The notes beneath the pieces are model-generated. The model did not search any database. It saw only the letters and a program-made list of their open reading frames with translations, and had not been told where the DNA came from. Source: Bacteroidales bacterium (GTDB lineage: Bacteria; Bacteroidota; Bacteroidia; Bacteroidales; FEN-979). From it: a DNA stretch of 64,000 bases. The number at the start of each line of letters is the position of its first letter. Within the stretch, counting starts at the first letter, position 1. The DNA lies in the NCBI GenBank assembly GCA_030681475.1, contig JAUXWT010000049.1, forward strand, positions 71,991 to 135,990, read 5' to 3'. Both the position numbers and the translations under genes were made by a program. This document shows positions 1 through 64,000 of the stretch, in pieces.

Positions 1-1049
1 GGGGCAATCGCCAGGAAATGCTGTTCAAAAAGCTTTCCGATCTTCACATAATCCTGGTTTGGCACCAGCCTCATGGAGATCTTGGCAAAGGCTTTTGAGG
101 GTAGCACTGTTTTAGTTCCTTCGGCAGTATAGCCACCCCAAATGCCGTTCACATCAAGCGCCGGCCGGATGCCGGTTCGCTCTTTGGTTGAATACCCTGC
201 TTCACCGGAGAGCTCATCCAAATCAAGGTTTTTCATGTATTCCACTTTGTCAAAAGGAGCTTTGGCCATCTCATCACGTTCCTGGCGGGAGATCTCAATC
301 ACATCGTCGTAAAATCCAGGGATGGCAATGCGTCCATTTTCATCAGTCAGGGAAGCGATCATTTTGGTGAGGACATTGATGGGGTTTGCCACCGCACCGC
401 CAAAGAGTCCGGAATGAAGATCAATATTGGGCCCGGTTACCTCAACCTGCATGTAGGCCAGGCCTCGCAAGCCGACCGTGATTGAGGGCGTTTCCAGAGC
501 GATCATGCCGGTATCTGAAACCAGGATGATGTCCGATCTCAGCATCTCAGTGTGCTGACGACAAAAAGGAGCGATGTTCATGGAACCCACCTCCTCCTCC
601 CCCTCGATCATGAATTTCACGTTACAAGGCAGGGTATTGGTACGAACCATCAGTTCAAAAGCCTTGGCATGCATGAATGCCTGTCCCTTATCATCGTCGG
701 CTCCCCGTGCATAGATTTTGCCATTGCGTACTTCGGGACTGAATGGGGGCGTATCCCAAAGTTCAATCGGGTCGGCAGGCATCACATCATAATGGCCATA
801 GACCAGGATGGTTGGTAAGGCAGGGTCGATGATCTTCTCACCATAAACAATCGGATTTCCATCGGTTGGGAAAACTTCACTTTTATCACAACCGGCTTCA
901 GCGAGTGATTTTTGCCAGTATTCGGCGGCTTTGATCATATCCTCTTTATGCTCTGCCACCGAACTGATCGAGGGGATCCGGATCAATTCGAAGAGTTCCT
1001 GTATAAACCGATCCTGGTGTTTATCAATGTACTGTTTTACATGTTCCAT
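1..1049 (-). CDS. M20 family dipeptidase (partial, 3' end outside window)
   Basis: The reverse strand is open from ATG at 1047-1049 to the window edge, about 349 codons, so the C-terminus is missing. The N-terminus (MEHVKQYIDKHQDRF) and the metal-site motifs identify a zinc-dependent M20 peptidase: VYGHYDVMP supplies the first metal ligand, ARGADDDKGQ the bridging Asp, and EGEEEVGS the catalytic and metal-binding glutamates. LHSGLFGGAV belongs to the lid/dimerisation domain. Members hydrolyse dipeptides or short peptides, usually in the cytoplasm; there is no signal peptide here. It diverges from sucA across a 190-base gap. Family assignment is firm; the exact substrate is not visible. Confidence 0.9.
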   Translation of the reverse strand, partial: MEHVKQYIDKHQDRFIQELFELIRIPSISSVAEHKEDMIKAAEYWQKSLAEAGCDKSEVFPTDGNPIVYGEKIIDPALPTILVYGHYDVMPADPIELWDTPPFSPEVRNGKIYARGADDDKGQAFMHAKAFELMVRTNTLPCNVKFMIEGEEEVGSMNIAPFCRQHTEMLRSDIILVSDTGMIALETPSITVGLRGLAYMQVEVTGPNIDLHSGLFGGAVANPINVLTKMIASLTDENGRIAIPGFYDDVIEISRQERDEMAKAPFDKVEYMKNLDLDELSGEAGYSTKERTGIRPALDVNGIWGGYTAEGTKTVLPSKAFAKISMRLVPNQDYVKIGKLFEQHFLAIA

Positions 1050-1101
1050 TTTAGATAGATTTTCTATTTGAGTTTGAGTAAAGACTTCCTTTTTTTTTTA
1101 C

Positions 1102-1118
1102 CGCAAAGGCGCAAAGGC
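1102..1118. repeat. two-copy octamer direct repeat (CGCAAAGG)
   Basis: Two tandem copies of CGCAAAGG lie in the gap between the divergent M20 peptidase and sucA. It is the smallest example of the degenerate 7-8 base direct repeats found in many gaps of this window. The rest of the gap holds an A/T-rich stretch and the sucA promoter. Confidence 0.4.
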
Positions 1119-1207
1119 GTATAGATAAAATTCGTCTGCCAGGCAAAAATAGTGATTTTTTACGAAAGGGAGTTACCTTTATTCATTCTCAATTATGCAA
1201 TTATCTG

Positions 1208-1215
1208 TATATTTG
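1208..1215 (+). promoter_or_regulatory. sucA -7 promoter box (TATATTTG)
   Basis: TATATTTG matches the Bacteroidota primary sigma factor consensus TAnnTTTG and ends 24 bases before the sucA ATG at 1240. I see no clear -33 TTTG. The assignment is by consensus and position only. Confidence 0.55.
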
Positions 1216-1239
1216 ACGCGGAAATGATAATCATTGGTA

Positions 1240-4035
1240 ATGGATAAATTCAATTACGTAAATCAACCGGACAACTCGGTTATTGATGGGTTGTACGAAC
1301 AATACAAGCATGACCCGGCTTCGGTTGAAGAGAGCTGGCGGAAATTCTTTGAAGGTTTTGACTTTTGCCAGGCCAATTTCAAGGATGACAAGGGTGATTC
1401 ATTTGTGGTGCCCAACGAATTCAAGGTGATCAACCTGATCAATGGTTACCGTTCCCGGGGGCATCTGTTCACCGAAACCAATCCGGTAAGAACCCGGCGG
1501 AAATACACGCCTACACTTGACCTTGAAAATTTCGGTCTTACCACTGATGAGCTGGGTAAGACATTTCAGGCCGGGAAAGAGGTCGGCCTCGGGAATGCAA
1601 AACTATCAGACATCATTGACTTACTCCATACCACCTATTGCAAGTCGATCGGTGTTGAGTATCAATTTATCCGCAGGCTTGACATTGTTGACTGGTTTAA
1701 AGAGAAAATGGAGTCAACAGGTAATACCCCTACCTTTTCCATTGCCGAAAAGACCCTGATCCTGCGTAAATTAGCTGAAGGGGTTTTATTCGAAAAGTTC
1801 ATCAGGAAAAAATTCACAGGTCAGAAAAGTTTCTCTCTGGAGGGGATGGAATCGCTTATTCCGGCTCTTGAGGCTGTACTTCGCAAAGGAGGCGCATTGG
1901 GGATTGAGGAGTTTTTCATTGGCATGGCCCATCGCGGACGGTTAAATGTTTTGGCCAACATTATGCACAAACCCGTTGAGCGCATCTTTTCAGAATTCGA
2001 AGGAAAGGAATATGAAGATGAAGATCTGCTGGGCGATGTGAAATATCATCTTGGTTTTTCCAACCTTGTGAAGACACGCAGTGGAAAAAAGGTGCTTGTT
2101 ACCTTGTCGCCAAACCCCTCTCACCTTGAAACGGTAGATCCGGTGGTAGAAGGACTTTCCCGCTCGATCATTGACCATGTTTATCACGGGGATGACAGCA
2201 AGGTTGCTTCGATCCTGATCCATGGGGATGCCTCCATCTCCGGTCAGGGGATCATTTATGAAATGGTGCAGATGTCGGAGCTTGATGGGTACAAAACCGG
2301 GGGAACCATACACATCGTAGTCAACAACCAGATCGGTTTTACAACCAATTACCTCGATGGCCGTTCGAGCGTCTATTGCACCGATGTGGCCAAGGTCATT
2401 CAGTCTCCCATTTTTCATGTAAATGCCGATGATGTCGAAGCGGTCGTCTATACTGTTATGCTGGCCATGGAATTCAGGGCTGCCTTTAAGAAAGATATCT
2501 TCATCGACCTCCTGGGATACCGGAAATACGGGCATAACGAAAGTGATGAACCCCGGTTTACCCAGCCGGCACTCTATAAAATTATCGAACAGCATCCCGA
2601 TCCCCTTGAAATTTACCTCAAAAAACTTGAGGCTGAAAATGATCTGGAGGAATTCGATGTCAGACAAATAACGGACAAGATCAACGCACACCTGGAACAG
2701 GGCTTCGAATCGGCAAAGTCGATCATGAAAGGAGATATTTCGCCATTTTTGGCGAACACCTGGGAGGGATTCAGAAAGGCCGGCGCCGCAGATTTCAAAT
2801 CATCTCCGGTAACCGCGATTTCTGAGTCAACTTTAAATGATATAGGCGCCAGGCTGACGGCGCTTCCGGATGGGAGAAACTTCTTCCGGAAGATCATCAA
2901 AATGCAGGACGACCGAAAAGCAATGCTTCTATCGGGGAAATTAGACTGGGCAATGGGTGAACTTCTTGCCTATGGTTCCCTGCTGAAAGAAGGACACCCG
3001 GTTCGTTTGAGCGGACAGGACTGCCAACGCGGGACCTTCAGCCACCGGCACGCCGTACTGACCGTGGAAGACTCTGAAGAGAACTTCATTCCACTCGATA
3101 ACATCTCATCAGACCAGGGCAGATTCAGTATTTATAATTCACCGTTGTCGGAATATGGTGTCCTTGGTTTTGATTATGGTTATGCGCTTGCAACACCCCA
3201 TGGATTAACGGTTTGGGAAGCCCAATTCGGCGACTTCAGCAATGGCGCCCAGATCCTCATCGACCAGTATATCAGCAGCGCCGAAGATAAATGGAGGGTA
3301 AAGAACGGACTGGTGATGCTGTTACCGCATGGATTTGAAGGCCAGGGGCCGGAACACAGTTCCGCCAGGCTGGAGCGATATCTTTCTCTTTGTGCCAATC
3401 TCAATATGCAGATCGTAAATTGCACCACCCCGGCTAATTTCTTTCATGCACTGCGACGACAACTTTCCTGGCCTTTCCGTAAACCTTTGATTGTATTTAC
3501 TCCAAAGAGCCTGCTTCGCCATCCTGAGTGCATTTCATCCATTGAGGACTTCACCACCGGAGGTTTTCGTGAAGTTATTGACGATATGACTGCCGATCCT
3601 GCTTTGATCCGCCGTGTGGCATTATGCTCAGGGAAAGTCTATTACGACATCCTGGAAGAAAAAAAGAAGCTGCAGATCAACGATGTAGCTGTTATCCGGT
3701 TGGAACAGATCTATCCACTACCTATGGAACAGCTTAAAACAGTATTAACCAGATATTCTAATGCCAACCATTTTGAATGGGTTCAGGAGGAGCCGGTAAA
3801 TATGGGCGCATGGAAGTATATCTCCCAGAATATGGTGTTCAACGCTGGTTCCAAAATTCCCAAATTTTACCACACCGCCCGTCCTGCCAGTGGAAGCCCG
3901 GCGACAGGATCATCCAGGTTGCATAAAATCCAGCAAAAACTCATCGTTGAAAAGGCGCTTGGAAAATGCACGTGCGACCATGCAAACGTTTCGTGCAAGC
4001 TGCATTGCGCCGAACATGAATTTCAGCTCGTGTAA
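1240..4035 (+). CDS. sucA: 2-oxoglutarate dehydrogenase E1 component
   Basis: Thiamine-diphosphate E1 subunit that decarboxylates 2-oxoglutarate in the TCA cycle and passes the succinyl group to the E2 lipoyl arm. The 931-residue length fits the family. MAHRGRLNVL (from about residue 229), HGDASISGQG (about 328), the ThDP/Mg region GGTIHIVVNNQIGF (about 354-367) and YGHNESDEP (about 430) are hallmark E1o motifs, and GQDCQRGTFSHRH (about 592) marks the pyrimidine-binding domain. An upstream TTG at 1234 is in frame, but ATG 1240 gives the usual family start MDKFNYVNQPDNSVIDGLY. The E2 gene follows; the E3 lipoamide dehydrogenase is not in the window. Confidence 0.97.
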   Translation: MDKFNYVNQPDNSVIDGLYEQYKHDPASVEESWRKFFEGFDFCQANFKDDKGDSFVVPNEFKVINLINGYRSRGHLFTETNPVRTRRKYTPTLDLENFGLTTDELGKTFQAGKEVGLGNAKLSDIIDLLHTTYCKSIGVEYQFIRRLDIVDWFKEKMESTGNTPTFSIAEKTLILRKLAEGVLFEKFIRKKFTGQKSFSLEGMESLIPALEAVLRKGGALGIEEFFIGMAHRGRLNVLANIMHKPVERIFSEFEGKEYEDEDLLGDVKYHLGFSNLVKTRSGKKVLVTLSPNPSHLETVDPVVEGLSRSIIDHVYHGDDSKVASILIHGDASISGQGIIYEMVQMSELDGYKTGGTIHIVVNNQIGFTTNYLDGRSSVYCTDVAKVIQSPIFHVNADDVEAVVYTVMLAMEFRAAFKKDIFIDLLGYRKYGHNESDEPRFTQPALYKIIEQHPDPLEIYLKKLEAENDLEEFDVRQITDKINAHLEQGFESAKSIMKGDISPFLANTWEGFRKAGAADFKSSPVTAISESTLNDIGARLTALPDGRNFFRKIIKMQDDRKAMLLSGKLDWAMGELLAYGSLLKEGHPVRLSGQDCQRGTFSHRHAVLTVEDSEENFIPLDNISSDQGRFSIYNSPLSEYGVLGFDYGYALATPHGLTVWEAQFGDFSNGAQILIDQYISSAEDKWRVKNGLVMLLPHGFEGQGPEHSSARLERYLSLCANLNMQIVNCTTPANFFHALRRQLSWPFRKPLIVFTPKSLLRHPECISSIEDFTTGGFREVIDDMTADPALIRRVALCSGKVYYDILEEKKKLQINDVAVIRLEQIYPLPMEQLKTVLTRYSNANHFEWVQEEPVNMGAWKYISQNMVFNAGSKIPKFYHTARPASGSPATGSSRLHKIQQKLIVEKALGKCTCDHANVSCKLHCAEHEFQLV

Positions 4036-4060
4036 TTGTGGTTTATTAATACATTCGTTG

Positions 4061-4068
4061 TAATTTTG
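4061..4068 (+). promoter_or_regulatory. possible sucB -7 promoter box (TAATTTTG)
   Basis: TAATTTTG fits TAnnTTTG and lies just after the sucA stop, 113 bases before the sucB start. If used, the sucB leader would contain the whole GTCAC heptamer array. Readthrough from sucA is an equally good explanation for sucB expression. Confidence 0.4.
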
Positions 4069-4094
4069 CAATCCGGTAGGAAATAAAAACATTT

Positions 4095-4143
4095 GTCACC
4101 CGTCAGATGTTACCCGTCACGCATCACGCGTCACCTGTCATCT
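4095..4143. repeat. degenerate heptamer array (GTCACNN)
   Basis: Seven consecutive 7-base units (GTCACCC, GTCAGAT, GTTACCC, GTCACGC, ATCACGC, GTCACCT, GTCATCT) fill most of the sucA-sucB gap. The same heptamer family, in either orientation, recurs at 7569-7610, 19736-19768 and 41810-41853. Units share the frame but differ in sequence, so this is not a simple slippage microsatellite. Confidence 0.75.
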
Positions 4144-4181
4144 TATTTCCTACACACAAGTAACGTAACACCAAGAACTAC

Positions 4182-5432
4182 ATGCCCATGGCAATTGAAA
4201 TAAAAGTTCCCAGCCCCGGTGAATCCATTACCCAGGTCCAATTGGCAAAATGGCTGGTAGCCGACGGTGAAGCAGTTGAAAGAGACCAGGAGATCGTTGA
4301 AATTGATTCCGACAAAGCCTCGTTCCCGATATCAGCGCCTGAAGATGGCGTGATAAAGATTTTAGTTAAAGAAGGTGAAACCGTTGCGGTGGGAGCGGTG
4401 ATTGCGGTTATTGAAGAGATGGGTGGGAAGGATCAGAATGCAAAGAGCAAAATGCAAAATGCAAAGGTCAAAACTGCTGACATCCGGCAGTCCCCGATGC
4501 AAAGTCCACCCGCTCCCCCGTTAACCAGTTCACCCGTTACCCTCCATGCCTCTCCCTTGGCCAGAAAAATAATCGAGGAAAAAAAGGTAAATCCGGGTGA
4601 ATTGAAAACCGCCTTTCCAGGGAAAAAGATAACACGCAAAGATATCGAAGCCTTCATCACCAGTAAAAAAGAAGATGCCTCAACAGTTTCATTCACAGGA
4701 ACAAGGGATGAGGTTCGGAAAAAAATGACGACTCTGCGGTTAAAACTTGCGGAACGGCTGGTATCGGTGAAAAACCAAACAGCTATGTTGACCACCTTCA
4801 ACGAGATCAACATGCAGGGCGTCATGAACATCCGGGAAAAATACGGTGAAACTTTTAAAGAACGCTATGGTGTGAGTTTGGGGTTTATGTCGATTTTTAC
4901 AAAAGCCGTAACGATCGCGCTCAAGGAATTCCCGCGCGTGAACTCCATGATCGATGGCGACGAATTGGTTACACCCACCTATGTAGATATCAGCATCGCG
5001 GTAAGCGCGCCGAAAGGTCTGGTTGTTCCGGTTTTACGGAACACAGAGATGATGAGTTTTGCCGAAATAGAGTTGAAGATCAAAGAACTCGCCGGAAAGG
5101 CGCGTGATAACAGAATATCCATCGACGACATGAAAGGGGGTACATTTACCATCTCAAATGGTGGGGTGTTCGGCTCGCTGATGTCAACCCCGATACTCAA
5201 TCCACCTCAGAGCGCCATCCTCGGCATGCATAAAATCGAAGATCGACCCATTGCCGTTGACGGAAAGGTGGTTATTGCACCTATGATGTATGTGGCGCTT
5301 TCGTACGATCACCGGGTGATCGATGGTCGTGAATCGGTCAGTTTTCTGCTCAAAGTCAAAGAGTTGATTGAAGATCCTGCAACAATGCTGACTGAGGGTC
5401 TTGATCCCGTCAAATTGATGCTCGACCTGTAA
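4182..5432 (+). CDS. sucB: 2-oxoglutarate dehydrogenase E2, dihydrolipoamide succinyltransferase
   Basis: Transfers the succinyl group from the lipoyl arm to CoA. Three domains are visible: an N-terminal lipoyl domain with the lipoylation Lys in EIDSDKAS (about residues 41-48), a peripheral E3/E1-binding domain (ASPLARKIIEEKKVN, about 123-155), and the C-terminal acetyltransferase domain ending with the catalytic SYDHRVIDG. It follows sucA, as expected. The linker at about residues 85-122 is odd: its DNA at 4436-4478 is a run of AAAATGC-like heptamers and at 4500-4549 a C-rich octamer-like run, like the intergenic repeats of this window. ATG 4188 is an alternative start; both give the family N-terminus MAIEIKVPSPGES. 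Confidence 0.95.
   Translation: MPMAIEIKVPSPGESITQVQLAKWLVADGEAVERDQEIVEIDSDKASFPISAPEDGVIKILVKEGETVAVGAVIAVIEEMGGKDQNAKSKMQNAKVKTADIRQSPMQSPPAPPLTSSPVTLHASPLARKIIEEKKVNPGELKTAFPGKKITRKDIEAFITSKKEDASTVSFTGTRDEVRKKMTTLRLKLAERLVSVKNQTAMLTTFNEINMQGVMNIREKYGETFKERYGVSLGFMSIFTKAVTIALKEFPRVNSMIDGDELVTPTYVDISIAVSAPKGLVVPVLRNTEMMSFAEIELKIKELAGKARDNRISIDDMKGGTFTISNGGVFGSLMSTPILNPPQSAILGMHKIEDRPIAVDGKVVIAPMMYVALSYDHRVIDGRESVSFLLKVKELIEDPATMLTEGLDPVKLMLDL
4436..4549. repeat. heptamer/octamer repeat tract inside the sucB linker
   Basis: AAAGAGC, AAAATGC, AAAATGC, AAAGGTC form a period-7 run near 4443-4470, followed by a C-rich run with recurrent CACCCG/CCCGTTA words to 4549. Both types also occur in non-coding gaps (11467-11510 and 19780-19822). 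The tract stays in frame and encodes Lys/Asn/Ala-rich and then Pro/Ser-rich sequence between two folded domains, where an insertion would be tolerated. Confidence 0.55.
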
Positions 5433-5441
5433 AAAAGTACA

Positions 5442-7013
5442 ATGAGAAAAACTGTGGATTTCCTGGTGATCGGTTCAGGTATAGCCGGCCTCACTTTCGC
5501 CCTCAAGGTGGCAAAGCATGGAAAGGTGTGCATTGTCACCAAATCGAAAATGGACGATACCACAACCAGTTGGGCACAGGGTGGCATTGCTGCAGTGATG
5601 TACACACCCGACTCGTATGAAAAACATATTCAGGATACTATCAGCGCAGGTGACGGGTTGTGTAATGAAGAGGTAGTCAGGTTCACGATCACCGAGTCAA
5701 CCGAGCGGATTAAGGAATTGGTGAAGTGGGGCACGAAATTCGACAAAACCACTACCGGGCGTTACGACCTGGCAAAGGAGGGTGGGCACTCTGAATACCG
5801 CGTGCTGCATCATAAAGACAGTACCGGGAGGGAGATCGAGAATAAATTGCTGGATCAGGTCAAGAAACATCCGAACATCGAGATCCTTGAAAATCATTTC
5901 ACCATCGATATCCTCACCCAGCACCACCTCGGAATGGAGGTCAACAGCCGTATGCCCGGCATCACCTGTTTTGGGGCTTTTGTCCTGAACCCCAGAACGC
6001 ACCTGGTTGACACCATTTTGTCGAAAATTACACTCATCGCCACAGGGGGCGCAAGCAATGTGTACAGCAACACCACGAACCCGCTTATTTCAACCGGCGA
6101 TGGCGTTGCGATGGTTTACCGTGCGAAGGGAGCAGTGGAGAATATGGAGTTCATCCAGTTCCATCCCACCGCACTATACCATCCGGAGGAAAAACCAGCT
6201 TTTCTGATCACCGAAGCTATGCGTGGCTTTGGCGCGATACTGAAAACCCGGGAGGGCAAAGAGTTCATGCATAAATATGACGCAAGGCTCTCCCTGGCCC
6301 CCCGGGATGTTGTGGCTCGTGCCATCGACAATGAATTGAAAATCAGTGGTGAAGACTATCTCTATCTTGATTGCCGTCATCTGAATAAAAACGAACTGAT
6401 CAACCACTTCCCGACAATCTATGCCAAATGCCTGTCAATGGGAATTGATATCAGCAAAGATATGATCCCTGTAGTACCTGCAGCTCACTACACATGCGGC
6501 GGAATAAAAGTTGATGTAAACGGAAGGAGTTCCATTGTTAGCCTTTTTGCTTCCGGAGAATGCACTTCGACCGGGATGCATGGAGCCAACCGGCTGGCCT
6601 CGAATTCATTGCTTGAATCACTTGTGTTTTCTCACCGCGCCAGTGAAGAAGCCATCAGGCTGGTCGGGAGCATTTCTCATTGTCACGAAATTCCGGACTG
6701 GAATGCAGAGGGGATGGTGCTCAACGAAGAGATGGTGCTCATCACCCAGTCGCTGAAAGAACTCCAGAGCATAATGAGCAGCTACGTGGGCATTGTACGC
6801 TCAAACCTGCGCCTGCAGCGGGCATATGACCGGCTCGAACTCTTATACCGCGAATCAGAAGATATGTACAATAAGTCTATTCTCACACCCAGGTTGTGTG
6901 AATTGAGAAACCTGATCAATATCGGATACCTGATCATCAAGGCTGCAAGTCGACGGCATGAGAGCAGGGGTTTGCATTATTCGCTTGATTATCCAAGAAC
7001 AAAACCAAAATAA
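5442..7013 (+). CDS. nadB: L-aspartate oxidase
   Basis: FAD-dependent oxidation of L-aspartate to iminoaspartate, the first step of de novo NAD synthesis. The protein has 523 residues, normal for NadB. The N-terminal dinucleotide-binding motif GSGIAGL is at about residues 11-17, and SWAQGGIAAV (about 43-52) is the NadB flavin/substrate motif that separates it from fumarate reductase flavoproteins in practice. HPTALY and the late CTSTGMHGANRLASNSLLE are typical, followed by the C-terminal helical domain. It starts 9 bases after sucB and is likely co-transcribed. Quinolinate synthase (nadA) and nadC are not in the window. Confidence 0.95.
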   Translation: MRKTVDFLVIGSGIAGLTFALKVAKHGKVCIVTKSKMDDTTTSWAQGGIAAVMYTPDSYEKHIQDTISAGDGLCNEEVVRFTITESTERIKELVKWGTKFDKTTTGRYDLAKEGGHSEYRVLHHKDSTGREIENKLLDQVKKHPNIEILENHFTIDILTQHHLGMEVNSRMPGITCFGAFVLNPRTHLVDTILSKITLIATGGASNVYSNTTNPLISTGDGVAMVYRAKGAVENMEFIQFHPTALYHPEEKPAFLITEAMRGFGAILKTREGKEFMHKYDARLSLAPRDVVARAIDNELKISGEDYLYLDCRHLNKNELINHFPTIYAKCLSMGIDISKDMIPVVPAAHYTCGGIKVDVNGRSSIVSLFASGECTSTGMHGANRLASNSLLESLVFSHRASEEAIRLVGSISHCHEIPDWNAEGMVLNEEMVLITQSLKELQSIMSSYVGIVRSNLRLQRAYDRLELLYRESEDMYNKSILTPRLCELRNLINIGYLIIKAASRRHESRGLHYSLDYPRTKPK

Positions 7014-7053
7014 CCAGCATCATCAACGGGAAGATAAAAAAACAGCATATCTC

Positions 7054-7572
7054 ATGGCTTTGATTAAATCAGTAAAAGGAATCCTTCCGACATTTGGTAA
7101 AGATTGTTTTCTGGCAGACAATGCGACCATAACCGGCGATGTGATCATGGGCGAAGGTTGCAGCGTTTGGTTCAATGCAGTGATCCGCGGCGATGTTCAC
7201 TCCATCCGCATCGGGAATAATGTGAACATCCAGGATGGGGCGATTATTCACTGCACTTATCAGAAAGCCCCGGTGAATATCGGGAACAACGTTTCTGTTG
7301 CCCATAACGCCATCATCCACGGTTGTACCATCAGCGACAACGTGCTGATCGGAATGGGCGCCATCGTGATGGACGGCGCCGTGATCCACAGCAACTCCAT
7401 CATCGGCGCCGGCGCCCTGATCACCAAAGGTACGGTTGTTGAATCCGGCTCGGTTTGGGCAGGACTGCCGGCACGCAAGGTTAAAGACATTGATCAATCA
7501 TTGCTGGAAGGACAGGTGAACCGGATCTCTAAAAACTATAAGATGTATGCAGGGTGGTATGATGAAAAGTGA
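7054..7572 (+). CDS. gamma carbonic anhydrase family protein (hexapeptide repeat)
   Basis: A 172-residue left-handed beta-helix protein of the YrdA/PaaY/gamma-CA type. Hexapeptide repeats run from about residue 15 to 145 (for example VNIQDGAIIHC, VSVAHNAIIHGCTI, VLIGMGAIVMDGAVI), with the His residues of IIHC, VAHNAIIHGC placed as in zinc-binding gamma-CAs. Such proteins bind a divalent metal as trimers; carbonic anhydrase activity is proven for only a few members. The open frame extends upstream to 6958 inside nadB, but ATG 7054 gives the conserved N-terminus MALIKSVKGILPTFG and lies after the nadB stop. Confidence 0.88.
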   Translation: MALIKSVKGILPTFGKDCFLADNATITGDVIMGEGCSVWFNAVIRGDVHSIRIGNNVNIQDGAIIHCTYQKAPVNIGNNVSVAHNAIIHGCTISDNVLIGMGAIVMDGAVIHSNSIIGAGALITKGTVVESGSVWAGLPARKVKDIDQSLLEGQVNRISKNYKMYAGWYDEK

Positions 7573-7610
7573 CACGTGACGCATGACACGTGACAAATGA
7601 TGGGTGACGA
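7569..7610. repeat. degenerate heptamer array (GTGACNN)
   Basis: Six 7-base units (GTGACAC, GTGACGC, ATGACAC, GTGACAA, ATGATGG, GTGACGA) cover the gap between the gamma-CA gene and the acyltransferase. It is the reverse-oriented form of the GTCAC array at 4095. The first unit overlaps the gamma-CA stop codon. Confidence 0.7.
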
Positions 7611-7624
7611 TTAAACAATTAGCA

Positions 7625-8407
7625 ATGCGTCCAGAGATCACAAGAGAAAATGAATACATTACATCCGGAGATACTCCGCATCTTCTATTGGACAGGTTAA
7701 CCTTCAATTCGCGGTTTGTTTTTACAGAGCTGTTTTTAAACACTGTTTTTAAGTCCCGGAGGCAGGCGCGCAAAGGTAAGTATTACACAAATGAATGGAT
7801 TGATTCATCACATGAAATTTTCACCAATGTGGAACGATGCGGCGGCCGAATCCATATCACGGGAATGGATAACATCCGCAACAGCCGGGAGCCGGTTATT
7901 TTATTGAGCAACCACATGAGTACGCTCGAAACCATGATCTTTCCAGGGATCATCCAGCCTTTGATCGATGTCACCTTTGTGGTTAAAGATGAACTGGTGA
8001 ATCACTGGGCATTTAAAGATGTCATGCAATCGAGGAATCCTATCGTTCTTAGCCGTGCAAACCCGCGTGAAGATTTCAGGATTGTGATGGAGCAGGGGAT
8101 GGATCGGCTGAGAAACAACATTTCGATCATAATTTTTCCTCAAAGCACCCGAAAGGTTGCATTTAATCCTGCTGAATTCAATTCCCTGGGAACGAAACTG
8201 GCTGCAAAAGCAGGTGTAAAGGTTGTTCCCGTCGCGATTAAAACAGATTTCTGGGGATTTGGCAAATTCTCTAAATATCTCGGGCCGATTGACCGGAATA
8301 AAATCGTTCACATCGCATTCGGCGAACCGATAACCGTGAATGGATCAGGTAAAGAGGAGCATTTACGGGTCGTGGACTTTATTCAGAGTCATCTTGAACG
8401 TTGGTAA
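7625..8407 (+). CDS. 1-acyl-glycerol-3-phosphate acyltransferase-like protein
   Basis: A 260-residue PlsC-like acyltransferase, predicted to move an acyl chain onto a lyso-lipid at the inner membrane. Motif I is the variant SNHMSTLET (His then Glu after four residues, instead of HX4D), motif III is FPQSTR in place of FPEGTR, and VVPVAIKTD resembles motif IV. These deviations make classical PlsC activity uncertain; a specialised acyl acceptor is possible. ATG 7625 is preferred over a non-ATG at 7604, which lies in the repeat array. It ends 6 bases before the GH13 gene, so the two are probably co-transcribed. Confidence 0.75.
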   Translation: MRPEITRENEYITSGDTPHLLLDRLTFNSRFVFTELFLNTVFKSRRQARKGKYYTNEWIDSSHEIFTNVERCGGRIHITGMDNIRNSREPVILLSNHMSTLETMIFPGIIQPLIDVTFVVKDELVNHWAFKDVMQSRNPIVLSRANPREDFRIVMEQGMDRLRNNISIIIFPQSTRKVAFNPAEFNSLGTKLAAKAGVKVVPVAIKTDFWGFGKFSKYLGPIDRNKIVHIAFGEPITVNGSGKEEHLRVVDFIQSHLERW

Positions 8408-8413
8408 TACCTT

Positions 8414-9892
8414 ATGCATCCCTGGAAAAAAAAACCTGTTATCTACGAAATAAACACCTGGGTGTGGCTTTTTGAAATGGGACAACAAATGCACCTCCCC
8501 ATTACCCTGGCCAACGTACCTGATGAGAAATGGGATGAACTTGCACAACTGAACATTGATGCGGTCTGGTTCATGGGAGTTTGGGAGAGAAGTCCCCGGG
8601 GAATTGAGATTTCAAACCGGAATGCAGGGAATCTCTCCGATTTACGAAGGGCTTTGCCTGATTTCACTTTTAAAGATAATGTCGGATCTCCCTATTGCGT
8701 CAGACGTTATTCAGTCGATGAACATCTTGGCGGCAATGATGGAATGGCTGTCGCCCGGCGCCAGCTTGCAAAGCGTGGTATAAGGTTCATCCTTGATTTT
8801 GTTCCGAATCATCTTGCCCATGACCATCCCTGGGTGGAGGAATCACCCGATTATTTCATCTCCGGTAATGAAGACGATCTTCGTCATGATCCGATAACAT
8901 TTGTCCAGATTAACGAACAAATCTTCGCGTGCGGCAAGGACCCGAATTACCCGGCGTGGCAGGATGTGCTTCAGGTGAATGCTTTTCATCCGGGACTGCG
9001 GGAAGAGGTCATTGAAACCGTGACCGGCATTGCCGCTCAATGTGACGGAGTACGTTGCGACATGGCCATGCTGATGATGAATGACATTTTTGCACGAACC
9101 TGGGAGAACCGGACCGGACCAAAACCGGAACTCGAGTTTTGGGATGAGCTCATTTCGGCTGTAAAACGAAGCAACCCCGATTTTATCTTTATTGCCGAGG
9201 CTTACTGGGATAAGGAGTGGGATTTACAGCAGCAAGGGTTTGACTATTGCTATGATAAGCGACTGTATGACAGGTTGGAACATGACACTGTACAGTCAAT
9301 TCGTCTCCATCTTCAGGCTGACTTCGGTTACCAGGCAAAACTGATCAGGTTCATTGAGAATCATGATGAGCCAAGGCACGTGGTCGCTTTTCAGCCAGGT
9401 CAGAATTTTGCCGCCGCGGTGATATCCTCCACCCTGCCGGGAGCAAAATTGTATCATGAGGGACAATTTGAAGGCCGAAGGGTAAAATTACCCGTTTTTC
9501 TTCGCCGGCGGCCAGAGGAACCTGCCGACTGCATACTGAAGACTTTTTACCAACGCTTGCTCCTCGTGATCAACCATCCGGCTTTCCATGAGGGTGAGTG
9601 GCAACTCTGCGAATGTCATGGATGGACAGGCAACAACAGCTTTGAAAACCTCCTTGCGTGGCGCTGGACTGATGGCATTGACAGTTTTCTGATCGCAGTT
9701 AATTATTCGTCGTTCACAGCTCAGGGATTGGTAAGGATCCCCGGCAATGATTTGTCTGCGGAAAATTGGCTGCTTAAAGACGAAATAAATGGTGCCACTT
9801 TTGAACGCGATGGCGATGAGATACACAAATCGGGGCTTGACGTGGAACTCGGACCGTGGAACTTCCTTATTCTGCGGCTGTACCCGGTTTGA
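8414..9892 (+). CDS. GH13 alpha-amylase family glycosidase
   Basis: A 492-residue cytoplasmic (no signal peptide) GH13 (beta/alpha)8-barrel enzyme acting on alpha-glucosidic bonds. All four conserved regions are present: LDFVPNHLAHDHPW (about residues 127-140), GVRCDMAM with the nucleophile near D216, FIAEAYW with the acid/base near E262, and ENHDEPR with the transition-state Asp near D318. A C-terminal beta domain follows. It sits directly after an acyltransferase gene. Substrate (maltodextrin, glycogen, trehalose-type) cannot be read from the sequence, and the short N-terminus YEINTWVW resembles unnamed GH13 subfamilies. Confidence 0.88.
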   Translation: MHPWKKKPVIYEINTWVWLFEMGQQMHLPITLANVPDEKWDELAQLNIDAVWFMGVWERSPRGIEISNRNAGNLSDLRRALPDFTFKDNVGSPYCVRRYSVDEHLGGNDGMAVARRQLAKRGIRFILDFVPNHLAHDHPWVEESPDYFISGNEDDLRHDPITFVQINEQIFACGKDPNYPAWQDVLQVNAFHPGLREEVIETVTGIAAQCDGVRCDMAMLMMNDIFARTWENRTGPKPELEFWDELISAVKRSNPDFIFIAEAYWDKEWDLQQQGFDYCYDKRLYDRLEHDTVQSIRLHLQADFGYQAKLIRFIENHDEPRHVVAFQPGQNFAAAVISSTLPGAKLYHEGQFEGRRVKLPVFLRRRPEEPADCILKTFYQRLLLVINHPAFHEGEWQLCECHGWTGNNSFENLLAWRWTDGIDSFLIAVNYSSFTAQGLVRIPGNDLSAENWLLKDEINGATFERDGDEIHKSGLDVELGPWNFLILRLYPV

Positions 9893-9909
9893 TCATACCG
9901 CTATTTCCA

Positions 9910-11541
9910 CTAATCACCTTTTTTGACGATTTTATAATGTTTGTCTTGATTCGCTGCTGTCCAGGCGGTCATGAATACAAGCCTTGCCACCCTTGCTGCC
10001 TTGTCGGTATTGATACGATCGGATTCATCTGTTACCTTATGATAATCGTCATGTAATCCGGTAAAAAAAAAGATGACCGGTACCCCTTTGTTGAAAAAGC
10101 TGATATGGTCGCTTCCTCCAAACATCCCTTCACGTTTACCCTCATCGAGTTTAAATTCTGTGTTTTTATTTTGTCTTCTTACAATTTTCCGGAGGGCAGG
10201 GTTCTGCCGGGCGCCTATAATTTTAAGGAAATCAGGATCATTCCGGCCAATCATGTCGAGGTTAACCATGGCCGCTGTCTTTCCCAGTGGCCATAGTGGT
10301 TTTCGCACATAGGAAGCGCTACCCAGCATTCCCAACTCCTCTCCGGCAAAGGCAATAAAGATCACACTTCGTTTTGGATTTTCAGCCATTGATCCAAAAG
10401 CACTTGCAACTGCCAGCATACCTGTGGTGCCGGATGCATTGTCGTCGGCACCGTTGTATATGTAATCAGAGCCCTGCTGGTGCACTCCTTTAATACCGAG
10501 GTGATCATAATGGGCACCGATAATGATTGCTTCCTTATTTAAAATCGGGTCACCGCCCTCAAGCCAGCCAATTACATTCCGGGCGCCAATGGGTGTGCTG
10601 ATGAAATTAATATTCATGGCCAATATTTTTCCCGGGATCGGAAACGATTCCGGTTGCATATTTTTTTCGATGCGCTGCTGGATATGCTTCAGTGAGTCTG
10701 TGCTGACAAACAACTCTTTAATGATCGCTTCACCAACCTGAACCATGGGAATAACTTCTTCCGGCCTTTCGCAGTAGTCCAGTGGCAGTGCATCCTTTGG
10801 CAATAGTTTCGTCAATTTTGGCCACGAAAACCCATCAGGTTTTACCGAATTATATTGCAGGGGTCCGGAGATGACCAACATCCCTGCGGCGCCATGATCC
10901 TGTGCCATTTTTTGCTTCTCCTTCAGTCCTGAATAGTAGGTCAGGTTCTTTCCTCCAAACATTTTCCCGGTCGAATCCGTCTGCCCGGGCTCTTGCCGTA
11001 ACACGACGACGTGCTTGCCCTTGACATCCAGATCCTTATAGTCATCATAGTTGTATTCGGGAGCGGTGATGCCATAGCCTGCAAAAACCAATTCCCCTTC
11101 GGCCGGCCGGCTACCTGACAGGTCATAGGGAACGAAATCATCTCTGAGTTTAAATCTTTTCGTGTCGAGACCCTCGACAACAGACAGAAAGTTATTGTCT
11201 CCAAGGTCGAAGTAACAATAGGACAGATCCTGAAAATAGCTTCCCTTCAACGGCTGCAACCCATAAGATTTAAACTGCCGGGCGATATATTCAGCCGCTG
11301 CATCGAGTTCCGCACTGGGTGTAGCCCTGCCCTTCATCGAATCTGAGGCCAGGTAGCTGATGTGTTGTTTCATAAACAAAGCGGTGATGGCTGATCTTGA
11401 ATGATCCGTGACCCTTTTCTGATAATGGGAAGAGGCGGCACAGGAGGTAAAGATTAGAATTGTGAGAAAAAATGCAAAATGCAGGGTGCAAGATGCAAAA
11501 TGCAACATTTTTTGTTTTTCAAGCAGTTTACCGTTCTTCAT
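9910..11541 (-). CDS. M28 family metallopeptidase, lipoprotein with PA domain
   Basis: A 543-residue exported zinc aminopeptidase-like protein. A hydrophobic N-terminus ends in the lipobox-like IFTSC near residues 31-35, so it is probably a lipoprotein. A protease-associated domain (about 110-290) precedes the M28 catalytic domain: IIGAHYDHLG, YNGADDNASGT, AFAGEELGMLGS and NLDMIGRND give the two-zinc ligands and catalytic Glu, and a late His-containing GGSDHISF completes the site. The signal region is odd: residues near 10-24 (KMLHFASCTLHFAF) are encoded by an AAAATGC-type heptamer run at 11467-11510. It converges with the GH13 gene and diverges from cydA. Confidence 0.9.
   Translation of the reverse strand: MKNGKLLEKQKMLHFASCTLHFAFFLTILIFTSCAASSHYQKRVTDHSRSAITALFMKQHISYLASDSMKGRATPSAELDAAAEYIARQFKSYGLQPLKGSYFQDLSYCYFDLGDNNFLSVVEGLDTKRFKLRDDFVPYDLSGSRPAEGELVFAGYGITAPEYNYDDYKDLDVKGKHVVVLRQEPGQTDSTGKMFGGKNLTYYSGLKEKQKMAQDHGAAGMLVISGPLQYNSVKPDGFSWPKLTKLLPKDALPLDYCERPEEVIPMVQVGEAIIKELFVSTDSLKHIQQRIEKNMQPESFPIPGKILAMNINFISTPIGARNVIGWLEGGDPILNKEAIIIGAHYDHLGIKGVHQQGSDYIYNGADDNASGTTGMLAVASAFGSMAENPKRSVIFIAFAGEELGMLGSASYVRKPLWPLGKTAAMVNLDMIGRNDPDFLKIIGARQNPALRKIVRRQNKNTEFKLDEGKREGMFGGSDHISFFNKGVPVIFFFTGLHDDYHKVTDESDRINTDKAARVARLVFMTAWTAANQDKHYKIVKKGD
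11467..11510. repeat. degenerate heptamer array (AAAATGC) in the M28 signal-peptide region
   Basis: Units AAAATGC, AAAATGC, AGGGTGC, AAGATGC, AAAATGC follow each other with period 7 on the + strand. They lie inside the first 25 codons of the M28 peptidase gene and encode part of the segment before its lipobox. The same unit type occurs in the sucB linker. Confidence 0.6.
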
Positions 11542-11564
11542 AACGAGGTTGATGGATATTTTTT

Positions 11565-11572
11565 CAAATTTA
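11565..11572 (-). promoter_or_regulatory. M28 peptidase -7 promoter box (TAAATTTG)
   Basis: On the reverse strand TAAATTTG matches TAnnTTTG, 23 bases before the ATG at 11541. Position and consensus are the only support. Confidence 0.5.
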
Positions 11573-11659
11573 ATTAAAAAATATCGACCATTTTCCTGAT
11601 CCCCGATGAATGGGGTGTGTCCTGCATTTTAAAGTCACCATCAATCATAAATATTTCGG

Positions 11660-11667
11660 TATATTTG
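11660..11667 (+). promoter_or_regulatory. cydAB -7 promoter box (TATATTTG)
   Basis: TATATTTG lies 23 bases before the cydA ATG at 11691 and fits the Bacteroidota consensus. It would drive the overlapping cydA-cydB pair. Confidence 0.55.
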
Positions 11668-11690
11668 CTATGGTTAAAAAATAAATAATC

Positions 11691-13268
11691 ATGCTTGAAC
11701 ATGTAGATCTATCGCTGATTGACTGGTCGAGGGCCCAGTTTGCGTTAACTGCCATTTACCACTGGATATTTGTTCCACTAACTCTTGGACTGGCGTTCAT
11801 CATCGCCATCATGGAGTCAATTTACGTCAAAACAGGGAACCCTGAATGGAAACAGATCACCAAATTCTGGATGACCCTGTTCGGGATCAATTTTGCCATT
11901 GGGGTCGCCACAGGGATCATCCTGGAGTTCCAGTTTGGCACCAACTGGTCGAACTACTCATGGTTTGTGGGCGACATTTTCGGAGCGCCGCTGGCCATAG
12001 AAGGGATCATGGCTTTCTTCCTGGAGTCAACATTCATCGCGGTGATGTTCTTCGGGTGGAATAAGGTAAGTAAGAGATTCCACCTCGCTGCCTCATGGCT
12101 CACTGCCATCGGCGCCAACCTTTCAGCCCTATGGATCCTGGTCGCCAACGCGTGGATGCAGTTTCCGGTGGGGATGCAATTCAACCCCGATACAGCCCGA
12201 AACGAAATGGTCGATTTCTGGGCAGTCCTGTTTTCACCGGTCGCGATCAATAAATTCTTTCATACCATCACATCCGGCTATGTAACTGCTTCGGTTTTCG
12301 TGGTCGGTATCAGCGCCTGGTTCCTGATTAAGAAACGTCACACCCTGCTTGCCAAACGCAGCATCCTGATAGCCAGCATTTTCGGACTCGCATCTTCTTT
12401 GTTTCTTGCTTTCACCGGAGATGGTTCAGCCTATCAGGTTTCCCAAAAACAACCCATGAAACTGGCTGCCATGGAGGGGTTGTACGAGGGTAAACATGGC
12501 GCTGGCCTTGTCGCCTTCGGAATACTTGATCCCGCTAAAAAAACCGGTGACGGCAAGGAGGCGTTCTTCTTCAAAATTGAGTTTCCAAAGCTGCTGTCTT
12601 TTCTCGGATACCGCAACCCCGATGCATTTGTTCCGGGCGTTGATGACATTATTAAAGGTGGGTTCACACCCGGGTATGACCATGTACACCCCATGGAGAA
12701 GGAACGCACATTTTCGGTCGAAGAGAAGATCAGGCGCGGTAAACTTGCCGTGGCAGCCCTTGCCACCTACCGCGATGCAAAAGTTGCAAAAGTTACCGCC
12801 AAAAGCATCCAGGCCATGGAGGAACTCAGGCTGAATTTTCCCTGGTTCGGATATGCTTACCTCAATTCCCCTGAAAGTATAATTCCCAATGTTCCACTTA
12901 CCTTTTACAGTTTTCATCTTATGGTTTATATGGGAACATATTTTATTTTATTGTTCACCGTTGTCCTTTATCTTGTAAGGAAAGAGAAACTTGAACAGCA
13001 ACGATGGCTGCTCTGGCTCTCGGTTTGGACTATTCCATTGGTTTATCTGGCTTCGGAGGCAGGATGGGTAGTAGCTGAAGTAGGACGCCAGCCATGGGTC
13101 ATCCAGGACCTGATGCCCGTCATGGCTGCCGTTTCTAAGATCGATGCCACATCGGTGATCATTACCTTCTGGCTTTTTGCAGCCGTATTCACAGTGCTGC
13201 TGATTGCCGAAATGATGATCATGATCAGACAAATAAAAATCGGACCGAAAGATGGAGGGACAAAATGA
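11691..13268 (+). CDS. cydA: cytochrome bd ubiquinol oxidase subunit I
   Basis: Catalytic subunit of the high-affinity terminal oxidase that reduces O2 with quinol at the inner membrane. The 525-residue protein has about nine membrane spans. His24 in TAIYHWIFVPLTLG corresponds to the conserved N-terminal haem ligand, and GWVVAEVGRQPW is the diagnostic motif after the Q-loop. A long hydrophilic Q-loop (about residues 250-390) binds quinol. Its stop overlaps the cydB start (ATGA), which points to translational coupling. No cydX or cydDC genes are adjacent. Confidence 0.97.
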   Translation: MLEHVDLSLIDWSRAQFALTAIYHWIFVPLTLGLAFIIAIMESIYVKTGNPEWKQITKFWMTLFGINFAIGVATGIILEFQFGTNWSNYSWFVGDIFGAPLAIEGIMAFFLESTFIAVMFFGWNKVSKRFHLAASWLTAIGANLSALWILVANAWMQFPVGMQFNPDTARNEMVDFWAVLFSPVAINKFFHTITSGYVTASVFVVGISAWFLIKKRHTLLAKRSILIASIFGLASSLFLAFTGDGSAYQVSQKQPMKLAAMEGLYEGKHGAGLVAFGILDPAKKTGDGKEAFFFKIEFPKLLSFLGYRNPDAFVPGVDDIIKGGFTPGYDHVHPMEKERTFSVEEKIRRGKLAVAALATYRDAKVAKVTAKSIQAMEELRLNFPWFGYAYLNSPESIIPNVPLTFYSFHLMVYMGTYFILLFTVVLYLVRKEKLEQQRWLLWLSVWTIPLVYLASEAGWVVAEVGRQPWVIQDLMPVMAAVSKIDATSVIITFWLFAAVFTVLLIAEMMIMIRQIKIGPKDGGTK

Positions 13269-14431
13269 TGTTTGAATCCATGTCAATTGAAACGTTGCAG
13301 GCCTATTGGTGGATCATCATCTCCATCCTGGGCAGTACCCTGGTCTTCCTGATGTTCGTCCAGGGCGGACAAACCCTGATCTACACCATCGGCAAAACTG
13401 AACCGGAACGCAAAATGCTGGTCAACGCGCTTGGACGCAAATGGGAATTTACCTTCACCACCCTGGTGACCTTTGGCGGCGCATTTTTTGCCTCCTTCCC
13501 TCTGTTTTACTCTACCAGTTTTGGAGGCGCCTACTGGGTGTGGATGGCCATCCTGTTTCCCTTTATCATCCAGGCCGTGGCCTATGAGTTCCGAAGCAAG
13601 CCGGATAATTTCCTGGGTCACAAGACCTATGAATGGTTCCTGATCATCAATGGATTATTTGGAACGGTACTTATCGGCACTGCAGTAGCGACCTTTTTCA
13701 CCGGATCGGCCTTTTCCGTTGATAAATCCGCTCTTACCAACCTCCTCGACCCGGCAATCTCCCGCTGGCAGCACCCGGCTCATGGCCTCGAAGCATTGTT
13801 AAACTGGCGCAACGTTGCCCTTGGCCTGGCAGTATTTTTCCTGGCCAGGGTGCTTGGGATCCTCTATTTCATGAATACCATTGATGACGAAGCCATCCTG
13901 ACCCGGTCGAAAAGGCATCTGGTCTTCAACACCATTCCGTTCCTGGTGTTCATTCTGGCGTTTATCGGGGCACTCCTGACCATGCCTGGGTTTGCCGTGA
14001 TGCCGCAGGATGGTTTTATTTACGGAGAACCTTATAAATATTTTCACAACCTCATCCAGATGCCGCTGGTCATGATGATGTTTGCAGGCGGTGTGGTATT
14101 TGTGCTGCTCGGGGTTGCTCTACCGCTGCTTGATTTCAGCAAATATGCATCTTCCGGCATCTGGTACGCGGGGCCAGGAACATTCCTGACCGTATTTGCA
14201 CTGTTTTGCCTGGCCGGGTTCAACAACACCGCCTATTACCCTTCAACATTCGATCTTCAGAGCTCACTTACCATTCATAACAGTTCTTCAAGTCATTACA
14301 CGCTCACCGTCATGAGCTATGTTTCGCTTGTAGTGCCTTTTGTATTCGCTTATATCTGGTACGCATGGAAAGCGATCAATAGCAAGAAAATTGACGCCGC
14401 GGAGATGGAGGAAGGGGGGCACACGTATTAG
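13265..14431 (+). CDS. cydB: cytochrome bd ubiquinol oxidase subunit II
   Basis: Second membrane subunit of the bd oxidase, needed for haem insertion and stability. The 388 residues contain about eight to nine membrane segments; the N-terminal YWWIIISILGSTLVFLMFVQGGQTL matches CydB proteins of Bacteroidota, which differ from the E. coli type. The ATG overlaps the cydA stop by four bases. A conserved-looking start at the second or sixth codon cannot be excluded. After the stop there is only a short octamer repeat and the convergent DCC gene. Confidence 0.93.
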   Translation: MMFESMSIETLQAYWWIIISILGSTLVFLMFVQGGQTLIYTIGKTEPERKMLVNALGRKWEFTFTTLVTFGGAFFASFPLFYSTSFGGAYWVWMAILFPFIIQAVAYEFRSKPDNFLGHKTYEWFLIINGLFGTVLIGTAVATFFTGSAFSVDKSALTNLLDPAISRWQHPAHGLEALLNWRNVALGLAVFFLARVLGILYFMNTIDDEAILTRSKRHLVFNTIPFLVFILAFIGALLTMPGFAVMPQDGFIYGEPYKYFHNLIQMPLVMMMFAGGVVFVLLGVALPLLDFSKYASSGIWYAGPGTFLTVFALFCLAGFNNTAYYPSTFDLQSSLTIHNSSSSHYTLTVMSYVSLVVPFVFAYIWYAWKAINSKKIDAAEMEEGGHTY

Positions 14432-14434
14432 TTT

Positions 14435-14458
14435 GCGAAATGGCGAAATGGCGAAATG
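14435..14458. repeat. three-copy octamer direct repeat (GCGAAATG)
   Basis: Three perfect tandem copies of GCGAAATG follow the cydB stop codon by three bases, in the gap before the convergent DCC-family gene. This is one of the period-8 members of the window's repeat set. Confidence 0.7.
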
Positions 14459-14500
14459 ATTTTGCTCCGTAAGAGCATGGTTCTGGTGATTCGCGAGATC

Positions 14501-14839
14501 CTATCTTGTTTTTGCAATGATATCGTACACAAAATCTCTCAGTGGTCTTGGAAAGATTATCAAAATATAAATCAGTTTCCAAAATCCTCCCAGCACCCTG
14601 AACACATGCAGAACAGCGGATGATTTTACCAGGCACCTGTCTTCGCTGATGAATACAACGGTATCAAAATCAGTTGTTGGCAGACCGTATTTTTTCAGTA
14701 AAGTTTGTCCGTCATCTGACTGCAGGGAAGCAAACCGGAATTTTCCATTCACATCCTGCCGGGTGATGAATTGCACCATGCGGCTGCAAAGGCTGCAAAC
14801 CCCGTCAAAGAGTATCAAATGTGTTTCATGGTCATTCAC
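14501..14839 (-). CDS. DCC family thiol-disulfide oxidoreductase (DUF393)
   Basis: A 112-residue thioredoxin-like protein whose N-terminal FDGVCSLCSRMVQFI carries the DxxCxxC signature of the DCC family (PF04134). Such proteins are proposed thiol-disulfide oxidoreductases; a physiological partner is rarely known. No signal peptide is visible. The family includes membrane-associated members, and the C-terminal segment WKLIYILIIFPRPLRDFVYD is hydrophobic enough to touch a membrane. It converges with cydB and lies downstream of rlmF on the same strand, separated by 118 bases in which I recognise nothing certain. Confidence 0.85.
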   Translation of the reverse strand: MNDHETHLILFDGVCSLCSRMVQFITRQDVNGKFRFASLQSDDGQTLLKKYGLPTTDFDTVVFISEDRCLVKSSAVLHVFRVLGGFWKLIYILIIFPRPLRDFVYDIIAKTR

Positions 14840-14957
14840 GCTTGCGATTGAAGTTCAGCGAATATTGTGATTTAGTCAGTATTAGTTAAGCTGATAAACG
14901 AACATAACCCCCATTCCTGTGTGGCTGAGCGGCAGTACTGGTAATTTTTTTATCCGT

Positions 14958-15920
14958 TTACCCTTTCCACCTTGTGTTTATCCAGTTTCGCTGCTGTTCA
15001 TTGTCAAGAAATGTCCAGGCAACTATACGGCTCGATTTATTCCCCTGGCCCATGGGAATGGTTTTCACTTCAACAGCGCCCTCTTTTTCCAGCGCCTCGT
15101 ATGAACCCTTAAGATGGGATTGCTTTGAGATCAGGGTGGAGAACCAAAAGCAGGAGCCAGCGAAAAACTTACTCTGCCGGATCATATCCCGGACAAATCT
15201 CAACTCCCCGCCTTTGCACCACAATTCACTGTTTTGACCTCCGAAATTCAAAACGGGTAGGGAAGTTTTATCAGAATTCAAATTATTCAATTTCCTGAGT
15301 GTCCCGGATTGGGCCTCTGCTTCGGAAGTATGGAACGGTGGGTTACAGATTGTCAAATCAAAAAATTCCTCTTTTTGGATAATCCCGAAAAAAATATCAT
15401 TTGGCTGAACCTGCAACCTAAGTTCAATCTCTCCCTGCAATGACGTATTCAATTCGATTATTTTGTTTGACGATTCGATAGAAACAGGATCTATGTCGGC
15501 GCCGGTAAATGACCAGCCGTATTCTCTGTTCCCAATGATCGGATAAACGCAGTTCGCGCCAACGCCGATATCAAGGCACCTGATTTTTCTGCCCGGTGGA
15601 ATCTTTCCATAATATTTACTGCTCAGCAGATCTGCCATGTAGTGGATGTAGTCTGCCCTTCCCGGGATTGGCGGACACAGATAATTTTGGGGGATGTCCC
15701 AATGATCAATGCCATAGTAGCGCTTCAGTAATGCCTTGTTCAACATCTTCACTGCCTCCGGATCCGCAAAATCAATGGATTCGTCACCGTAAATATTCAA
15801 CTTAACAAATTGCGTCAATTCCGGACAACCCTCAGCGAGCTGCTTGAAATCATAACGCCCACGATGCTTGTTTCGCGGATGTAACCTTTCTTTCACCTTC
15901 GGATGTTCTCTTTTTTTCAA
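14958..15920 (-). CDS. rlmF: 23S rRNA (adenine(1618)-N6)-methyltransferase
   Basis: S-adenosylmethionine-dependent enzyme that methylates A1618 of 23S rRNA. The 320-residue protein starts MKKREHPKVKERLHPRNKHRGRYDF, typical of RlmF, and has the SAM-binding DIGVGANCVYP (about residues 116-126) and the N6-methylase catalytic NPPF (in DLTICNPPFH, about 190). It is transcribed away from the large T9SS protein gene at 16071. A frame on the opposite strand overlaps its first codons, but it belongs to an artificial extension of that gene. Confidence 0.92.
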   Translation of the reverse strand: MKKREHPKVKERLHPRNKHRGRYDFKQLAEGCPELTQFVKLNIYGDESIDFADPEAVKMLNKALLKRYYGIDHWDIPQNYLCPPIPGRADYIHYMADLLSSKYYGKIPPGRKIRCLDIGVGANCVYPIIGNREYGWSFTGADIDPVSIESSNKIIELNTSLQGEIELRLQVQPNDIFFGIIQKEEFFDLTICNPPFHTSEAEAQSGTLRKLNNLNSDKTSLPVLNFGGQNSELWCKGGELRFVRDMIRQSKFFAGSCFWFSTLISKQSHLKGSYEALEKEGAVEVKTIPMGQGNKSSRIVAWTFLDNEQQRNWINTRWKG

Positions 15921-15982
15921 AATTGTTGTAATCTTTTACGTGGTAAAGATCGTAAAAATCTTCCTACCCTTTACAAAACCAT

Positions 15983-16025
15983 CCCCTTGTCCACCCGTCC
16001 CCTTGTCCCCCTGTCCCCCCGTTCA
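15983..16025. repeat. degenerate C-rich octamer array
   Basis: Units CCCCTTGT, CCACCCGT, CCCCTTGT, CCCCCTGT, CCCCCCGT follow with period 8, then TTCAC. The array sits in the gap between divergent rlmF and the BNR/PKD gene and ends about 11 bases before a weak -7-like box (TAATTTTA at 16036-16043). It is related to the CCCTGTTA array at 19780. Confidence 0.65.
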
Positions 16026-16070
16026 CTTTTTTTCTTAATTTTACAACCCAAATCTAAATCCAACTCCTTT

Positions 16071-19000
16071 ATGAGAAAAACATTACTCCTGTTCGCTGTA
16101 ATTCTTCTTGGTGTTATGGCCGGAAAAGCACAAAACGCTGTCAATCCATCAGCGAATGACACTTCCAATTACCCTTATTGGATCGACATGATGCAGGATC
16201 CGGATGCCAATTTTTTTCAAACGCAACACGCGTTTAACATCTATTGGAAAGATCGGGAGATCACACGAAGTCATGGCTGGAAAGTTTTTAAACGATGGGA
16301 GTATATGATGCAAAGCCGGGTTCTGCCAGATGGCAGCCGACGTGCCCCTGATGAAATATTTAATGCTTACAGCGCATTCAAAAGGAGTGCTCGTTCAGCT
16401 ACTGGTTCATGGGTTAGTATGGGCCCTGCTGACATACCTGCTCCAGGGCCGGCCGGTTATGAAGGCCTGGGCAGACTTAATGTGGTGGCCTTTCACCCAT
16501 CGGATCCCAACAGAATTTATGTTGGCGCTCCTGCCGGTGGAATGTGGCAGTCAACAGATGGCGGAAATTCTTGGGCCACACATACCGACACACTTCCCAC
16601 GCTCGGAGTTTCAGCAATTTTGGTTGATTATTCCAATCCCGATAAAATATTGATCGGTACCGGCGACCGAGATGCAGGCGATGCTCCCGGCCTGGGTATT
16701 TTCAAAAGCATGAATGGCGGACTTTCCTGGGCGCCTTCAACAACCGGCATGGGCAACAAAACGGTTGGAAGGTTGATCCAGCATCCGGCAAATGCACTTA
16801 TCATGCTTGCAGCGACCAATGGGGGTGTGTACCGTTCCACCGATGGCGGCACTACATGGACCAGCGCCCAATCCGGAAATTTCAAAGATATCCATTTCAA
16901 ACCAGATAACCCGGATATCGTCTATGCCGCAGCCGGCGCTGACTTTTACAGATCCATCAACAATGGAACCTCATTTGTTAAAATATCAAATGGCCTGACC
17001 AGCGGGCAGCGGGGTGTCATCGCGGTGACGGCTGCCAATCCTGATTATGTTTACTTCATGCAATCAAATAGCAGCAGCGGTTTCAAGGGACTTTACCGTT
17101 CAACCGATGCGGGACTTACCTTTACGACCCGATCCACAGCGCCAAATATCATGGACTGGTCTTGTAATGGCAGCGCCACAGGCGGACAGGGATGGTATGA
17201 CCTTGCACTGGCCTCCGATCCATTAAATGCTGAAACTATCTATGCAGGTGGTGTGAATGTCTGGAAATCGACGAATGGCGGCACGACATGGGTTATAAAT
17301 TCTCACTGGTACGGGGGTTGCAGCGTTCCGGCCGTTCATGCAGATTGCCATTTCCTTGGTTTTTCACCGGTTGACGGGAAACTCTATGCCGGAAATGACG
17401 GCGGATGCTACGTCTCCGCAGATGGAGGAACATCCTGGACTGACCGTACCGTTGGTATGACCATCGGCCAGATCTACAAACTGGGACAGTCAGCGACAGT
17501 CAGAGATAAGGTGATCAATGGATTCCAGGATAATGGCACCTACACCTTCACCCCTACCGGATGGGTTGCTACCGGGGGAGGCGATGGCATGGAATGTGCT
17601 GTTGACTGGGGCAACCCGATCTTTACCTACCATACGATCTATTATGGCGACATCTACCGGAAAAACAATAATGCCGGCGAAGCACACATCGCGGGGAACG
17701 GTGTGAACGGAATCACTGAAAGCGGTGGCTGGGTTACCCCCTTCTGCCTGAGCCGGGCCGATCGCAAGGGAATGTTCGTAGGGTATAAGAATATCTGGAG
17801 GTCATCCAACGTTACCGCCTATCCGGTAAACTGGGTAAAAATATCAACTAGCCTGGCAGGATCAAACAGTTCAAATATGACTGTTGTTGAGCATTCATCT
17901 GCCAATACCAACATCTTTTATGCTGCACGTTCCGACAACAAACTGTTTCGCAGCGATAACTGTCTTGGAAGCAATCCAACATGGTTTGACCTGTCATCGT
18001 TCCTTCCGGCATCAGGTACCCCTACAGATATTCAAAGCCATCCTGCAGATGAGAACATCGTGTACATTACCCAGGGAAATGGGGTTTATAAGTCAACAAA
18101 CAAAGGGGTTACATGGACCAATATCACCGGTAACCTTCCCGCCATCCAAAAAAATACCATTGCCTATTACAGGAATGCACCCGAAGGACTGTATGTGGGC
18201 ACTGATGCAGGTGTTTACTACAAAGACCAATCCATGACAAGCTGGCTCCAATTCAGTGCCGGCCTGCCTGCAAACGGACAAATAACCGAACTTGAAATCT
18301 ATTATGACAACGACTCGGTTGCACGGGATGCCATACGCGCAAGCACTTACGGAAGAGGCCTCTGGGGTTCTGACATGTATCATGCCATGCCATCCGCCGA
18401 TTTTGTTGCCGACCATACATCAGTCCCCATGGGTTGTGCCGTTGATTTCAAAGATAGTTCAACCGGTGTTCCCACATTCTTCCGTTGGGAATTTCAAGGT
18501 GGAACCCCTGCAACTTCAAATCTGAAAAATCCCATGGATATCGTTTACAATACGCCGGGAACATATGAAGTTAAACTCAAAGTATGGAATGAATTTGGCG
18601 CTGATTCCATAACCAAAACAAACTATATTACCGTAAACACTACCTCTCTGCCTGTGGTTGATTTCACGGCTGATCAGTTCGTACTTTGCGGCAATGATGT
18701 CGTTTATTTTACAGATAAATCAACCAATTGCCCGTCGGGTTGGGTGTGGAACTTCAACCCAAACACCGTCTCCTTTGTGGCAGGGACCTCCTATACCAGC
18801 CAAAACCCCATAGTTCTGTTTGAAGCGCCGGGTTCATATGATGTGCAGTTGGTCTGTTCAAATGCATTGGGGGTAGAAACCCTGACAAGGCTTGATTATA
18901 TTGTCAAAGACGGGTATGCACTGCCATTCATTGAAACTTTCGGTTACGGATTTGATTCGAACCACTGGCAGATCATGAATCCTGACCTTGGAATCACATG

Positions 19001-19736
19001 GGACACAATCACTGTTGGTGGCATCACTCCAGGCTCAAAAGCCGTTTTTATGGATTTTTTCAACTATTCCATCCTGGGCAGGCGTGATCAACTGATCAGT
19101 CCGGCGCTCAACCTGACGGGTTACAGTTCGGTCACACTCAGTTTTAAGCATGCCTATGAACAGCGGGTCCGGAAAGATTCACTCATCATCCGTGTTTCAG
19201 ATGACTGTGGTCTCACATGGCAACGTATATGGGGAATGGGGCCAGACGGAACTCCGGATGTTTTCGTTACCCATCCAAGCACCGACAGCGCCTTTTACCC
19301 GAAGTCGGCTGATGATTGGTGCGGCGGGAGTTACGGCACAGGTTGCTATGCCCTTGATCTCTCAACATTTGCAGGGAAACAAAATATTAAATTGATGTTC
19401 GAATCATACAACCGTTTTGGCAACAACCTGTTTTTGAGTGATGTCCAGGTAAACGGGCCGGTAGGTGAAGCTGAACTTCCTTTGAATAATCCGGTGATCA
19501 GTATCTTTCCCAATCCATCGCAAGGACAATTTACAATATCTATAAATAATGGCCGGGGTCCTGTCAAACTGGAAATCCTGAATCCGCAGGGTCAAGCGCT
19601 TTACAGGGACGATTTATTATGGCAGTCAGGACAAACCTTAAAACAACTTGACCTATCAGGATTTGCAAAAGGAATTTATTTATTAAAGTTAACCGGGGAA
19701 CAAACCTCAGGGGTTGAAAAGATTGTGATTAAGTAA
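16071..19736 (+). CDS. T9SS-secreted protein with BNR repeats, two PKD domains and a choice-of-anchor-J-like domain
   Basis: A 1221-residue secreted protein. A signal peptide ends near GKAQ (about residue 20). Residues about 100-780 form a beta-propeller-like region with many Asp-box/BNR motifs (STDGGNSW, STDGGTTW, STNGGTTW, SADGGTSW, STNKGVTW), as in sortilin/VPS10 and sialidase-like proteins. Two PKD domains follow (about 783-950, with WEFQGGTP and the PGTYEVKLKV type end), then a jelly-roll resembling choice-of-anchor J domains, and a C-terminal type A sorting domain (IFPNPSQGQF ... GIYLLKL). It is probably displayed on the cell surface or released through T9SS. ATG 16071 gives the signal peptide; the longer open frame from 15903 does not. 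No enzymatic residue is evident. Confidence 0.87.
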   Translation: MRKTLLLFAVILLGVMAGKAQNAVNPSANDTSNYPYWIDMMQDPDANFFQTQHAFNIYWKDREITRSHGWKVFKRWEYMMQSRVLPDGSRRAPDEIFNAYSAFKRSARSATGSWVSMGPADIPAPGPAGYEGLGRLNVVAFHPSDPNRIYVGAPAGGMWQSTDGGNSWATHTDTLPTLGVSAILVDYSNPDKILIGTGDRDAGDAPGLGIFKSMNGGLSWAPSTTGMGNKTVGRLIQHPANALIMLAATNGGVYRSTDGGTTWTSAQSGNFKDIHFKPDNPDIVYAAAGADFYRSINNGTSFVKISNGLTSGQRGVIAVTAANPDYVYFMQSNSSSGFKGLYRSTDAGLTFTTRSTAPNIMDWSCNGSATGGQGWYDLALASDPLNAETIYAGGVNVWKSTNGGTTWVINSHWYGGCSVPAVHADCHFLGFSPVDGKLYAGNDGGCYVSADGGTSWTDRTVGMTIGQIYKLGQSATVRDKVINGFQDNGTYTFTPTGWVATGGGDGMECAVDWGNPIFTYHTIYYGDIYRKNNNAGEAHIAGNGVNGITESGGWVTPFCLSRADRKGMFVGYKNIWRSSNVTAYPVNWVKISTSLAGSNSSNMTVVEHSSANTNIFYAARSDNKLFRSDNCLGSNPTWFDLSSFLPASGTPTDIQSHPADENIVYITQGNGVYKSTNKGVTWTNITGNLPAIQKNTIAYYRNAPEGLYVGTDAGVYYKDQSMTSWLQFSAGLPANGQITELEIYYDNDSVARDAIRASTYGRGLWGSDMYHAMPSADFVADHTSVPMGCAVDFKDSSTGVPTFFRWEFQGGTPATSNLKNPMDIVYNTPGTYEVKLKVWNEFGADSITKTNYITVNTTSLPVVDFTADQFVLCGNDVVYFTDKSTNCPSGWVWNFNPNTVSFVAGTSYTSQNPIVLFEAPGSYDVQLVCSNALGVETLTRLDYIVKDGYALPFIETFGYGFDSNHWQIMNPDLGITWDTITVGGITPGSKAVFMDFFNYSILGRRDQLISPALNLTGYSSVTLSFKHAYEQRVRKDSLIIRVSDDCGLTWQRIWGMGPDGTPDVFVTHPSTDSAFYPKSADDWCGGSYGTGCYALDLSTFAGKQNIKLMFESYNRFGNNLFLSDVQVNGPVGEAELPLNNPVISIFPNPSQGQFTISINNGRGPVKLEILNPQGQALYRDDLLWQSGQTLKQLDLSGFAKGIYLLKLTGEQTSGVEKIVIK

Positions 19737-19768
19737 GACGTGACACGTGACATGTGACGCGTGACGCG
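19736..19768. repeat. degenerate heptamer array (GTGACNN)
   Basis: Units GTGACAC, GTGACAT, GTGACGC, GTGACGC and a decayed GTTAGC follow directly after the stop codon of the BNR/PKD gene. Same family as the arrays at 4095, 7569 and 41810. Confidence 0.7.
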
Positions 19769-19779
19769 TTAGCTTTACT

Positions 19780-19822
19780 CTGTCACCCTGTTACCCTGTT
19801 TCCCTGTTACCCTGTTACCCTG
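19780..19822. repeat. octamer array (CCCTGTTA) running into a promoter box
   Basis: Units CCCTGTTA, CCCTGTTT, CCCTGTTA, CCCTGTTA, CCCTGTAC follow with period 8; the last unit runs directly into the TACCTTTG promoter box at 19823. The two repeat families of this window thus lie side by side in this 128-base gap. Confidence 0.75.
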
Positions 19823-19830
19823 TACCTTTG
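19823..19830 (+). promoter_or_regulatory. M14 carboxypeptidase -7 promoter box (TACCTTTG)
   Basis: TACCTTTG is a perfect TAnnTTTG match, 34 bases before the ATG at 19865. The octamer array occupies the -15 to -55 region, where a -33 element would be expected. Confidence 0.6.
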
Positions 19831-19864
19831 CAAAAAGCACATATAAAGTCTAAACCAAGTATGA

Positions 19865-22378
19865 ATGATTAAGAGAATCCCCACAATACTAATCCTGACA
19901 CTGTTTCTATGTAATGCATGGGGACAAGGATGGCGAATGGGTGAAATGGAGGTCAGGGTGATGACTGACCGGGCTTCTGATATTCATATGATTCGAACTC
20001 TTGGGCTGGATTATGAACCGGCGTCTGCCGATGGCGCTGTTGCAAGGTTGTACCTGGTCCCGGATGAATTTAAATTATTACAAAACAGCAAACTCCGCTA
20101 CCAGGTCACCATTCAGGATATGAATCTGCATTATGCTCATTTCTGGGATAATCCATTGGTACCGCCCGGTTATTATACCTATGAAGAGATTATTGCCATA
20201 GCAGACAGCCTTGCCGCCAATTTTCCTGGCATCTGTAAAAAAGTGATCTGGGGAACCTCTTTGGGTGGCCGGCAACTTGCCGCCCTGAAGATCAGCGACA
20301 ATGTAAATACCGATGAGCCGGAAGCAGAGATCATGTTCGACGGAGGGATCCATGGGGATGAAATTGGCGGATCACAGAATCTTATCATGTTTGCAAGGGA
20401 CTTGTGTCTCGCGTATGGCTCTAATCCTGACCTCACCGACCTGATCAACAACCGGGAGATCTGGCTTTACCTGATGGTCAACCCCGATGGCCGGGTAGCC
20501 ATGTCGCGATACAACAACAACGGGGTTGATTGCAACCGCGATAATGGCTACATGTGGAATGCAGAAGGGAACAGTTACGGGGCATTCTCGCAGATCGAAA
20601 CGAAAGCCTTGCGTAATTGCATATTTGACAACCAGTTTGTTGTGTACACTAACTATCACAGCGGATCGGAGATACTCTCCTACCCATGGAGTTACCGTAC
20701 CAATTTAACACGAGACCACCAGCATATCCATCAGCTTGCAGGCGTGTATGCCGGCAGCTCCGGGTACACAAACCTGCCTTACGGACAAGGGTACAACATC
20801 ATGTACGCCATTAATGGCAGCACCAAGGATTTTCAATACGGAAGTCTTGGAAATATTGGGTGGACCATGGAAATTTCCCAGTTGAAACAACCTCCAGCCT
20901 CACAGATCAGTTATTATTACAATGCAAACAAACCGGCCATGGTCGAGATGATCAGGCGGTGCGGCTGGGGTGTGTCAGGGTCGGTAACTGATTCGGCCAC
21001 CGGACAACCGGTTCGCGCCACTGTATGGGTGAACAACTATTTTCCCGTATATACCGATCCCATGGTCGGCGATTACCATAAATATCTTGTTGCCGGAAGT
21101 TACACAATCAAAGTGACAGCTAATGGTTATAAGTCCAAAACCATCATGAACATTACTGTCCCTGATCAGGGTAATGTGGTTGCCGATGTTCAACTGGTAC
21201 CAGAATCCAACTATTATGCTTACAGGGTGATGAGTTGCCGCATCCCAGGCAATAATTTTGGTGATGAAGGATATACCCCTGGTGCGCTTGGTTATCCCGA
21301 TTCTGTTCCATATTCCCTGGGAAAGAACGGATGGATCATACTCGATATGGGAGATACGATCTATAACGGCCCCGGCGCCGATTTTAAGATCATTCAGGCT
21401 GGTACGATTAACAAAGCATTCACAGTTTCTGGTGGCAACAACCCCGACGGCCCTTTCACCACGATTGGTGTGGGAAATGGCACCACCAGCTTCGACTTGA
21501 ATACAGCCCCCCTTAGCAGTGCAAGGTACCTGTATATAAAAGATAATGGCGCTGGAACCGCTTTTGGCGTCGGCGCCGGTTTCAACCTCGATGCCGTTGA
21601 AATGCTGTCGCTCCCGCTGCTTGCTGACTATACTGCAAGCAACAATACGCCGTGCACCGGGGGAACGGTTAACTTTACTGATATTTCCACCGGGAATCCA
21701 ACAACATGGACATGGTCATTCCCAGGAGGAATACCCTCCTCGTCAAACTTACAAAATCCGTCAAATATCCAATATAATGTTCCTGGCACATACAATGTCT
21801 TGCTGACCATATCGAACGGAATTACTTCAGCATCCATTACAAAGACTGGCTTTATCAAGACGATGCCAGTCCCTGTGGTCAATCTTGGACATGACACTGC
21901 CATGTGCGCATGGAATACAGTTTTATTGGATGCAGGTAACCCCGGCGGAATTTACCAGTGGTCAAATGGCGCCACGACACAAACAATAACGGTCGATTCG
22001 ACAGGTGTAGGATTTAGTTCGATGGAATATTGGGTCATCGTGACTGATACATCCGGCTGTTCAGACAGGGATACGGTCAGGGTCACCTTTGAAAACTGTA
22101 CCGGTGTCAATGAAGCATCAACCATGCAGCAGGTAAAAGTATATCCTAATCCCTCAAGCGGTAATTTCATGCTTGATATCAGCGGATTTAAGGATGGTGA
22201 GTGGTTGCTCTCTTCCGCTACCGGGATCATCGTGAAACGATCAGAAATACCCGGTGTTCATTACAAGACCACCTTGGATATCAGGGAAATGCACCATGGG
22301 ATTTATATCCTCAAAGTTCAAAGAAAGGATGCTGTAACCGTTAAAAAGATCATCATTGCCCCGGGAACCGGAAATTAA
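19865..22378 (+). CDS. M14 family zinc carboxypeptidase with PKD domain and T9SS sorting signal
   Basis: An 837-residue secreted metallocarboxypeptidase. The signal peptide ends near NAWGQG (about residue 22). The M14 domain (about 95-365) has the zinc motif HGDE in GGIHGDEIGG, the substrate-anchoring NPDGR and NRDNGY, the third ligand in YTNYHSG and the catalytic Glu in WTMEIS. A carboxypeptidase-regulatory-like fold (GSVTDSATGQPV...) follows, then a PKD domain (about 590-670) and a C-terminal sorting domain (VYPNPSSGNF ... GIYILKV). It likely trims peptides outside the cell. ATG 19861 overlaps but is closed after three codons, so 19865 is the start. Confidence 0.93.
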   Translation: MIKRIPTILILTLFLCNAWGQGWRMGEMEVRVMTDRASDIHMIRTLGLDYEPASADGAVARLYLVPDEFKLLQNSKLRYQVTIQDMNLHYAHFWDNPLVPPGYYTYEEIIAIADSLAANFPGICKKVIWGTSLGGRQLAALKISDNVNTDEPEAEIMFDGGIHGDEIGGSQNLIMFARDLCLAYGSNPDLTDLINNREIWLYLMVNPDGRVAMSRYNNNGVDCNRDNGYMWNAEGNSYGAFSQIETKALRNCIFDNQFVVYTNYHSGSEILSYPWSYRTNLTRDHQHIHQLAGVYAGSSGYTNLPYGQGYNIMYAINGSTKDFQYGSLGNIGWTMEISQLKQPPASQISYYYNANKPAMVEMIRRCGWGVSGSVTDSATGQPVRATVWVNNYFPVYTDPMVGDYHKYLVAGSYTIKVTANGYKSKTIMNITVPDQGNVVADVQLVPESNYYAYRVMSCRIPGNNFGDEGYTPGALGYPDSVPYSLGKNGWIILDMGDTIYNGPGADFKIIQAGTINKAFTVSGGNNPDGPFTTIGVGNGTTSFDLNTAPLSSARYLYIKDNGAGTAFGVGAGFNLDAVEMLSLPLLADYTASNNTPCTGGTVNFTDISTGNPTTWTWSFPGGIPSSSNLQNPSNIQYNVPGTYNVLLTISNGITSASITKTGFIKTMPVPVVNLGHDTAMCAWNTVLLDAGNPGGIYQWSNGATTQTITVDSTGVGFSSMEYWVIVTDTSGCSDRDTVRVTFENCTGVNEASTMQQVKVYPNPSSGNFMLDISGFKDGEWLLSSATGIIVKRSEIPGVHYKTTLDIREMHHGIYILKVQRKDAVTVKKIIIAPGTGN

Positions 22379-22401
22379 CCTTTCACAAATTTCATTTTTT
22401 T

Positions 22402-22409
22402 TACCTTTG
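22402..22409 (+). promoter_or_regulatory. rsmE -7 promoter box (TACCTTTG)
   Basis: A perfect TAnnTTTG match 17 bases before the rsmE ATG at 22427, in the short gap after the M14 gene. The short leader favours ATG 22427 over the upstream GTG/TTG codons at 22418 and 22421. Confidence 0.6.
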
Positions 22410-22426
22410 CTGAACAAGTGTTGTTT

Positions 22427-23131
22427 ATGCAATTGTTTTACATATCCGGAACCGAAGGCCATGTCAGTGTGCTGAGTGAAGAAGAATCGTGGCATTGTAC
22501 GAGAGTGTTGCGCCTGGGTGAAGGAGATTTGATAGACCTGACTGATGGCGCCGGAAATTTTTACCGGGGACGACTTGTCAAAGTCCAGCACAAAGGATGT
22601 ATCGTTGAACTATCCGATAAACGGGCGGTTCAACCAAGTCCCTTGCGCCTTCACATTGCCATTGCGCCGACAAAGAATATTGACCGTTTCGAATGGTTCC
22701 TTGAGAAATCAACTGAAATTGGAATTGAAGAGATCACTCCATTGTTTTGTGACCATTCCGAGCGCGAAGTGGTGAAACTCCAACGGTTGGAAAAAGTACT
22801 TGTCTCGGCCATGAAACAGTCGCTCAAGGCCTGGTTGCCAAAATTGAACGCACCGGAAAGATTCAATGATTTTATAGTAAAGGATTTCAACGGACAAAAG
22901 TTCATCGGATATTGTGAAACAGGTAATGAATCAGAACTTCAGAACACTTATGTGAAAGGTTCCAATGCCTTGATCCTGATCGGTCCGGAAGGTGATTTTT
23001 CGAAGAATGAAGTGGAACTGGCTGTCAACACAGGTTTTATCCCGGTCAGCCTTGGGTCGAGCAGATTGCGAACCGAAACAGCGGGAATTGTGGCGTGCCA
23101 TACGATCAGACTGATCAACCGGTTGATTTAA
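22427..23131 (+). CDS. rsmE: 16S rRNA (uracil(1498)-N3)-methyltransferase
   Basis: SPOUT-class, SAM-dependent enzyme that methylates U1498 of 16S rRNA. The 234-residue protein has an N-terminal PUA-like RNA-binding domain (MQLFYISG... HCTRVLRLGEGD) and a C-terminal trefoil-knot domain with LIGPEGDFSKNE (about 185-196) and LGSSRLRTETAG (about 205-216), the RsmE signatures. The gene is followed by a strong bidirectional terminator shared with the convergent HU gene. Confidence 0.95.
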   Translation: MQLFYISGTEGHVSVLSEEESWHCTRVLRLGEGDLIDLTDGAGNFYRGRLVKVQHKGCIVELSDKRAVQPSPLRLHIAIAPTKNIDRFEWFLEKSTEIGIEEITPLFCDHSEREVVKLQRLEKVLVSAMKQSLKAWLPKLNAPERFNDFIVKDFNGQKFIGYCETGNESELQNTYVKGSNALILIGPEGDFSKNEVELAVNTGFIPVSLGSSRLRTETAGIVACHTIRLINRLI

Positions 23132-23149
23132 TGAGGCTGCGACATAACA

Positions 23150-23184
23150 AAAAAATAGCCGACCCACCGGGCCGGCTATTTTTT
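23150..23184. terminator. bidirectional intrinsic terminator between rsmE and HU gene
   Basis: A 12-base inverted repeat (AAAAAATAGCCG / CGGCTATTTTTT) with an 11-base loop lies between the convergent rsmE and HU genes. The A run and T run serve as the U tract in either direction. Confidence 0.9.
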
Positions 23185-23198
23185 GAAGCAGAAAAGTC

Positions 23199-23471
23199 TT
23201 ACTTAACTTTTTTGCTGAGCGCAGCTCCTGCCTTGAATTTAACAACTTTTTTAGCAGCGATCTTGATCTCTTTACCGTTCTGTGGGTTGCGTCCCTTGCG
23301 GGCAGCCCTTTTGGAAACGGAGAATGATCCGAAATCTACCAAAGCTACTCTTTCACCTTTACCGAGCGCTTTTTTTGTATTGTCAATAAAAGCCTCCAGC
23401 GCACGTTTTGCCTCTGCTTTGTTAAGTTTTGCATCATTGGCAATTGCTTCAATTAATTGTGCCTTGTTCAT
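23199..23471 (-). CDS. HU family DNA-binding protein
   Basis: A 90-residue nucleoid protein that bends and compacts DNA as a dimer. [18 protein letters not shown] starts the alpha-helical dimerisation part, [22 protein letters not shown] is the HU signature, with the RNPQNGKEI flexible arm whose Pro intercalates into DNA. It is complete and typical. Expression is supported by a consensus -7 box at 23513-23520 and the shared terminator downstream. Confidence 0.96.
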
Positions 23472-23512
23472 TTTTTTTAGGTTTTAAATTAATACATATT
23501 TAATAATCCCTG

Positions 23513-23520
23513 CAAATATA
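23513..23520 (-). promoter_or_regulatory. HU gene -7 promoter box (TATATTTG)
   Basis: On the reverse strand TATATTTG matches the Bacteroidota consensus and lies 41 bases before the HU start. The surrounding 140-base gap to fmt is A/T-rich and otherwise featureless. Confidence 0.6.
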
Positions 23521-23615
23521 AGGCTTTTAGAAAAAATGTCAAGAGTTTTCCCCCTAAAAGTACTGAAAATGTTGATAAAATGGAATTTTTGTTAATATCT
23601 AAGCGCTCAAAACGG

Positions 23616-24587
23616 TTAAATAGCAGGGGTTTCGGGAAAAATTCTTCCAAAGCCACGCAGGAAATCCCCGGTACTCATGACTTTTCGTCCTGACAATTGG
23701 AGCTCCTCCAGGTGAATAAATCCGTTTTTTGCCCCGACTTTGAGAAAAGATTTTCCATCCGTAAAAAAATTGCCGGGTGAACCACGAAAATCTATTGGTT
23801 CAGGATATGCCCGAAAAATTTTCAGGTTCTGTATTCCGCTACCAGACAACTTTAATGTTGTAAATGCTCCCGGATGCGGACTAAGCCCGCGTATAAAGTT
23901 GTGTACCGTCAATACATCCTGGCTCCAGTCAATGCGGCAATCTTCCTTAAATATCTTTGGCGCTTGTTTTAATGTTGCAGAATCCCCGATCAACGACTCC
24001 TGACTGATTTCCTTGATACTTCCGGCAACGATCCCCTCAACGGTTTTCAACACAAGCGCAGCCCCCTTTATCATCAACCGGTCATGCAATTCTCCTGCAG
24101 TTTCATTCGGACCGATCGCCACACGCTCAGAAAAAATGATTTTTCCGGTGTCGATGTGTTCATTTAAAAAAAAGGTGGTAACACCGGTTTCCTGTTCTCC
24201 GTTAATAATTGCACGGTTTATAGGCGCTGCTCCCCGGTATTGGGGCAACAGTGATGCATGAAGGTTAAAAGTCCCTGAGGGAGGAAGTTCCCATACCTGC
24301 CGGGGGATCATCCTGAAGGCAATCACAATCTGCAAATCGGGCTGACATGATTGAAGGTGGCTGATAAAACCGGGATCCTTCATGTTCACAGGTTGCAGTA
24401 AAGGAATCCCATGCTTCAAGGCAAATTCCTTGACCGGAGAAGTTTTTTCCTGCAATCCCCTTCCGGCCGGTTTATCAGGCGCTGTAACAACCGCAACAAT
24501 TGAAAAACCAGCAGAAACCAAATGCTCTAATGAGGCAACAGCAAAATCAGGAGTACCAAAAAATACGATACGGGGAAATGAAGACAT
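23616..24587 (-). CDS. fmt: methionyl-tRNA formyltransferase
   Basis: Formylates initiator Met-tRNA with 10-formyl-tetrahydrofolate. The 323-residue protein starts with RIVFFGTPDFAVASLEHL, has the folate-site signature NLHASLLPQYRGAAPINRAI (about residues 108-127) and a C-terminal OB-like domain (RIDWSQDVLTVHNFIRGLSPHPGA...). Its ATG shares one base with the stop of the upstream TPR gene (TAATG), so translation is probably coupled. Peptide deformylase is not in the window. Confidence 0.96.
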   Translation of the reverse strand: MSSFPRIVFFGTPDFAVASLEHLVSAGFSIVAVVTAPDKPAGRGLQEKTSPVKEFALKHGIPLLQPVNMKDPGFISHLQSCQPDLQIVIAFRMIPRQVWELPPSGTFNLHASLLPQYRGAAPINRAIINGEQETGVTTFFLNEHIDTGKIIFSERVAIGPNETAGELHDRLMIKGAALVLKTVEGIVAGSIKEISQESLIGDSATLKQAPKIFKEDCRIDWSQDVLTVHNFIRGLSPHPGAFTTLKLSGSGIQNLKIFRAYPEPIDFRGSPGNFFTDGKSFLKVGAKNGFIHLEELQLSGRKVMSTGDFLRGFGRIFPETPAI

Positions 24588-25288
24588 TATTTCTTCGCCA
24601 AACCTTCGGCGTACACGATGTACTTGTCAATTTCTCTTCCTTCGGCAGAGCGGGGAAAGTCCTTTTTGATCCGTTTATAAATGCTTAGCGCCTTTTCGTA
24701 ATTTCCAAGTTCTTCGAAGGCCATGGCAGATTTCATCAGAAACAACGGGGAGGTGAATTCGTTTTTACTCATTTCTGCTGCGGCCATGTACAGTCCGGCT
24801 GCCTTCTCCGCCTGGTTCAACTCCATATGCGCATCACCCATGGCTCCTTTGGCCATCGGGCCAACCATATGATCATTTGAACTGAATTTGTTCAACTGCT
24901 CCAATGCCTGATCAAACTGGCCAAGTTTCAAGTAACAAATACCTGCATAATAATGGGCGAGGTTTGCCGATTTGGTCATTCCAAATTCATCGATGATGGC
25001 AAGAAAACCAAGATACTGCCCGTCACCGTTCAGCGCTTTTTTCAATGAATCCTGCTCAAAATATTTTTCGGCCATGAACATCTGGCTTTGGGCATCTTTT
25101 CCCTTAGGGGCAATGTAAAACCGTTTGAACCCGAAAAAACCAAGGACAATTACGATAATTACCCCAACTACGATCAGGATGATCTGCTGATACTTCTCTA
25201 TGAACTGCTCGGTTTTGCTGAATGCCTCTTCAACTGCAACGATCCGTTCTTCTGTCTTGTTAATCTTTTTATCCTTCTTACTTGCCAT
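24587..25288 (-). CDS. tetratricopeptide-repeat membrane protein
   Basis: A 233-residue protein with a short charged N-terminus, one membrane span (IILIVVGVIIVIVLGFFGF, about residues 36-54) and a TPR-like helical part (about 75-225; YYAGICYLKLGQFDQALEQL, KSAMAFEELGNYEKALSIYKRI). It resembles the YfgM-like family of membrane-anchored TPR proteins that assist envelope protein assembly, but function is not shown here. ATG 25288 is chosen because a consensus -7 box sits 21 bases upstream; the longer frame to 25351 would place that box inside the gene. It overlaps fmt by one base. Confidence 0.85.
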   Translation of the reverse strand: MASKKDKKINKTEERIVAVEEAFSKTEQFIEKYQQIILIVVGVIIVIVLGFFGFKRFYIAPKGKDAQSQMFMAEKYFEQDSLKKALNGDGQYLGFLAIIDEFGMTKSANLAHYYAGICYLKLGQFDQALEQLNKFSSNDHMVGPMAKGAMGDAHMELNQAEKAAGLYMAAAEMSKNEFTSPLFLMKSAMAFEELGNYEKALSIYKRIKKDFPRSAEGREIDKYIVYAEGLAKK

Positions 25289-25309
25289 GATAACTGAAAT
25301 TTGGAGGTG

Positions 25310-25317
25310 CAAAATTA
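25310..25317 (-). promoter_or_regulatory. TPR-fmt operon -7 promoter box (TAATTTTG)
   Basis: Reverse-strand TAATTTTG matches TAnnTTTG 21 bases before ATG 25288. It supports the short start and would serve the TPR-fmt pair. Confidence 0.5.
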
Positions 25318-25357
25318 CATTTTTTCCTGAAATAGAGGTATGAGCAGCCATTTTTTT

Positions 25358-25365
25358 TACATTTG
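25358..25365 (+). promoter_or_regulatory. TrmH-like gene -7 promoter box (TACATTTG)
   Basis: TACATTTG matches the consensus and ends 21 bases before ATG 25387. It lies 40 bases from the oppositely directed TPR promoter, making a compact divergent promoter pair. Confidence 0.55.
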
Positions 25366-25386
25366 CCTGATTCTAATAGCAAAAGC

Positions 25387-26085
25387 ATGGAGCCGGCTGA
25401 TGATTTAAACCCGATAAATACAAAAGAGTTGATCGCATTTCTGAGGCCATTCGTCACCGCGGAGCGCTTTCAAAAATTTCAGGAGACCCTTCACTTCCGC
25501 ACCCGTCATATCACCATCGCGCTCGAAGATATATACCAGCCACACAATGCCAGCGCAGTGTTACGCACATGCGATTGTTTTGGCGTCCAGAATGTTCATA
25601 TCATCGAGAACCGGAACAAATATGAGGTAAATCCTGATGTTGCGCTTGGCTCTTCCAAATGGCTTGATTTATTCAAATATCACGGGAGCAGCAATAATAC
25701 GATTACTTGTATCAGGGCGCTGAAGAAGCAAGGGTACAGGATCGTTGCCACCACGCCGCACAAGGACTGCTTCGTCCCTGAAACATTGCCGCTCGACCGG
25801 AAAACGGCGCTTATTTTCGGAACAGAACTTGAAGGACTGACTCCGGTTGCCCTTGAACAAGCTGATGATTATATAAAGATCCCCATGGTTGGATTTACCG
25901 AAAGCCTGAACATCAGCGTATCCGCTGCCATTTTTATCCAAACCCTCACCCATCGGCTCAGGATGTCTGACATTCCCTGGCAGCTTTCAGAAAAAGAAAA
26001 AGATTCTATTTTACTCCACTGGCTGCAACAATCAATAAAAAAATCAGAGCTGATCATCAGGGGATTTCTGGGGCACACGGAATGA
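25387..26085 (+). CDS. TrmH-type RNA 2'-O-methyltransferase
   Basis: A 232-residue SpoU/TrmH-class SPOUT methyltransferase, probably tRNA (Gm18) 2'-O-methyltransferase. Motif 1 is NASAVLRTCDCFGV (about residues 50-63, with the conserved Asn and catalytic Arg), motif 2 is FGTELEGLTP (about 139-148), and motif 3 is NISVSAA (about 173-179). The N-terminal helix ITKELIAFL-like and the C-terminal tail fit TrmH rather than RlmB, which carries an extra L30e-like domain. ATG 25387 follows the -7 box; a non-ATG extension to 25363 overlaps that box. Confidence 0.88.
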   Translation: MEPADDLNPINTKELIAFLRPFVTAERFQKFQETLHFRTRHITIALEDIYQPHNASAVLRTCDCFGVQNVHIIENRNKYEVNPDVALGSSKWLDLFKYHGSSNNTITCIRALKKQGYRIVATTPHKDCFVPETLPLDRKTALIFGTELEGLTPVALEQADDYIKIPMVGFTESLNISVSAAIFIQTLTHRLRMSDIPWQLSEKEKDSILLHWLQQSIKKSELIIRGFLGHTE

Positions 26086-26191
26086 TTTTAACGGTGATTA
26101 GTTTAGCAACACGTTGTAACCAAATCAAAACAAGACATTATGAATAAAGGAAATAAAAAGGAGTTGTCACCGGACCACCTATCGTTTGACA

Positions 26192-26226
26192 AAATCTGAA
26201 ATCTAAAATCATCAATCTTAAATCAT
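26192..26226. repeat. degenerate heptamer array (AAATCTN)
   Basis: Units AAATCTG, AAATCTA, AAATCAT, CAATCTT, AAATCAT follow with period 7 and end seven bases before the bTHX promoter box. The 187-base gap also holds a 19-codon frame (26140-26199) that I do not accept as a gene. Confidence 0.6.
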
Positions 26227-26232
26227 TTTTCA

Positions 26233-26240
26233 TACCTTTG
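26233..26240 (+). promoter_or_regulatory. bTHX gene -7 promoter box (TACCTTTG)
   Basis: A perfect TAnnTTTG match 33 bases before ATG 26274. A heptamer repeat array lies just upstream. Confidence 0.6.
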
Positions 26241-26273
26241 CCGACTGCCAGAAATTTTTAATACATTTATAAT

Positions 26274-26573
26274 ATGGGAAAAGGAGATAAAAAAACAAAG
26301 CGCGGTAAAATCATCATCGGATCTTCCGGTGTAAAAAGGTCACGTAAAAAGAAGAGAACCATCGCACCGGTCACGGTGAAAGCCGAACCGAAACCAAAGA
26401 AGGAGGTCGTTGAAGAGGTGATTCCTCCTGTGAAAGCTGCCCCCAAAAAAACGACTAAAAAAGCCGAAAAGGCTGTTGTGGCAACTGAAGAGAAGCCTAA
26501 GGCTGCAAAGACAAAGAAAAAGGCCGTTAAAGACAAAGAGGAACCCACTGCTGAAGAGCCCAAAGCAGATTAG
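26274..26573 (+). CDS. 30S ribosomal protein bTHX with Lys/Ala-rich extension
   Basis: The first 32 residues (MGKGDKKTKRGKIIIGSSGV then KRSRKKK) match the small basic ribosomal protein THX known from the Thermus 30S subunit, where it is only about 26 residues and sits in the head among 16S helices. Here a 65-residue tail rich in Lys, Ala, Pro and Glu follows, ending in acidic EEPTAEEPKAD. Similar tails are inferred to be disordered. The gene has its own promoter and is followed by a hairpin terminator. Chromatin-like or histone-like basic proteins have similar tails, but the N-terminal match decides the call. Confidence 0.82.
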   Translation: MGKGDKKTKRGKIIIGSSGVKRSRKKKRTIAPVTVKAEPKPKKEVVEEVIPPVKAAPKKTTKKAEKAVVATEEKPKAAKTKKKAVKDKEEPTAEEPKAD

Positions 26574-26604
26574 TTATCTGCACCCATTGATCGTATTTTT
26601 CTAT

Positions 26605-26640
26605 GTCCGGATCGGCCCTAAGCTCTTCCGGACAATTTTT
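26605..26640 (+). terminator. intrinsic terminator after the bTHX gene
   Basis: GTCCGGA (26605-26611) and TCCGGAC (26627-26633) form a seven-pair stem with a 15-base loop, followed by AATTTTTT. It lies between bTHX and rsmG and argues against a start of rsmG at 26603. Confidence 0.6.
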
Positions 26641-26644
26641 TAAA

Positions 26645-27271
26645 ATGAACCTGACTTCCAAGTATTTCACCGCAATAACCCAAGCGCAATCCAAGCGGTT
26701 TGCACAAGCTGAAAACCTATATCGCGAATGGAACTCCATGATCAATGTTATTTCGCGAAAAGATATTGATCAATTTGCAAGCCATCATCTTCTCCATTCC
26801 CTTGCCATTGCAAAGGTCATTTCCTTTAAACCCGGAACGGCTGTCATGGATGCAGGAACAGGAGGAGGTTTCCCCGGAATCCCTTTGGCCATCATGTTTC
26901 CCGATACACACTTCACACTTGTTGACTCAATCGGAAAAAAGATCAAGGTCGTTGACGCCATCGCCACGGAAATGAAATTAACCAATGTCACCACGCTGAA
27001 TGCCCGGTTTGAGACCGTTAAAGGCGCTTTCGACTTCGTAACCGGACGCGCTGTTTCCAATCTGCCCCTGTTCTTTTCGATGGTGAAGAATTCTGTTAAA
27101 ACCACGGGGTTCAACGATATTCCCAACGGCATCCTTTACTTATCGGGAGGAGATGTTGAACAGGATATAGCCAGTATCAGTACAAAGCTGACAGTATGGC
27201 GCCTATCCACTTTTTTCGCCGAAGATTATTTTATCACCAAGAAGTTAGTCCATCTTCATAACTTTTTATAA
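26645..27271 (+). CDS. rsmG: 16S rRNA (guanine(527)-N7)-methyltransferase
   Basis: SAM-dependent enzyme that makes m7G527 in 16S rRNA; its loss gives low-level streptomycin resistance in several bacteria. The 208-residue protein has YREWNSMINVISRKD (about 24-38), the SAM site DAGTGGGFPGIPLAI (about 69-83), and VTGRAVSNLP (about 135), all RsmG-typical. ATG 26645 is preferred because the in-frame ATG at 26603 lies in the terminator hairpin and would add an unrelated 14 residues. Confidence 0.94.
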   Translation: MNLTSKYFTAITQAQSKRFAQAENLYREWNSMINVISRKDIDQFASHHLLHSLAIAKVISFKPGTAVMDAGTGGGFPGIPLAIMFPDTHFTLVDSIGKKIKVVDAIATEMKLTNVTTLNARFETVKGAFDFVTGRAVSNLPLFFSMVKNSVKTTGFNDIPNGILYLSGGDVEQDIASISTKLTVWRLSTFFAEDYFITKKLVHLHNFL

Positions 27272-27319
27272 TTTAGCCCGTTCATTTTCACTAAAAATTA
27301 ACCCCTTAAATCATTATTT

Positions 27320-29392
27320 ATGGCTGAACAGAAGAAGTTCATCCCGTTCGTATCCGCGGAGACAAACATGAAAGAATTTACGATACGCGCCTTGATCATC
27401 GGCCTTTTCTTTGCCGTTATTCTGGGGGCTGCCAATGCATATCTGGGACTCAAGGCCGGAATGACCATTGCCGCAACTTATCCCGCCGCCGTACTTGGCA
27501 TGGCTATCCTTCGCATGATGAAGGGCACGATACTGGAGGAAAATTTCACGCGTACCGTGGGTTCCATCGGGGAATCGGTGGCCGCGGGCGCGATATTCAC
27601 CCTGCCGGCATTCTTCATTTCTGGAATCTGGTCCGATTTCTTCACTATGGGCCATTACATCACATCTTCGCTGATCCTGATCGCAGGTGGTATTCTCGGG
27701 ATCATGTTCGTAGCGCTGCTTCGCCGCGTGATGGTCGATGATGCCGAACTCCCCTTCCCAGAATCAGTGGCTGCTGCCGAAATTCATAAAGCAGGACAAG
27801 GGGGCGCAGGGGGGTCGAAATTCCTCTTCTGGTCAATGGGGCTGGGTGGTTTGATCAAAATACTTGGCGAACTCAAGTTATTCCAGTATCTGTGGGAAAA
27901 ATTTGTGACTTTTAGTAATCAAACAATTGCCGGAACAGCATTTACCGGCCAGGGCGGCATGCTGCTCAGTTCACCCGGCGTAAGTCCTGCCTACATGGGG
28001 GTTGGTTACATCATCGGACCCAGGCTGGGCGCGCTGAACTTCAGCGGCGGTATTATTGCCTGGGGACTTATGGCCCCAATGATCCTGTACTTTCTCACGC
28101 CAAGCATCGATTTTACCGCATGGGCGCAAATTCTTACATCAACCACGGGAATTACTCCGGATGAAGCAGCCTCTAAAGTTGTCGATCCGACTTTTCAGAT
28201 CAACCAGGTTTGGAAATTTATTGTACGCCCCATCGCCATCGGCGGGATGCTCGTCAGCGCTGCATACACGCTGTTCAAAATGCGTAAAAGCCTTTCTACC
28301 GGGATCGCACGTTCGGTGAAGGATGTTAAAAAGGCCGCTTCAGGGGTCGAAAATAATGTGCCCAGAAATGAAAAAGACATCAGCTTCAGCTGGATCATGG
28401 TTGGCATTGCAGCCGTTGCTGCGCTTACTTTTTTCATCACCTTTTTCATTTTTAATACTAACATGCTCATCGCTGTTGTTGCATCGACACTGATGATCAT
28501 CCTGGCATTCTTTTTTGCCTCCGTTTCCGGCTACCTGGTCGGCATCATGGGTTCTTCCAACAACCCCATCAGCGGACTGACCCTCACGGCGCTGGTCGTA
28601 ACCGCGCTAATACTGGTTGCTCTGGGTGTGCAGGGAGACGAAGGTGTCGCAACTGTCCTGGGCGTTGCAGCCATCGTTTGCGTATCTGCGGCCGTTGCCG
28701 GCGAAATGCTGCAGGACTTAAAAGCCGGCCATATCCTTGGCGGTACGCCCTGGCGCATGCAGGTAGGCGATATCCTTGGCGTGATCCTGGCCGGCGTGGT
28801 TATGTTTGTCGTCCTTGCCTTTCTGAATGACGGAGATATTGCCAGCGGCAAAAACCTTGGATATCAGGGTGGTTTTGGAAGCAAGAACCTTTCAGCGCCA
28901 CAGGCAAGCCTGATGGCAATCCTGTCGCGGGGTATCGTTCAGGGACAAATGGCATGGCCGCTCATCATTACCGGCATGCTCATGGGCGTGGCATTTATCC
29001 TCATGCAGGTTAAAAGCCCCATGCTTGTCAGTGTCGGAATGTACCTGCCCATCGAGACCACCTTCGCCATTTTTGTTGGCGGGATCATCAAAGGGGCCGT
29101 TGACCTCTATTCTGAAAAACGCAAATATAATGAAGCGCAGAAAGTCAGAGTGGAAAATACCGGCGTACTGCTGGCATCGGGAATGATTGCCGGGGAGGCG
29201 CTGATGGGCCTGCTCATCGCGATCTTTGCCGTGTTCAATATATTCCTCTACAATTACTTCAGCTTCTTTGAAAACCCTACATTCTATATCAGCTTCATAG
29301 TCCTGGCTGTAATAGCGTACGTACTGATCCAGATTCCATTGAAAAACGCTGGAAAACCTGATGATCCCGCTCCTCCTGCTTCGGGAATGTAA
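27320..29392 (+). CDS. OPT family oligopeptide transporter
   Basis: A 690-residue inner-membrane transporter with about 15-16 membrane spans, predicted to import oligopeptides (or metal chelates) with protons. EFTIRALIIGLFFAVILGAANAYLGLKAGMTIAATYPAAV is the conserved OPT N-terminal region (split here only for description), and AMPxx-like GSSNNPISGLTLTALV (about residue 412) is the second family hallmark. Its stop overlaps the start of the PqqD-like gene (TAATG). PepD follows, so the cluster fits peptide uptake and hydrolysis. Confidence 0.92.
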   Translation: MAEQKKFIPFVSAETNMKEFTIRALIIGLFFAVILGAANAYLGLKAGMTIAATYPAAVLGMAILRMMKGTILEENFTRTVGSIGESVAAGAIFTLPAFFISGIWSDFFTMGHYITSSLILIAGGILGIMFVALLRRVMVDDAELPFPESVAAAEIHKAGQGGAGGSKFLFWSMGLGGLIKILGELKLFQYLWEKFVTFSNQTIAGTAFTGQGGMLLSSPGVSPAYMGVGYIIGPRLGALNFSGGIIAWGLMAPMILYFLTPSIDFTAWAQILTSTTGITPDEAASKVVDPTFQINQVWKFIVRPIAIGGMLVSAAYTLFKMRKSLSTGIARSVKDVKKAASGVENNVPRNEKDISFSWIMVGIAAVAALTFFITFFIFNTNMLIAVVASTLMIILAFFFASVSGYLVGIMGSSNNPISGLTLTALVVTALILVALGVQGDEGVATVLGVAAIVCVSAAVAGEMLQDLKAGHILGGTPWRMQVGDILGVILAGVVMFVVLAFLNDGDIASGKNLGYQGGFGSKNLSAPQASLMAILSRGIVQGQMAWPLIITGMLMGVAFILMQVKSPMLVSVGMYLPIETTFAIFVGGIIKGAVDLYSEKRKYNEAQKVRVENTGVLLASGMIAGEALMGLLIAIFAVFNIFLYNYFSFFENPTFYISFIVLAVIAYVLIQIPLKNAGKPDDPAPPASGM

Positions 29393-29799
29393 TGATCATG
29401 AATTTTTTCCGGCGAAGGCAAATATTTAAAAAATCCAATTTCCTTGACCTTACACCAATAAGGGTGCTTGGCCATGAATTGCGGGATGATGGTGGAGTTA
29501 CCCTGTTGATGCCCCGGTTCAATAACCGGATCAATGCGGCACTGTTTCAGCCAAATTCAAAGGAAAAATTCATCTTCATCAAACTCGACCGGTTTGGGGG
29601 CCACACCTGGTTGTTGATTGACGGGTATTCAAATGTTGCGCAAATCTGTTTAAAACTGAAAGAGCAATTTCCGGATGAACTTCAACCTGTTGAAGAACTG
29701 GAAGAACGGGTAACGAAATTTCTCTCCATGCTTTACCAGCAGCGGTACATTACTTTCAGCGAAATTCAGGATAAAACTAAAAACAAGCCCAATAATTAA
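29392..29799 (+). CDS. PqqD family protein
   Basis: A 135-residue protein with a PqqD-like winged-helix region (about residues 55-120): WLLIDGYSNVAQICLKLKEQFP matches the DG-x-T-V-x-E-I pattern and FLSMLYQQRYI is the terminal helix-turn. PqqD domains bind RiPP precursor leader peptides and present them to radical SAM or other maturases. No precursor peptide, radical SAM enzyme or other maturase is seen nearby. Its ATG shares one base with the OPT stop; ATG 29398 is an alternative. Its role with a transporter is unknown. Confidence 0.72.
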   Translation: MIMNFFRRRQIFKKSNFLDLTPIRVLGHELRDDGGVTLLMPRFNNRINAALFQPNSKEKFIFIKLDRFGGHTWLLIDGYSNVAQICLKLKEQFPDELQPVEELEERVTKFLSMLYQQRYITFSEIQDKTKNKPNN

Positions 29800-29800
29800 A

Positions 29801-29808
29801 TAATTTTG
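29801..29808 (+). promoter_or_regulatory. possible pepD -7 promoter box (TAATTTTG)
   Basis: TAATTTTG fits TAnnTTTG directly after the PqqD-like gene, giving a leader of about 75 bases for pepD at 29888. Support is by consensus only. Confidence 0.4.
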
Positions 29809-29887
29809 GCGTTATCTATGCACCATCGGAAAATTAATAAATTGACACAACAGTAATTTATTCAACCATATACAAAGAGATCTGATT

Positions 29888-31348
29888 ATGAACAATGAAA
29901 TTTTACAACTCGAACCACAAGAACTGTGGAAAAATTTTTACAGTCTGACCCAAATTCCCCGGCCTTCTAAAATGGAGGATCAGATAAGGGAATTTATCTA
30001 CAATTTCGGCAAGAACCTCGGTTTGGAGACCATCCAGGATGAAGTAGGAAATGTGATCATCCGTAAACCGGCCACTCCGGGAATGGAAAACCGCAAGGGA
30101 GTAGTCCTCCAGGGCCACCTTGACATGGTTCCCCAGAAGAACAGTGACAAAGTGCATGATTTTGAGAAGGATCCGATCGAGACAATCGTGGATGGCGAAT
30201 GGGTCCGTGCCAACGGCACCACGCTCGGCTCTGACAATGGAATGGGTGTTGCCGCAGCGATGGCCGTGCTGGAATCAACGGTCATTCAGCATGGCCCGAT
30301 TGAAGCTCTGTTCACGGCTGATGAGGAGACAGGGATGACCGGGGCGAACGGTCTGAAACCGGGTATATTGAAAGGTGACATCCTTATTAATATGGATTCC
30401 GAAGATGAAGGCGAACTCTATATCGGGTGCGCCGGCGGTACGAACGGAAATATTACATTCACCTATGATGAAGAGTCGTTGACCGGCGATTTTAAAGGGT
30501 ACAAACTTAATGTAACCGGACTGAAGGGCGGACACAGCGGTTTGGATATCCCACTTGGCCGAGGCAATGCCAACAAGATCATGAACCGGATCCTCTTCCA
30601 CGGATTTAAAAAGCATGGACTTCAGGTGGCGGCCATTGACGGGGGCAGCCTCCGTAATGCAATTCCGCGCGAATCATTTGCACACGTTGCCATTCCTGCA
30701 GGTAATGTAAAGGATTTCCTCGAATGCCTTGATAAACTTACCGGAAAAATAAAGAGTGAACTTTCATTTGTGGAACCCACTTTGAAAATTGAAGCCGTTG
30801 CAACTGATGTTCCCGGCAAAATAATCGCTCCTGCTGTTCTTATAAAGTTCATGAATGCGATCTACGCCTGCCCGAACGGGGTGATGCGCATGAGCAACGA
30901 AATGGAAGGACTGGTTGAAACATCCAACAATCTGGCGATCGTCAAAGCTGAAAAAGGTACCATTAAGATCATGAACCTTTTACGTAGTTCAGTGGACACT
31001 GCCAAAGACGAACTCCAGCAGATGATCCAGAGCGTTTTCGATTTGGCAGGAGCCGTGTCGGTGTTCGATGGAAGCTACCCTGGCTGGAAACCTGATCCCG
31101 ATTCCCCGATCCTGAAGATCATGCAGGATGTGTATCACCGTAAATATGGAAACATTCCGGAAATCAAAGCCATCCATGCCGGCCTCGAATGCGGGATTTT
31201 AGGAGGCGCCTATCCCAACTGGGATATGATCTCATTTGGCCCCACCATCCGGTTCCCTCATTCACCCGATGAAAAAGTGAATATTGCGACCGTGAAGAAA
31301 TTTTTTGATTTCCTGGTCGAAACGCTGAAGAATATTCCTGTAAAATAA
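29888..31348 (+). CDS. pepD: aminoacyl-histidine dipeptidase (M20C)
   Basis: A 486-residue cytosolic di-zinc peptidase of the PepD (carnosinase-like) family that cleaves dipeptides such as Xaa-His. VVLQGHLDMVPQK (His near residue 77) and TTLGSDNGMGVAAAM give the first ligand and bridging Asp, TADEETGMTGA the catalytic Glu pair, and the long lid domain contains GLKGGHSGLDIPLGRGNA. The final IHAGLECGIL and SFGPTIRFPHSPDE complete the site. No signal peptide. It likely handles peptides entering through the adjacent OPT transporter. Confidence 0.94.
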   Translation: MNNEILQLEPQELWKNFYSLTQIPRPSKMEDQIREFIYNFGKNLGLETIQDEVGNVIIRKPATPGMENRKGVVLQGHLDMVPQKNSDKVHDFEKDPIETIVDGEWVRANGTTLGSDNGMGVAAAMAVLESTVIQHGPIEALFTADEETGMTGANGLKPGILKGDILINMDSEDEGELYIGCAGGTNGNITFTYDEESLTGDFKGYKLNVTGLKGGHSGLDIPLGRGNANKIMNRILFHGFKKHGLQVAAIDGGSLRNAIPRESFAHVAIPAGNVKDFLECLDKLTGKIKSELSFVEPTLKIEAVATDVPGKIIAPAVLIKFMNAIYACPNGVMRMSNEMEGLVETSNNLAIVKAEKGTIKIMNLLRSSVDTAKDELQQMIQSVFDLAGAVSVFDGSYPGWKPDPDSPILKIMQDVYHRKYGNIPEIKAIHAGLECGILGGAYPNWDMISFGPTIRFPHSPDEKVNIATVKKFFDFLVETLKNIPVK

Positions 31349-31372
31349 TTTTGGAGATAATCTTTTATTTAG

Positions 31373-31380
31373 TACTTTTG
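31373..31380 (+). promoter_or_regulatory. rpmH -7 promoter box (TACTTTTG)
   Basis: TACTTTTG matches TAnnTTTG 23 bases before the rpmH start at 31404. Confidence 0.6.
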
Positions 31381-31403
31381 CAGTCCCAAAAAAATAATGT
31401 GAG

Positions 31404-31565
31404 ATGACAAAGAGAACGTATCAGCCCTCGAAAAGAAAAAGAAAAAACAAACATGGTTTCCGTGAACGCATGGCTACCGCCAATGGACGTAAAGTGTTGG
31501 CAGCCAGAAGGGCTAAGGGAAGAAAAAAGCTGACAGTTTCCGATGAAAAATTGGACAAGGAATAA
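31404..31565 (+). CDS. rpmH: 50S ribosomal protein L34
   Basis: A 53-residue, highly basic protein: [19 protein letters not shown], then [20 protein letters not shown], the complete L34 signature, with a short acidic tail SDEKLDKE. L34 sits near the peptide exit tunnel side of the 50S subunit. It has its own promoter box and intrinsic terminator, so it looks monocistronic. The classical rpmH-rnpA-yidC order is absent: the next gene is a YfhO-like protein. Confidence 0.96.
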
Positions 31566-31618
31566 TAATTTTTTACCTGATTGACAAGATCAATCCAAAT
31601 TTTCCGCATTTTTGTATT

Positions 31619-31653
31619 AAAAAGAAGATAATTTCAATTTATCTTCTTTTTTT
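31619..31653 (+). terminator. rpmH intrinsic terminator
   Basis: AAAGAAGATAA (31621-31631) pairs with TTATCTTCTTT (31639-31649) over a seven-base loop and is followed by more T residues. It lies 55 bases after the rpmH stop. Confidence 0.8.
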
Positions 31654-31686
31654 ATTTTATATCTCAAGATTTAATAAGCGCCCGAC

Positions 31687-34167
31687 ATGAAAAACGTTAG
31701 TTTCAAAATGCTTATACCTTACCTCGCGGCCATTGCCATTTTTCTGGTCGTGACCCTGGCCTATTTCAGCCCGCTGCTGGAAGGTAAAAAGATACTCCAA
31801 AGCGATATCGTCAATTTCAAAGGCGTTTCCAAGGAAATTGTTGACTTCCGGGAAAAAACCGGAAAGGAGCCCCTTTGGACCAACTCTATGTTTGGCGGGA
31901 TGCCGGCCTATCAGATCTCGGCTAAATATACCTCTAACGTAGTTGGTTATCTCGACAAAGTTTTATCACTCGGGTTGCCGCATCCTGCCAACCTGGTATT
32001 CCTCTATTTCCTTGGTTTTTTTATTCTCCTCCTGGTAATGGGTGTCGATCCATGGTTATCAATCGCAGGCGCAACAGCATTTGCCTTATCATCTTACTTT
32101 TTTGTCATCATCGATGCCGGACACAATTCCAAAGCCCATGCCATCGCTTACATGGCGCCGGTAATGGCAGGCATCATCCTCACCATGAAACGAAAATATC
32201 TCTGGGGTGGCCTCATGACTGCCATATTCCTCTCGCTCGAAGTCAAAGCAAACCATCCGCAGATCACATACTATTTGGCCATAATCGCGCTATTATATGG
32301 CTTGTTTCATCTGATACAATCCGCTCGTATCAAAGAACTTACGCCCTTTTTTAAAACAGTGGGCGTGCTACTTATCGCACTTGTTTTCGCCGTACTCACC
32401 AACATCACCAGCTTATGGGCCACCTGGGAATATGGAAAATACACCATCCGTGGAAAATCGGAGCTGACCACTGATCAGGATAACAGGACATCCGGCCTCG
32501 ACAAGGATTATGCAACCCAATGGAGCTATGGCATCGGAGAGACCATGACTCTGTTAATCCCTAATATTTATGGTGGTTCCTCCAATATACAGGTCAGGGA
32601 GAATTCAAAAATTGCCGAGGCCATGAAGGCCAATGGCATTCCTGATGATTCCATCCGGCAGTTTACTGGTCAGCCGTTGCCTTTCCTCTACTGGGGAGCG
32701 CAACCTTTTACCTCAGGCCCGGTGTACGCAGGCGCCATCATCATGTTCCTTTTCCTGCTTGGGCTGATCATCGTAAAAGGGCCTTTGAAATGGTGGTTGC
32801 TATTTGCAACGATCCTCTCTATCTTGCTGTCGTGGGGTCACAATCTGATGCCACTGACCGACTTTTTCCTGAATTACATTCCCGGATATAATAAATTCCG
32901 GGCCGTTTCAATGATCCTGGTGATCGCTGAATTCACCATTCCATTACTGGCAATTCTCGCGGTGAAAGAGATCTGTGACAGCCGGCAGGATAAAAAACAC
33001 CACTTTAAAGGTCTCCAGATTGCATTCATCATCACGGCAGGGATCACGCTCCTCTTTGCCTTGCTGCCCGGAATGTTTTTTGATTTCACCGGTACCGGCG
33101 ACCGGTATATGCAGCAGCAGTACCAGTTGCCTGATTGGCTGATGCAGGGCATCCGTGATGAGCGCCAAAGTATGTTGCGAATTGATGCCTTCAGGTCCTT
33201 TGTCTTTATCCTGCTCGCCGGAGGTCTTACTTGGGCATTGCTTTTCAATAAGATCAGAAAAGAGTATGCTTTTATAGCCTTTACGATCTTCATTATCGCA
33301 GATATGTTCACGGTGAACAAACGATTTCTCACCAACGACAATTTTACATCCTCCGCACGTGTCGAAAATCCATTCGAGCCCACGGCGGCTGATAATCAGA
33401 TCCTTCAGGACACCCTGCCCGATTTCAGGGTATTGAACCTTACATCAAATACATTTAACGATGCAGGAACCTCCTATTACCACAAATCAATCGGGGGCTA
33501 TCATGGAGCAAAACTCCGCCGATATCAGGAACTCATCGACCATGGGATTCGCGACGACATCGAATCATTTGCGAAAAACATGAATGCCGACAGCATACCT
33601 GTGCTAAATATGCTGAATACAAGATATTTCATCCTGCCGGACAAAGATAAACAGCCGGTGGCTTTCCAAAATCCCGGCGCCCTAGGCAATGCCTGGTTTG
33701 TGTCAACTGTACAACTGGTCGATAACGCCGATGCCGAGATCAATGCATTAAAGTCTTTTAAGCCAGATTCGGTAGCCATTGTGGATAAAATATTTACAGA
33801 AAATCTTAAGGACTTTACCCCGGCAAGAGATTCCGCTGACTTCATCTCACTCGGGGAATATTCAGCGAACGAATTGCACTACAAATACCGGTCAACGAAC
33901 AACGGACTGGCTGTTTTTTCTGAGATTTATTATTCGAAAGGATGGAATGCCTACGTTGACGGGCAACTTACGCCACATTTCCGTGCCGATTATGTATTGC
34001 GTGCCATGGTACTGCCGGCAGGTGAACACACAGTACGGTTCAAATTTGAACCCAAGGTGTTTTCCGTCGGAGAATCGATTTCACTGGCCAGTTCAATCCT
34101 GCTGATCGTTCTTGCTTTGGGCATGGGAGTTGCGGAGTTCCTGAAAGCGCGGAAACCACAGGCATGA
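31687..34167 (+). CDS. YfhO family membrane protein
   Basis: An 826-residue membrane protein with about 11-13 spans in the first 560 residues and a periplasmic/extracytoplasmic C-terminal domain (about 560-795) that ends in a last membrane span. The pattern (SPLLEGKKILQSDIVNFKG near the start, NSMFGGMPAYQI, YSKGWNAYVDGQ with the C-terminal AGEHTVRFKFEP) is that of YfhO proteins, thought to be GT-C glycosyltransferases that modify cell-surface polymers such as lipoteichoic acid in Firmicutes. The acceptor here is unknown. Its stop overlaps the start of the GT4 gene (ATGA), so the two are coupled. Confidence 0.88.
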   Translation: MKNVSFKMLIPYLAAIAIFLVVTLAYFSPLLEGKKILQSDIVNFKGVSKEIVDFREKTGKEPLWTNSMFGGMPAYQISAKYTSNVVGYLDKVLSLGLPHPANLVFLYFLGFFILLLVMGVDPWLSIAGATAFALSSYFFVIIDAGHNSKAHAIAYMAPVMAGIILTMKRKYLWGGLMTAIFLSLEVKANHPQITYYLAIIALLYGLFHLIQSARIKELTPFFKTVGVLLIALVFAVLTNITSLWATWEYGKYTIRGKSELTTDQDNRTSGLDKDYATQWSYGIGETMTLLIPNIYGGSSNIQVRENSKIAEAMKANGIPDDSIRQFTGQPLPFLYWGAQPFTSGPVYAGAIIMFLFLLGLIIVKGPLKWWLLFATILSILLSWGHNLMPLTDFFLNYIPGYNKFRAVSMILVIAEFTIPLLAILAVKEICDSRQDKKHHFKGLQIAFIITAGITLLFALLPGMFFDFTGTGDRYMQQQYQLPDWLMQGIRDERQSMLRIDAFRSFVFILLAGGLTWALLFNKIRKEYAFIAFTIFIIADMFTVNKRFLTNDNFTSSARVENPFEPTAADNQILQDTLPDFRVLNLTSNTFNDAGTSYYHKSIGGYHGAKLRRYQELIDHGIRDDIESFAKNMNADSIPVLNMLNTRYFILPDKDKQPVAFQNPGALGNAWFVSTVQLVDNADAEINALKSFKPDSVAIVDKIFTENLKDFTPARDSADFISLGEYSANELHYKYRSTNNGLAVFSEIYYSKGWNAYVDGQLTPHFRADYVLRAMVLPAGEHTVRFKFEPKVFSVGESISLASSILLIVLALGMGVAEFLKARKPQA

Positions 34168-35498
34168 AAAAAGCGCTGATCATCAGCTATTACTGGCCTC
34201 CCAGCGGTGGCGCCGGAGTACAAAGATGGTTGAAGTTTGTTAAATACCTGCGTGATTTTGACTGGGAACCGGTGATCTACTGCCCCGAAAATCCTGAATA
34301 CCCTGAAACCGACCTCTCTCTTTTCAAAGATATTCCAGACAACCTGGATGTCTTGAAATTCCCGATATGGGAACCTTACAATGTTTACAAGAAACTCCTG
34401 GGTCAGAAAAAAGAAGATAAGATCAATGCGGCATTTCTGACAGAACGGAAGAAGAATAAAACACTGGAATACCTCTCCGTGTGGATCCGGGGCAACTTTT
34501 TCATCCCCGATGCCCGGAAATTCTGGATAAGGCCTTCCGTCAGGTTTCTGAAACAATACCTGAGAGACCATCCTGTGGATGTCATTGTTTCAACCGGACC
34601 GCCACACAGTACACATATGATTGCCAGGCAACTCGCATCATGGTTCAAACTGCCATGGCTGGCCGACTTTCGCGATCCCTGGACGAATATCGATTTTTAT
34701 AAAGATCTGAATCTGACTTCCCGGGCGGATAAAAGGCACCATGAACTGGAGTTGGAAGTTCTTCGTAACGCAGATGCCGTTACGGTGATCAGCAATTCCA
34801 TGGCAGAAGATTTTATCAAGATTTTCCCAAGGCCCTATGAAGTGATCACAAATGGTTATGATACGGCCGATACCGCGCATACTCCCCCGGCAAAAGATGA
34901 TAAATTCTCCATTGCACACATCGGAACGCTCGTAAGTTCGCGTAATCCTGTTACGTTGTGGGAGGCGCTGAAATCGCTGATATCCGTCCATGCCGACCTG
35001 AAAAAAGATCTCGAGATCAAATTGGTCGGAAAGGTTGATATCACGGTTACAGCCTCGCTCGAAAATTATGGATTGACCGGGTTTGTGACAAAAACGGATT
35101 ACATGCCCCATGATGAGGTCGTGAGATGCCAGCAGCAATCACAAGTACTGCTTTTAATCATCAACAACACGCCGAACTCGAAAATGATCCTCACCGGAAA
35201 GTTTTTTGAATATCTTGCTGCCGGACGCCCCGTTTTATGCCTGGGGCCTGAAGAGGGCGATGCTGCAAAGATCCTCGAGGAAACAAATGCAGGTCTCCTG
35301 GCCGGCTTTTCCGACATTGAAAAGATGAAACAGCATATACTGCAATATTATGAAAGTTACAAAAAAGGCACACTTACAGTCCAGAGCCGGGGTATCGAAA
35401 AATATTCGAGGAGATCATTGACAGGCAGACTGGCGCTTATTTTACAACAGCTTTCTTCTTCCAGTAACCCATCCGGTAATACATATAGTAAAAAATGA
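34164..35498 (+). CDS. glycosyltransferase family 4 protein
   Basis: A 444-residue GT-B fold sugar transferase. The N-terminal ALIISYYWPPSGGAGVQRW contains the flexible acceptor loop; the C-terminal part has the nucleotide-sugar region IAHIGTLVSSRNP, and GKFFEYLAAGRPVLCLGP with the E-x7-E-like motif. It most likely adds a sugar to an envelope polysaccharide. The last about 20 codons (35437-35498) overlap the end of the convergent MATE gene, and the tail SSSSNPSGNTYSKK looks non-conserved, as if an ancestral stop was lost. Confidence 0.87.
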   Translation: MKKALIISYYWPPSGGAGVQRWLKFVKYLRDFDWEPVIYCPENPEYPETDLSLFKDIPDNLDVLKFPIWEPYNVYKKLLGQKKEDKINAAFLTERKKNKTLEYLSVWIRGNFFIPDARKFWIRPSVRFLKQYLRDHPVDVIVSTGPPHSTHMIARQLASWFKLPWLADFRDPWTNIDFYKDLNLTSRADKRHHELELEVLRNADAVTVISNSMAEDFIKIFPRPYEVITNGYDTADTAHTPPAKDDKFSIAHIGTLVSSRNPVTLWEALKSLISVHADLKKDLEIKLVGKVDITVTASLENYGLTGFVTKTDYMPHDEVVRCQQQSQVLLLIINNTPNSKMILTGKFFEYLAAGRPVLCLGPEEGDAAKILEETNAGLLAGFSDIEKMKQHILQYYESYKKGTLTVQSRGIEKYSRRSLTGRLALILQQLSSSSNPSGNTYSKK

Positions 35499-36774
35499 CG
35501 CCGGACAGCCATCCGATCGGAATTGACCACCATATCCCGCTCACACCAATTGCCGGGTTATGTGCAAGGAGCCATGCTACCGGAATACGGATTATCCAAA
35601 GGGAAAAGAGGCTGATGAACATGGGAACAAGCGTATCACCGGCGCCGCGCAAAACACCATTGATAACAAACATCACCGAAAATAGAATGTAAAAAGTACC
35701 GATGATTCGCAGATAATCTGCACCCATGTCGATCACTACCATGTCGTTGGTAAACATATACATCAGATATTTACCAAAAAAAACTGTGATCAGCGAGATA
35801 ATAATGGAAATGACACTGGTCATGATCAGAGTGGCGCGCAAACCTGCTTTAACACGATCAGGACGCTGGGCGCCCATGTTCTGTCCGACAAAAGTTGACA
35901 AGGCCACCGCAAAACTCATCGCTGGCAGGGCGGCAAAATTATCGATCTTTCCGGCTGCGCTGTACGCTGCATTCGCGTCAACACCAAATTGATTAACGAT
36001 CCAATAGAGGGCAACCATCCCTGCCGCCACGAAGGTTTGCTGGAATCCAGTTGGCAACCCGATCTTGATGCTTTTAATAAAAATTTCCTTATCGAAGTTT
36101 AAATCGCGGAAAGAGAATTTTACCACCTTATGGTAACGGTTGAGATAAACGATTTGGGAAATGAAGGCGACGGCCACTGAGATAACGGTTGCGATGGCCA
36201 CCCCGGCAACGCCCCAATGAAGCACGGGAACAAAGATCAGGTCAAGGATGATGTTCAACACCACAGAACCTATTAAAAAGTAGAGCGGTGTTTTGGAATC
36301 GCCCAGTCCGCGTAAGATCGCACTTGTTCCGTTGTAACCAAACAGAAAGATCAGTCCCGAAAGAAAGATATTTAAAAAGAGCATCGCGTCAGGTATGATA
36401 GCAGGATCGAGGTCGATCAGCCTGAAAATATATCCGCTCAGCATGATCCCGATGATACTTACAATTATCGAAGTGAAAAATAAAAAAATATATAAGGTAT
36501 TGATCGCCTTCTTGACATTGTCGATCTGTTTGGCTCCGAAGAATTGTGAAACAACAATGGTAAAACCCATGGTCACTCCAATGACGAAGGAGACAAGAAG
36601 AAAAATGATGGGACCCGATGTTCCAACCGCTGCCAGTGCCTCCTTCCCGATATACTTCCCAACTACGATACTGTCGACGATATTATACAGTTGCTGAAAT
36701 ACATTGCCGAGCAGCATGGGAATGGCAAACTTCAGGATCAACCTGCCTTCATTGCCATAACTGAGGTCCTTCAT
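35437..36774 (-). CDS. MATE family efflux transporter
   Basis: A 445-residue, 12-span multidrug/toxic compound extrusion transporter that exports substrates against H+ or Na+. LKFAIPMLLGNVFQQLYNIVDSIVVGKYIGKEALAAVG is the family N-terminus (given here as the region of residues 12-49), and repeat two begins near residue 235 (GLPTGFQQTFVAAGMVAL). The GTG at 36792 is rejected as start because a perfect -7 box (TACCTTTG) lies at 36780-36787, only five bases before ATG 36774, which implies a nearly leaderless mRNA. Its 3' end overlaps the GT4 gene by 62 bases. Confidence 0.92.
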   Translation of the reverse strand: MKDLSYGNEGRLILKFAIPMLLGNVFQQLYNIVDSIVVGKYIGKEALAAVGTSGPIIFLLVSFVIGVTMGFTIVVSQFFGAKQIDNVKKAINTLYIFLFFTSIIVSIIGIMLSGYIFRLIDLDPAIIPDAMLFLNIFLSGLIFLFGYNGTSAILRGLGDSKTPLYFLIGSVVLNIILDLIFVPVLHWGVAGVAIATVISVAVAFISQIVYLNRYHKVVKFSFRDLNFDKEIFIKSIKIGLPTGFQQTFVAAGMVALYWIVNQFGVDANAAYSAAGKIDNFAALPAMSFAVALSTFVGQNMGAQRPDRVKAGLRATLIMTSVISIIISLITVFFGKYLMYMFTNDMVVIDMGADYLRIIGTFYILFSVMFVINGVLRGAGDTLVPMFISLFSLWIIRIPVAWLLAHNPAIGVSGIWWSIPIGWLSGVIFYYMYYRMGYWKKKAVVK

Positions 36775-36779
36775 GGCAG

Positions 36780-36787
36780 CAAAGGTA
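36780..36787 (-). promoter_or_regulatory. MATE gene -7 promoter box (TACCTTTG), five bases from ATG
   Basis: Reverse-strand TACCTTTG is a perfect match and ends five bases before ATG 36774. It faces the rnpB promoter (36810-36817) in a compact divergent pair. Confidence 0.55.
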
Positions 36788-36809
36788 GCCACATTTCATG
36801 GATAATGCG

Positions 36810-36817
36810 TATCTTTG
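36810..36817 (+). promoter_or_regulatory. rnpB -7 promoter box (TATCTTTG)
   Basis: TATCTTTG matches TAnnTTTG and ends six bases before the 5' strand of the RNase P P1 helix at 36823, as expected for a transcription start there. Confidence 0.7.
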
Positions 36818-36822
36818 CGGCG

Positions 36823-37258
36823 ACAACAGTTCGTTCTGTCGCTGGTAAAGACACCACTTGTGATGTCTTCCGGAGGAAAGTCAGGACAACACAGGGCGCC
36901 ATGCTTCCTAACGGGAAGGATCCCGGGATAAAAAGGCCCGGGATACAGATAGTGCCACAGAAAATAACTACCAGGGGTTGAGATGCACATCAGTGCGTCT
37001 CAGCAACCTGTGGTAAAGACGCACTGCGGTGCGTCTCCACAGGAGTCCCCCGGGAAAAGGTGAAAACGCGGTGTAAGAGACCACGGTCCCGGTGGGCAAC
37101 CATCGGGAGGGGTAAACCTCATGGGTTGAAAGACCAAGTATACCGGCTGATAAGGGTTGCCCGCCCGATGCCGGAGGGTAGGTCGCTAAAGCCTTCCGGT
37201 GACGGCAGGCTCAGATAAATGACAGAATTAAACAAAATCCTGCTTACAGAACTGTTGT
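36823..37258 (+). ncRNA. rnpB: RNase P RNA, bacterial type A
   Basis: Catalytic RNA that matures tRNA 5' ends. The universal GAGGAAAGTC (CR I) begins near 36872 and is followed by ACACAGGGCGCC; GTGCCACAGAAAATAACTACC-type sequence (near 36951-36972) is CR II, GTGTAAGAGACCACG follows P12, and AGATAAATGACAG (near 37213) is CR V. The ends pair as P1: ACAACAGTTC (36823-36832) with GAACTGTTGT (37249-37258), followed by a T tract that terminates transcription. Length is about 436 bases. The P12 region (about 36973-37058) is enlarged and holds two palindromes. The gene lies between divergent MATE and wecB. Confidence 0.95.
36980..37043 (+). repeat. tandem palindromes inserted in RNase P RNA P12
   Basis: Palindrome 1 (36980-37001) pairs GAGATGCAC with GTGCGTCTC over a four-base loop. 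Palindrome 2 (37007-37043) pairs CCTGTGG with CCACAGG around an inner AGACGCAC-TGCG-GTGCGTCT hairpin. The arms GTGCGTCTC / GACGCAC are shared by both, so they look like two copies of one element. They fall in the variable P12 helix. Confidence 0.75.
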
Positions 37259-37270
37259 CTTTTTTTTTTG
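37259..37270 (+). terminator. rnpB terminator T tract
   Basis: A run of ten or more T follows the 3' strand of the P1 helix (37249-37258), so P1 itself acts as terminator hairpin. Partial readthrough could feed wecB, which starts 12 bases later. Confidence 0.65.
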
Positions 37271-37282
37271 TAACCACATATC

Positions 37283-38338
37283 ATGAAGATCGTCTCAATT
37301 GTAGGCGCACGCCCTCAATTCATTAAAGCGGCAACTGTTTCCAGGATAATCCGGGCGAACCCCGAAATCAATGAAATTCTGTTGCATACCGGTCAGCATT
37401 ACGACGAAAATATGTCGGATGTTTTTTTCAGGGAACTCAACATTCCGGTACCCGATTATAACCTGGGAGTAGGGTCGGATACCCATGCGGGGCAGACCGG
37501 CAAAATGCTGAAAGGGATCGAGGATATACTCCTGCAAGAAAAACCTGATTGTACCCTGGTGTATGGCGATACGAATTCAACCCTCGCCGGTGCGCTGGCT
37601 GCTGCTAAACTGCACATACCTGTTGCCCACGTTGAAGCCGGGCTCCGCAGTTTTAACCGTATCATGCCCGAAGAGATCAACCGCATCGTGACCGACCGTA
37701 TTTCCGACCTGCTTTTTGCGCCCACGCAAACTGCCGTCAAAAATCTCACTGGCGAAGGACTTGCGAGCATAACCCATTTCACCGGTGATGTGATGTATGA
37801 CTCGGTTTTATATTACAGGGAAAGGATCCAGGATGATCCTGAAAAATATAAAACCGACGGGATTCCGGATAAATATTTGCTCGCAACGATCCACCGGGCT
37901 GAAAATACCGACAACCACGAAGCGCTGAAAAATATTTTCCTGGCATTCTCAAAACTTGGCCAGGATATCGTCCTGCCAATCCATCCGCGCACCAGAAAGA
38001 TCATCCTTTCGTCCATCGACATGCCAAAAAATGTCCACATCATCGACCCCGTCGGGTATCTGCAGATGATGAAGCTGACTATGGATGCATCCAAGGTTCT
38101 GACCGACTCAGGCGGTTTGCAGAAGGAGGCCTACTTTCTCGGCAAACAATGCATCACGCTGCGCACAGAAACCGAGTGGGTCGAAACACTGCACGACCAT
38201 TGGAATATTATCACGGGAAGCGACCCGGAATTGATTGAAAACGCGGTTGGCATCGCCCCACCCTCGACCCCCCCCCAACCGTTTTTCGGTTCCGGAAAAT
38301 CTGCCGGGATCATCCTTGAAAAACTGCTCAGTTTTTAA
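37283..38338 (+). CDS. wecB: UDP-N-acetylglucosamine 2-epimerase (non-hydrolysing)
   Basis: Interconverts UDP-GlcNAc and UDP-ManNAc for envelope polysaccharides. The 351-residue GT-B-like enzyme has GARPQFIKAA (about residues 8-17), LLHTGQHYDENM (about 34-45), HVEAGLRSFNR with the conserved Glu near residue 118, MPEEINR, and the C-terminal TDSGGLQKEA and RTETEWVE motifs. It lies directly after rnpB without its own visible promoter. UDP-ManNAc dehydrogenase (wecC) is not in the window. Confidence 0.94.
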   Translation: MKIVSIVGARPQFIKAATVSRIIRANPEINEILLHTGQHYDENMSDVFFRELNIPVPDYNLGVGSDTHAGQTGKMLKGIEDILLQEKPDCTLVYGDTNSTLAGALAAAKLHIPVAHVEAGLRSFNRIMPEEINRIVTDRISDLLFAPTQTAVKNLTGEGLASITHFTGDVMYDSVLYYRERIQDDPEKYKTDGIPDKYLLATIHRAENTDNHEALKNIFLAFSKLGQDIVLPIHPRTRKIILSSIDMPKNVHIIDPVGYLQMMKLTMDASKVLTDSGGLQKEAYFLGKQCITLRTETEWVETLHDHWNIITGSDPELIENAVGIAPPSTPPQPFFGSGKSAGIILEKLLSF

Positions 38339-38406
38339 CCATGAATTGTTAATAAAATCATTGGTTTTACAGTAATTTTCATGCCTTCCGGTAACGGAAA
38401 AAGTTG

Positions 38407-38414
38407 TACATTTG
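38407..38414 (+). promoter_or_regulatory. gyrB -7 promoter box (TACATTTG)
   Basis: TACATTTG matches TAnnTTTG 32 bases before ATG 38447, in the 108-base gap after wecB. Confidence 0.6.
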
Positions 38415-38422
38415 TTTAATAG

Positions 38423-40405
<1,983 letters not shown>

Positions 40406-40428
40406 TCTAAGACCAAACCATATACAAC

Positions 40429-41784
40429 ATGACCCGAAAAAAGTATATTTATCTGATCGCCCTGATTTTGATCCTGGTGATCGTTGGCTTTTTTTTCTTT
40501 GGAAGAGATGATATCAGACAACAGATAACCGTTTCAGTCAAAAAGGGTAATTTCCCGATTGAAGTGACCACAACCGGGGAGTTGATTGCAAAAAGTTCTG
40601 AGAAAATATACGGACCCGCAGGGTTAAGACAAATCCAGATCTGGCAGGTCAAGATACAGGATATCATCGCTGATGGTACCGTGGTCGATTCCGGCCAGTA
40701 TGTCGCCACACTCGACCGCACCGAGATTTCGAATAAGATAAAGGATGAAGAGACCAATCTGGAGAAACTGGAAAGCCAGATGACGAAAACCCGGCTTGAC
40801 ACCTCCCTTGAATTGAGAAGTGCACGCGATGAACTGATCAACCTGAAATACGCTCTGGAAGAAAAAAAAATCACCCTGGAACAGTCAAAATATGAACCGC
40901 CTGCAACGATCCGGCAGGTGGAAATAGAACTGGAGAAATCTCAACGAACACTCGAGCAGGCCGGGAAAAATTACAACCTCCGATACGAGAAGGCTGTGGC
41001 AAACATGCAGGAAGTTGCGGCCTCGTATAACCAGGCCAAACGAAAACTCGAGCAAATGTCTGATGTGCTGAAACAATTTACAGTCATTGCCCCGAAAGCC
41101 GGTATGGTTATCTATAAACGTAACTGGGATGGTAATAAAATGGGTGTCGGGGCAACAATGAATGCCTGGGAAAACGTTGTGGCGGAGCTTCCCGACTTGT
41201 CGGAGATGATTTCAAAAACCTATATCAATGAGATCGATATCAGCAAAGTAAAAACCGGACAACAGGTCCAGATCGGTATTGATGCATTCCCGGAGAAAAA
41301 ATTTACCGGTAAAGTGGTAGAAGTGGCAAATATCGGGGAGCAGCTTCAAAACAGCAACGCCAAGGTATATGAAGTAAGGATCGTTGTGAACGAATTCGAC
41401 TCGATCCTCCGTCCGGCCATGACCACGAAAAATAAGATACTCACCAGTGTTGTTGACAGTGTCCTGTTTATCCCCATTGAGGCTCTCTTCAACAACGATA
41501 CTGTTGCTTTTGTCTATAAAAAAGATGGCCGTTCGGTGATAAGGCAACAGGTGATTGTCGGGCAATCGAATGATAATGAAATTATTGTACGGGCCGGACT
41601 GAAGGATGATGAAATGGTTCTGCTTGTCCCGCCGGAAAACGCCGAAAAGCTCAGCCTCCGGATGCTTCCAACTGAAACCGTAGCCAAATTCAAGGAAAAA
41701 CCTGCGCCTGTGAAACCCCAGAAACCCACAGACAGTATGTCCGCCAAGGGCAAAGAACCACCCCCGATACGGTTTAAAAAATAA
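40429..41784 (+). CDS. periplasmic adaptor (HlyD/MacA-like) of an export system
   Basis: A 451-residue membrane-fusion protein with one N-terminal span (YIYLIALILILVIVGFFFF, about residues 5-23), a barrel-sandwich/lipoyl part (VKKGNFPIEVTTTGELIAKS..., DGTVVDSGQYVATLD), a long alpha-helical hairpin (about 105-215, rich in Glu/Lys coiled coil) and a beta-barrel domain (VPIEALF-like). The tail is Pro/Lys-rich. It is the first gene of an adaptor-permease-TolC operon. The missing ATPase gene leaves open whether the partner is encoded elsewhere. Confidence 0.88.
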   Translation: MTRKKYIYLIALILILVIVGFFFFGRDDIRQQITVSVKKGNFPIEVTTTGELIAKSSEKIYGPAGLRQIQIWQVKIQDIIADGTVVDSGQYVATLDRTEISNKIKDEETNLEKLESQMTKTRLDTSLELRSARDELINLKYALEEKKITLEQSKYEPPATIRQVEIELEKSQRTLEQAGKNYNLRYEKAVANMQEVAASYNQAKRKLEQMSDVLKQFTVIAPKAGMVIYKRNWDGNKMGVGATMNAWENVVAELPDLSEMISKTYINEIDISKVKTGQQVQIGIDAFPEKKFTGKVVEVANIGEQLQNSNAKVYEVRIVVNEFDSILRPAMTTKNKILTSVVDSVLFIPIEALFNNDTVAFVYKKDGRSVIRQQVIVGQSNDNEIIVRAGLKDDEMVLLVPPENAEKLSLRMLPTETVAKFKEKPAPVKPQKPTDSMSAKGKEPPPIRFKK

Positions 41785-41809
41785 CGCTCAATGAAACATT
41801 TGCACAATC

Positions 41810-41853
41810 GTCACCTGTCACCTGTCACCTGTCACCCGTCACAAGTCACGTGT
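41810..41853. repeat. degenerate heptamer array (GTCACNN) inside an operon
   Basis: Units CACCTGT, CACCTGT, CACCTGT, CACCCGT, CACAAGT, CACGTGT follow with period 7 in the only gap of the adaptor-permease-TolC operon, ending 13 bases before the permease ATG. Same family as at 4095, 7569 and 19736. Confidence 0.75.
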
Positions 41854-41865
41854 AACTGACTTCTC

Positions 41866-43245
41866 ATGCTGGAACGCTACAAATACATTTTCAACATCGC
41901 TCTTGAGGCCGTTTTTCTCAACAAATTCAGATCAATGCTTACAGCCCTGGGCATTATCTTCGGTGTTGCTGCAGTAATTACCATGATGGCCATCGGAAAC
42001 GGAGCTAAAAAGGAGATCCTTGAACAGATGAAACTGGTCGGGGTCAACAACATCCTGATCGTCCCAAAATCTGAGAAACCTAAAAGCAACGCCTCCGCAG
42101 GTGGGGATCAAAACACCCAGTCGACCGACCAGAATCAGGAGAAGAACAAAGGAAAATATTCGCCGGGGCTCAGTCTCAAAGATGCATTGGCCATCAAAGA
42201 GATCATCCCGACAGTATCAAAGGTAAGTCCGGAAGTGATCTATGAAACCGATATTGTCAAAGGTGGCGTTAAAACCTCCGCCAAATTTACCGGTGTCACC
42301 CCCGATTTCTTTAATGTTTTCGCTTTGGAACTCCAGGAGGGCCAGATGTTCAACGAAGAACAGCTTAAAGAAGGGAAAGCCGTCTGCATCATTGGTCCTG
42401 TTATAAAATCAAAGTTTTTTCCCACTGAAAGCGCTATCGGGAAGGATATTAAATGCGGTCCGATCTGGTTGCGCGTCATCGGTGTTTTGAAAAAAAGGGA
42501 GGTCAGTCAGTCAAGCATCGACAACCTTGGGATCTCCGACTACAATAACTCTGTTTATGGCCCCATCCAAACACTGCTAAGGCGGTTTAAAGACCGCTCC
42601 ATGATTACCTCTGCTTCCCTGCATGGCGGCGTGACCTATTCCGGCGAATACAATACGATGTATATGAATGAATCATCATCTTCAGATAAAGGATCCAACC
42701 AAATTGATAAGATCGTAGTCCAGGTAAAAGAGAGCAGTCAAATCGGAGCTACAGTTGATATTCTTAAAAAGATGATGCTTCGCCGTCATGCAGGCGTCGA
42801 AGATGTTGAAATCCGTGTCCCTGAGCTTCTGCTGAAACAGGAACAACGCACCAAGGATATCTTTAACATCGTTCTTGGCGCTATTGCCAGCATTTCCCTG
42901 CTGGTCGGCGGGATCGGTATCATGAATATCATGCTTGCCTCCGTGATGGAGCGCATCAAGGAAATCGGCATCCGCCAGGCCATTGGCGCCACAAAACGCG
43001 ACATCGTGCTCCAATTCCTGATGGAAGCTACATTACTTAGCCTGACCGGGGGTCTTATCGGGATCATCCTTGGGCTTGCCCTTTCAAAGATCATTATGGA
43101 ACTTACTGATATACTTACCATTGTGTCCCCAATTTCTGTGATCATTTCCTTTGGTGTTTCAGCCTCCGTCGGGATCATTTTCGGGTATATGCCATCCCAG
43201 CGTGCCGCAGCACAAGATCCTGTAGAATCCTTAAGACATGAATGA
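41866..43245 (+). CDS. ABC transporter permease (MacB-type, FtsX fold)
   Basis: A 459-residue permease with the FtsX/MacB layout: one N-terminal span (NKFRSMLTALGIIFGVAAVITMMAIGNGAKKE, residues about 18-48), a large periplasmic MacB_PCD domain (about 50-320), and three C-terminal spans beginning at VLGAIASISLLVGGIGIMNIMLASVMERIKEIGIRQAIGA (residues about 332-371), the FtsX signature. It lacks the fused ATPase of E. coli MacB. It sits between the adaptor and TolC genes. Such complexes act as mechanotransmitters that push substrates (peptides, lipids, macrolides) from periplasm through the outer membrane. Confidence 0.91.
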   Translation: MLERYKYIFNIALEAVFLNKFRSMLTALGIIFGVAAVITMMAIGNGAKKEILEQMKLVGVNNILIVPKSEKPKSNASAGGDQNTQSTDQNQEKNKGKYSPGLSLKDALAIKEIIPTVSKVSPEVIYETDIVKGGVKTSAKFTGVTPDFFNVFALELQEGQMFNEEQLKEGKAVCIIGPVIKSKFFPTESAIGKDIKCGPIWLRVIGVLKKREVSQSSIDNLGISDYNNSVYGPIQTLLRRFKDRSMITSASLHGGVTYSGEYNTMYMNESSSSDKGSNQIDKIVVQVKESSQIGATVDILKKMMLRRHAGVEDVEIRVPELLLKQEQRTKDIFNIVLGAIASISLLVGGIGIMNIMLASVMERIKEIGIRQAIGATKRDIVLQFLMEATLLSLTGGLIGIILGLALSKIIMELTDILTIVSPISVIISFGVSASVGIIFGYMPSQRAAAQDPVESLRHE

Positions 43246-44737
43246 TATGAAAAAAAGATCTTTCGTTAAACATGTTGCCATTCTCATACTTTTTGCCGTA
43301 TTTTGTATTGGTCAGTTTAGTGTTTTCGGACAAATTGCATCGAAACATCTGACACTGAATGAAGCCATTGAAATTTCAAAGACACAGTCGCCCGACGCGT
43401 TTAATGCGAAACAGGCATTCAGAAGCAGTTATTGGGAATTCAGATCTTACAAGGCATCCAATTTACCTTCACTCCTACTGACCTCTACCCTGCCTGAGAT
43501 TTCCCAGAGCCTGAGTCCCTATTTAAAACAGGATGGCACTCAGACTTATATCAGTTCAAAAGAATTAAATGCAAATGCAGGGCTGGCGCTGCGTCAAAAT
43601 ATTGGGGTAACGGGCGGAAACATTTCCCTGCGATCTTCCTTAAATTATTATTCTAACAACGAATTGCCTTTTTATGGCAACCCGTTAAATCTTAATTTCA
43701 ATCAACCAATTTTCTCTTTCAATCCTTACCGTTGGGACAGAAAGATAAAGCCGTTGACCTATTCCCTGGCTAAACGAAAATATATTGAAGACATTGAACA
43801 GATCTGCATCACCACGACCAATCACTTTTTCACCCTGCTGCAGGCCCAGATCGAAAAAAAAATCGCCCTGACGAACAAGTCCAATTATGATACCCTTTAC
43901 AGCATTGCCAAAGGCAGGTATCAGTTGGGTAAGATCGCGGAAAATGATCTGTTGCAACTGGAATTGAATTTTCTGAAAGCCCAGGCGGCTGTTGAAAATG
44001 CCGATCTGGCGCTCGACAATGCCCAGTTCAAATTCAAATCCTACCTCCGATTGCAAGACAGTATGCATGTGGTGCTCCTTCCACCCGGAAATATTGATTT
44101 TTTTAAAATTGACCCACGAAATGCGGTCACACTGGCAAATGAAAATTCTTCCGTAGTGCTTGAATTTAAAAAACGGCTGCTCGAAGCAGCCAGGGCGGTA
44201 AACCAGGCCAGGCTCGACGGACGGTTTGATGCAGAGGTCAATGCGTCGGTCGGGCTTCAGCAATCGGGATATACTGTCCCCGACACCTATCTCAACCTTT
44301 TAGACCAACGCCGGGTTTCACTGGGAATTACTATCCCGATTTTAGATTGGGGAGTTGCCCGTGGCCAGATCAAAATAGCTCAATCACAGGAAGAGATCGT
44401 TAAAAACTCGGTCGAACAGGATATCATTGATTTTCAGCGCAACGTTTACCTCAAGGCAGTGGAATTCAACATGCAGCAGAATCAAGTCAAGATAGCCGCC
44501 AAATCGGATACCGTTGCACGAAAGAGCTATGAAGTTACCAAAGGCAGATACCTGATCGGAAAGATCAACAGCATCCTTGACCTGAACAATGCCCAGATTG
44601 AAACCGACAATTCGGAAAAAAACTACTACTTCACCCTGCAAACATTTTGGAAAAGTTACTATGAGATCCGTAAAATGACCCTGTTCGATTTTCTTAAAAA
44701 CGAACCGCTGCCATTTGATCTCCGTGACTTTAAATAA
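43238..44737 (+). CDS. TolC family outer-membrane efflux protein
   Basis: A 499-residue outer-membrane channel. A signal peptide (FVKHVAILILFAVFCIGQFSVFGQ) is followed by two OEP repeats of long helices: LTLNEAIEISKTQSPDAFNAKQAF near residues 38-61, and IGKINSILDLNNAQIETDNSEKNYYFTLQTFW near the end. It forms the outer part of the tripartite exporter with the two genes upstream; the start overlaps the permease stop by 8 bases, and ATG 43247 just after that stop is an equally good start with a more standard signal peptide. Confidence 0.9.
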   Translation: MNDMKKRSFVKHVAILILFAVFCIGQFSVFGQIASKHLTLNEAIEISKTQSPDAFNAKQAFRSSYWEFRSYKASNLPSLLLTSTLPEISQSLSPYLKQDGTQTYISSKELNANAGLALRQNIGVTGGNISLRSSLNYYSNNELPFYGNPLNLNFNQPIFSFNPYRWDRKIKPLTYSLAKRKYIEDIEQICITTTNHFFTLLQAQIEKKIALTNKSNYDTLYSIAKGRYQLGKIAENDLLQLELNFLKAQAAVENADLALDNAQFKFKSYLRLQDSMHVVLLPPGNIDFFKIDPRNAVTLANENSSVVLEFKKRLLEAARAVNQARLDGRFDAEVNASVGLQQSGYTVPDTYLNLLDQRRVSLGITIPILDWGVARGQIKIAQSQEEIVKNSVEQDIIDFQRNVYLKAVEFNMQQNQVKIAAKSDTVARKSYEVTKGRYLIGKINSILDLNNAQIETDNSEKNYYFTLQTFWKSYYEIRKMTLFDFLKNEPLPFDLRDFK

Positions 44738-44782
44738 TTGTTAATTCGTAGCAGGTTATTCAAAGCGTTTCTAAATAATGCC

Positions 44783-44790
44783 TATCTTTG
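44783..44790 (+). promoter_or_regulatory. peroxiredoxin -7 promoter box (TATCTTTG)
   Basis: TATCTTTG matches TAnnTTTG 36 bases before ATG 44827. It gives the peroxiredoxin its own transcript, separate from the TolC operon. Confidence 0.6.
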
Positions 44791-44826
44791 CACTTAAGAA
44801 AATTAATAACTTAAAATTTTTTATTT

Positions 44827-45459
44827 ATGGCAGTATTAGTAGGGAAGAAAGCTCCTTTATTTGAAGCAGAAGCCGTGATCAATGGCGGTGAATTTGTCGA
44901 CAAGTTTTCACTTGCACAATACATTGGTAAGAAACATGTGGTATTTTTCTTTTATCCGCTTGATTTCACTTTCGTATGTCCTACCGAAATCATCGCGTTC
45001 CAGGATAAGATCGCTGAATTTGAAGCAAGGAATGTAGCTATTGTCGGATGCTCAGTTGACTCAAAATTTTCGCACTGGGCATGGCTGAACACCGAACCCA
45101 AAAACGGCGGGATCAAGGGCGTGAAATTCCCGATCGTTTCTGATCTTTCCAAGACCATTTCGACAAACTACGACGTTCTGGCCGGTGAATATATGTACAC
45201 CGAAGAAGGTATCATGGAATTCGAAGGCGGACCGGTTGCCTATCGTGGTCTTTTCCTGATCGACAAACAGGGAATCGTTCGTCACCAGGTAGTAAATGAT
45301 CTTCCGCTTGGCAGAAGCGTTGATGAAGCGCTCCGTATGGTTGATGCACTCCAGTTCTTCGAGGAAAATGGTGAAGTTTGTCCGGCCAATTGGCAAAAAG
45401 GCGATGCCGGAATGAAAGCTACTGCCGATGGCGTTGCCGAATACCTGAGCAAGCACTAA
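44827..45459 (+). CDS. 2-Cys peroxiredoxin (AhpC/Prx1 type)
   Basis: A 210-residue thiol peroxidase that reduces H2O2, organic peroxides and peroxynitrite. The peroxidatic Cys51 is in FTFVCPTEI, the resolving Cys185 in [11 protein letters not shown], and the [14 protein letters not shown] loop and C-terminal YLSKH tail mark a typical 2-Cys, eukaryotic-like Prx1 member whose GGxG/YF-type features determine overoxidation sensitivity. No ahpF is adjacent, so the reductant may be thioredoxin. It is complete and under its own promoter. Confidence 0.94.
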
Positions 45460-45494
45460 TCACCAAGATCATTCGATTGATTTTTTCGGGTGAG

Positions 45495-46961
45495 TTATTT
45501 GACGTATTGATGGACTTTAATGTTCTGGTAGAAGGTGAAGGTTTCATTAAACCGGAATCTGCGCTCCAGGTAATCGGAAATCGTTTTCCCCGGATCTGCT
45601 ACGGAAGCCCATTCTTCAAAATAAAGCACCTGGTCACATTCCCTAAACTTCACAGTATCAAGGGCTGAAAGATCATTCGCCGGATAAATTCCGTCCTGGT
45701 TGAGCAAAGCACGAAGGTGTCTGTAATCCTTGAATTTCTGCTGATCATAATGGTACATAAAGCCGTACTCCAGCCACTGCGGGCATATGATCACAGACGT
45801 ATGCGGCCCCTTATTGCCTGAAATAAAACCTATTGTCTCCTTTAACCGCCGTTTGTTGTCCACCCCGGGATGGAACGTAACAGCCATCATCAGGATAAAA
45901 GCCGTCATTAATATAATCGAATATTTTGACTCTTTGAAAAGAGAATTTACTGCCATGGCCACCAATAAATAAAATCCGACCGAGATAAATACTGTGTACC
46001 GGTCAAGGAACATCGGTATTATAAATGAAACCAGGAACATCAAGATATACGGGACAAAAAACCAGATCAACAAGACAATATTCCGGTTGTTCAAAACAGT
46101 GCCTCCTTTCCAGGCTCCTGAAATAAGGTTCATCAATGCAACAGCAAGGATAACCAATGCTGCCACAGTCACTACCGGTGCATTCATGTATCGCCATAAC
46201 ATGGTGTACAGGTCGGAAATTACAGGAGGTTCCACCCAGGTTCCACCAGCGGCAGACTGAAAAAAACGCTTGAAAAAGATCGGGAAATAAGGGATATAAG
46301 CTAACAGGCTAAAAATTACCGAGCCCAGGTAAGGTTTCAGGATTGTTCTTCTGTATTCCCGGATACTCAAAACCGAAAGTGCCTGGATCAGAAAGATAAA
46401 AAATCCAAAAAAATGGGCGTAGATCAATAAAGCATTAGTCAACGCCATCAAGAGAAAGTACTGTTTCCTCGCAGGTTTGGTGGTCGATGCAAGAAATAGA
46501 TACATCGAAACTGTGGTCAGCAAGGCGAATAACGCATACACCCTGGCCTCGTGGGCAAAAAGCTGGTGGTAATCCGAGAGGGTAAAAAGGGCGGCGGCAA
46601 AAATGCCGGCATGCTGCGAAAAGAAGTCCTTACCGGTTTTATACAGCATGACTGCCGTGAGAATACTGAAAATGCAGGAGAGAAACCTGATGGGAAAAGG
46701 TGAAATGCTAAACCATGCAACCCAGTAATGCATGAGAAGAAAATACAACGGTGGATTATTCTCATGGGGCAACATCCCGAACAGGGTGTGCAGGTCAGCT
46801 TGTGCAAAAAACACGGTGAATGGCTCATCCATAGCCACGTCATTCGTTTCAATGAACAAAAAACGAAGTACGGTTACCAGGAGCAGCCCGGTTGCAGGTA
46901 ACCAGAAACCGGGCAGGTCAGTCGATAGTTTTGGCTTCATTCCAATAAACATCCATTTCAT
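45495..46961 (-). CDS. glycosyltransferase family 39 (ArnT/PMT-like) membrane protein
   Basis: A 488-residue GT-C enzyme with about 11-12 membrane spans. The acidic first loop DVAMDEPFTVFFAQADLHTL and the following MLPHENNPPLYFLLMHYW (about 38-70) hold the catalytic acidic residue and HENNPP metal/donor motif of GT39. It would transfer a sugar from a polyprenyl-phosphate donor to an envelope acceptor (protein or lipid A-like); the acceptor is unknown. It overlaps the end of mazG by 44 bases; ATG 46940 (MKPKLSTDLPG) is a good alternative start with a 23-base overlap. C-terminus is a soluble region of about 100 residues. Confidence 0.85.
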   Translation of the reverse strand: MKWMFIGMKPKLSTDLPGFWLPATGLLLVTVLRFLFIETNDVAMDEPFTVFFAQADLHTLFGMLPHENNPPLYFLLMHYWVAWFSISPFPIRFLSCIFSILTAVMLYKTGKDFFSQHAGIFAAALFTLSDYHQLFAHEARVYALFALLTTVSMYLFLASTTKPARKQYFLLMALTNALLIYAHFFGFFIFLIQALSVLSIREYRRTILKPYLGSVIFSLLAYIPYFPIFFKRFFQSAAGGTWVEPPVISDLYTMLWRYMNAPVVTVAALVILAVALMNLISGAWKGGTVLNNRNIVLLIWFFVPYILMFLVSFIIPMFLDRYTVFISVGFYLLVAMAVNSLFKESKYSIILMTAFILMMAVTFHPGVDNKRRLKETIGFISGNKGPHTSVIICPQWLEYGFMYHYDQQKFKDYRHLRALLNQDGIYPANDLSALDTVKFRECDQVLYFEEWASVADPGKTISDYLERRFRFNETFTFYQNIKVHQYVK

Positions 46962-47691
46962 CGAGAGTCATATCATGCAATGACCGTTCCAAACCGCGTG
47001 CTTTATCTTCAAGGTGTTTGAACCTCCTGATAAATTTGCGGTTGGTCCCCTCCAGGGCATCTTCGGGATTGACCTCGATGAACCTGGCGTAGTTGATGAT
47101 GGCAAACAACAAATCGCCTAACTCATCTTCCTTGCGTTTTTGCGAATCGCCTGCCTCAACCATTTCTTTAAGTTCGTTCAACTCCTCCAAAACCTTGTTC
47201 CAAACCTGTTCCGGTTTTTCCCAGTCAAAGCCAACTCCACTGGCCTTTTCCTGAATGCGATACGCCTTAACCATGGCCGGCAGCCCGTTGGGAACGCCCG
47301 ACAACACAGATCTGTTGCCTTTCTCCTTTAACTTGATCCGTTCCCAGTTGTCATGAACCTCTTTGGCGTTCTTCACCACGACATCTCCAAAAATATGGGG
47401 ATGCCGGTGAATAAGTTTTTCGGTGATGCCTTCAAGAACATCCCGGATATCGAATGCGTTTTTCTCAGAAGCTATTTTTGAATAGAATACAAGGTGAAGC
47501 ATCAGGTCACCGAGTTCCTTCTTAAGGGCATCCATGTCGTTCACCAGAATGGACTCCGACAACTCATAAGTTTCCTCAATCGTTAAATACCTTAATGAAG
47601 CAATGGTCTGTTTCTTGTCCCACGGACACTTCGCCCGCAGTTCGTCCATGATTTCCAATAGTTTCCGGAATGCAGCTACTTTTTCCTCCAT
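46918..47691 (-). CDS. mazG: nucleoside triphosphate pyrophosphohydrolase
   Basis: Hydrolyses NTPs to NMPs and PPi, including ppGpp precursors and abnormal nucleotides. The 257-residue protein is the two-domain, full-length MazG: RAKCPWDKKQT (about 18-28), LTIEETYELSESI (about 31-43) with the EExxE metal motif and GDLMLHLVFYSKIA, and a second copy around ELNELKEMVEAGD...EDELGDLLFAIINYARF (about 165-205). It precedes the GT39 gene on the same strand and has a consensus -7 box upstream. Confidence 0.93.
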   Translation of the reverse strand: MEEKVAAFRKLLEIMDELRAKCPWDKKQTIASLRYLTIEETYELSESILVNDMDALKKELGDLMLHLVFYSKIASEKNAFDIRDVLEGITEKLIHRHPHIFGDVVVKNAKEVHDNWERIKLKEKGNRSVLSGVPNGLPAMVKAYRIQEKASGVGFDWEKPEQVWNKVLEELNELKEMVEAGDSQKRKEDELGDLLFAIINYARFIEVNPEDALEGTNRKFIRRFKHLEDKARGLERSLHDMTLDEMDVYWNEAKTID

Positions 47692-47705
47692 ACTGATATT
47701 TTAGG

Positions 47706-47713
47706 CAAAAATA
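47706..47713 (-). promoter_or_regulatory. mazG -7 promoter box (TATTTTTG)
   Basis: Reverse-strand TATTTTTG matches TAnnTTTG 14 bases before the mazG ATG. It is paired back-to-back with the box of the PagL-like gene at 47750. Confidence 0.5.
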
Positions 47714-47749
47714 AACAATTCATCCCTCCCACCCTTTTAAATATTCGCA

Positions 47750-47757
47750 TAAATTTG
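47750..47757 (+). promoter_or_regulatory. PagL-like gene -7 promoter box (TAAATTTG)
   Basis: TAAATTTG matches TAnnTTTG 28 bases before the TTG start at 47786, and supports translation from that TTG because no ATG precedes the signal peptide. Confidence 0.5.
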
Positions 47758-47785
47758 CCGTTCACTATATAGCAAACTATCATAC

Positions 47786-48964
47786 TTGGCCCATTTCGTA
47801 ACACAGATTTCATTTCTTTTAAAACTTACCGCCATTATATTGATGATCACGGTAAGGGCAAACACGGCATCCGCGCAATTTGAACACAAGTTGTTTTCTA
47901 CAAACATGATCGTGGAAGGCAAGGTTCACTATGGATTTCTTTACGCACAACACCTTGAAATGGAACTGTATAACGCTCACTTCCCTGCTTTCGAGTTCAT
48001 CGTTCAGAAGATGACCTATGGGAAAAATAAGTGGGAACGGGCTTATAACTACCCACTTATCGGCGTTTCCATGTTCTATTCAGGCATTGGTTACAATCCC
48101 AGCCTGGGAAGCGCCTATGCATTGATGCCTTTTATAAACTTTCCATTGTTTAAAACCCCGGACTTTACTGCGGGATTCCGCCTCGCGCTTGGACTTGGTT
48201 ACATCACAAAGCCATTTGACCGGATTACAAACTACAAGAACCTGGCCATCGGATCGCATCTGAACGCAGCCGTGAACCTGATGGCCGAGGCACGATACAG
48301 GATAAACTATTTTCTCTCAGTCAGCGCCGGGGTCAGTCTCCAGCATTTTTCAAATGGTTCACTGAAACTTCCAAACTACGGCATCAACCTGATGTTGCTG
48401 AACATTGGGGTGGCTTACCGGCCATTCAAGGAAAACCAGAACATCGACGACAGATTCTTTGCCCCTACCGAGCCATTTTCTGCCATTATCAGAAGGTCGC
48501 TCGAGGTCAACATTGGCGGACTTGCAGGATATAAGAACATGCAGGCCATTTATGGAAAAAACTTTTGGATTACGCATTTTTATGGTAACACTTTTCTTCA
48601 GATCAGTCCAAAAAGCAAGATCGGGATGGGTCTTGATTGCTCCTATGATCCGTCACAGATCAAATTACTTGAGACGAACGGGAATCCGGTAACCAACAAA
48701 CTGACTATCCTCCGGCCCGGGATCAATGGCGCGTACCAGTTGGTCATGTCACGGTTGGGTTTTATCTTTAACCTCGGATGTTATCTTGGTGGAAAAGAAA
48801 AAAGCAATGGCCCCCTTTATCAGAAAATTTCCGTTCAATATGGTTTTTCGAAAAACCTTTATGCCGCGGTCATGCTCAAAGTCCATTGGGGCAGGGCTGA
48901 TTACATCGGCTGGGGCATGGGTTACAGATTCGATGTTTTATACGGTAAAAAAACAGTAAAATGA
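47786..48964 (+). CDS. PagL-like lipid A 3-O-deacylase / acyloxyacyl hydrolase family protein
   Basis: A 392-residue outer-membrane beta-barrel predicted to remove the 3-O acyl chain of lipid A. The catalytic pair is seen in LQHFSNGSLKLPNYGIN: His187 and Ser189 of the H-x-S motif, with the conserved Asn-Gly and PN-x-G-x-N. A signal peptide (FLLKLTAIILMITVRANTASAQ) requires a TTG start at 47786; ATG 47843 would remove most of it. It is much longer than Pseudomonas PagL (about 170 residues), with extra strands before and after the motif. The stop overlaps the head-GIN lipoprotein start (ATGA). Confidence 0.8.
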   Translation: MAHFVTQISFLLKLTAIILMITVRANTASAQFEHKLFSTNMIVEGKVHYGFLYAQHLEMELYNAHFPAFEFIVQKMTYGKNKWERAYNYPLIGVSMFYSGIGYNPSLGSAYALMPFINFPLFKTPDFTAGFRLALGLGYITKPFDRITNYKNLAIGSHLNAAVNLMAEARYRINYFLSVSAGVSLQHFSNGSLKLPNYGINLMLLNIGVAYRPFKENQNIDDRFFAPTEPFSAIIRRSLEVNIGGLAGYKNMQAIYGKNFWITHFYGNTFLQISPKSKIGMGLDCSYDPSQIKLLETNGNPVTNKLTILRPGINGAYQLVMSRLGFIFNLGCYLGGKEKSNGPLYQKISVQYGFSKNLYAAVMLKVHWGRADYIGWGMGYRFDVLYGKKTVK

Positions 48965-49704
48965 AATATCTCGGTTATACTTTCATATTATTCATCTGCT
49001 GCCTTGGCATCATGCTGGGAGGCTGTGGCAAAGACGGGGGAAAATGTGTCTCTTCCACAGGAAGAATACTCCTGCAAGACCGTAATATTTCAGATTTTGA
49101 CAGTATCCGTGTGCTTGATCATGTAAACGTAATCCTGAACCAGGGTTCTGAAAACAAGGTGATGGTCGAAGCGGGAGAATTCATCATCGGTGGGATTGTG
49201 ACCGAACTGGCAGGAAGGGAACTTGTATTACGGAACACCAATCGTTGTAACTGGCTTAGAAGTTATTCCAAACCGATCAACGTGTATGTCACCGTTAAAA
49301 ACCTGCTGAAGATCCATTATGATTCCTCCGGGGATATTACGTGCACCGATACATTACGGTCGGGGTATCTTAAGATTGACATGTGGGGAGGGTGTGGCGC
49401 CATCGACCTGAAAATCAATGTGAGCGATGGATTTTTTATTCAGCACATTGGAACGGCAACCCTGATATTAACGGGTATTTGTAAAATAAGCAATGTTTTT
49501 GCCGGCGATTATGGGCTTCTCCAGCTCACCGGGCTGAAAGCCGGATATACCTTTGTGACCAACAGCGGTACGAACAACTGTTATGTTTATGCCAACCGTG
49601 AGTTGGACGCCACGATCACCTCGATCGGCAACATATACTATTCCGGGGATCCGAAAGAGATTAAAGCAACAATCACCGGTTCCGGCAAGTTACTTCCCTA
49701 CTGA
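48961..49704 (+). CDS. head-GIN domain lipoprotein (DUF2807)
   Basis: A 247-residue lipoprotein: the signal ends in IMLGGCGKDG (lipobox Cys near residue 22). Most of the chain is a beta-helix-like DUF2807 domain (ISDFDSIRVLDHVNVILNQG, VEAGEFIIGGIVTEL, LDATITSIGNIYYSGDP, ATITGSGKL), common in Bacteroidota and called a putative auto-transporter adhesin head domain. Function is unknown. It overlaps the PagL-like gene by four bases, so the two are translated together and perhaps act in the same compartment. Seven to eight cysteines in the mature part (for example GGKC, NRCNW, ITCTD, GGCG, GICK) are more than usual. Confidence 0.85.
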   Translation: MKYLGYTFILFICCLGIMLGGCGKDGGKCVSSTGRILLQDRNISDFDSIRVLDHVNVILNQGSENKVMVEAGEFIIGGIVTELAGRELVLRNTNRCNWLRSYSKPINVYVTVKNLLKIHYDSSGDITCTDTLRSGYLKIDMWGGCGAIDLKINVSDGFFIQHIGTATLILTGICKISNVFAGDYGLLQLTGLKAGYTFVTNSGTNNCYVYANRELDATITSIGNIYYSGDPKEIKATITGSGKLLPY

Positions 49705-49714
49705 ACATTGCCTG

Positions 49715-51190
49715 TTAATAGGCCCGGGCGAATATGACCCGCTGGTTGGAGAGGTTTCCGGTATATACGCATTTTCCGGACTCAAAAACGCCGTCCATCG
49801 GAATAACCCTGATGGTAGCTTTTGTCTCCTCCTTTATCTTTTCTTCAGTTCCGGCAGTTCCGTCCCAGTGTGCAGAGATAAAACCGCCCTTTTCATCCAG
49901 CACGCGCTTGAACTCATCCCATGAATCGACCCTGAATGTGTTGTCTTCACGGAATGCATAAGCGCGGTCATAGAGGTTTTTCTGGATCTGATCGAGCAGG
50001 TGAATGATCTTGTTTTCAATGTCGGTGATCTGCAGCGTCTCTTTTTCCAGGGTATCCCTGCGGGCAACCTCGACGGTTCCCTGTTCAATATCCCTTGGCC
50101 CGACCGTCAGGCGTATGGGAACGCCTTTAAATTCATACTCTGTAAATTTCCATCCAGGCTTATGGGTATCCCTGTCATCGTATTTAACCGTGATCCCTTT
50201 GGCTTCCAGCGATTTCTTTATCGGCAGAACGGTTGCTGTAATTTGCGCCAGTTGTTCTTCGGTTTTGAATACCGGAACGATGGCCACCTGAATGGGGGCC
50301 AGTTTAGGAGGAAGCACCAACCCATTGTCATCGGAGTGCGACATGATCAGCGCACCCATCAACCGGGTAGAAACACCCCAGGAGGTGGCCCATACATAAT
50401 CTAGCTGATTTTCACGGTTCAGGTATTTTACATCAAATGCTTTCGCGAAATTCTGTCCCAGAAAGTGAGAGGTGCCTGCCTGCAAGGCTTTGCCATCCTG
50501 CATCAGCGCTTCAATGGCATAGGTGTCAATGGCCCCTGCAAACCGTTCGGCAGGCGATTTTGTCCCTTTGATCACGGGGATGGCCATCCAGTTCTCGGCA
50601 AAATCAGCATATACATTCAACATGGTCTCGGCTTCACGAACAGCTTCTTCACGTGTTGCATGAGCCGTATGACCCTCCTGCCACAAAAACTCCGTAGTGC
50701 GCAAAAACAGGCGTGTACGCATCTCCCACCGAACCACGTTGGCCCACTGGTTGAGCAGAATAGGAAGATCGCGGTACGATTTGATCCAGGTTCTGTAGGT
50801 ATCCCATATGATGGTCTCGGAAGTGGGTCGGACGATTAACTCCTCCTCCAACTTCGCATCTTCATCCACAATGATCCCCTTTCCATCGGGTGAATTTTTC
50901 AGCCGGTAATGGGTAACTACAGCGCACTCTTTGGCAAAACCCTCTACGTGGCTTGCCTCTTTGCTGAAAAAGGATTTAGGGATAAAGATCGGGAAATAGG
51001 CATTTGAATGTCCTGTATCCTTGAATTTCTTGTCCAGTACCGCCTGGATCCGCTCCCATATGGCGTATCCGTAAGGCTTAATGACCATGCATCCGCGAAC
51101 CGCCGAGTTTTCAGCCAGATCGGCCTTAATAACCAGATCATTGTACCATTGAGCATAATTTTCTGCCCGTGAAGGAAAATCTTTAGCCAT
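49715..51190 (-). CDS. proS: prolyl-tRNA synthetase (archaeal/eukaryotic type)
   Basis: Class II synthetase that charges tRNA-Pro. The 491-residue length and the C-terminal zinc-less-like extension match the ProS type 3 found in Bacteroidota rather than the E. coli type with an editing insertion. Motif 2 is in [23 protein letters not shown]-region residues (about 145-167), RPTSETIIW lies at about 109-117, and motif 3 is in [17 protein letters not shown]. The anticodon-binding domain follows ([15 protein letters not shown]). ATG 51190 ([16 protein letters not shown]) is the family start; the 59-residue upstream extension is non-coding. Confidence 0.95.
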
Positions 51191-51311
51191 TGTAAAGTTT
51201 GGTATGAAAATTGTTACTTTGTGTATAGCATCTAATGACGGCAAAAATACGAAATTTATCCCGATCCTGCAGATGCAAACGATCCATGAGATATTTAAAA
51301 GAGAACGCCTT

Positions 51312-52664
51312 ATGAAAAAATCAGTCTGGATTATCGCAATTATCGCGCTGGCCATCAGCGCATGCACTTCGCAGAAGAGCGCAACCTCCTATGTCAATGA
51401 TGATGTTTACAATTCATCCGCCCGGAACGAGCCGGTGGTGATCACCCCGGCCACACCAACTGACCAGGGTGCAAAGATTATCACCGCCCCAGATAATGCG
51501 AAGGTGCAAAAACCTGCTTCTTCAACCCTTTCAGATGATAATAACGACTATTCCTATTCCAGCAGGATCAACCGTTTCAGCAGCAAGGACACAACGGTGG
51601 GATATTTTGATGATTCCTACACCTCCTCCGGCGGAAATCAGGGTGGCAATGATCCGAATGTCAATATCTACCTTGGATACGGCAGCGGTTACGGTGGCTT
51701 TTATAACCCATCGTATAACTATGGATACGGATGGGGATATCCATATTCAAGCTGGGGATGGGATTATGGCTGGGGATGGCCTTACTCTGGCAGCTATTAC
51801 GGCTGGGGTTATCCCTATTATTATCGTGGATATAACCCATGGTATAATCCCTGGAATTATTCCTGCTGCTATTGCTACGGGTATAACGACTGGTACAGTC
51901 CCCACTACTATAACAACTCTTACACCAATAATAATTATTATGGTTCCCGTAAATCTTTACACAGAACTGACGGAGGGACAGGATCGTACAATGCACGTAG
52001 TACTTCCACTGCAGCCGGCAATGCACTCAATCGGAGTGAAAAGAACAATGTCACTCCTTCGCCCCGAACTTCACCACCCTCGCCCCGTACCACTCCTGCT
52101 AGTCAGGAAAAGTACAGGTATACACGTCCGGCAAACAACAGGCAAACGGTAACCCAGAGAAGTACACCTCAGAATACTGGGAAAGTTCAAAGCCAAACAA
52201 CACGTCAGCAACCGACCCCAAGGTACACAAGGCCCGAAAATGCAAATCCGGTGCAACGCTCAGGAAATACCCAAAGCTATTCATCTCCGGTTTACAGACA
52301 ACCAAAATCGAGTCAGGAATACCTGGCTCCAAGGTCACAAAACCCGGGAACGACACGAACGACCAATCAAAATTCGGAGATCAGGAGCAGGTCGGGTTCA
52401 TCCGGCACCGGAATCCGTCAAAATACAACACCATTAAACAACTACAACAGATCCAACAGCACACCTGCCAGAACGGGTTCTTCCGGATACACTGCGCCTC
52501 AACGTACCAACACAGATAATTCAGCCCCAACACGCTCGGGCAGCAGCGGATCCTACTCACCCCCTTCGAATTCAAATAATAACAGCAGTGGCAGTTATTC
52601 AGCTCCAACCAGGTCAAGTTCAGGTTCATCCTCCGGAAGCAGCGGTGGCGGAAGACGCAAGTAA
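51312..52664 (+). CDS. low-complexity lipoprotein, Tyr/Gly/Trp-rich then Ser/Thr/Pro/Arg-rich
   Basis: A 450-residue protein I cannot assign to a family. A lipoprotein signal ends in ALAISAC (Cys near residue 18). Residues about 117-205 are extremely rich in Tyr, Gly, Trp, Ser and Pro (units such as [18 protein letters not shown]), with a [11 protein letters not shown] cluster. From about 215 to the end the chain is Ser, Thr, Asn, Gln, Pro and Arg-rich ([15 protein letters not shown]), ending in [15 protein letters not shown]. Both halves should be disordered or phase-separating; related proteins in Bacteroidota are of unknown role. It is followed 28 bases later by the FadL-like gene. Six-codon repeats are not exact, so this is not a simple satellite. 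Confidence 0.75.
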
Positions 52665-52692
52665 TCTATTTCTAAATTAAAAACTGACTCCA

Positions 52693-54156
52693 ATGAGAAG
52701 AGCATCCATCATCCTCCTGATAACCACCTTGTCCTCCTTCCTCATCCATGCCCAAACGGCAGAAGATGCCTTGCGTTTCTCCCGTGTTTTCTACAGTGGC
52801 ACCGCCAGGTTTAACGGACTAAGCGGAGCTTTTGGCGCTGTTGGCGCCGATTTCTCCACACTCGCCACCAATCCTGCCGGCATCGGGTTATATACAGCCT
52901 CAGAAATGACGCTGACCTTAGCCCCGACCATCGGATATTCTTCCACCATGTACAACGGAACAAATGCCTCCGATAACCGCCTCAATTTCGGGGTTGGCAA
53001 TTTCGGGGTTATTTTCAACATCAACCCCTATTCAAAAAACAAGTCGGGGGTGATAAAAAATATCAACGTTGGTTTTGGATTTAACAGGCAGAACGACTTT
53101 AACAACCGTGTGGCAATCAACGGAGTAAATTCAAAAAACTCCCTGATGCAAAGCTATGCGAACACACTGAATGCAGAAAAAACTCCTCCGGCCTATATAC
53201 AGGAAGACTTTCCTTTTGATATCGGATTGGCTTATGGTACAAACCTGGTCTTTCATGATTCGGCCACAAATAAATATTACAGTGATGCTGAATTCGGAGG
53301 GGTAATCCAGAATAAGCTGATCAGTACATACGGTTCAATGAATGAACTTGACCTGTCGGTCGGTGCAAACATTGCTGATAAACTGTTCGTCGGTATGACC
53401 TTCGGGGTACCTACCATCAACTTTTATCAAAACAGCATCTACAAGGAGACCCGCACAAATGATACGATCCCCAATTTCATTTCACTGAACTACCGGTATA
53501 ATCTGCATACACGCGGTACCGGTATCAACTTAAAAGTTGGACTGATCTATAAGCCTGCCGGATGGGTGAGGATCGGTGCAAGCATCCATACGCCAACCTG
53601 GTTTCCAACCATGCGGGATCAATGGTCGGCCAGCATGCAGTCAACATTTACAAACCCGGAATGGAATAGTACGCAATACTCTCCTATCGGAACGTATGAC
53701 TACCGGTTAACCACACCGTTCCGGGCCATGGGCAGCCTTGCCTTGATCATCGGGCAGTTTGGTTTGGTCAGCGCCGATTATGAATATGTAAACTATTCCC
53801 AGGCCCGGTTTAATTCATCCTATGACAGTTATGATGATGTAAACAAAGTGATCGAAACAGATTATCAATCATATGGTAACATTCGGGTCGGTACCGAATG
53901 GAGAGTTTACAACTTCAGGGTAAGAGGGGGTTTCGGATACTTCAGCAACCCGTATACCGGCGGGACCAATAACAGTGAACGGTTCCAGGTATCCGGAGGA
54001 ATAGGTTACAGGCTAAAACATTTTTTTACCGACGTAACTTATGTATGGACAAAGATGAATCAGGATTATTACCTGTATGACCCGGGAATGGTAAACCCAG
54101 CCATCATCAGTAATTACACGAATACTGTTTCCGCAACAGTCGGAATCAGGTTTTAG
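52693..54156 (+). CDS. OmpP1/FadL family outer-membrane transporter
   Basis: A 487-residue outer-membrane beta-barrel for hydrophobic substrates (long-chain fatty acids or aromatic compounds). A signal peptide (IILLITTLSSFLIHAQ) is followed by the FadL N-terminal plug signature SGTARFNGLSGAFGAVGADF and STLATNPAGIGLYTASE (about residues 35-75), then many beta strands and a C-terminal aromatic-type end VSATVGIRF, as in OMPs. Its last 11 bases overlap the end of the convergent TPR gene. Substrate not predictable. Confidence 0.87.
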   Translation: MRRASIILLITTLSSFLIHAQTAEDALRFSRVFYSGTARFNGLSGAFGAVGADFSTLATNPAGIGLYTASEMTLTLAPTIGYSSTMYNGTNASDNRLNFGVGNFGVIFNINPYSKNKSGVIKNINVGFGFNRQNDFNNRVAINGVNSKNSLMQSYANTLNAEKTPPAYIQEDFPFDIGLAYGTNLVFHDSATNKYYSDAEFGGVIQNKLISTYGSMNELDLSVGANIADKLFVGMTFGVPTINFYQNSIYKETRTNDTIPNFISLNYRYNLHTRGTGINLKVGLIYKPAGWVRIGASIHTPTWFPTMRDQWSASMQSTFTNPEWNSTQYSPIGTYDYRLTTPFRAMGSLALIIGQFGLVSADYEYVNYSQARFNSSYDSYDDVNKVIETDYQSYGNIRVGTEWRVYNFRVRGGFGYFSNPYTGGTNNSERFQVSGGIGYRLKHFFTDVTYVWTKMNQDYYLYDPGMVNPAIISNYTNTVSATVGIRF

Positions 54157-55693
54157 GTGAGTGTGTTTTCAATCTGTTCAAACCAGCCTTTGCCTTTTGG
54201 TGAAGGCTGGTTTTGTATTCACGGGAATTGATTGACAGACACATCCGGTAAGCGCTATCGGCTTTGGCATATGCGCCGCTGTTTTCATAGAGCAATCCCA
54301 ACTGATATGCAGCGCTCGCTGCAAAATAATACGATTCAGTTTTGCCGCGGAGAACGGTTTGCTGATAATTCTGAACAGCCTTCTCGAAATTTCCGGTCTC
54401 ATGGTATATCCTGCCAAGCCGGTAGGTATATTCAAGCAGGTCACGTTTTGAATTAACCGCTGTTCTTACGGGATTATTCAGTAATTCATCCATCGCAAGG
54501 TCATGGTAACCACCGTCGGATAACAACCGTGCCCGAAGTAAAATGAGGTTTGGCGCCTCACCACCAGCAGCTTCATATAATGCCTGCTTGTCTTCATCCG
54601 TTACCGGTTTTTGCTGTAACAGCACCTTATTGATCATCAGGCGATAACCCACCGAGTCGCCCCGTAACAGTGCAACCCATGCTAATTTCTGAAACGCCGC
54701 GCCGATATAATTCCGGCCTTTGAACCTGGCAGTAAATTGTTCAAAATAGCGGAAAGCGCTCGTGTCCAGTTTATTCAGCCTTGCCATACCTTCAAGGTAG
54801 TCGAGGTAACAGAAACTGAATGTTTGCGATATTGATGAACGCTTCCGGAGTACGGTCAGCGCCTCATCATTGAAACCGTTTTTCATCAGGATGGTCGCCC
54901 GTGCGTAAATCTCCAAGGGACTTTTTAAATTAATTTCAAACGGCGGATCATCCATCAATTTCACCAATTGTATGGCATCGCTTTTGTTTTTCTGCAGATT
55001 CAAAGTAAGAAATGCAAGATAAAAAGATGCCTGGGGTTTGTACATCCGGGCAATCATATCGGGTCCGTCATACACCGCTACCTGGCGAATCTCGTTCAAC
55101 CCGGCTTCGAGCGATCCGTTCAGGCCGATCAGGTTGCTCATCCATTTGTAGTTGTCAGGGACCAGGCTGACCAATACATGAACCACGCCCATCCCGATAT
55201 TGTTGATCTTAAAAGAGGGATGACGTTTTTGGTTTTCCGAAAAAAATCCGTATGCCTTATGAATTTCGATTGCAGCCTGTGTATAATCACCGAATTTAAG
55301 CCTGATCATCGCCCACTGCAAATGAACTTCACCCAAACAAAAATTATAGTACGGGGAGTCCTTCCGGCCATTTTCCAGGGTTGAGACCATTACCCCTATT
55401 TTGTCCTTGAGCCGGTCATAAACACTCCGTTCCTCCCCGATGGTCAACGTAAGAAAATCAATGCAACTCTCAAGATAAACGGGAAGGAGGTTATCAGGTT
55501 CCGCTTTTTTTTCGATGGCGATCAGTTTATGGGCATCGTCGAAATGGAGCGACATGATGGCCTCGTATGCCTCTCTGCAGTTTGCATCGTAACTGTATTG
55601 GGAATGAACCCGTTGAATGAAAAGGAGAAAGGCGCCTGTGATCAGGAAAATCCTGAACCATGGCGCCTTCCGGGCTTTACGGTTGGTGGCCAT
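54146..55693 (-). CDS. TPR-containing exported protein of unknown function
   Basis: A 515-residue protein with a membrane anchor or signal (FRIFLITGAFLLFIQRVHSQ, about residues 14-33) and repeated helical TPR-like units, clearest near the C-terminus (LGRIYHETGNFEKAVQNYQQTVLRG, AAYQLGLLYENSGAYAKADSAY). The N-terminal YSYDANCREAYEAIMSLHFDDAHKLI is also TPR-like. No enzyme motif is seen. ATG 55693 shares one base with the stop of the zinc-ribbon gene upstream (TAATG), so translation is probably coupled; the longer frame to 55750 lies inside that gene. It is convergent with the FadL-like gene. Confidence 0.75.
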   Translation of the reverse strand: MATNRKARKAPWFRIFLITGAFLLFIQRVHSQYSYDANCREAYEAIMSLHFDDAHKLIAIEKKAEPDNLLPVYLESCIDFLTLTIGEERSVYDRLKDKIGVMVSTLENGRKDSPYYNFCLGEVHLQWAMIRLKFGDYTQAAIEIHKAYGFFSENQKRHPSFKINNIGMGVVHVLVSLVPDNYKWMSNLIGLNGSLEAGLNEIRQVAVYDGPDMIARMYKPQASFYLAFLTLNLQKNKSDAIQLVKLMDDPPFEINLKSPLEIYARATILMKNGFNDEALTVLRKRSSISQTFSFCYLDYLEGMARLNKLDTSAFRYFEQFTARFKGRNYIGAAFQKLAWVALLRGDSVGYRLMINKVLLQQKPVTDEDKQALYEAAGGEAPNLILLRARLLSDGGYHDLAMDELLNNPVRTAVNSKRDLLEYTYRLGRIYHETGNFEKAVQNYQQTVLRGKTESYYFAASAAYQLGLLYENSGAYAKADSAYRMCLSINSREYKTSLHQKAKAGLNRLKTHSPKT

Positions 55694-56640
55694 TAATGCA
55701 CGGCGCTCACGATACCACCATCGACCAGTATCCGGCCGCAATATTCGCAAACAATGATCTTTTTGTGCATTCTGATGTCCAATTGATGTTGCGGGGGTAT
55801 TTTATTAAAGCAGCCGCCACAGGCATCGCGCTCGATCTGAACGACGGCCAGGCCATTGCGGGCATTTTTGCGGATCCTTGTATAAGCGGTTAGCAACCGG
55901 TCTTCGATGAATTGTTTGTTGTTTTCGGAGTTTGTGATCAGGTCGCTCTCCTCTTTTTCAGTTTCAGCAATGATATCTTCCAACTCATTGCGTTTGATCT
56001 CAAGGTCGTTCTTTCGATCCTCCAAAGTCTTCTGAAAAGTTTCAATTTCCTCTTTTTTAAGTTCAAGGTTCGCCTGAAACTCCCTGATCCTTTTCTCTGA
56101 AAGTTGAATTTCGAGGTTTTGATATTCGATCTCCTTGGTCAAGGAGTCGTATTCCCTGTTGTTTCTGACGTTCATCTGCTGGTCTTCATACTTTTTGATC
56201 AGCGCCAGTGCATCTTTAACTGTGGTTTTCTTGTCGGTAATGGATTTTTCCATCACCAGCGTTTCCTGAATATAGTTGTCAACCCTGGTCTCAAGTCCAA
56301 TGATCTCATCTTCAAGATCCTGAACCTCCAATGGCAGTTCACCACGGATGATCCGGATCTTATCAACCTGTGAGTCAACTTGCTGAAGGCTGTACAATGC
56401 AATTAATTTTTGCTCGATAGTGATTTCACTCTTGTCATCAACAACCTCAGTTTTGGCCTTGGAAGCAATTTTTGCTTCAACAGTTTCCTTAGGAGCAACC
56501 TTAACCTCAACAGTTTCCTCGATTACATCATCAACTTTGGCAACTTTTTTACGCGGCGGGGCAGTTACCTTGGCAACCGGTTTCCTGGCTAATTTTGATG
56601 GCTTGGAAGTGGCGATTGGCTTGCTTGTTGTTTTTGCCAT
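55693..56640 (-). CDS. coiled-coil protein with C4-type zinc ribbon
   Basis: A 315-residue protein of the DUF164/CT398-like zinc-ribbon family. Residues 1-70 are low-complexity Lys/Ala/Val/Glu-rich (probably disordered and specific to this lineage), about 80-250 form a long antiparallel coiled coil (LEDEIIGLETRVDNYIQE..., LKKEEIETFQKTLEDRKNDLE), and the C-terminus has two CxxC pairs, ACGGC and CEYC, for one zinc. In Chlamydia and Helicobacter homologues bind flagellar or secretion factors; the role here is unknown. It is coupled to the TPR gene downstream. Confidence 0.85.
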   Translation of the reverse strand: MAKTTSKPIATSKPSKLARKPVAKVTAPPRKKVAKVDDVIEETVEVKVAPKETVEAKIASKAKTEVVDDKSEITIEQKLIALYSLQQVDSQVDKIRIIRGELPLEVQDLEDEIIGLETRVDNYIQETLVMEKSITDKKTTVKDALALIKKYEDQQMNVRNNREYDSLTKEIEYQNLEIQLSEKRIREFQANLELKKEEIETFQKTLEDRKNDLEIKRNELEDIIAETEKEESDLITNSENNKQFIEDRLLTAYTRIRKNARNGLAVVQIERDACGGCFNKIPPQHQLDIRMHKKIIVCEYCGRILVDGGIVSAVH

Positions 56641-56651
56641 ATACTCTTTGT

Positions 56652-57746
56652 TTATAAATAATGAACAGGATTGGTATTTACCTCTGAAATAAGGAATGCA
56701 AAGTTAGGAAATTTTTCAATAAGCGCATCATGAAGCCATTCTTTTACCCCCTGCTCGCTTTCATAATGACCTATATCTGCAAGAAGCATCCTATTATCCA
56801 GCCCGAAAAAGTCGTGATACTTCAAATCCGCGGTCAGGAAAACGTCTGCTTGTGACCTGATGGCCTCCTGAATCAGGAAACTTCCTGAACCAGTGCACAA
56901 TGCAACCAATCTGACCGGGCTTAATATCAAAGGGGAGTGTCTGATCACGGGAATGTCGAGTTTCTGTTTCACCAGTTCCAGAAATTCGGTTTCCCCACAT
57001 GGTACATCAAGTTCCCCGATCAGGCCAGCGCCAGCACGTGGCAATTTGTTGTGGAGGGCATAAATGTCATAGGCCACCTCCTCATAGGGATGGGCGGCGA
57101 TAAGTGCAGAAATGATCCTGTTTTCAAGGTACCGGGGAAATATTACCTCAATTCTCGTTTCATTTTCAACATGGATATTGTTCTTTTCACCCACAAACGG
57201 GTTGGCCCGGTCGGAGGCGCGGAAAGTTCCTTCGCCGTCCAGGTTGAAGCTGCAGCAATCATATTCACCGATATGGCCGGCACCGGCATTGAAGAGCGCG
57301 TGCCTAACCTTTCCGGTATGGTCAACCGGGCAAAACACGGCTAATTTCGCTAGTAAACCGGTTTTTGGGCTCAGTATCCGATACCTGGATATTCCTAATT
57401 TGGAAAGTACCAGCGCATTCAGTCCGTGGAGGGTATTGTCAAGATTGGTATGGATGGCGTAAATGGCGATATTATGCTTTATTGCGCTGATGATCACCAG
57501 TGTTTCAGGCTGTGACGGCGTCAGTTTTTTCAGTCCCTTGAAGATGAACGGGTGGTGAGAGATCACGAGGTTACACTTTTTGCTGACCGCTTCCGCCATA
57601 ACCTCATTGGTCAGGTCGAGGCACAACAACGCCTGATGAAATTCAGTGTCGGGGTCGCCCAGGAGCAATCCGCAGTTGTCATAATCTTCCTGTAACGAAA
57701 GGGGGGAAAGGGTTTCGAGGTAGCGGGTGATGTCGGAAATTTTCAT
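56652..57746 (-). CDS. Nif3-like dinuclear metal centre protein (GTP cyclohydrolase I type 2 / YbgI family)
   Basis: A 364-residue Nif3/YqfO-type protein with two metal-binding halves: DNCGLLLGDP near residues 22-31, LVISHHPFIFKGLKKL (HH metal ligands near 62), and late DVFLTADLKYHDFFGL and ADIGHYESEQG. A middle CutA-like insertion (about residues 125-245) is typical of the long YqfO subfamily. Members form toroidal hexamers with two metals each; GTP cyclohydrolase and other roles have been proposed without agreement. ATG 57746 follows a consensus -7 box; the frame to 57812 adds unrelated residues. It lies 12 bases upstream of the zinc-ribbon gene, a very common Bacteroidota neighbour pair. 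Confidence 0.92.
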   Translation of the reverse strand: MKISDITRYLETLSPLSLQEDYDNCGLLLGDPDTEFHQALLCLDLTNEVMAEAVSKKCNLVISHHPFIFKGLKKLTPSQPETLVIISAIKHNIAIYAIHTNLDNTLHGLNALVLSKLGISRYRILSPKTGLLAKLAVFCPVDHTGKVRHALFNAGAGHIGEYDCCSFNLDGEGTFRASDRANPFVGEKNNIHVENETRIEVIFPRYLENRIISALIAAHPYEEVAYDIYALHNKLPRAGAGLIGELDVPCGETEFLELVKQKLDIPVIRHSPLILSPVRLVALCTGSGSFLIQEAIRSQADVFLTADLKYHDFFGLDNRMLLADIGHYESEQGVKEWLHDALIEKFPNFAFLISEVNTNPVHYL

Positions 57747-57766
57747 TAGTGTATTTTTTTCAATGA

Positions 57767-57774
57767 CAAAGATA
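57767..57774 (-). promoter_or_regulatory. nif3-like operon -7 promoter box (TATCTTTG)
   Basis: Reverse-strand TATCTTTG matches TAnnTTTG 20 bases before ATG 57746. It would drive the Nif3-like, zinc-ribbon and TPR genes. The remainder of the 203-base divergent gap (57747-57949) shows no clear promoter for the + strand receiver gene. Confidence 0.6.
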
Positions 57775-57949
57775 GGGAATTTAAGGAGTCCGGAAATCCC
57801 CAATGCAGGCAATGCAGGTATGCAAAAATGGAGCCGGTTTTTTCATGCCCTCTTGTTCATAACCTGTTTAAAAGTTTATCCCTTCGCATCTTGTTCGTGG
57901 AAGAAAAATGCCGACTATTGTCAGGTTAATTCTCACCCATCATTTGAAC

Positions 57950-58354
57950 ATGAAATCATCAAGGATATTTATTGTTGACAAAAACCCCATCCACCGGAAT
58001 CTGATCAGGTACAATCTCGAAAGCAACAAATTTACGAATGTGCATGTTTTTCCTTCGGGAGAAGAGTGCCTGTACCGGATGGAGCATAAAATTTATCCCG
58101 ATCTGCTCATCGCCAGCTTCTTCACCGGGAACAGCACAGGATTTGATTTTTTACGCAGCATCCTGGAAATTTCTCCTTTCACCCTGGTTATTTACTTCGA
58201 CAAATTTGAAGATCCTCAATTACCTCAAAGGCTGATTGAGGCGGGTGCACACGATTTTGTGGGTAAAACCACCGACCCGGATGCAGGCATTTCCGCACTT
58301 CTTAAGAATATAAATTACCTCCTTAGGGAAACAGCACTTGTAAACCTGCAATAA
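57950..58354 (+). CDS. degenerate receiver-domain protein
   Basis: A 134-residue single-domain protein with the response-regulator receiver fold: SRIFIVDKNPIHRNLIRYNLE is beta1/alpha1, AGAHDFVGKTTDP carries the conserved Lys. The phosphoacceptor Asp expected in the DLLIASFF strand is Ser (PDLLIASFFTGN), and the Thr/Ser switch residue at VIYFDKFED is not conserved. It is therefore probably a pseudo-receiver that works by protein contacts, not phosphorylation. ATG 57950 is the family start; the frame from 57908 adds 14 unrelated residues. It lies 26 bases before lpxK. Confidence 0.8.
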   Translation: MKSSRIFIVDKNPIHRNLIRYNLESNKFTNVHVFPSGEECLYRMEHKIYPDLLIASFFTGNSTGFDFLRSILEISPFTLVIYFDKFEDPQLPQRLIEAGAHDFVGKTTDPDAGISALLKNINYLLRETALVNLQ

Positions 58355-58380
58355 TTTTTTATAACTTAGGAGCTTCAATT

Positions 58381-59448
58381 ATGACACGGATACTCCAGGT
58401 TATATTGCTCCCAATTTCTTTATGTTATGGCCTGACCATGGCGATCAGGAATTTGCTTTTCGACATTCATCTGCTTCCTTCCAAAACCTTTGATAAACCT
58501 GTTATTTCAGTCGGAAACCTCACCCATGGCGGAACCGGTAAAACTCCTCATATTGAATATTTGATCAGGCTTTTATCTCCGGCAATGTCCGTCGCCAGTC
58601 TCAGCCGTGGATATGGCCGGAAAAGCCGCGGTTTTATCCTCGGTTCAAAACGTTCGAATGTGAAATATATAGGCGATGAACCGCTGCAGATCTTAAAAAA
58701 GTTCGACACGCTGAAGGTCGCCGTTGATGAAAAGCGGAGCCGTGGCATCACCATCCTGTTGGAGAAGTACCCCGATCTGAATGTCATCCTGCTCGATGAC
58801 GCTTTTCAACATCGTTATGTAAAGCCCGGCCTGTCCATCCTATTGACTGATTATCATCTCCCTTTCTTTGATAATCTGATCCTCCCTTCCGGATCTTTGC
58901 GCGAATTCCGTTCCGGAGCCGGTCGGGCCGACATTATCGTGGTCACCAAAACACCGAAGATCTTCTCCCCCATCACGCGCAGGAGGATCATGGAAGAATT
59001 AAAACCAAAAACCCATCAACGGGTCTATTTCTCATATATCAAGTACATGGATCCGGAGCCAGTTTTTGACACCCCTGATTTATCGTTTCCGGAGAGGATG
59101 ACAAACATCCTTCTTTTCACAGGAATTGCCAACGATTATCCCCTTACCGAGCACCTTGAACGGATGTGCAGCGAACTTATCGTAATGAAATTTGCCGATC
59201 ATCATCCGTATTCCGTCAGGGATGTTGAGGGAATTATCAGGAAATTCAACGACTTACCTACTCAAAAGAAGGTCATCGTAACCACCGAGAAGGATGTGAT
59301 GCGGTTGAAAACTCCGGAAATTAGCGGTTATTTGAAAAATTTGCCGTTATTTTGCGTTCCCATGGAGATTGATTTTCATGGCGACGACAAAGAAAAATTT
59401 GATAACGAGATTTTACAGTATGTTAAAAAAAATCAAAGAAACCGTTGA
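58381..59448 (+). CDS. lpxK: tetraacyldisaccharide 4'-kinase
   Basis: Phosphorylates the 4' position of the lipid A disaccharide precursor at the inner membrane, giving lipid IVA. The 355-residue protein has an N-terminal membrane-associated helix (LQVILLPISLCYGLTMAIRN), the P-loop GNLTHGGTGKTPH (about residues 45-57), LDDAFQHR (about 139-146, LpxK signature) and VTTEKDVMRL near the end. It overlaps the purine nucleoside phosphorylase gene by 29 bases. Together with PagL- and LpxR-like genes in this window it indicates lipid A outer membranes. Confidence 0.95.
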   Translation: MTRILQVILLPISLCYGLTMAIRNLLFDIHLLPSKTFDKPVISVGNLTHGGTGKTPHIEYLIRLLSPAMSVASLSRGYGRKSRGFILGSKRSNVKYIGDEPLQILKKFDTLKVAVDEKRSRGITILLEKYPDLNVILLDDAFQHRYVKPGLSILLTDYHLPFFDNLILPSGSLREFRSGAGRADIIVVTKTPKIFSPITRRRIMEELKPKTHQRVYFSYIKYMDPEPVFDTPDLSFPERMTNILLFTGIANDYPLTEHLERMCSELIVMKFADHHPYSVRDVEGIIRKFNDLPTQKKVIVTTEKDVMRLKTPEISGYLKNLPLFCVPMEIDFHGDDKEKFDNEILQYVKKNQRNR

Positions 59449-60229
59449 ATACCTTGAAAGCAAGATCACTACAAAGCCTGAAGTTGGCATTATCCTGGGA
59501 ACCGGACTCGGGGGACTTGTAAACGAAATCGAGATCCGCCACACCCTTCCTTACGAATTCATTCCAAATTTCCCGGTTTCAACCGTTGACGGGCATAACG
59601 GGCAACTGATCTTCGGCACGATGGGGGGTAAAAATATCGTGGCCATGCAGGGCCGTTTTCACTATTACGAGGGATATACCATGCAGGAGATCACATTCCC
59701 GGTGATGGTGATGAAGTTCCTGGGCATTGAGTTGCTGGTACTCTCCAATGCCAGCGGCGGAGTGAACCCAGATTTTGAGGTTGGCGACATCATGGTTATC
59801 AACGACCATATCAACCTGATGAAAGACAACCCGTTGATCGGAAAAAACGAGGAGGAGATCGGAACACGTTTCCCGGATATGGGTCATGCCTATGATCCCC
59901 AGCTTATCGAAAAGGCGATGGGGATCGCCCGGAAGCACGGGATAAAATTGCAGCAGGGTGTTTATGCGGCCGTCTCCGGACCAACTTACGAAACCCCGGC
60001 CGAATACCGTTACATCCGGACTATCGGGGCGGATGCCGTTGGCATGTCAACTATTCCGGAGGTGATCGCGGCACGGCACATGGGACTGAAGTGCTTCGCG
60101 GTATCCATTATTTCTGACCTGGGCGTTCCGGGAAAGATCGTTGAAATAACCCACAAGCATGTCATTGATGCGGCAAGTGCGGTGGAACCTCTCATGACGC
60201 AGATTATCAAGGAGATGATTGCCGGTTGA
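59420..60229 (+). CDS. purine-nucleoside phosphorylase
   Basis: Phosphorolysis of purine nucleosides to base and ribose-1-phosphate for salvage. The 269-residue protein matches the trimeric PNP class: IILGTGLGG (about residues 24-32), MQGRFHYYEGYTMQEITFPV (about 80-99), SNASGGVN (about 115-122), YAAVSGPTYETPAE (about 190), and AVGMSTIPEVIAA. The ATG 59420 gives a normal N-terminus and lies inside lpxK; the longer frame from 59369 is rejected because it lacks family similarity. Confidence 0.95.
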   Translation: MLKKIKETVEYLESKITTKPEVGIILGTGLGGLVNEIEIRHTLPYEFIPNFPVSTVDGHNGQLIFGTMGGKNIVAMQGRFHYYEGYTMQEITFPVMVMKFLGIELLVLSNASGGVNPDFEVGDIMVINDHINLMKDNPLIGKNEEEIGTRFPDMGHAYDPQLIEKAMGIARKHGIKLQQGVYAAVSGPTYETPAEYRYIRTIGADAVGMSTIPEVIAARHMGLKCFAVSIISDLGVPGKIVEITHKHVIDAASAVEPLMTQIIKEMIAG

Positions 60230-60240
60230 GAAAAATTTCT

Positions 60241-60280
60241 CGCTGAGTTTCGCAGAGTTTTACGCGGAGTTTCGCAGAGT
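60241..60280. repeat. imperfect repeat CGCAGAGTTT
   Basis: CGCTGAGTTT, CGCAGAGTTT, TACGCGGAGTTT and CGCAGAGT follow each other in the 91-base gap after the purine phosphorylase gene. Period is 10-12, longer than the other families. I see no terminator in the gap. Confidence 0.55.
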
Positions 60281-60320
60281 ATTATTGTGATATTGGCTGG
60301 TAATCAAGTTCTGACGGGGT

Positions 60321-60809
60321 TTACAAAGCAATTTCCAGCACTTTGATTTTCCAGCGGCGGCTGGTTTTACATCTTTTTTCGGTCAGCGAAAAGGAGATTA
60401 AACCGGCGCCAAGCATGGATCCTGAGATGATGAACATATCGGAGGTAAACACCTGTTCATTGTTAATGAGATGGTTGAAACCGATGATCGTAAAAATACC
60501 CAAACTTCCGATCACCATATAACCGCTGAATTTTTTCGGAAAATAGAACTGTTTGTAAACAGACCCGATATCACCCAAACGAACATCAATGGGCAGGAAT
60601 CCCGCCACGGAGATCATGCTGTCGCTGACAGACCATAGTTTTCCACGCAACAAAGTATCCGGTTTGGAAACCCTTAGTTTCAGATAGTCGCCGGTGTGAT
60701 AAAAATACTTTCGTGATGTACCGATTTTCTCAACCAGCATGACCTTTTGGGCAAAGATGAAGCCCGTAACAAAATAAAAGACAAGCAGAAAAACGAGTTT
60801 TTTCATCAT
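60321..60809 (-). CDS. small exported or membrane protein of unknown function
   Basis: A 162-residue protein I do not recognise. It starts with a signal peptide or anchor (LVFLLVFYFVTGFIFAQ, about residues 5-21), has a beta-rich middle part (YFYHTGDYLKLRVSKPDTLLRGKLW, SDSMISVAGFLPIDVRLGDI) and two C-terminal membrane spans (YMVIGSLGIFTIIGFNHLI and SDMFIISGSMLGAGLISFSL). A weak -7 box TATCTTTA lies at 60823-60830. ATG 60806 is an alternative start. It is divergent from the LpxR-like gene. Similar proteins are common in Bacteroidota without known function. Confidence 0.7.
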   Translation of the reverse strand: MMKKLVFLLVFYFVTGFIFAQKVMLVEKIGTSRKYFYHTGDYLKLRVSKPDTLLRGKLWSVSDSMISVAGFLPIDVRLGDIGSVYKQFYFPKKFSGYMVIGSLGIFTIIGFNHLINNEQVFTSDMFIISGSMLGAGLISFSLTEKRCKTSRRWKIKVLEIAL

Positions 60810-60822
60810 TAAAACTGATATG

Positions 60823-60830
60823 TAAAGATA
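60823..60830 (-). promoter_or_regulatory. weak -7 box (TATCTTTA) of the small membrane protein gene
   Basis: Reverse-strand TATCTTTA differs from TAnnTTTG in the last base and lies 13 bases before ATG 60809. It is back-to-back with the LpxR-like gene promoter. Confidence 0.35.
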
Positions 60831-60849
60831 CGAAAAATCAGGATTTGAT

Positions 60850-60857
60850 TACCTTTG
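60850..60857 (+). promoter_or_regulatory. LpxR-like gene -7 promoter box (TACCTTTG), eight bases from ATG
   Basis: A perfect TAnnTTTG match that ends eight bases before ATG 60866. Transcription would start at or within a few bases of the start codon, leaving little or no leader. Confidence 0.55.
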
Positions 60858-60865
60858 TTGCCTCG

Positions 60866-62161
60866 ATGAAAAAAAGCCTGATTTTCTTTTTTTTTCTGCT
60901 GCTGTTCAGCCGGTGTGAAAATATCGGAGACACTTCTTTAGCCCTCGCGCCGGTAGCCGGTGAGCGCGAATCCTCTACCCCGGGTACTTCGGGGAGCATC
61001 AAATCGGCCATCATTACCGCCGGCCCGACAAAAAAGGTCACCGGGCAGGAAAAAAAGCGGCAGAAAAAGAGAATATCTGCAAATAAAAAACACCCCCGAA
61101 CAGTTCCGGCATCTTCAGGCATAGCCTTTGACTCCTTATTTATCAGCCGTCTGAAATATCTCCGGTCAAATGGCATTGAACCCGATCTGAATGAACCTGT
61201 GAGTAAAGACTATCTCTTTTCTCCTGTTGCAAACCGAAAATTTGCCTCTTTGATCACCCTCAGCCGTGAATCGCTTATCACGGTCAATTTTGATAACGAC
61301 ATCCTTGACTATACTGACCGTTTTTATACCAACGGGTTCAGGATCGAGATCATTTCCCCTGGGATGCAGATGAATCCCCTAAGCCGGTTAATGCTTCCCT
61401 ACTGGGGTTCCGGGACAAATTACTATGGTTTATCCCTGGTACAGAACATGTTTACTCCTTCCACGACCAAAACCGGTGGAATTTTATATGGCGACCGCCC
61501 CTATGCTGCGTACCTTTACGCGGGAACCTTTAAAATTACCAATGACAAAGCGCGCAGATTCAGGCAAACCAGCGAACTTGATGCAGGGATCATCGGGCCT
61601 AACTCCTATGGCGAATGGGTTCAGCGATCGTTTCACAACGCCGTTCCTACCAACAACGAACCATTGGGATGGGAATTCCAGATCAAGAACGACTTGATAT
61701 TGAATTACATGGTCTCTTTTGAAAAAGGGGTTCTCAGCCAGAAGAACTTTGAATTTCTGTTAGCTTTAACCGGAAACGTCGGGACGCTGTATTCGAACCT
61801 TGCCGGGGGAGGGCAGATCAGGGCGGGGTGGTTCAATCCACATTTTGCCAATCTGGGCATTGCAAAAAAGCAAATACTCAACGATGCCGGGTTGCGAAAG
61901 ACCCAGTTTTTCTTTTTCATCAAAGGATCAGGAAAACTGGTGGGTTATGATGCAACCTTGCAGGGCGGCATGTTCAACCGGTCGAGTGTTTACAAGTTGC
62001 CGGCAGGTGAGATATCCAGGTTGGTATTTCAAAGCAGCGGAGGGATCACTTTTTCCCGAAACGGGATCAGGCTTGACGTGGAACAATTCATGCTGAGTCC
62101 TGAGTTTCAGAACGGATGGTGGCATAAGTGGGTGCATGTCGCACTTACTTTCAGTTTGTGA
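60866..62161 (+). CDS. LpxR-like lipid A deacylase with basic N-terminal extension
   Basis: A 431-residue outer-membrane protein of the LpxR family (DUF2219), which removes the 3'-acyloxyacyl group of lipid A. NDILDYTDRFYTNGF (from about residue 144) matches the catalytic Asn-Asp and following Thr/Tyr of LpxR; DRPYAAYLYAG and QRSFHNAVP...GWEFQIKND (His near residue 257) are further family motifs. Odd is a 115-residue N-terminal part between the signal (SLIFFFFLLLFSRCEN) and the barrel, with a strongly basic stretch (KKVTGQEKKRQKKR) not found in LpxR proteins I know. SRC could be a poor lipobox. ATG 60866 is chosen; the frame to 60845 overlaps the promoter box. Confidence 0.82.
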   Translation: MKKSLIFFFFLLLFSRCENIGDTSLALAPVAGERESSTPGTSGSIKSAIITAGPTKKVTGQEKKRQKKRISANKKHPRTVPASSGIAFDSLFISRLKYLRSNGIEPDLNEPVSKDYLFSPVANRKFASLITLSRESLITVNFDNDILDYTDRFYTNGFRIEIISPGMQMNPLSRLMLPYWGSGTNYYGLSLVQNMFTPSTTKTGGILYGDRPYAAYLYAGTFKITNDKARRFRQTSELDAGIIGPNSYGEWVQRSFHNAVPTNNEPLGWEFQIKNDLILNYMVSFEKGVLSQKNFEFLLALTGNVGTLYSNLAGGGQIRAGWFNPHFANLGIAKKQILNDAGLRKTQFFFFIKGSGKLVGYDATLQGGMFNRSSVYKLPAGEISRLVFQSSGGITFSRNGIRLDVEQFMLSPEFQNGWWHKWVHVALTFSL

Positions 62162-62212
62162 TTGTTGAAAACTTAAATCACGGACGCCCGGAAAAGCAAG
62201 CCGTAAAAACGC

Positions 62213-62220
62213 TACTTTTG
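62213..62220 (+). promoter_or_regulatory. dnaB -7 promoter box (TACTTTTG), four bases from ATG
   Basis: TACTTTTG is a perfect TAnnTTTG match that ends four bases before the dnaB ATG at 62225. Transcription from it would begin about at the start codon. Confidence 0.55.
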
Positions 62221-62224
62221 TCAC

Positions 62225-63736
62225 ATGGAAGATAAGAATGTCAGGAAGCGTACATCACGCAAGCCGGGGTTGAACGAGATGGTTTTTGAACACGGCAAGA
62301 TCCCGCCGCAGGCGCTTGACTTGGAGGAGGCTGTCCTTGGGGCGATGATGCTTGAAAGCAACCGGCTGGCCGAAGTCATCGAGGTACTTAAACCGGATGC
62401 TTTTTATAAGGAGAGCCACCAGATCATCTTTTCAGCGATCATGCGCCTGTTCGCACAAAATGAACCTGTTGATATACTTACCGTTACCGAAGAGTTGCGG
62501 AGAAGCGGAGAGCTTGAGGTGGCAGGTGGCCCCTACTTCATCACTATGCTGACGAACCGGATCGCATCTACCGCAAATATTGAATTTCATGCCAGGATCA
62601 TTTTGCAGAAGTTCATTCAGCGTGAACTGATCAGGGTCTCTTCGGAAATCATCAAAGATGCATATGAGGATACGACAGATGTGTTCGACCTGCTGGATAA
62701 AGCTGAAAACGGACTGTTCGCGATCAGCGAAGGCAGCATCGGCAAATCGTACATGAATATGCAATCAATTATCACGGAGGCCATTAAGGAGATCAGCGCC
62801 GGCCGTCACGCGGAAGGGAAGCTCAGGGGCGTCGGGTCCGGATTTACCGAGTTGGACCGGATCACCTCCGGTTGGCAGAAGTCCGACCTTGTCATCATTG
62901 CATCTCGCCCGGGGATGGGTAAGACCGCTTTTGCGCTCACCATGGCGCGCAATGCCGCCATTGACTTTAAGAAGCCTGTTGCGGTTTTCTCACTTGAAAT
63001 GTCCTCGATCCAACTGGTTACGCGGCTCATGTCGAGTGAAACCGAAATCCCGCAGGAAAAACTTCGCAAGGGCAGCATGGAGGACCATGAGTGGGCTCAA
63101 CTTAATGCCAGGATCACACCTCTTATCGAGGCGCCTCTGTTTATTGACGATACCGCAGCATTATCAATTTTTGATCTCAGGGCGAAATGCCGAAGGCTGA
63201 AGGCTCATCACGACGTTCAACTGGTCATTGTGGATTATCTGCAACTGATGCAAGGGAGCCAGGATACGAGGGGTAACCGCGAACAGGAGATCAGCAGCAT
63301 CTCGAGGGCTTTAAAAACCCTTGCCAAGGAGTTGGAGGTACCGGTCATTGCCTTGTCGCAGCTAAGCCGCGCATCCGAGAAAAGGTCGCTTGCCGCAAAA
63401 CCGATCCTTTCCGACTTGCGTGAATCCGGTTCTATCGAGCAGGATGCCGATATGGTGATGTTTATCTACCGCCCTGAATATTATAAGATCGACATGGATG
63501 AAAATGGCAATTCCAACGCCGGGGTGGCAGAGATTATCATTGCCAAAAACCGTAACGGCCCCCTTAAAGATATACGGACAAAATTCGTTTCAAAGTATGC
63601 GAAATTTGTTGATGCCGAATCAGGCTATCATCCGGTCGATAATATCCAACCCATTTCATCGTTTGAAGGTTCAATGCGAACACGAACCGTGATGTCAAAA
63701 ATGAATGATGATGAACACCATGACCCGCCATTTTAA
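62225..63736 (+). CDS. dnaB: replicative DNA helicase
   Basis: Hexameric 5'-3' helicase that unwinds the replication fork. The 503-residue protein has the N-terminal DnaB domain (PPQALDLEEAVLGAMMLE..., about residues 26-125), a linker, and the RecA-like C-terminal domain with Walker A SRPGMGKTAF (Lys near 233), Walker B LVIVDYLQLM (about 330), the LSQLSRASEKR motif (about 377) and the sensor region DLRESGSIEQDADMVMFIYRPEYY. No intein is present. The tail after about residue 470 is lineage-specific. It has a promoter box only four bases upstream of its ATG. Confidence 0.96.
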   Translation: MEDKNVRKRTSRKPGLNEMVFEHGKIPPQALDLEEAVLGAMMLESNRLAEVIEVLKPDAFYKESHQIIFSAIMRLFAQNEPVDILTVTEELRRSGELEVAGGPYFITMLTNRIASTANIEFHARIILQKFIQRELIRVSSEIIKDAYEDTTDVFDLLDKAENGLFAISEGSIGKSYMNMQSIITEAIKEISAGRHAEGKLRGVGSGFTELDRITSGWQKSDLVIIASRPGMGKTAFALTMARNAAIDFKKPVAVFSLEMSSIQLVTRLMSSETEIPQEKLRKGSMEDHEWAQLNARITPLIEAPLFIDDTAALSIFDLRAKCRRLKAHHDVQLVIVDYLQLMQGSQDTRGNREQEISSISRALKTLAKELEVPVIALSQLSRASEKRSLAAKPILSDLRESGSIEQDADMVMFIYRPEYYKIDMDENGNSNAGVAEIIIAKNRNGPLKDIRTKFVSKYAKFVDAESGYHPVDNIQPISSFEGSMRTRTVMSKMNDDEHHDPPF

Positions 63737-64000
63737 CCTGAAGGGTTTTCTGATCGTTTTCCTATTGGTATTCATGTTCCGGCCTGCGCTGGGGGCATAT
63801 ATCCTTATTCCTATGGACGAATCCCAGAAGAACCATTTGAAAGCATACGGGATTGCCTATTGGGTGCTGCAGAAAGATGTGGAGGTGAGCTGGCTTCTGA
63901 ACTACCGTGCCGGGAGCTTTATGTTCCAGTATTATAAAGCCATTGAAGAAGAGTGTACCATCCGCGGGGTGACCTGCCAGATTATCGCGGATGCCCAGGC
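63720..64000 (+). CDS. exported protein of a family often labelled asparagine synthetase B (partial, C-terminus outside window)
   Basis: About 93 codons are visible, open to the window edge. A signal peptide (FLIVFLLVFMFRPALGAY) is followed by ILIPMDESQKNHLKAYGIAYW and WLLNYRAGSFMFQYY, then EEECTIRGVTCQII. From memory, exported Bacteroidota proteins with this N-terminus are labelled asparagine synthetase B in databases, but the signal peptide and absence of an N-terminal Cys make a cytosolic glutamine-dependent synthetase unlikely, so I give no function. ATG 63708, 63711 and 63720 are in frame; all overlap the dnaB 3' end. Confidence 0.6.
   Translation, partial: MTRHFNLKGFLIVFLLVFMFRPALGAYILIPMDESQKNHLKAYGIAYWVLQKDVEVSWLLNYRAGSFMFQYYKAIEEECTIRGVTCQIIADAQ

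Follow-up and report, generated by a model that had tools for sequence, protein, structure and literature searches.

Copies of a dispersed, tagged palindromic repeat in helices P3 and P12 of a Bacteroidales RNase P RNA gene

The window, a 64-kb stretch of Bacteroidales DNA, was searched with cmscan, and the only RNA family matched was the type A RNA of bacterial RNase P, encoded by rnpB. The match scored 236 bits against a gathering score of 100 for RF00010 and covered the complete model, and the core of the RNA is intact. The gene is single copy (one match) in the genome from which the window comes (G000; assembly of 4.24 Mb in 111 contigs). It and the features within it are as follows.

36823-37262, plus strand: rnpB, bacterial RNase P RNA type A (RF00010, 236 bits, full model 1-367)
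36845-36869, plus strand: decayed REP-like copy in P3, GTAAAGACACCACTTGTGATGTCTT, matching 12/15 positions of the tagged consensus
36971-37053, plus strand: enlarged P12 with 64 inserted nucleotides, its outer stem opening into two hairpins in the predicted fold
36977-37001, plus strand: REP-like copy 1 in P12, GTTGAGATGCACATCAGTGCGTCTC, 13/15 of the tagged consensus (hairpin 36977-37004)
37013-37037, plus strand: REP-like copy 2 in P12, GTAAAGACGCACTGCGGTGCGTCTC, 15/15 of the tagged consensus (hairpin 37007-37043)

The cmscan alignment located the 64 inserted nucleotides in P12. In the fold, 36971-36976 pair with 37048-37053 to form the outer stem, and the two hairpins that it encloses share the arm GTGCGTCTC (36993-37001 and 37029-37037); the palindrome AGACGCAC-TGCG-GTGCGTCT is found exactly at 37017-37036, inside the second hairpin. 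The folding energy of 36965-37060 was -52.3 kcal/mol, compared with -28.2 ± 3.4 for shuffled sequences (z of -7.1; reached by 0 of 200 shuffles). The alignment and the fold agree with the first-pass annotation, which had described a P12 of two hairpins with a common arm and was right in both coordinates and anatomy. The pattern AGACGCAN{2,14}TGCGTCT had one match in the window, the 37017-37036 palindrome, and none in 100 shuffles.

The palindrome was also proposed to be an interspersed element, and a search of the genome bore this out. AGACGCN{4,24}GCGTCT was present at 13 places in the G000 assembly, compared with 2 for the reversed control, and the tagged form GTARAGACGN{8,12}CGTCTC was present at 11 places, among them rnpB 37013-37037, with a control count of 0; the palindrome is thus not confined to rnpB. 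A looser pattern, AGACGN{8,22}CGTCT, was dropped in favor of the tagged one because its control matches outnumbered the signal. The G000 copies have in common a longer unit, GTAAAGACGCAC-loop-GTGCGTCTC, flanked on one side by a GTAA tag, and the rnpB copy carries both the arms and the unpaired GTAA tag of the others. The foot tetranucleotide is GTAA in 10 of the 11 copies, a departure from the canonical GT[AG]G, and GTAG in 1; copies in relatives carry GTAG, often also CTAC. Palindromes of 20 to 40 bp in many dispersed copies are typical of REPs, and the likeness to extragenic palindromes noted at first pass is correct, the fit being to the double-foot REPs of TnpAREP subclass 2.4 (PMC6006769). 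Copy number is modest, reaching ~28 copies in relatives. By a simple ORF count, the G000 copies lie mostly between long ORFs; some overlap an ORF of ≥80 codons, one of which has 289 codons (L043). Close pairs occur on contigs C21 (23487/23516), C65 (141856/141924), and C70 (652/681). Other repeats were seen in the same genome: three TATTTCGTCCCGTACGGGACGAAATA palindromes just downstream of an IS200-like transposase gene (L033, 2017-2612, contig C44) constitute a second REP family, and tandem GGGCTCACTATTGTGAGCCC units, each followed by TTACGG, adjoin an AGACG copy (L045, upstream of position 1500; contig C60 near 14293) and possibly represent a third repeat family.

Copy 1 in P12 and the P3 copy are degenerate. 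The 12/15 score of P3 was reached by 0 of 300 shuffles of P3; since such scores also arise by chance elsewhere in the 64-kb window, it is the location of the P3 copy, together with better copies at the same site in relatives (15/15 in G002 and 14/15 in G018), that supports the assignment. The first-pass annotation had recognized both P12 palindromes and overlooked this one. Its reading of P12 as two copies of an interspersed element stands with a caveat. The P12 regions of G003 and G018 are alike (CCGGG-AAAGATGCACC...CCGG) and probably descend from one older copy, to which the first P12 hairpin of the window (AGATGCAC) may also belong, so that the pair need not reflect two recent insertions. 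Elsewhere in the window, 49028-49052 (GCAAAGACGGGGGAAAATGTGTCTC) is a weak 13/15 match to the tagged consensus that lacks a proper inner stem.

Of 61 genomes, 59 had an rnpB gene, and P12 was compared across the 18 other genomes of the genus, one of which (G001) carries two rnpB versions. The P12 stretch ranged from 21 to 107 nt. Five genomes (G005, G006, G010, G016, and G017) have a plain, short P12 hairpin of 21 to 27 nt, and the first three of these have a very short P3 as well. In other relatives, P12 or P3 contains copies that belong to the subfamily of the genome concerned, so the comparison of P12 suggested at first pass favors the repeat over a normal P12. P12 scored 15/15 in G013, G014, and G015, 14/15 in G002, and 13/15 in G003; full-consensus copies in rnpB number five (P12 of G000, G013, G014, and G015; P3 of G002). 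The longest P12, 107 nt in G014 (L063/L107), has a long stem that encloses a full REP and, beside it, a second hairpin with half a REP (ATGCGTC). Among the relatives, which are different species, no filled site had an otherwise identical empty counterpart, and insertion is therefore read from comparison. Among the rnpB genes scored, none outside the genus reached 11/15, and a sample of 395 Bacteroidota genomes held no true P12 copy outside the genus, which makes the phenomenon look lineage limited within the phylum. The sole match of that scan (G404) was rejected as it is not a palindrome.

Could P3 and P12 simply be long, fast-evolving helices that resemble the palindrome by chance, with no insertion? 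Neither helix is conserved in sequence in RNase P RNA (PMC4264200), P3 covaries as an ordinary helix would, and the congeners G007, G008, and G012 have a long P12 free of the motif. Ordinary variation would, however, be unrelated to the repeats of the genome, and this is not what was found: in G013, G014, and G015, the 25-mer of the rnpB copy has exact duplicates at other places in the genome. The 87.7 Mb searched held between ~143 tagged copies (distinct places) and 193 (an upper bound that counts every match on either strand), from which 0.014 to 0.018 copies were expected in 19 rnpB genes. The five observed, each a 15/15 match with the tag in a different genome, correspond to a P value of ~1e-11, or ~6e-7 when copies are confined to an assumed non-coding share of 12%. 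Chance resemblance was rejected for the full copies on these grounds; it may apply to the decayed P3 copy of the window, and overall we regard it as very improbable. tmRNA is encoded by a structured RNA gene of a length similar to that of rnpB. The tmRNA genes of 18 genus genomes (373 to 374 nt in 17 of them and 360 nt in G012) contained no copy, indicating that not every structured RNA gene takes up the repeat.

Mapped onto a tree of rpoB from 17 species, presence of the P12 copy required at least five state changes. A single ancestral P12 REP might account for them if it was inherited and then diverged, was gene converted from dispersed copies, or was lost: the G003 and G018 P12 regions are alike, 32-nt P3 hairpins are common to a clade, and a fewest-changes count cannot separate gains from losses. 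Such a history does not readily explain why the copies sit at differing depths in P12 within unrelated flanking stems, why their internal sequences differ and match the subfamily of each host, why G000 has two copies, or why G001 scores best in the opposite orientation. We consider it unlikely and favor insertion over gene conversion as the probable route, judging from sequence comparison. Because the tree is weakly resolved within a clade of eight and gains and losses are inseparable, we claim recurrence and offer no event number; the possible common copy of G003 and G018 adds to the uncertainty of that number.

The later life of a copy was followed in P3. Five P3 hairpins (G001, G001b, G002, G017, and G018) have the same 34-column layout; 92% of cells were paired, and 8 of 15 pairs had changed on both sides, a level reached by 0 of 500 shuffles and by no slid control. 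Within this set, the G002 hairpin is still a full REP and that of G018 nearly so. Covariation of this strength suggests that the REP-derived helix has probably been kept as structure, and these five sequences, though few, are most simply read as a REP copy having turned into P3 in the clade and kept its paired form since. The two rnpB versions of G001 (contigs C151 and C106; L021 and L054) lie between the same flanking genes in one assembly and probably represent two related populations in the bin. Their cores are 95 to 96% identical, compared with 56% for P3 and 62% for P12, and both hairpins are intact.

Retention of P3 with compensatory change might also mean that RNase P gains a new function from the repeats, such as a protein-binding arm or a role in regulation. 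The great variation of P3 and P12 between species, down to the very short helices of G005, G006, and G010, argues against a shared function, and we rate this most improbable. Stems of 8 to 15 pairs are plausible RNase substrates. Either RNase III or RNase E might excise the hairpins and leave a fragmented RNase P RNA, by analogy with the intervening sequences of 23S rRNA; we view this as improbable, given that in the fold the pairing runs continuously into the host helix.

Subclass 2.4 REPs are described as a double foot around a long hairpin in Bacteroidetes and Cyanobacteria, and the associated transposase gene as carrying in-frame repeats between its HUH and Y motifs, with NHIH, WQ, and YIxNNP signatures (PMC6006769). 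The genus genomes had 0 to 10 Y1_Tnp matches each; a protein search recovered repeat-interrupted, subclass 2.4-like genes in 12 of 19 genomes, including 3 of the 5 without a Y1_Tnp match. Y1_Tnp genes with in-frame palindromes have NHIH...WQ and a YIxNNP-like motif. Genes combining NH[IFV]H, WQ, YIxNNP, and in-frame REPs were found in G000 (L036/L218) and in relatives (L219, L223, L224, L225, and L232), the G000 gene having YIIDNP in place of YIxNNP. This G000 gene (L036, 1438-1956; contig C29 near 43990) is a RAYT-like Y1_Tnp gene in which three near-identical in-frame palindromes, GTAGAGACAAGGC (GTAGAGACAAGGCATTGCCTTGTCTCTAC-type), follow the MPNHIHG (HUH) motif; their subfamily differs from that of the rnpB repeat. 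In-frame AGACG-family palindromes do occur in such genes of G015, G008, G004, G013, and G014. Three stronger Y1_Tnp genes of G000 (L033 to L035) were rejected as a source, the palindromes near them not being of the AGACG family. The rnpB repeat may have been mobilized by a TnpAREP/RAYT transposase of subclass 2.4.

The reading that we prefer, with a probability of roughly 85%, is that tagged REPs (GTARAGACG-n-CGTCTC, of the subclass 2.4 double-foot kind) entered P3 and P12 of RNase P RNA, where they have been tolerated and kept paired. Tagged copies would enter rnpB at these terminal hairpins. As a REP folds as its own hairpin, a copy landing at the tip of a helix that points outward would add a side branch or extension, leave the catalytic core intact, and so be tolerated; the inserted copies would then stay base paired and change slowly by compensatory mutation. 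The repeats are presumably near neutral for RNase P activity. Insertions into flexible linkers or loops of the transposase may be harmless (PMC6006769), and a REP in P12 would be the RNA counterpart. That one repeat family occupies the same two outer helices in several relatives indicates that such repeats can join an essential ribozyme.

A similar case came from outside the phylum. In the cyanobacterium Cyanosarcina radialis, GTAGAGACGTAAAATTTTACGTCTCTAC forms the P12 of a good rnpB (254.6 bits), and no second copy of the palindrome was present within the 8 kb of sequence examined. The underlying contig scan used a loose pattern that gave at least 120 stretches, two of which had an rnpB context among the matches listed (L082 and L107, the latter with the same P12 as G014). 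Tentatively, and at somewhat less than even odds, P3 and P12 may repeatedly receive RAYT-linked REPs in two or more phyla, the repeats becoming lasting ribozyme helices that turn over with the current REP subfamily of the host; mobile DNA would then have supplied part of an essential RNA enzyme.

RNase P RNA, an ancient and essential molecule, serves as a model for the growth of structured RNAs through added peripheral helices, and in the present case the origin of such a helix can be identified. A plain hairpin, a full-consensus copy of the repeat of the host, two adjacent copies, and a decayed, covarying copy exist side by side, which allows helix gain by a catalytic RNA to be tested in nature. 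The results also suggest that, for lineages of this kind, rnpB phylogenies be built without P3 and P12.

REPs, their tags, and their presence within genes are already known (PMC3733652, PMC6006769). The GTAG-tagged REPs surveyed by Di Nocera et al. (2013, PMC3733652) are likewise dispersed, tagged palindromes of 20 to 40 bp, single or paired and at times inside genes; that survey reported no GTAG repeats in Bacteroidetes, and RNase P and rnpB are absent from its text. The literature searched gave no account of P3 and P12 recurrently capturing REPs in RNase P RNA, which is weak evidence of novelty as most subscription papers fell outside it. On REPs, MITEs, or palindromes within this RNA, the search returned one title (Vioque 1997). 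Rickettsia palindromic elements resemble our case as palindromic repeats inserted within genes and differ in sequence and in having protein genes as hosts, according to the part of PMC3733652 available. The closest relatives, the double-foot REPs of PMC6006769, share the GT[AG]G-type foot with its complement around a long hairpin, the phyla, the in-frame transposase repeats, and the NHIH, WQ, and YIxNNP motifs. The window copy, GTAA...CTCCAC, departs from their perfect double foot and lies in a catalytic RNA gene, a host that the accessible part of that paper does not mention. In the RNase P RNA gene itself, the nearest parallel is the STRR repeats in rnpB of heterocyst-forming cyanobacteria (Vioque 1997, by its title as cited in PMC2858038): both are genomic repeat families within rnpB, the cyanobacterial one, to judge from that title, of short tandem repeats and the Bacteroidales one a tagged palindrome.
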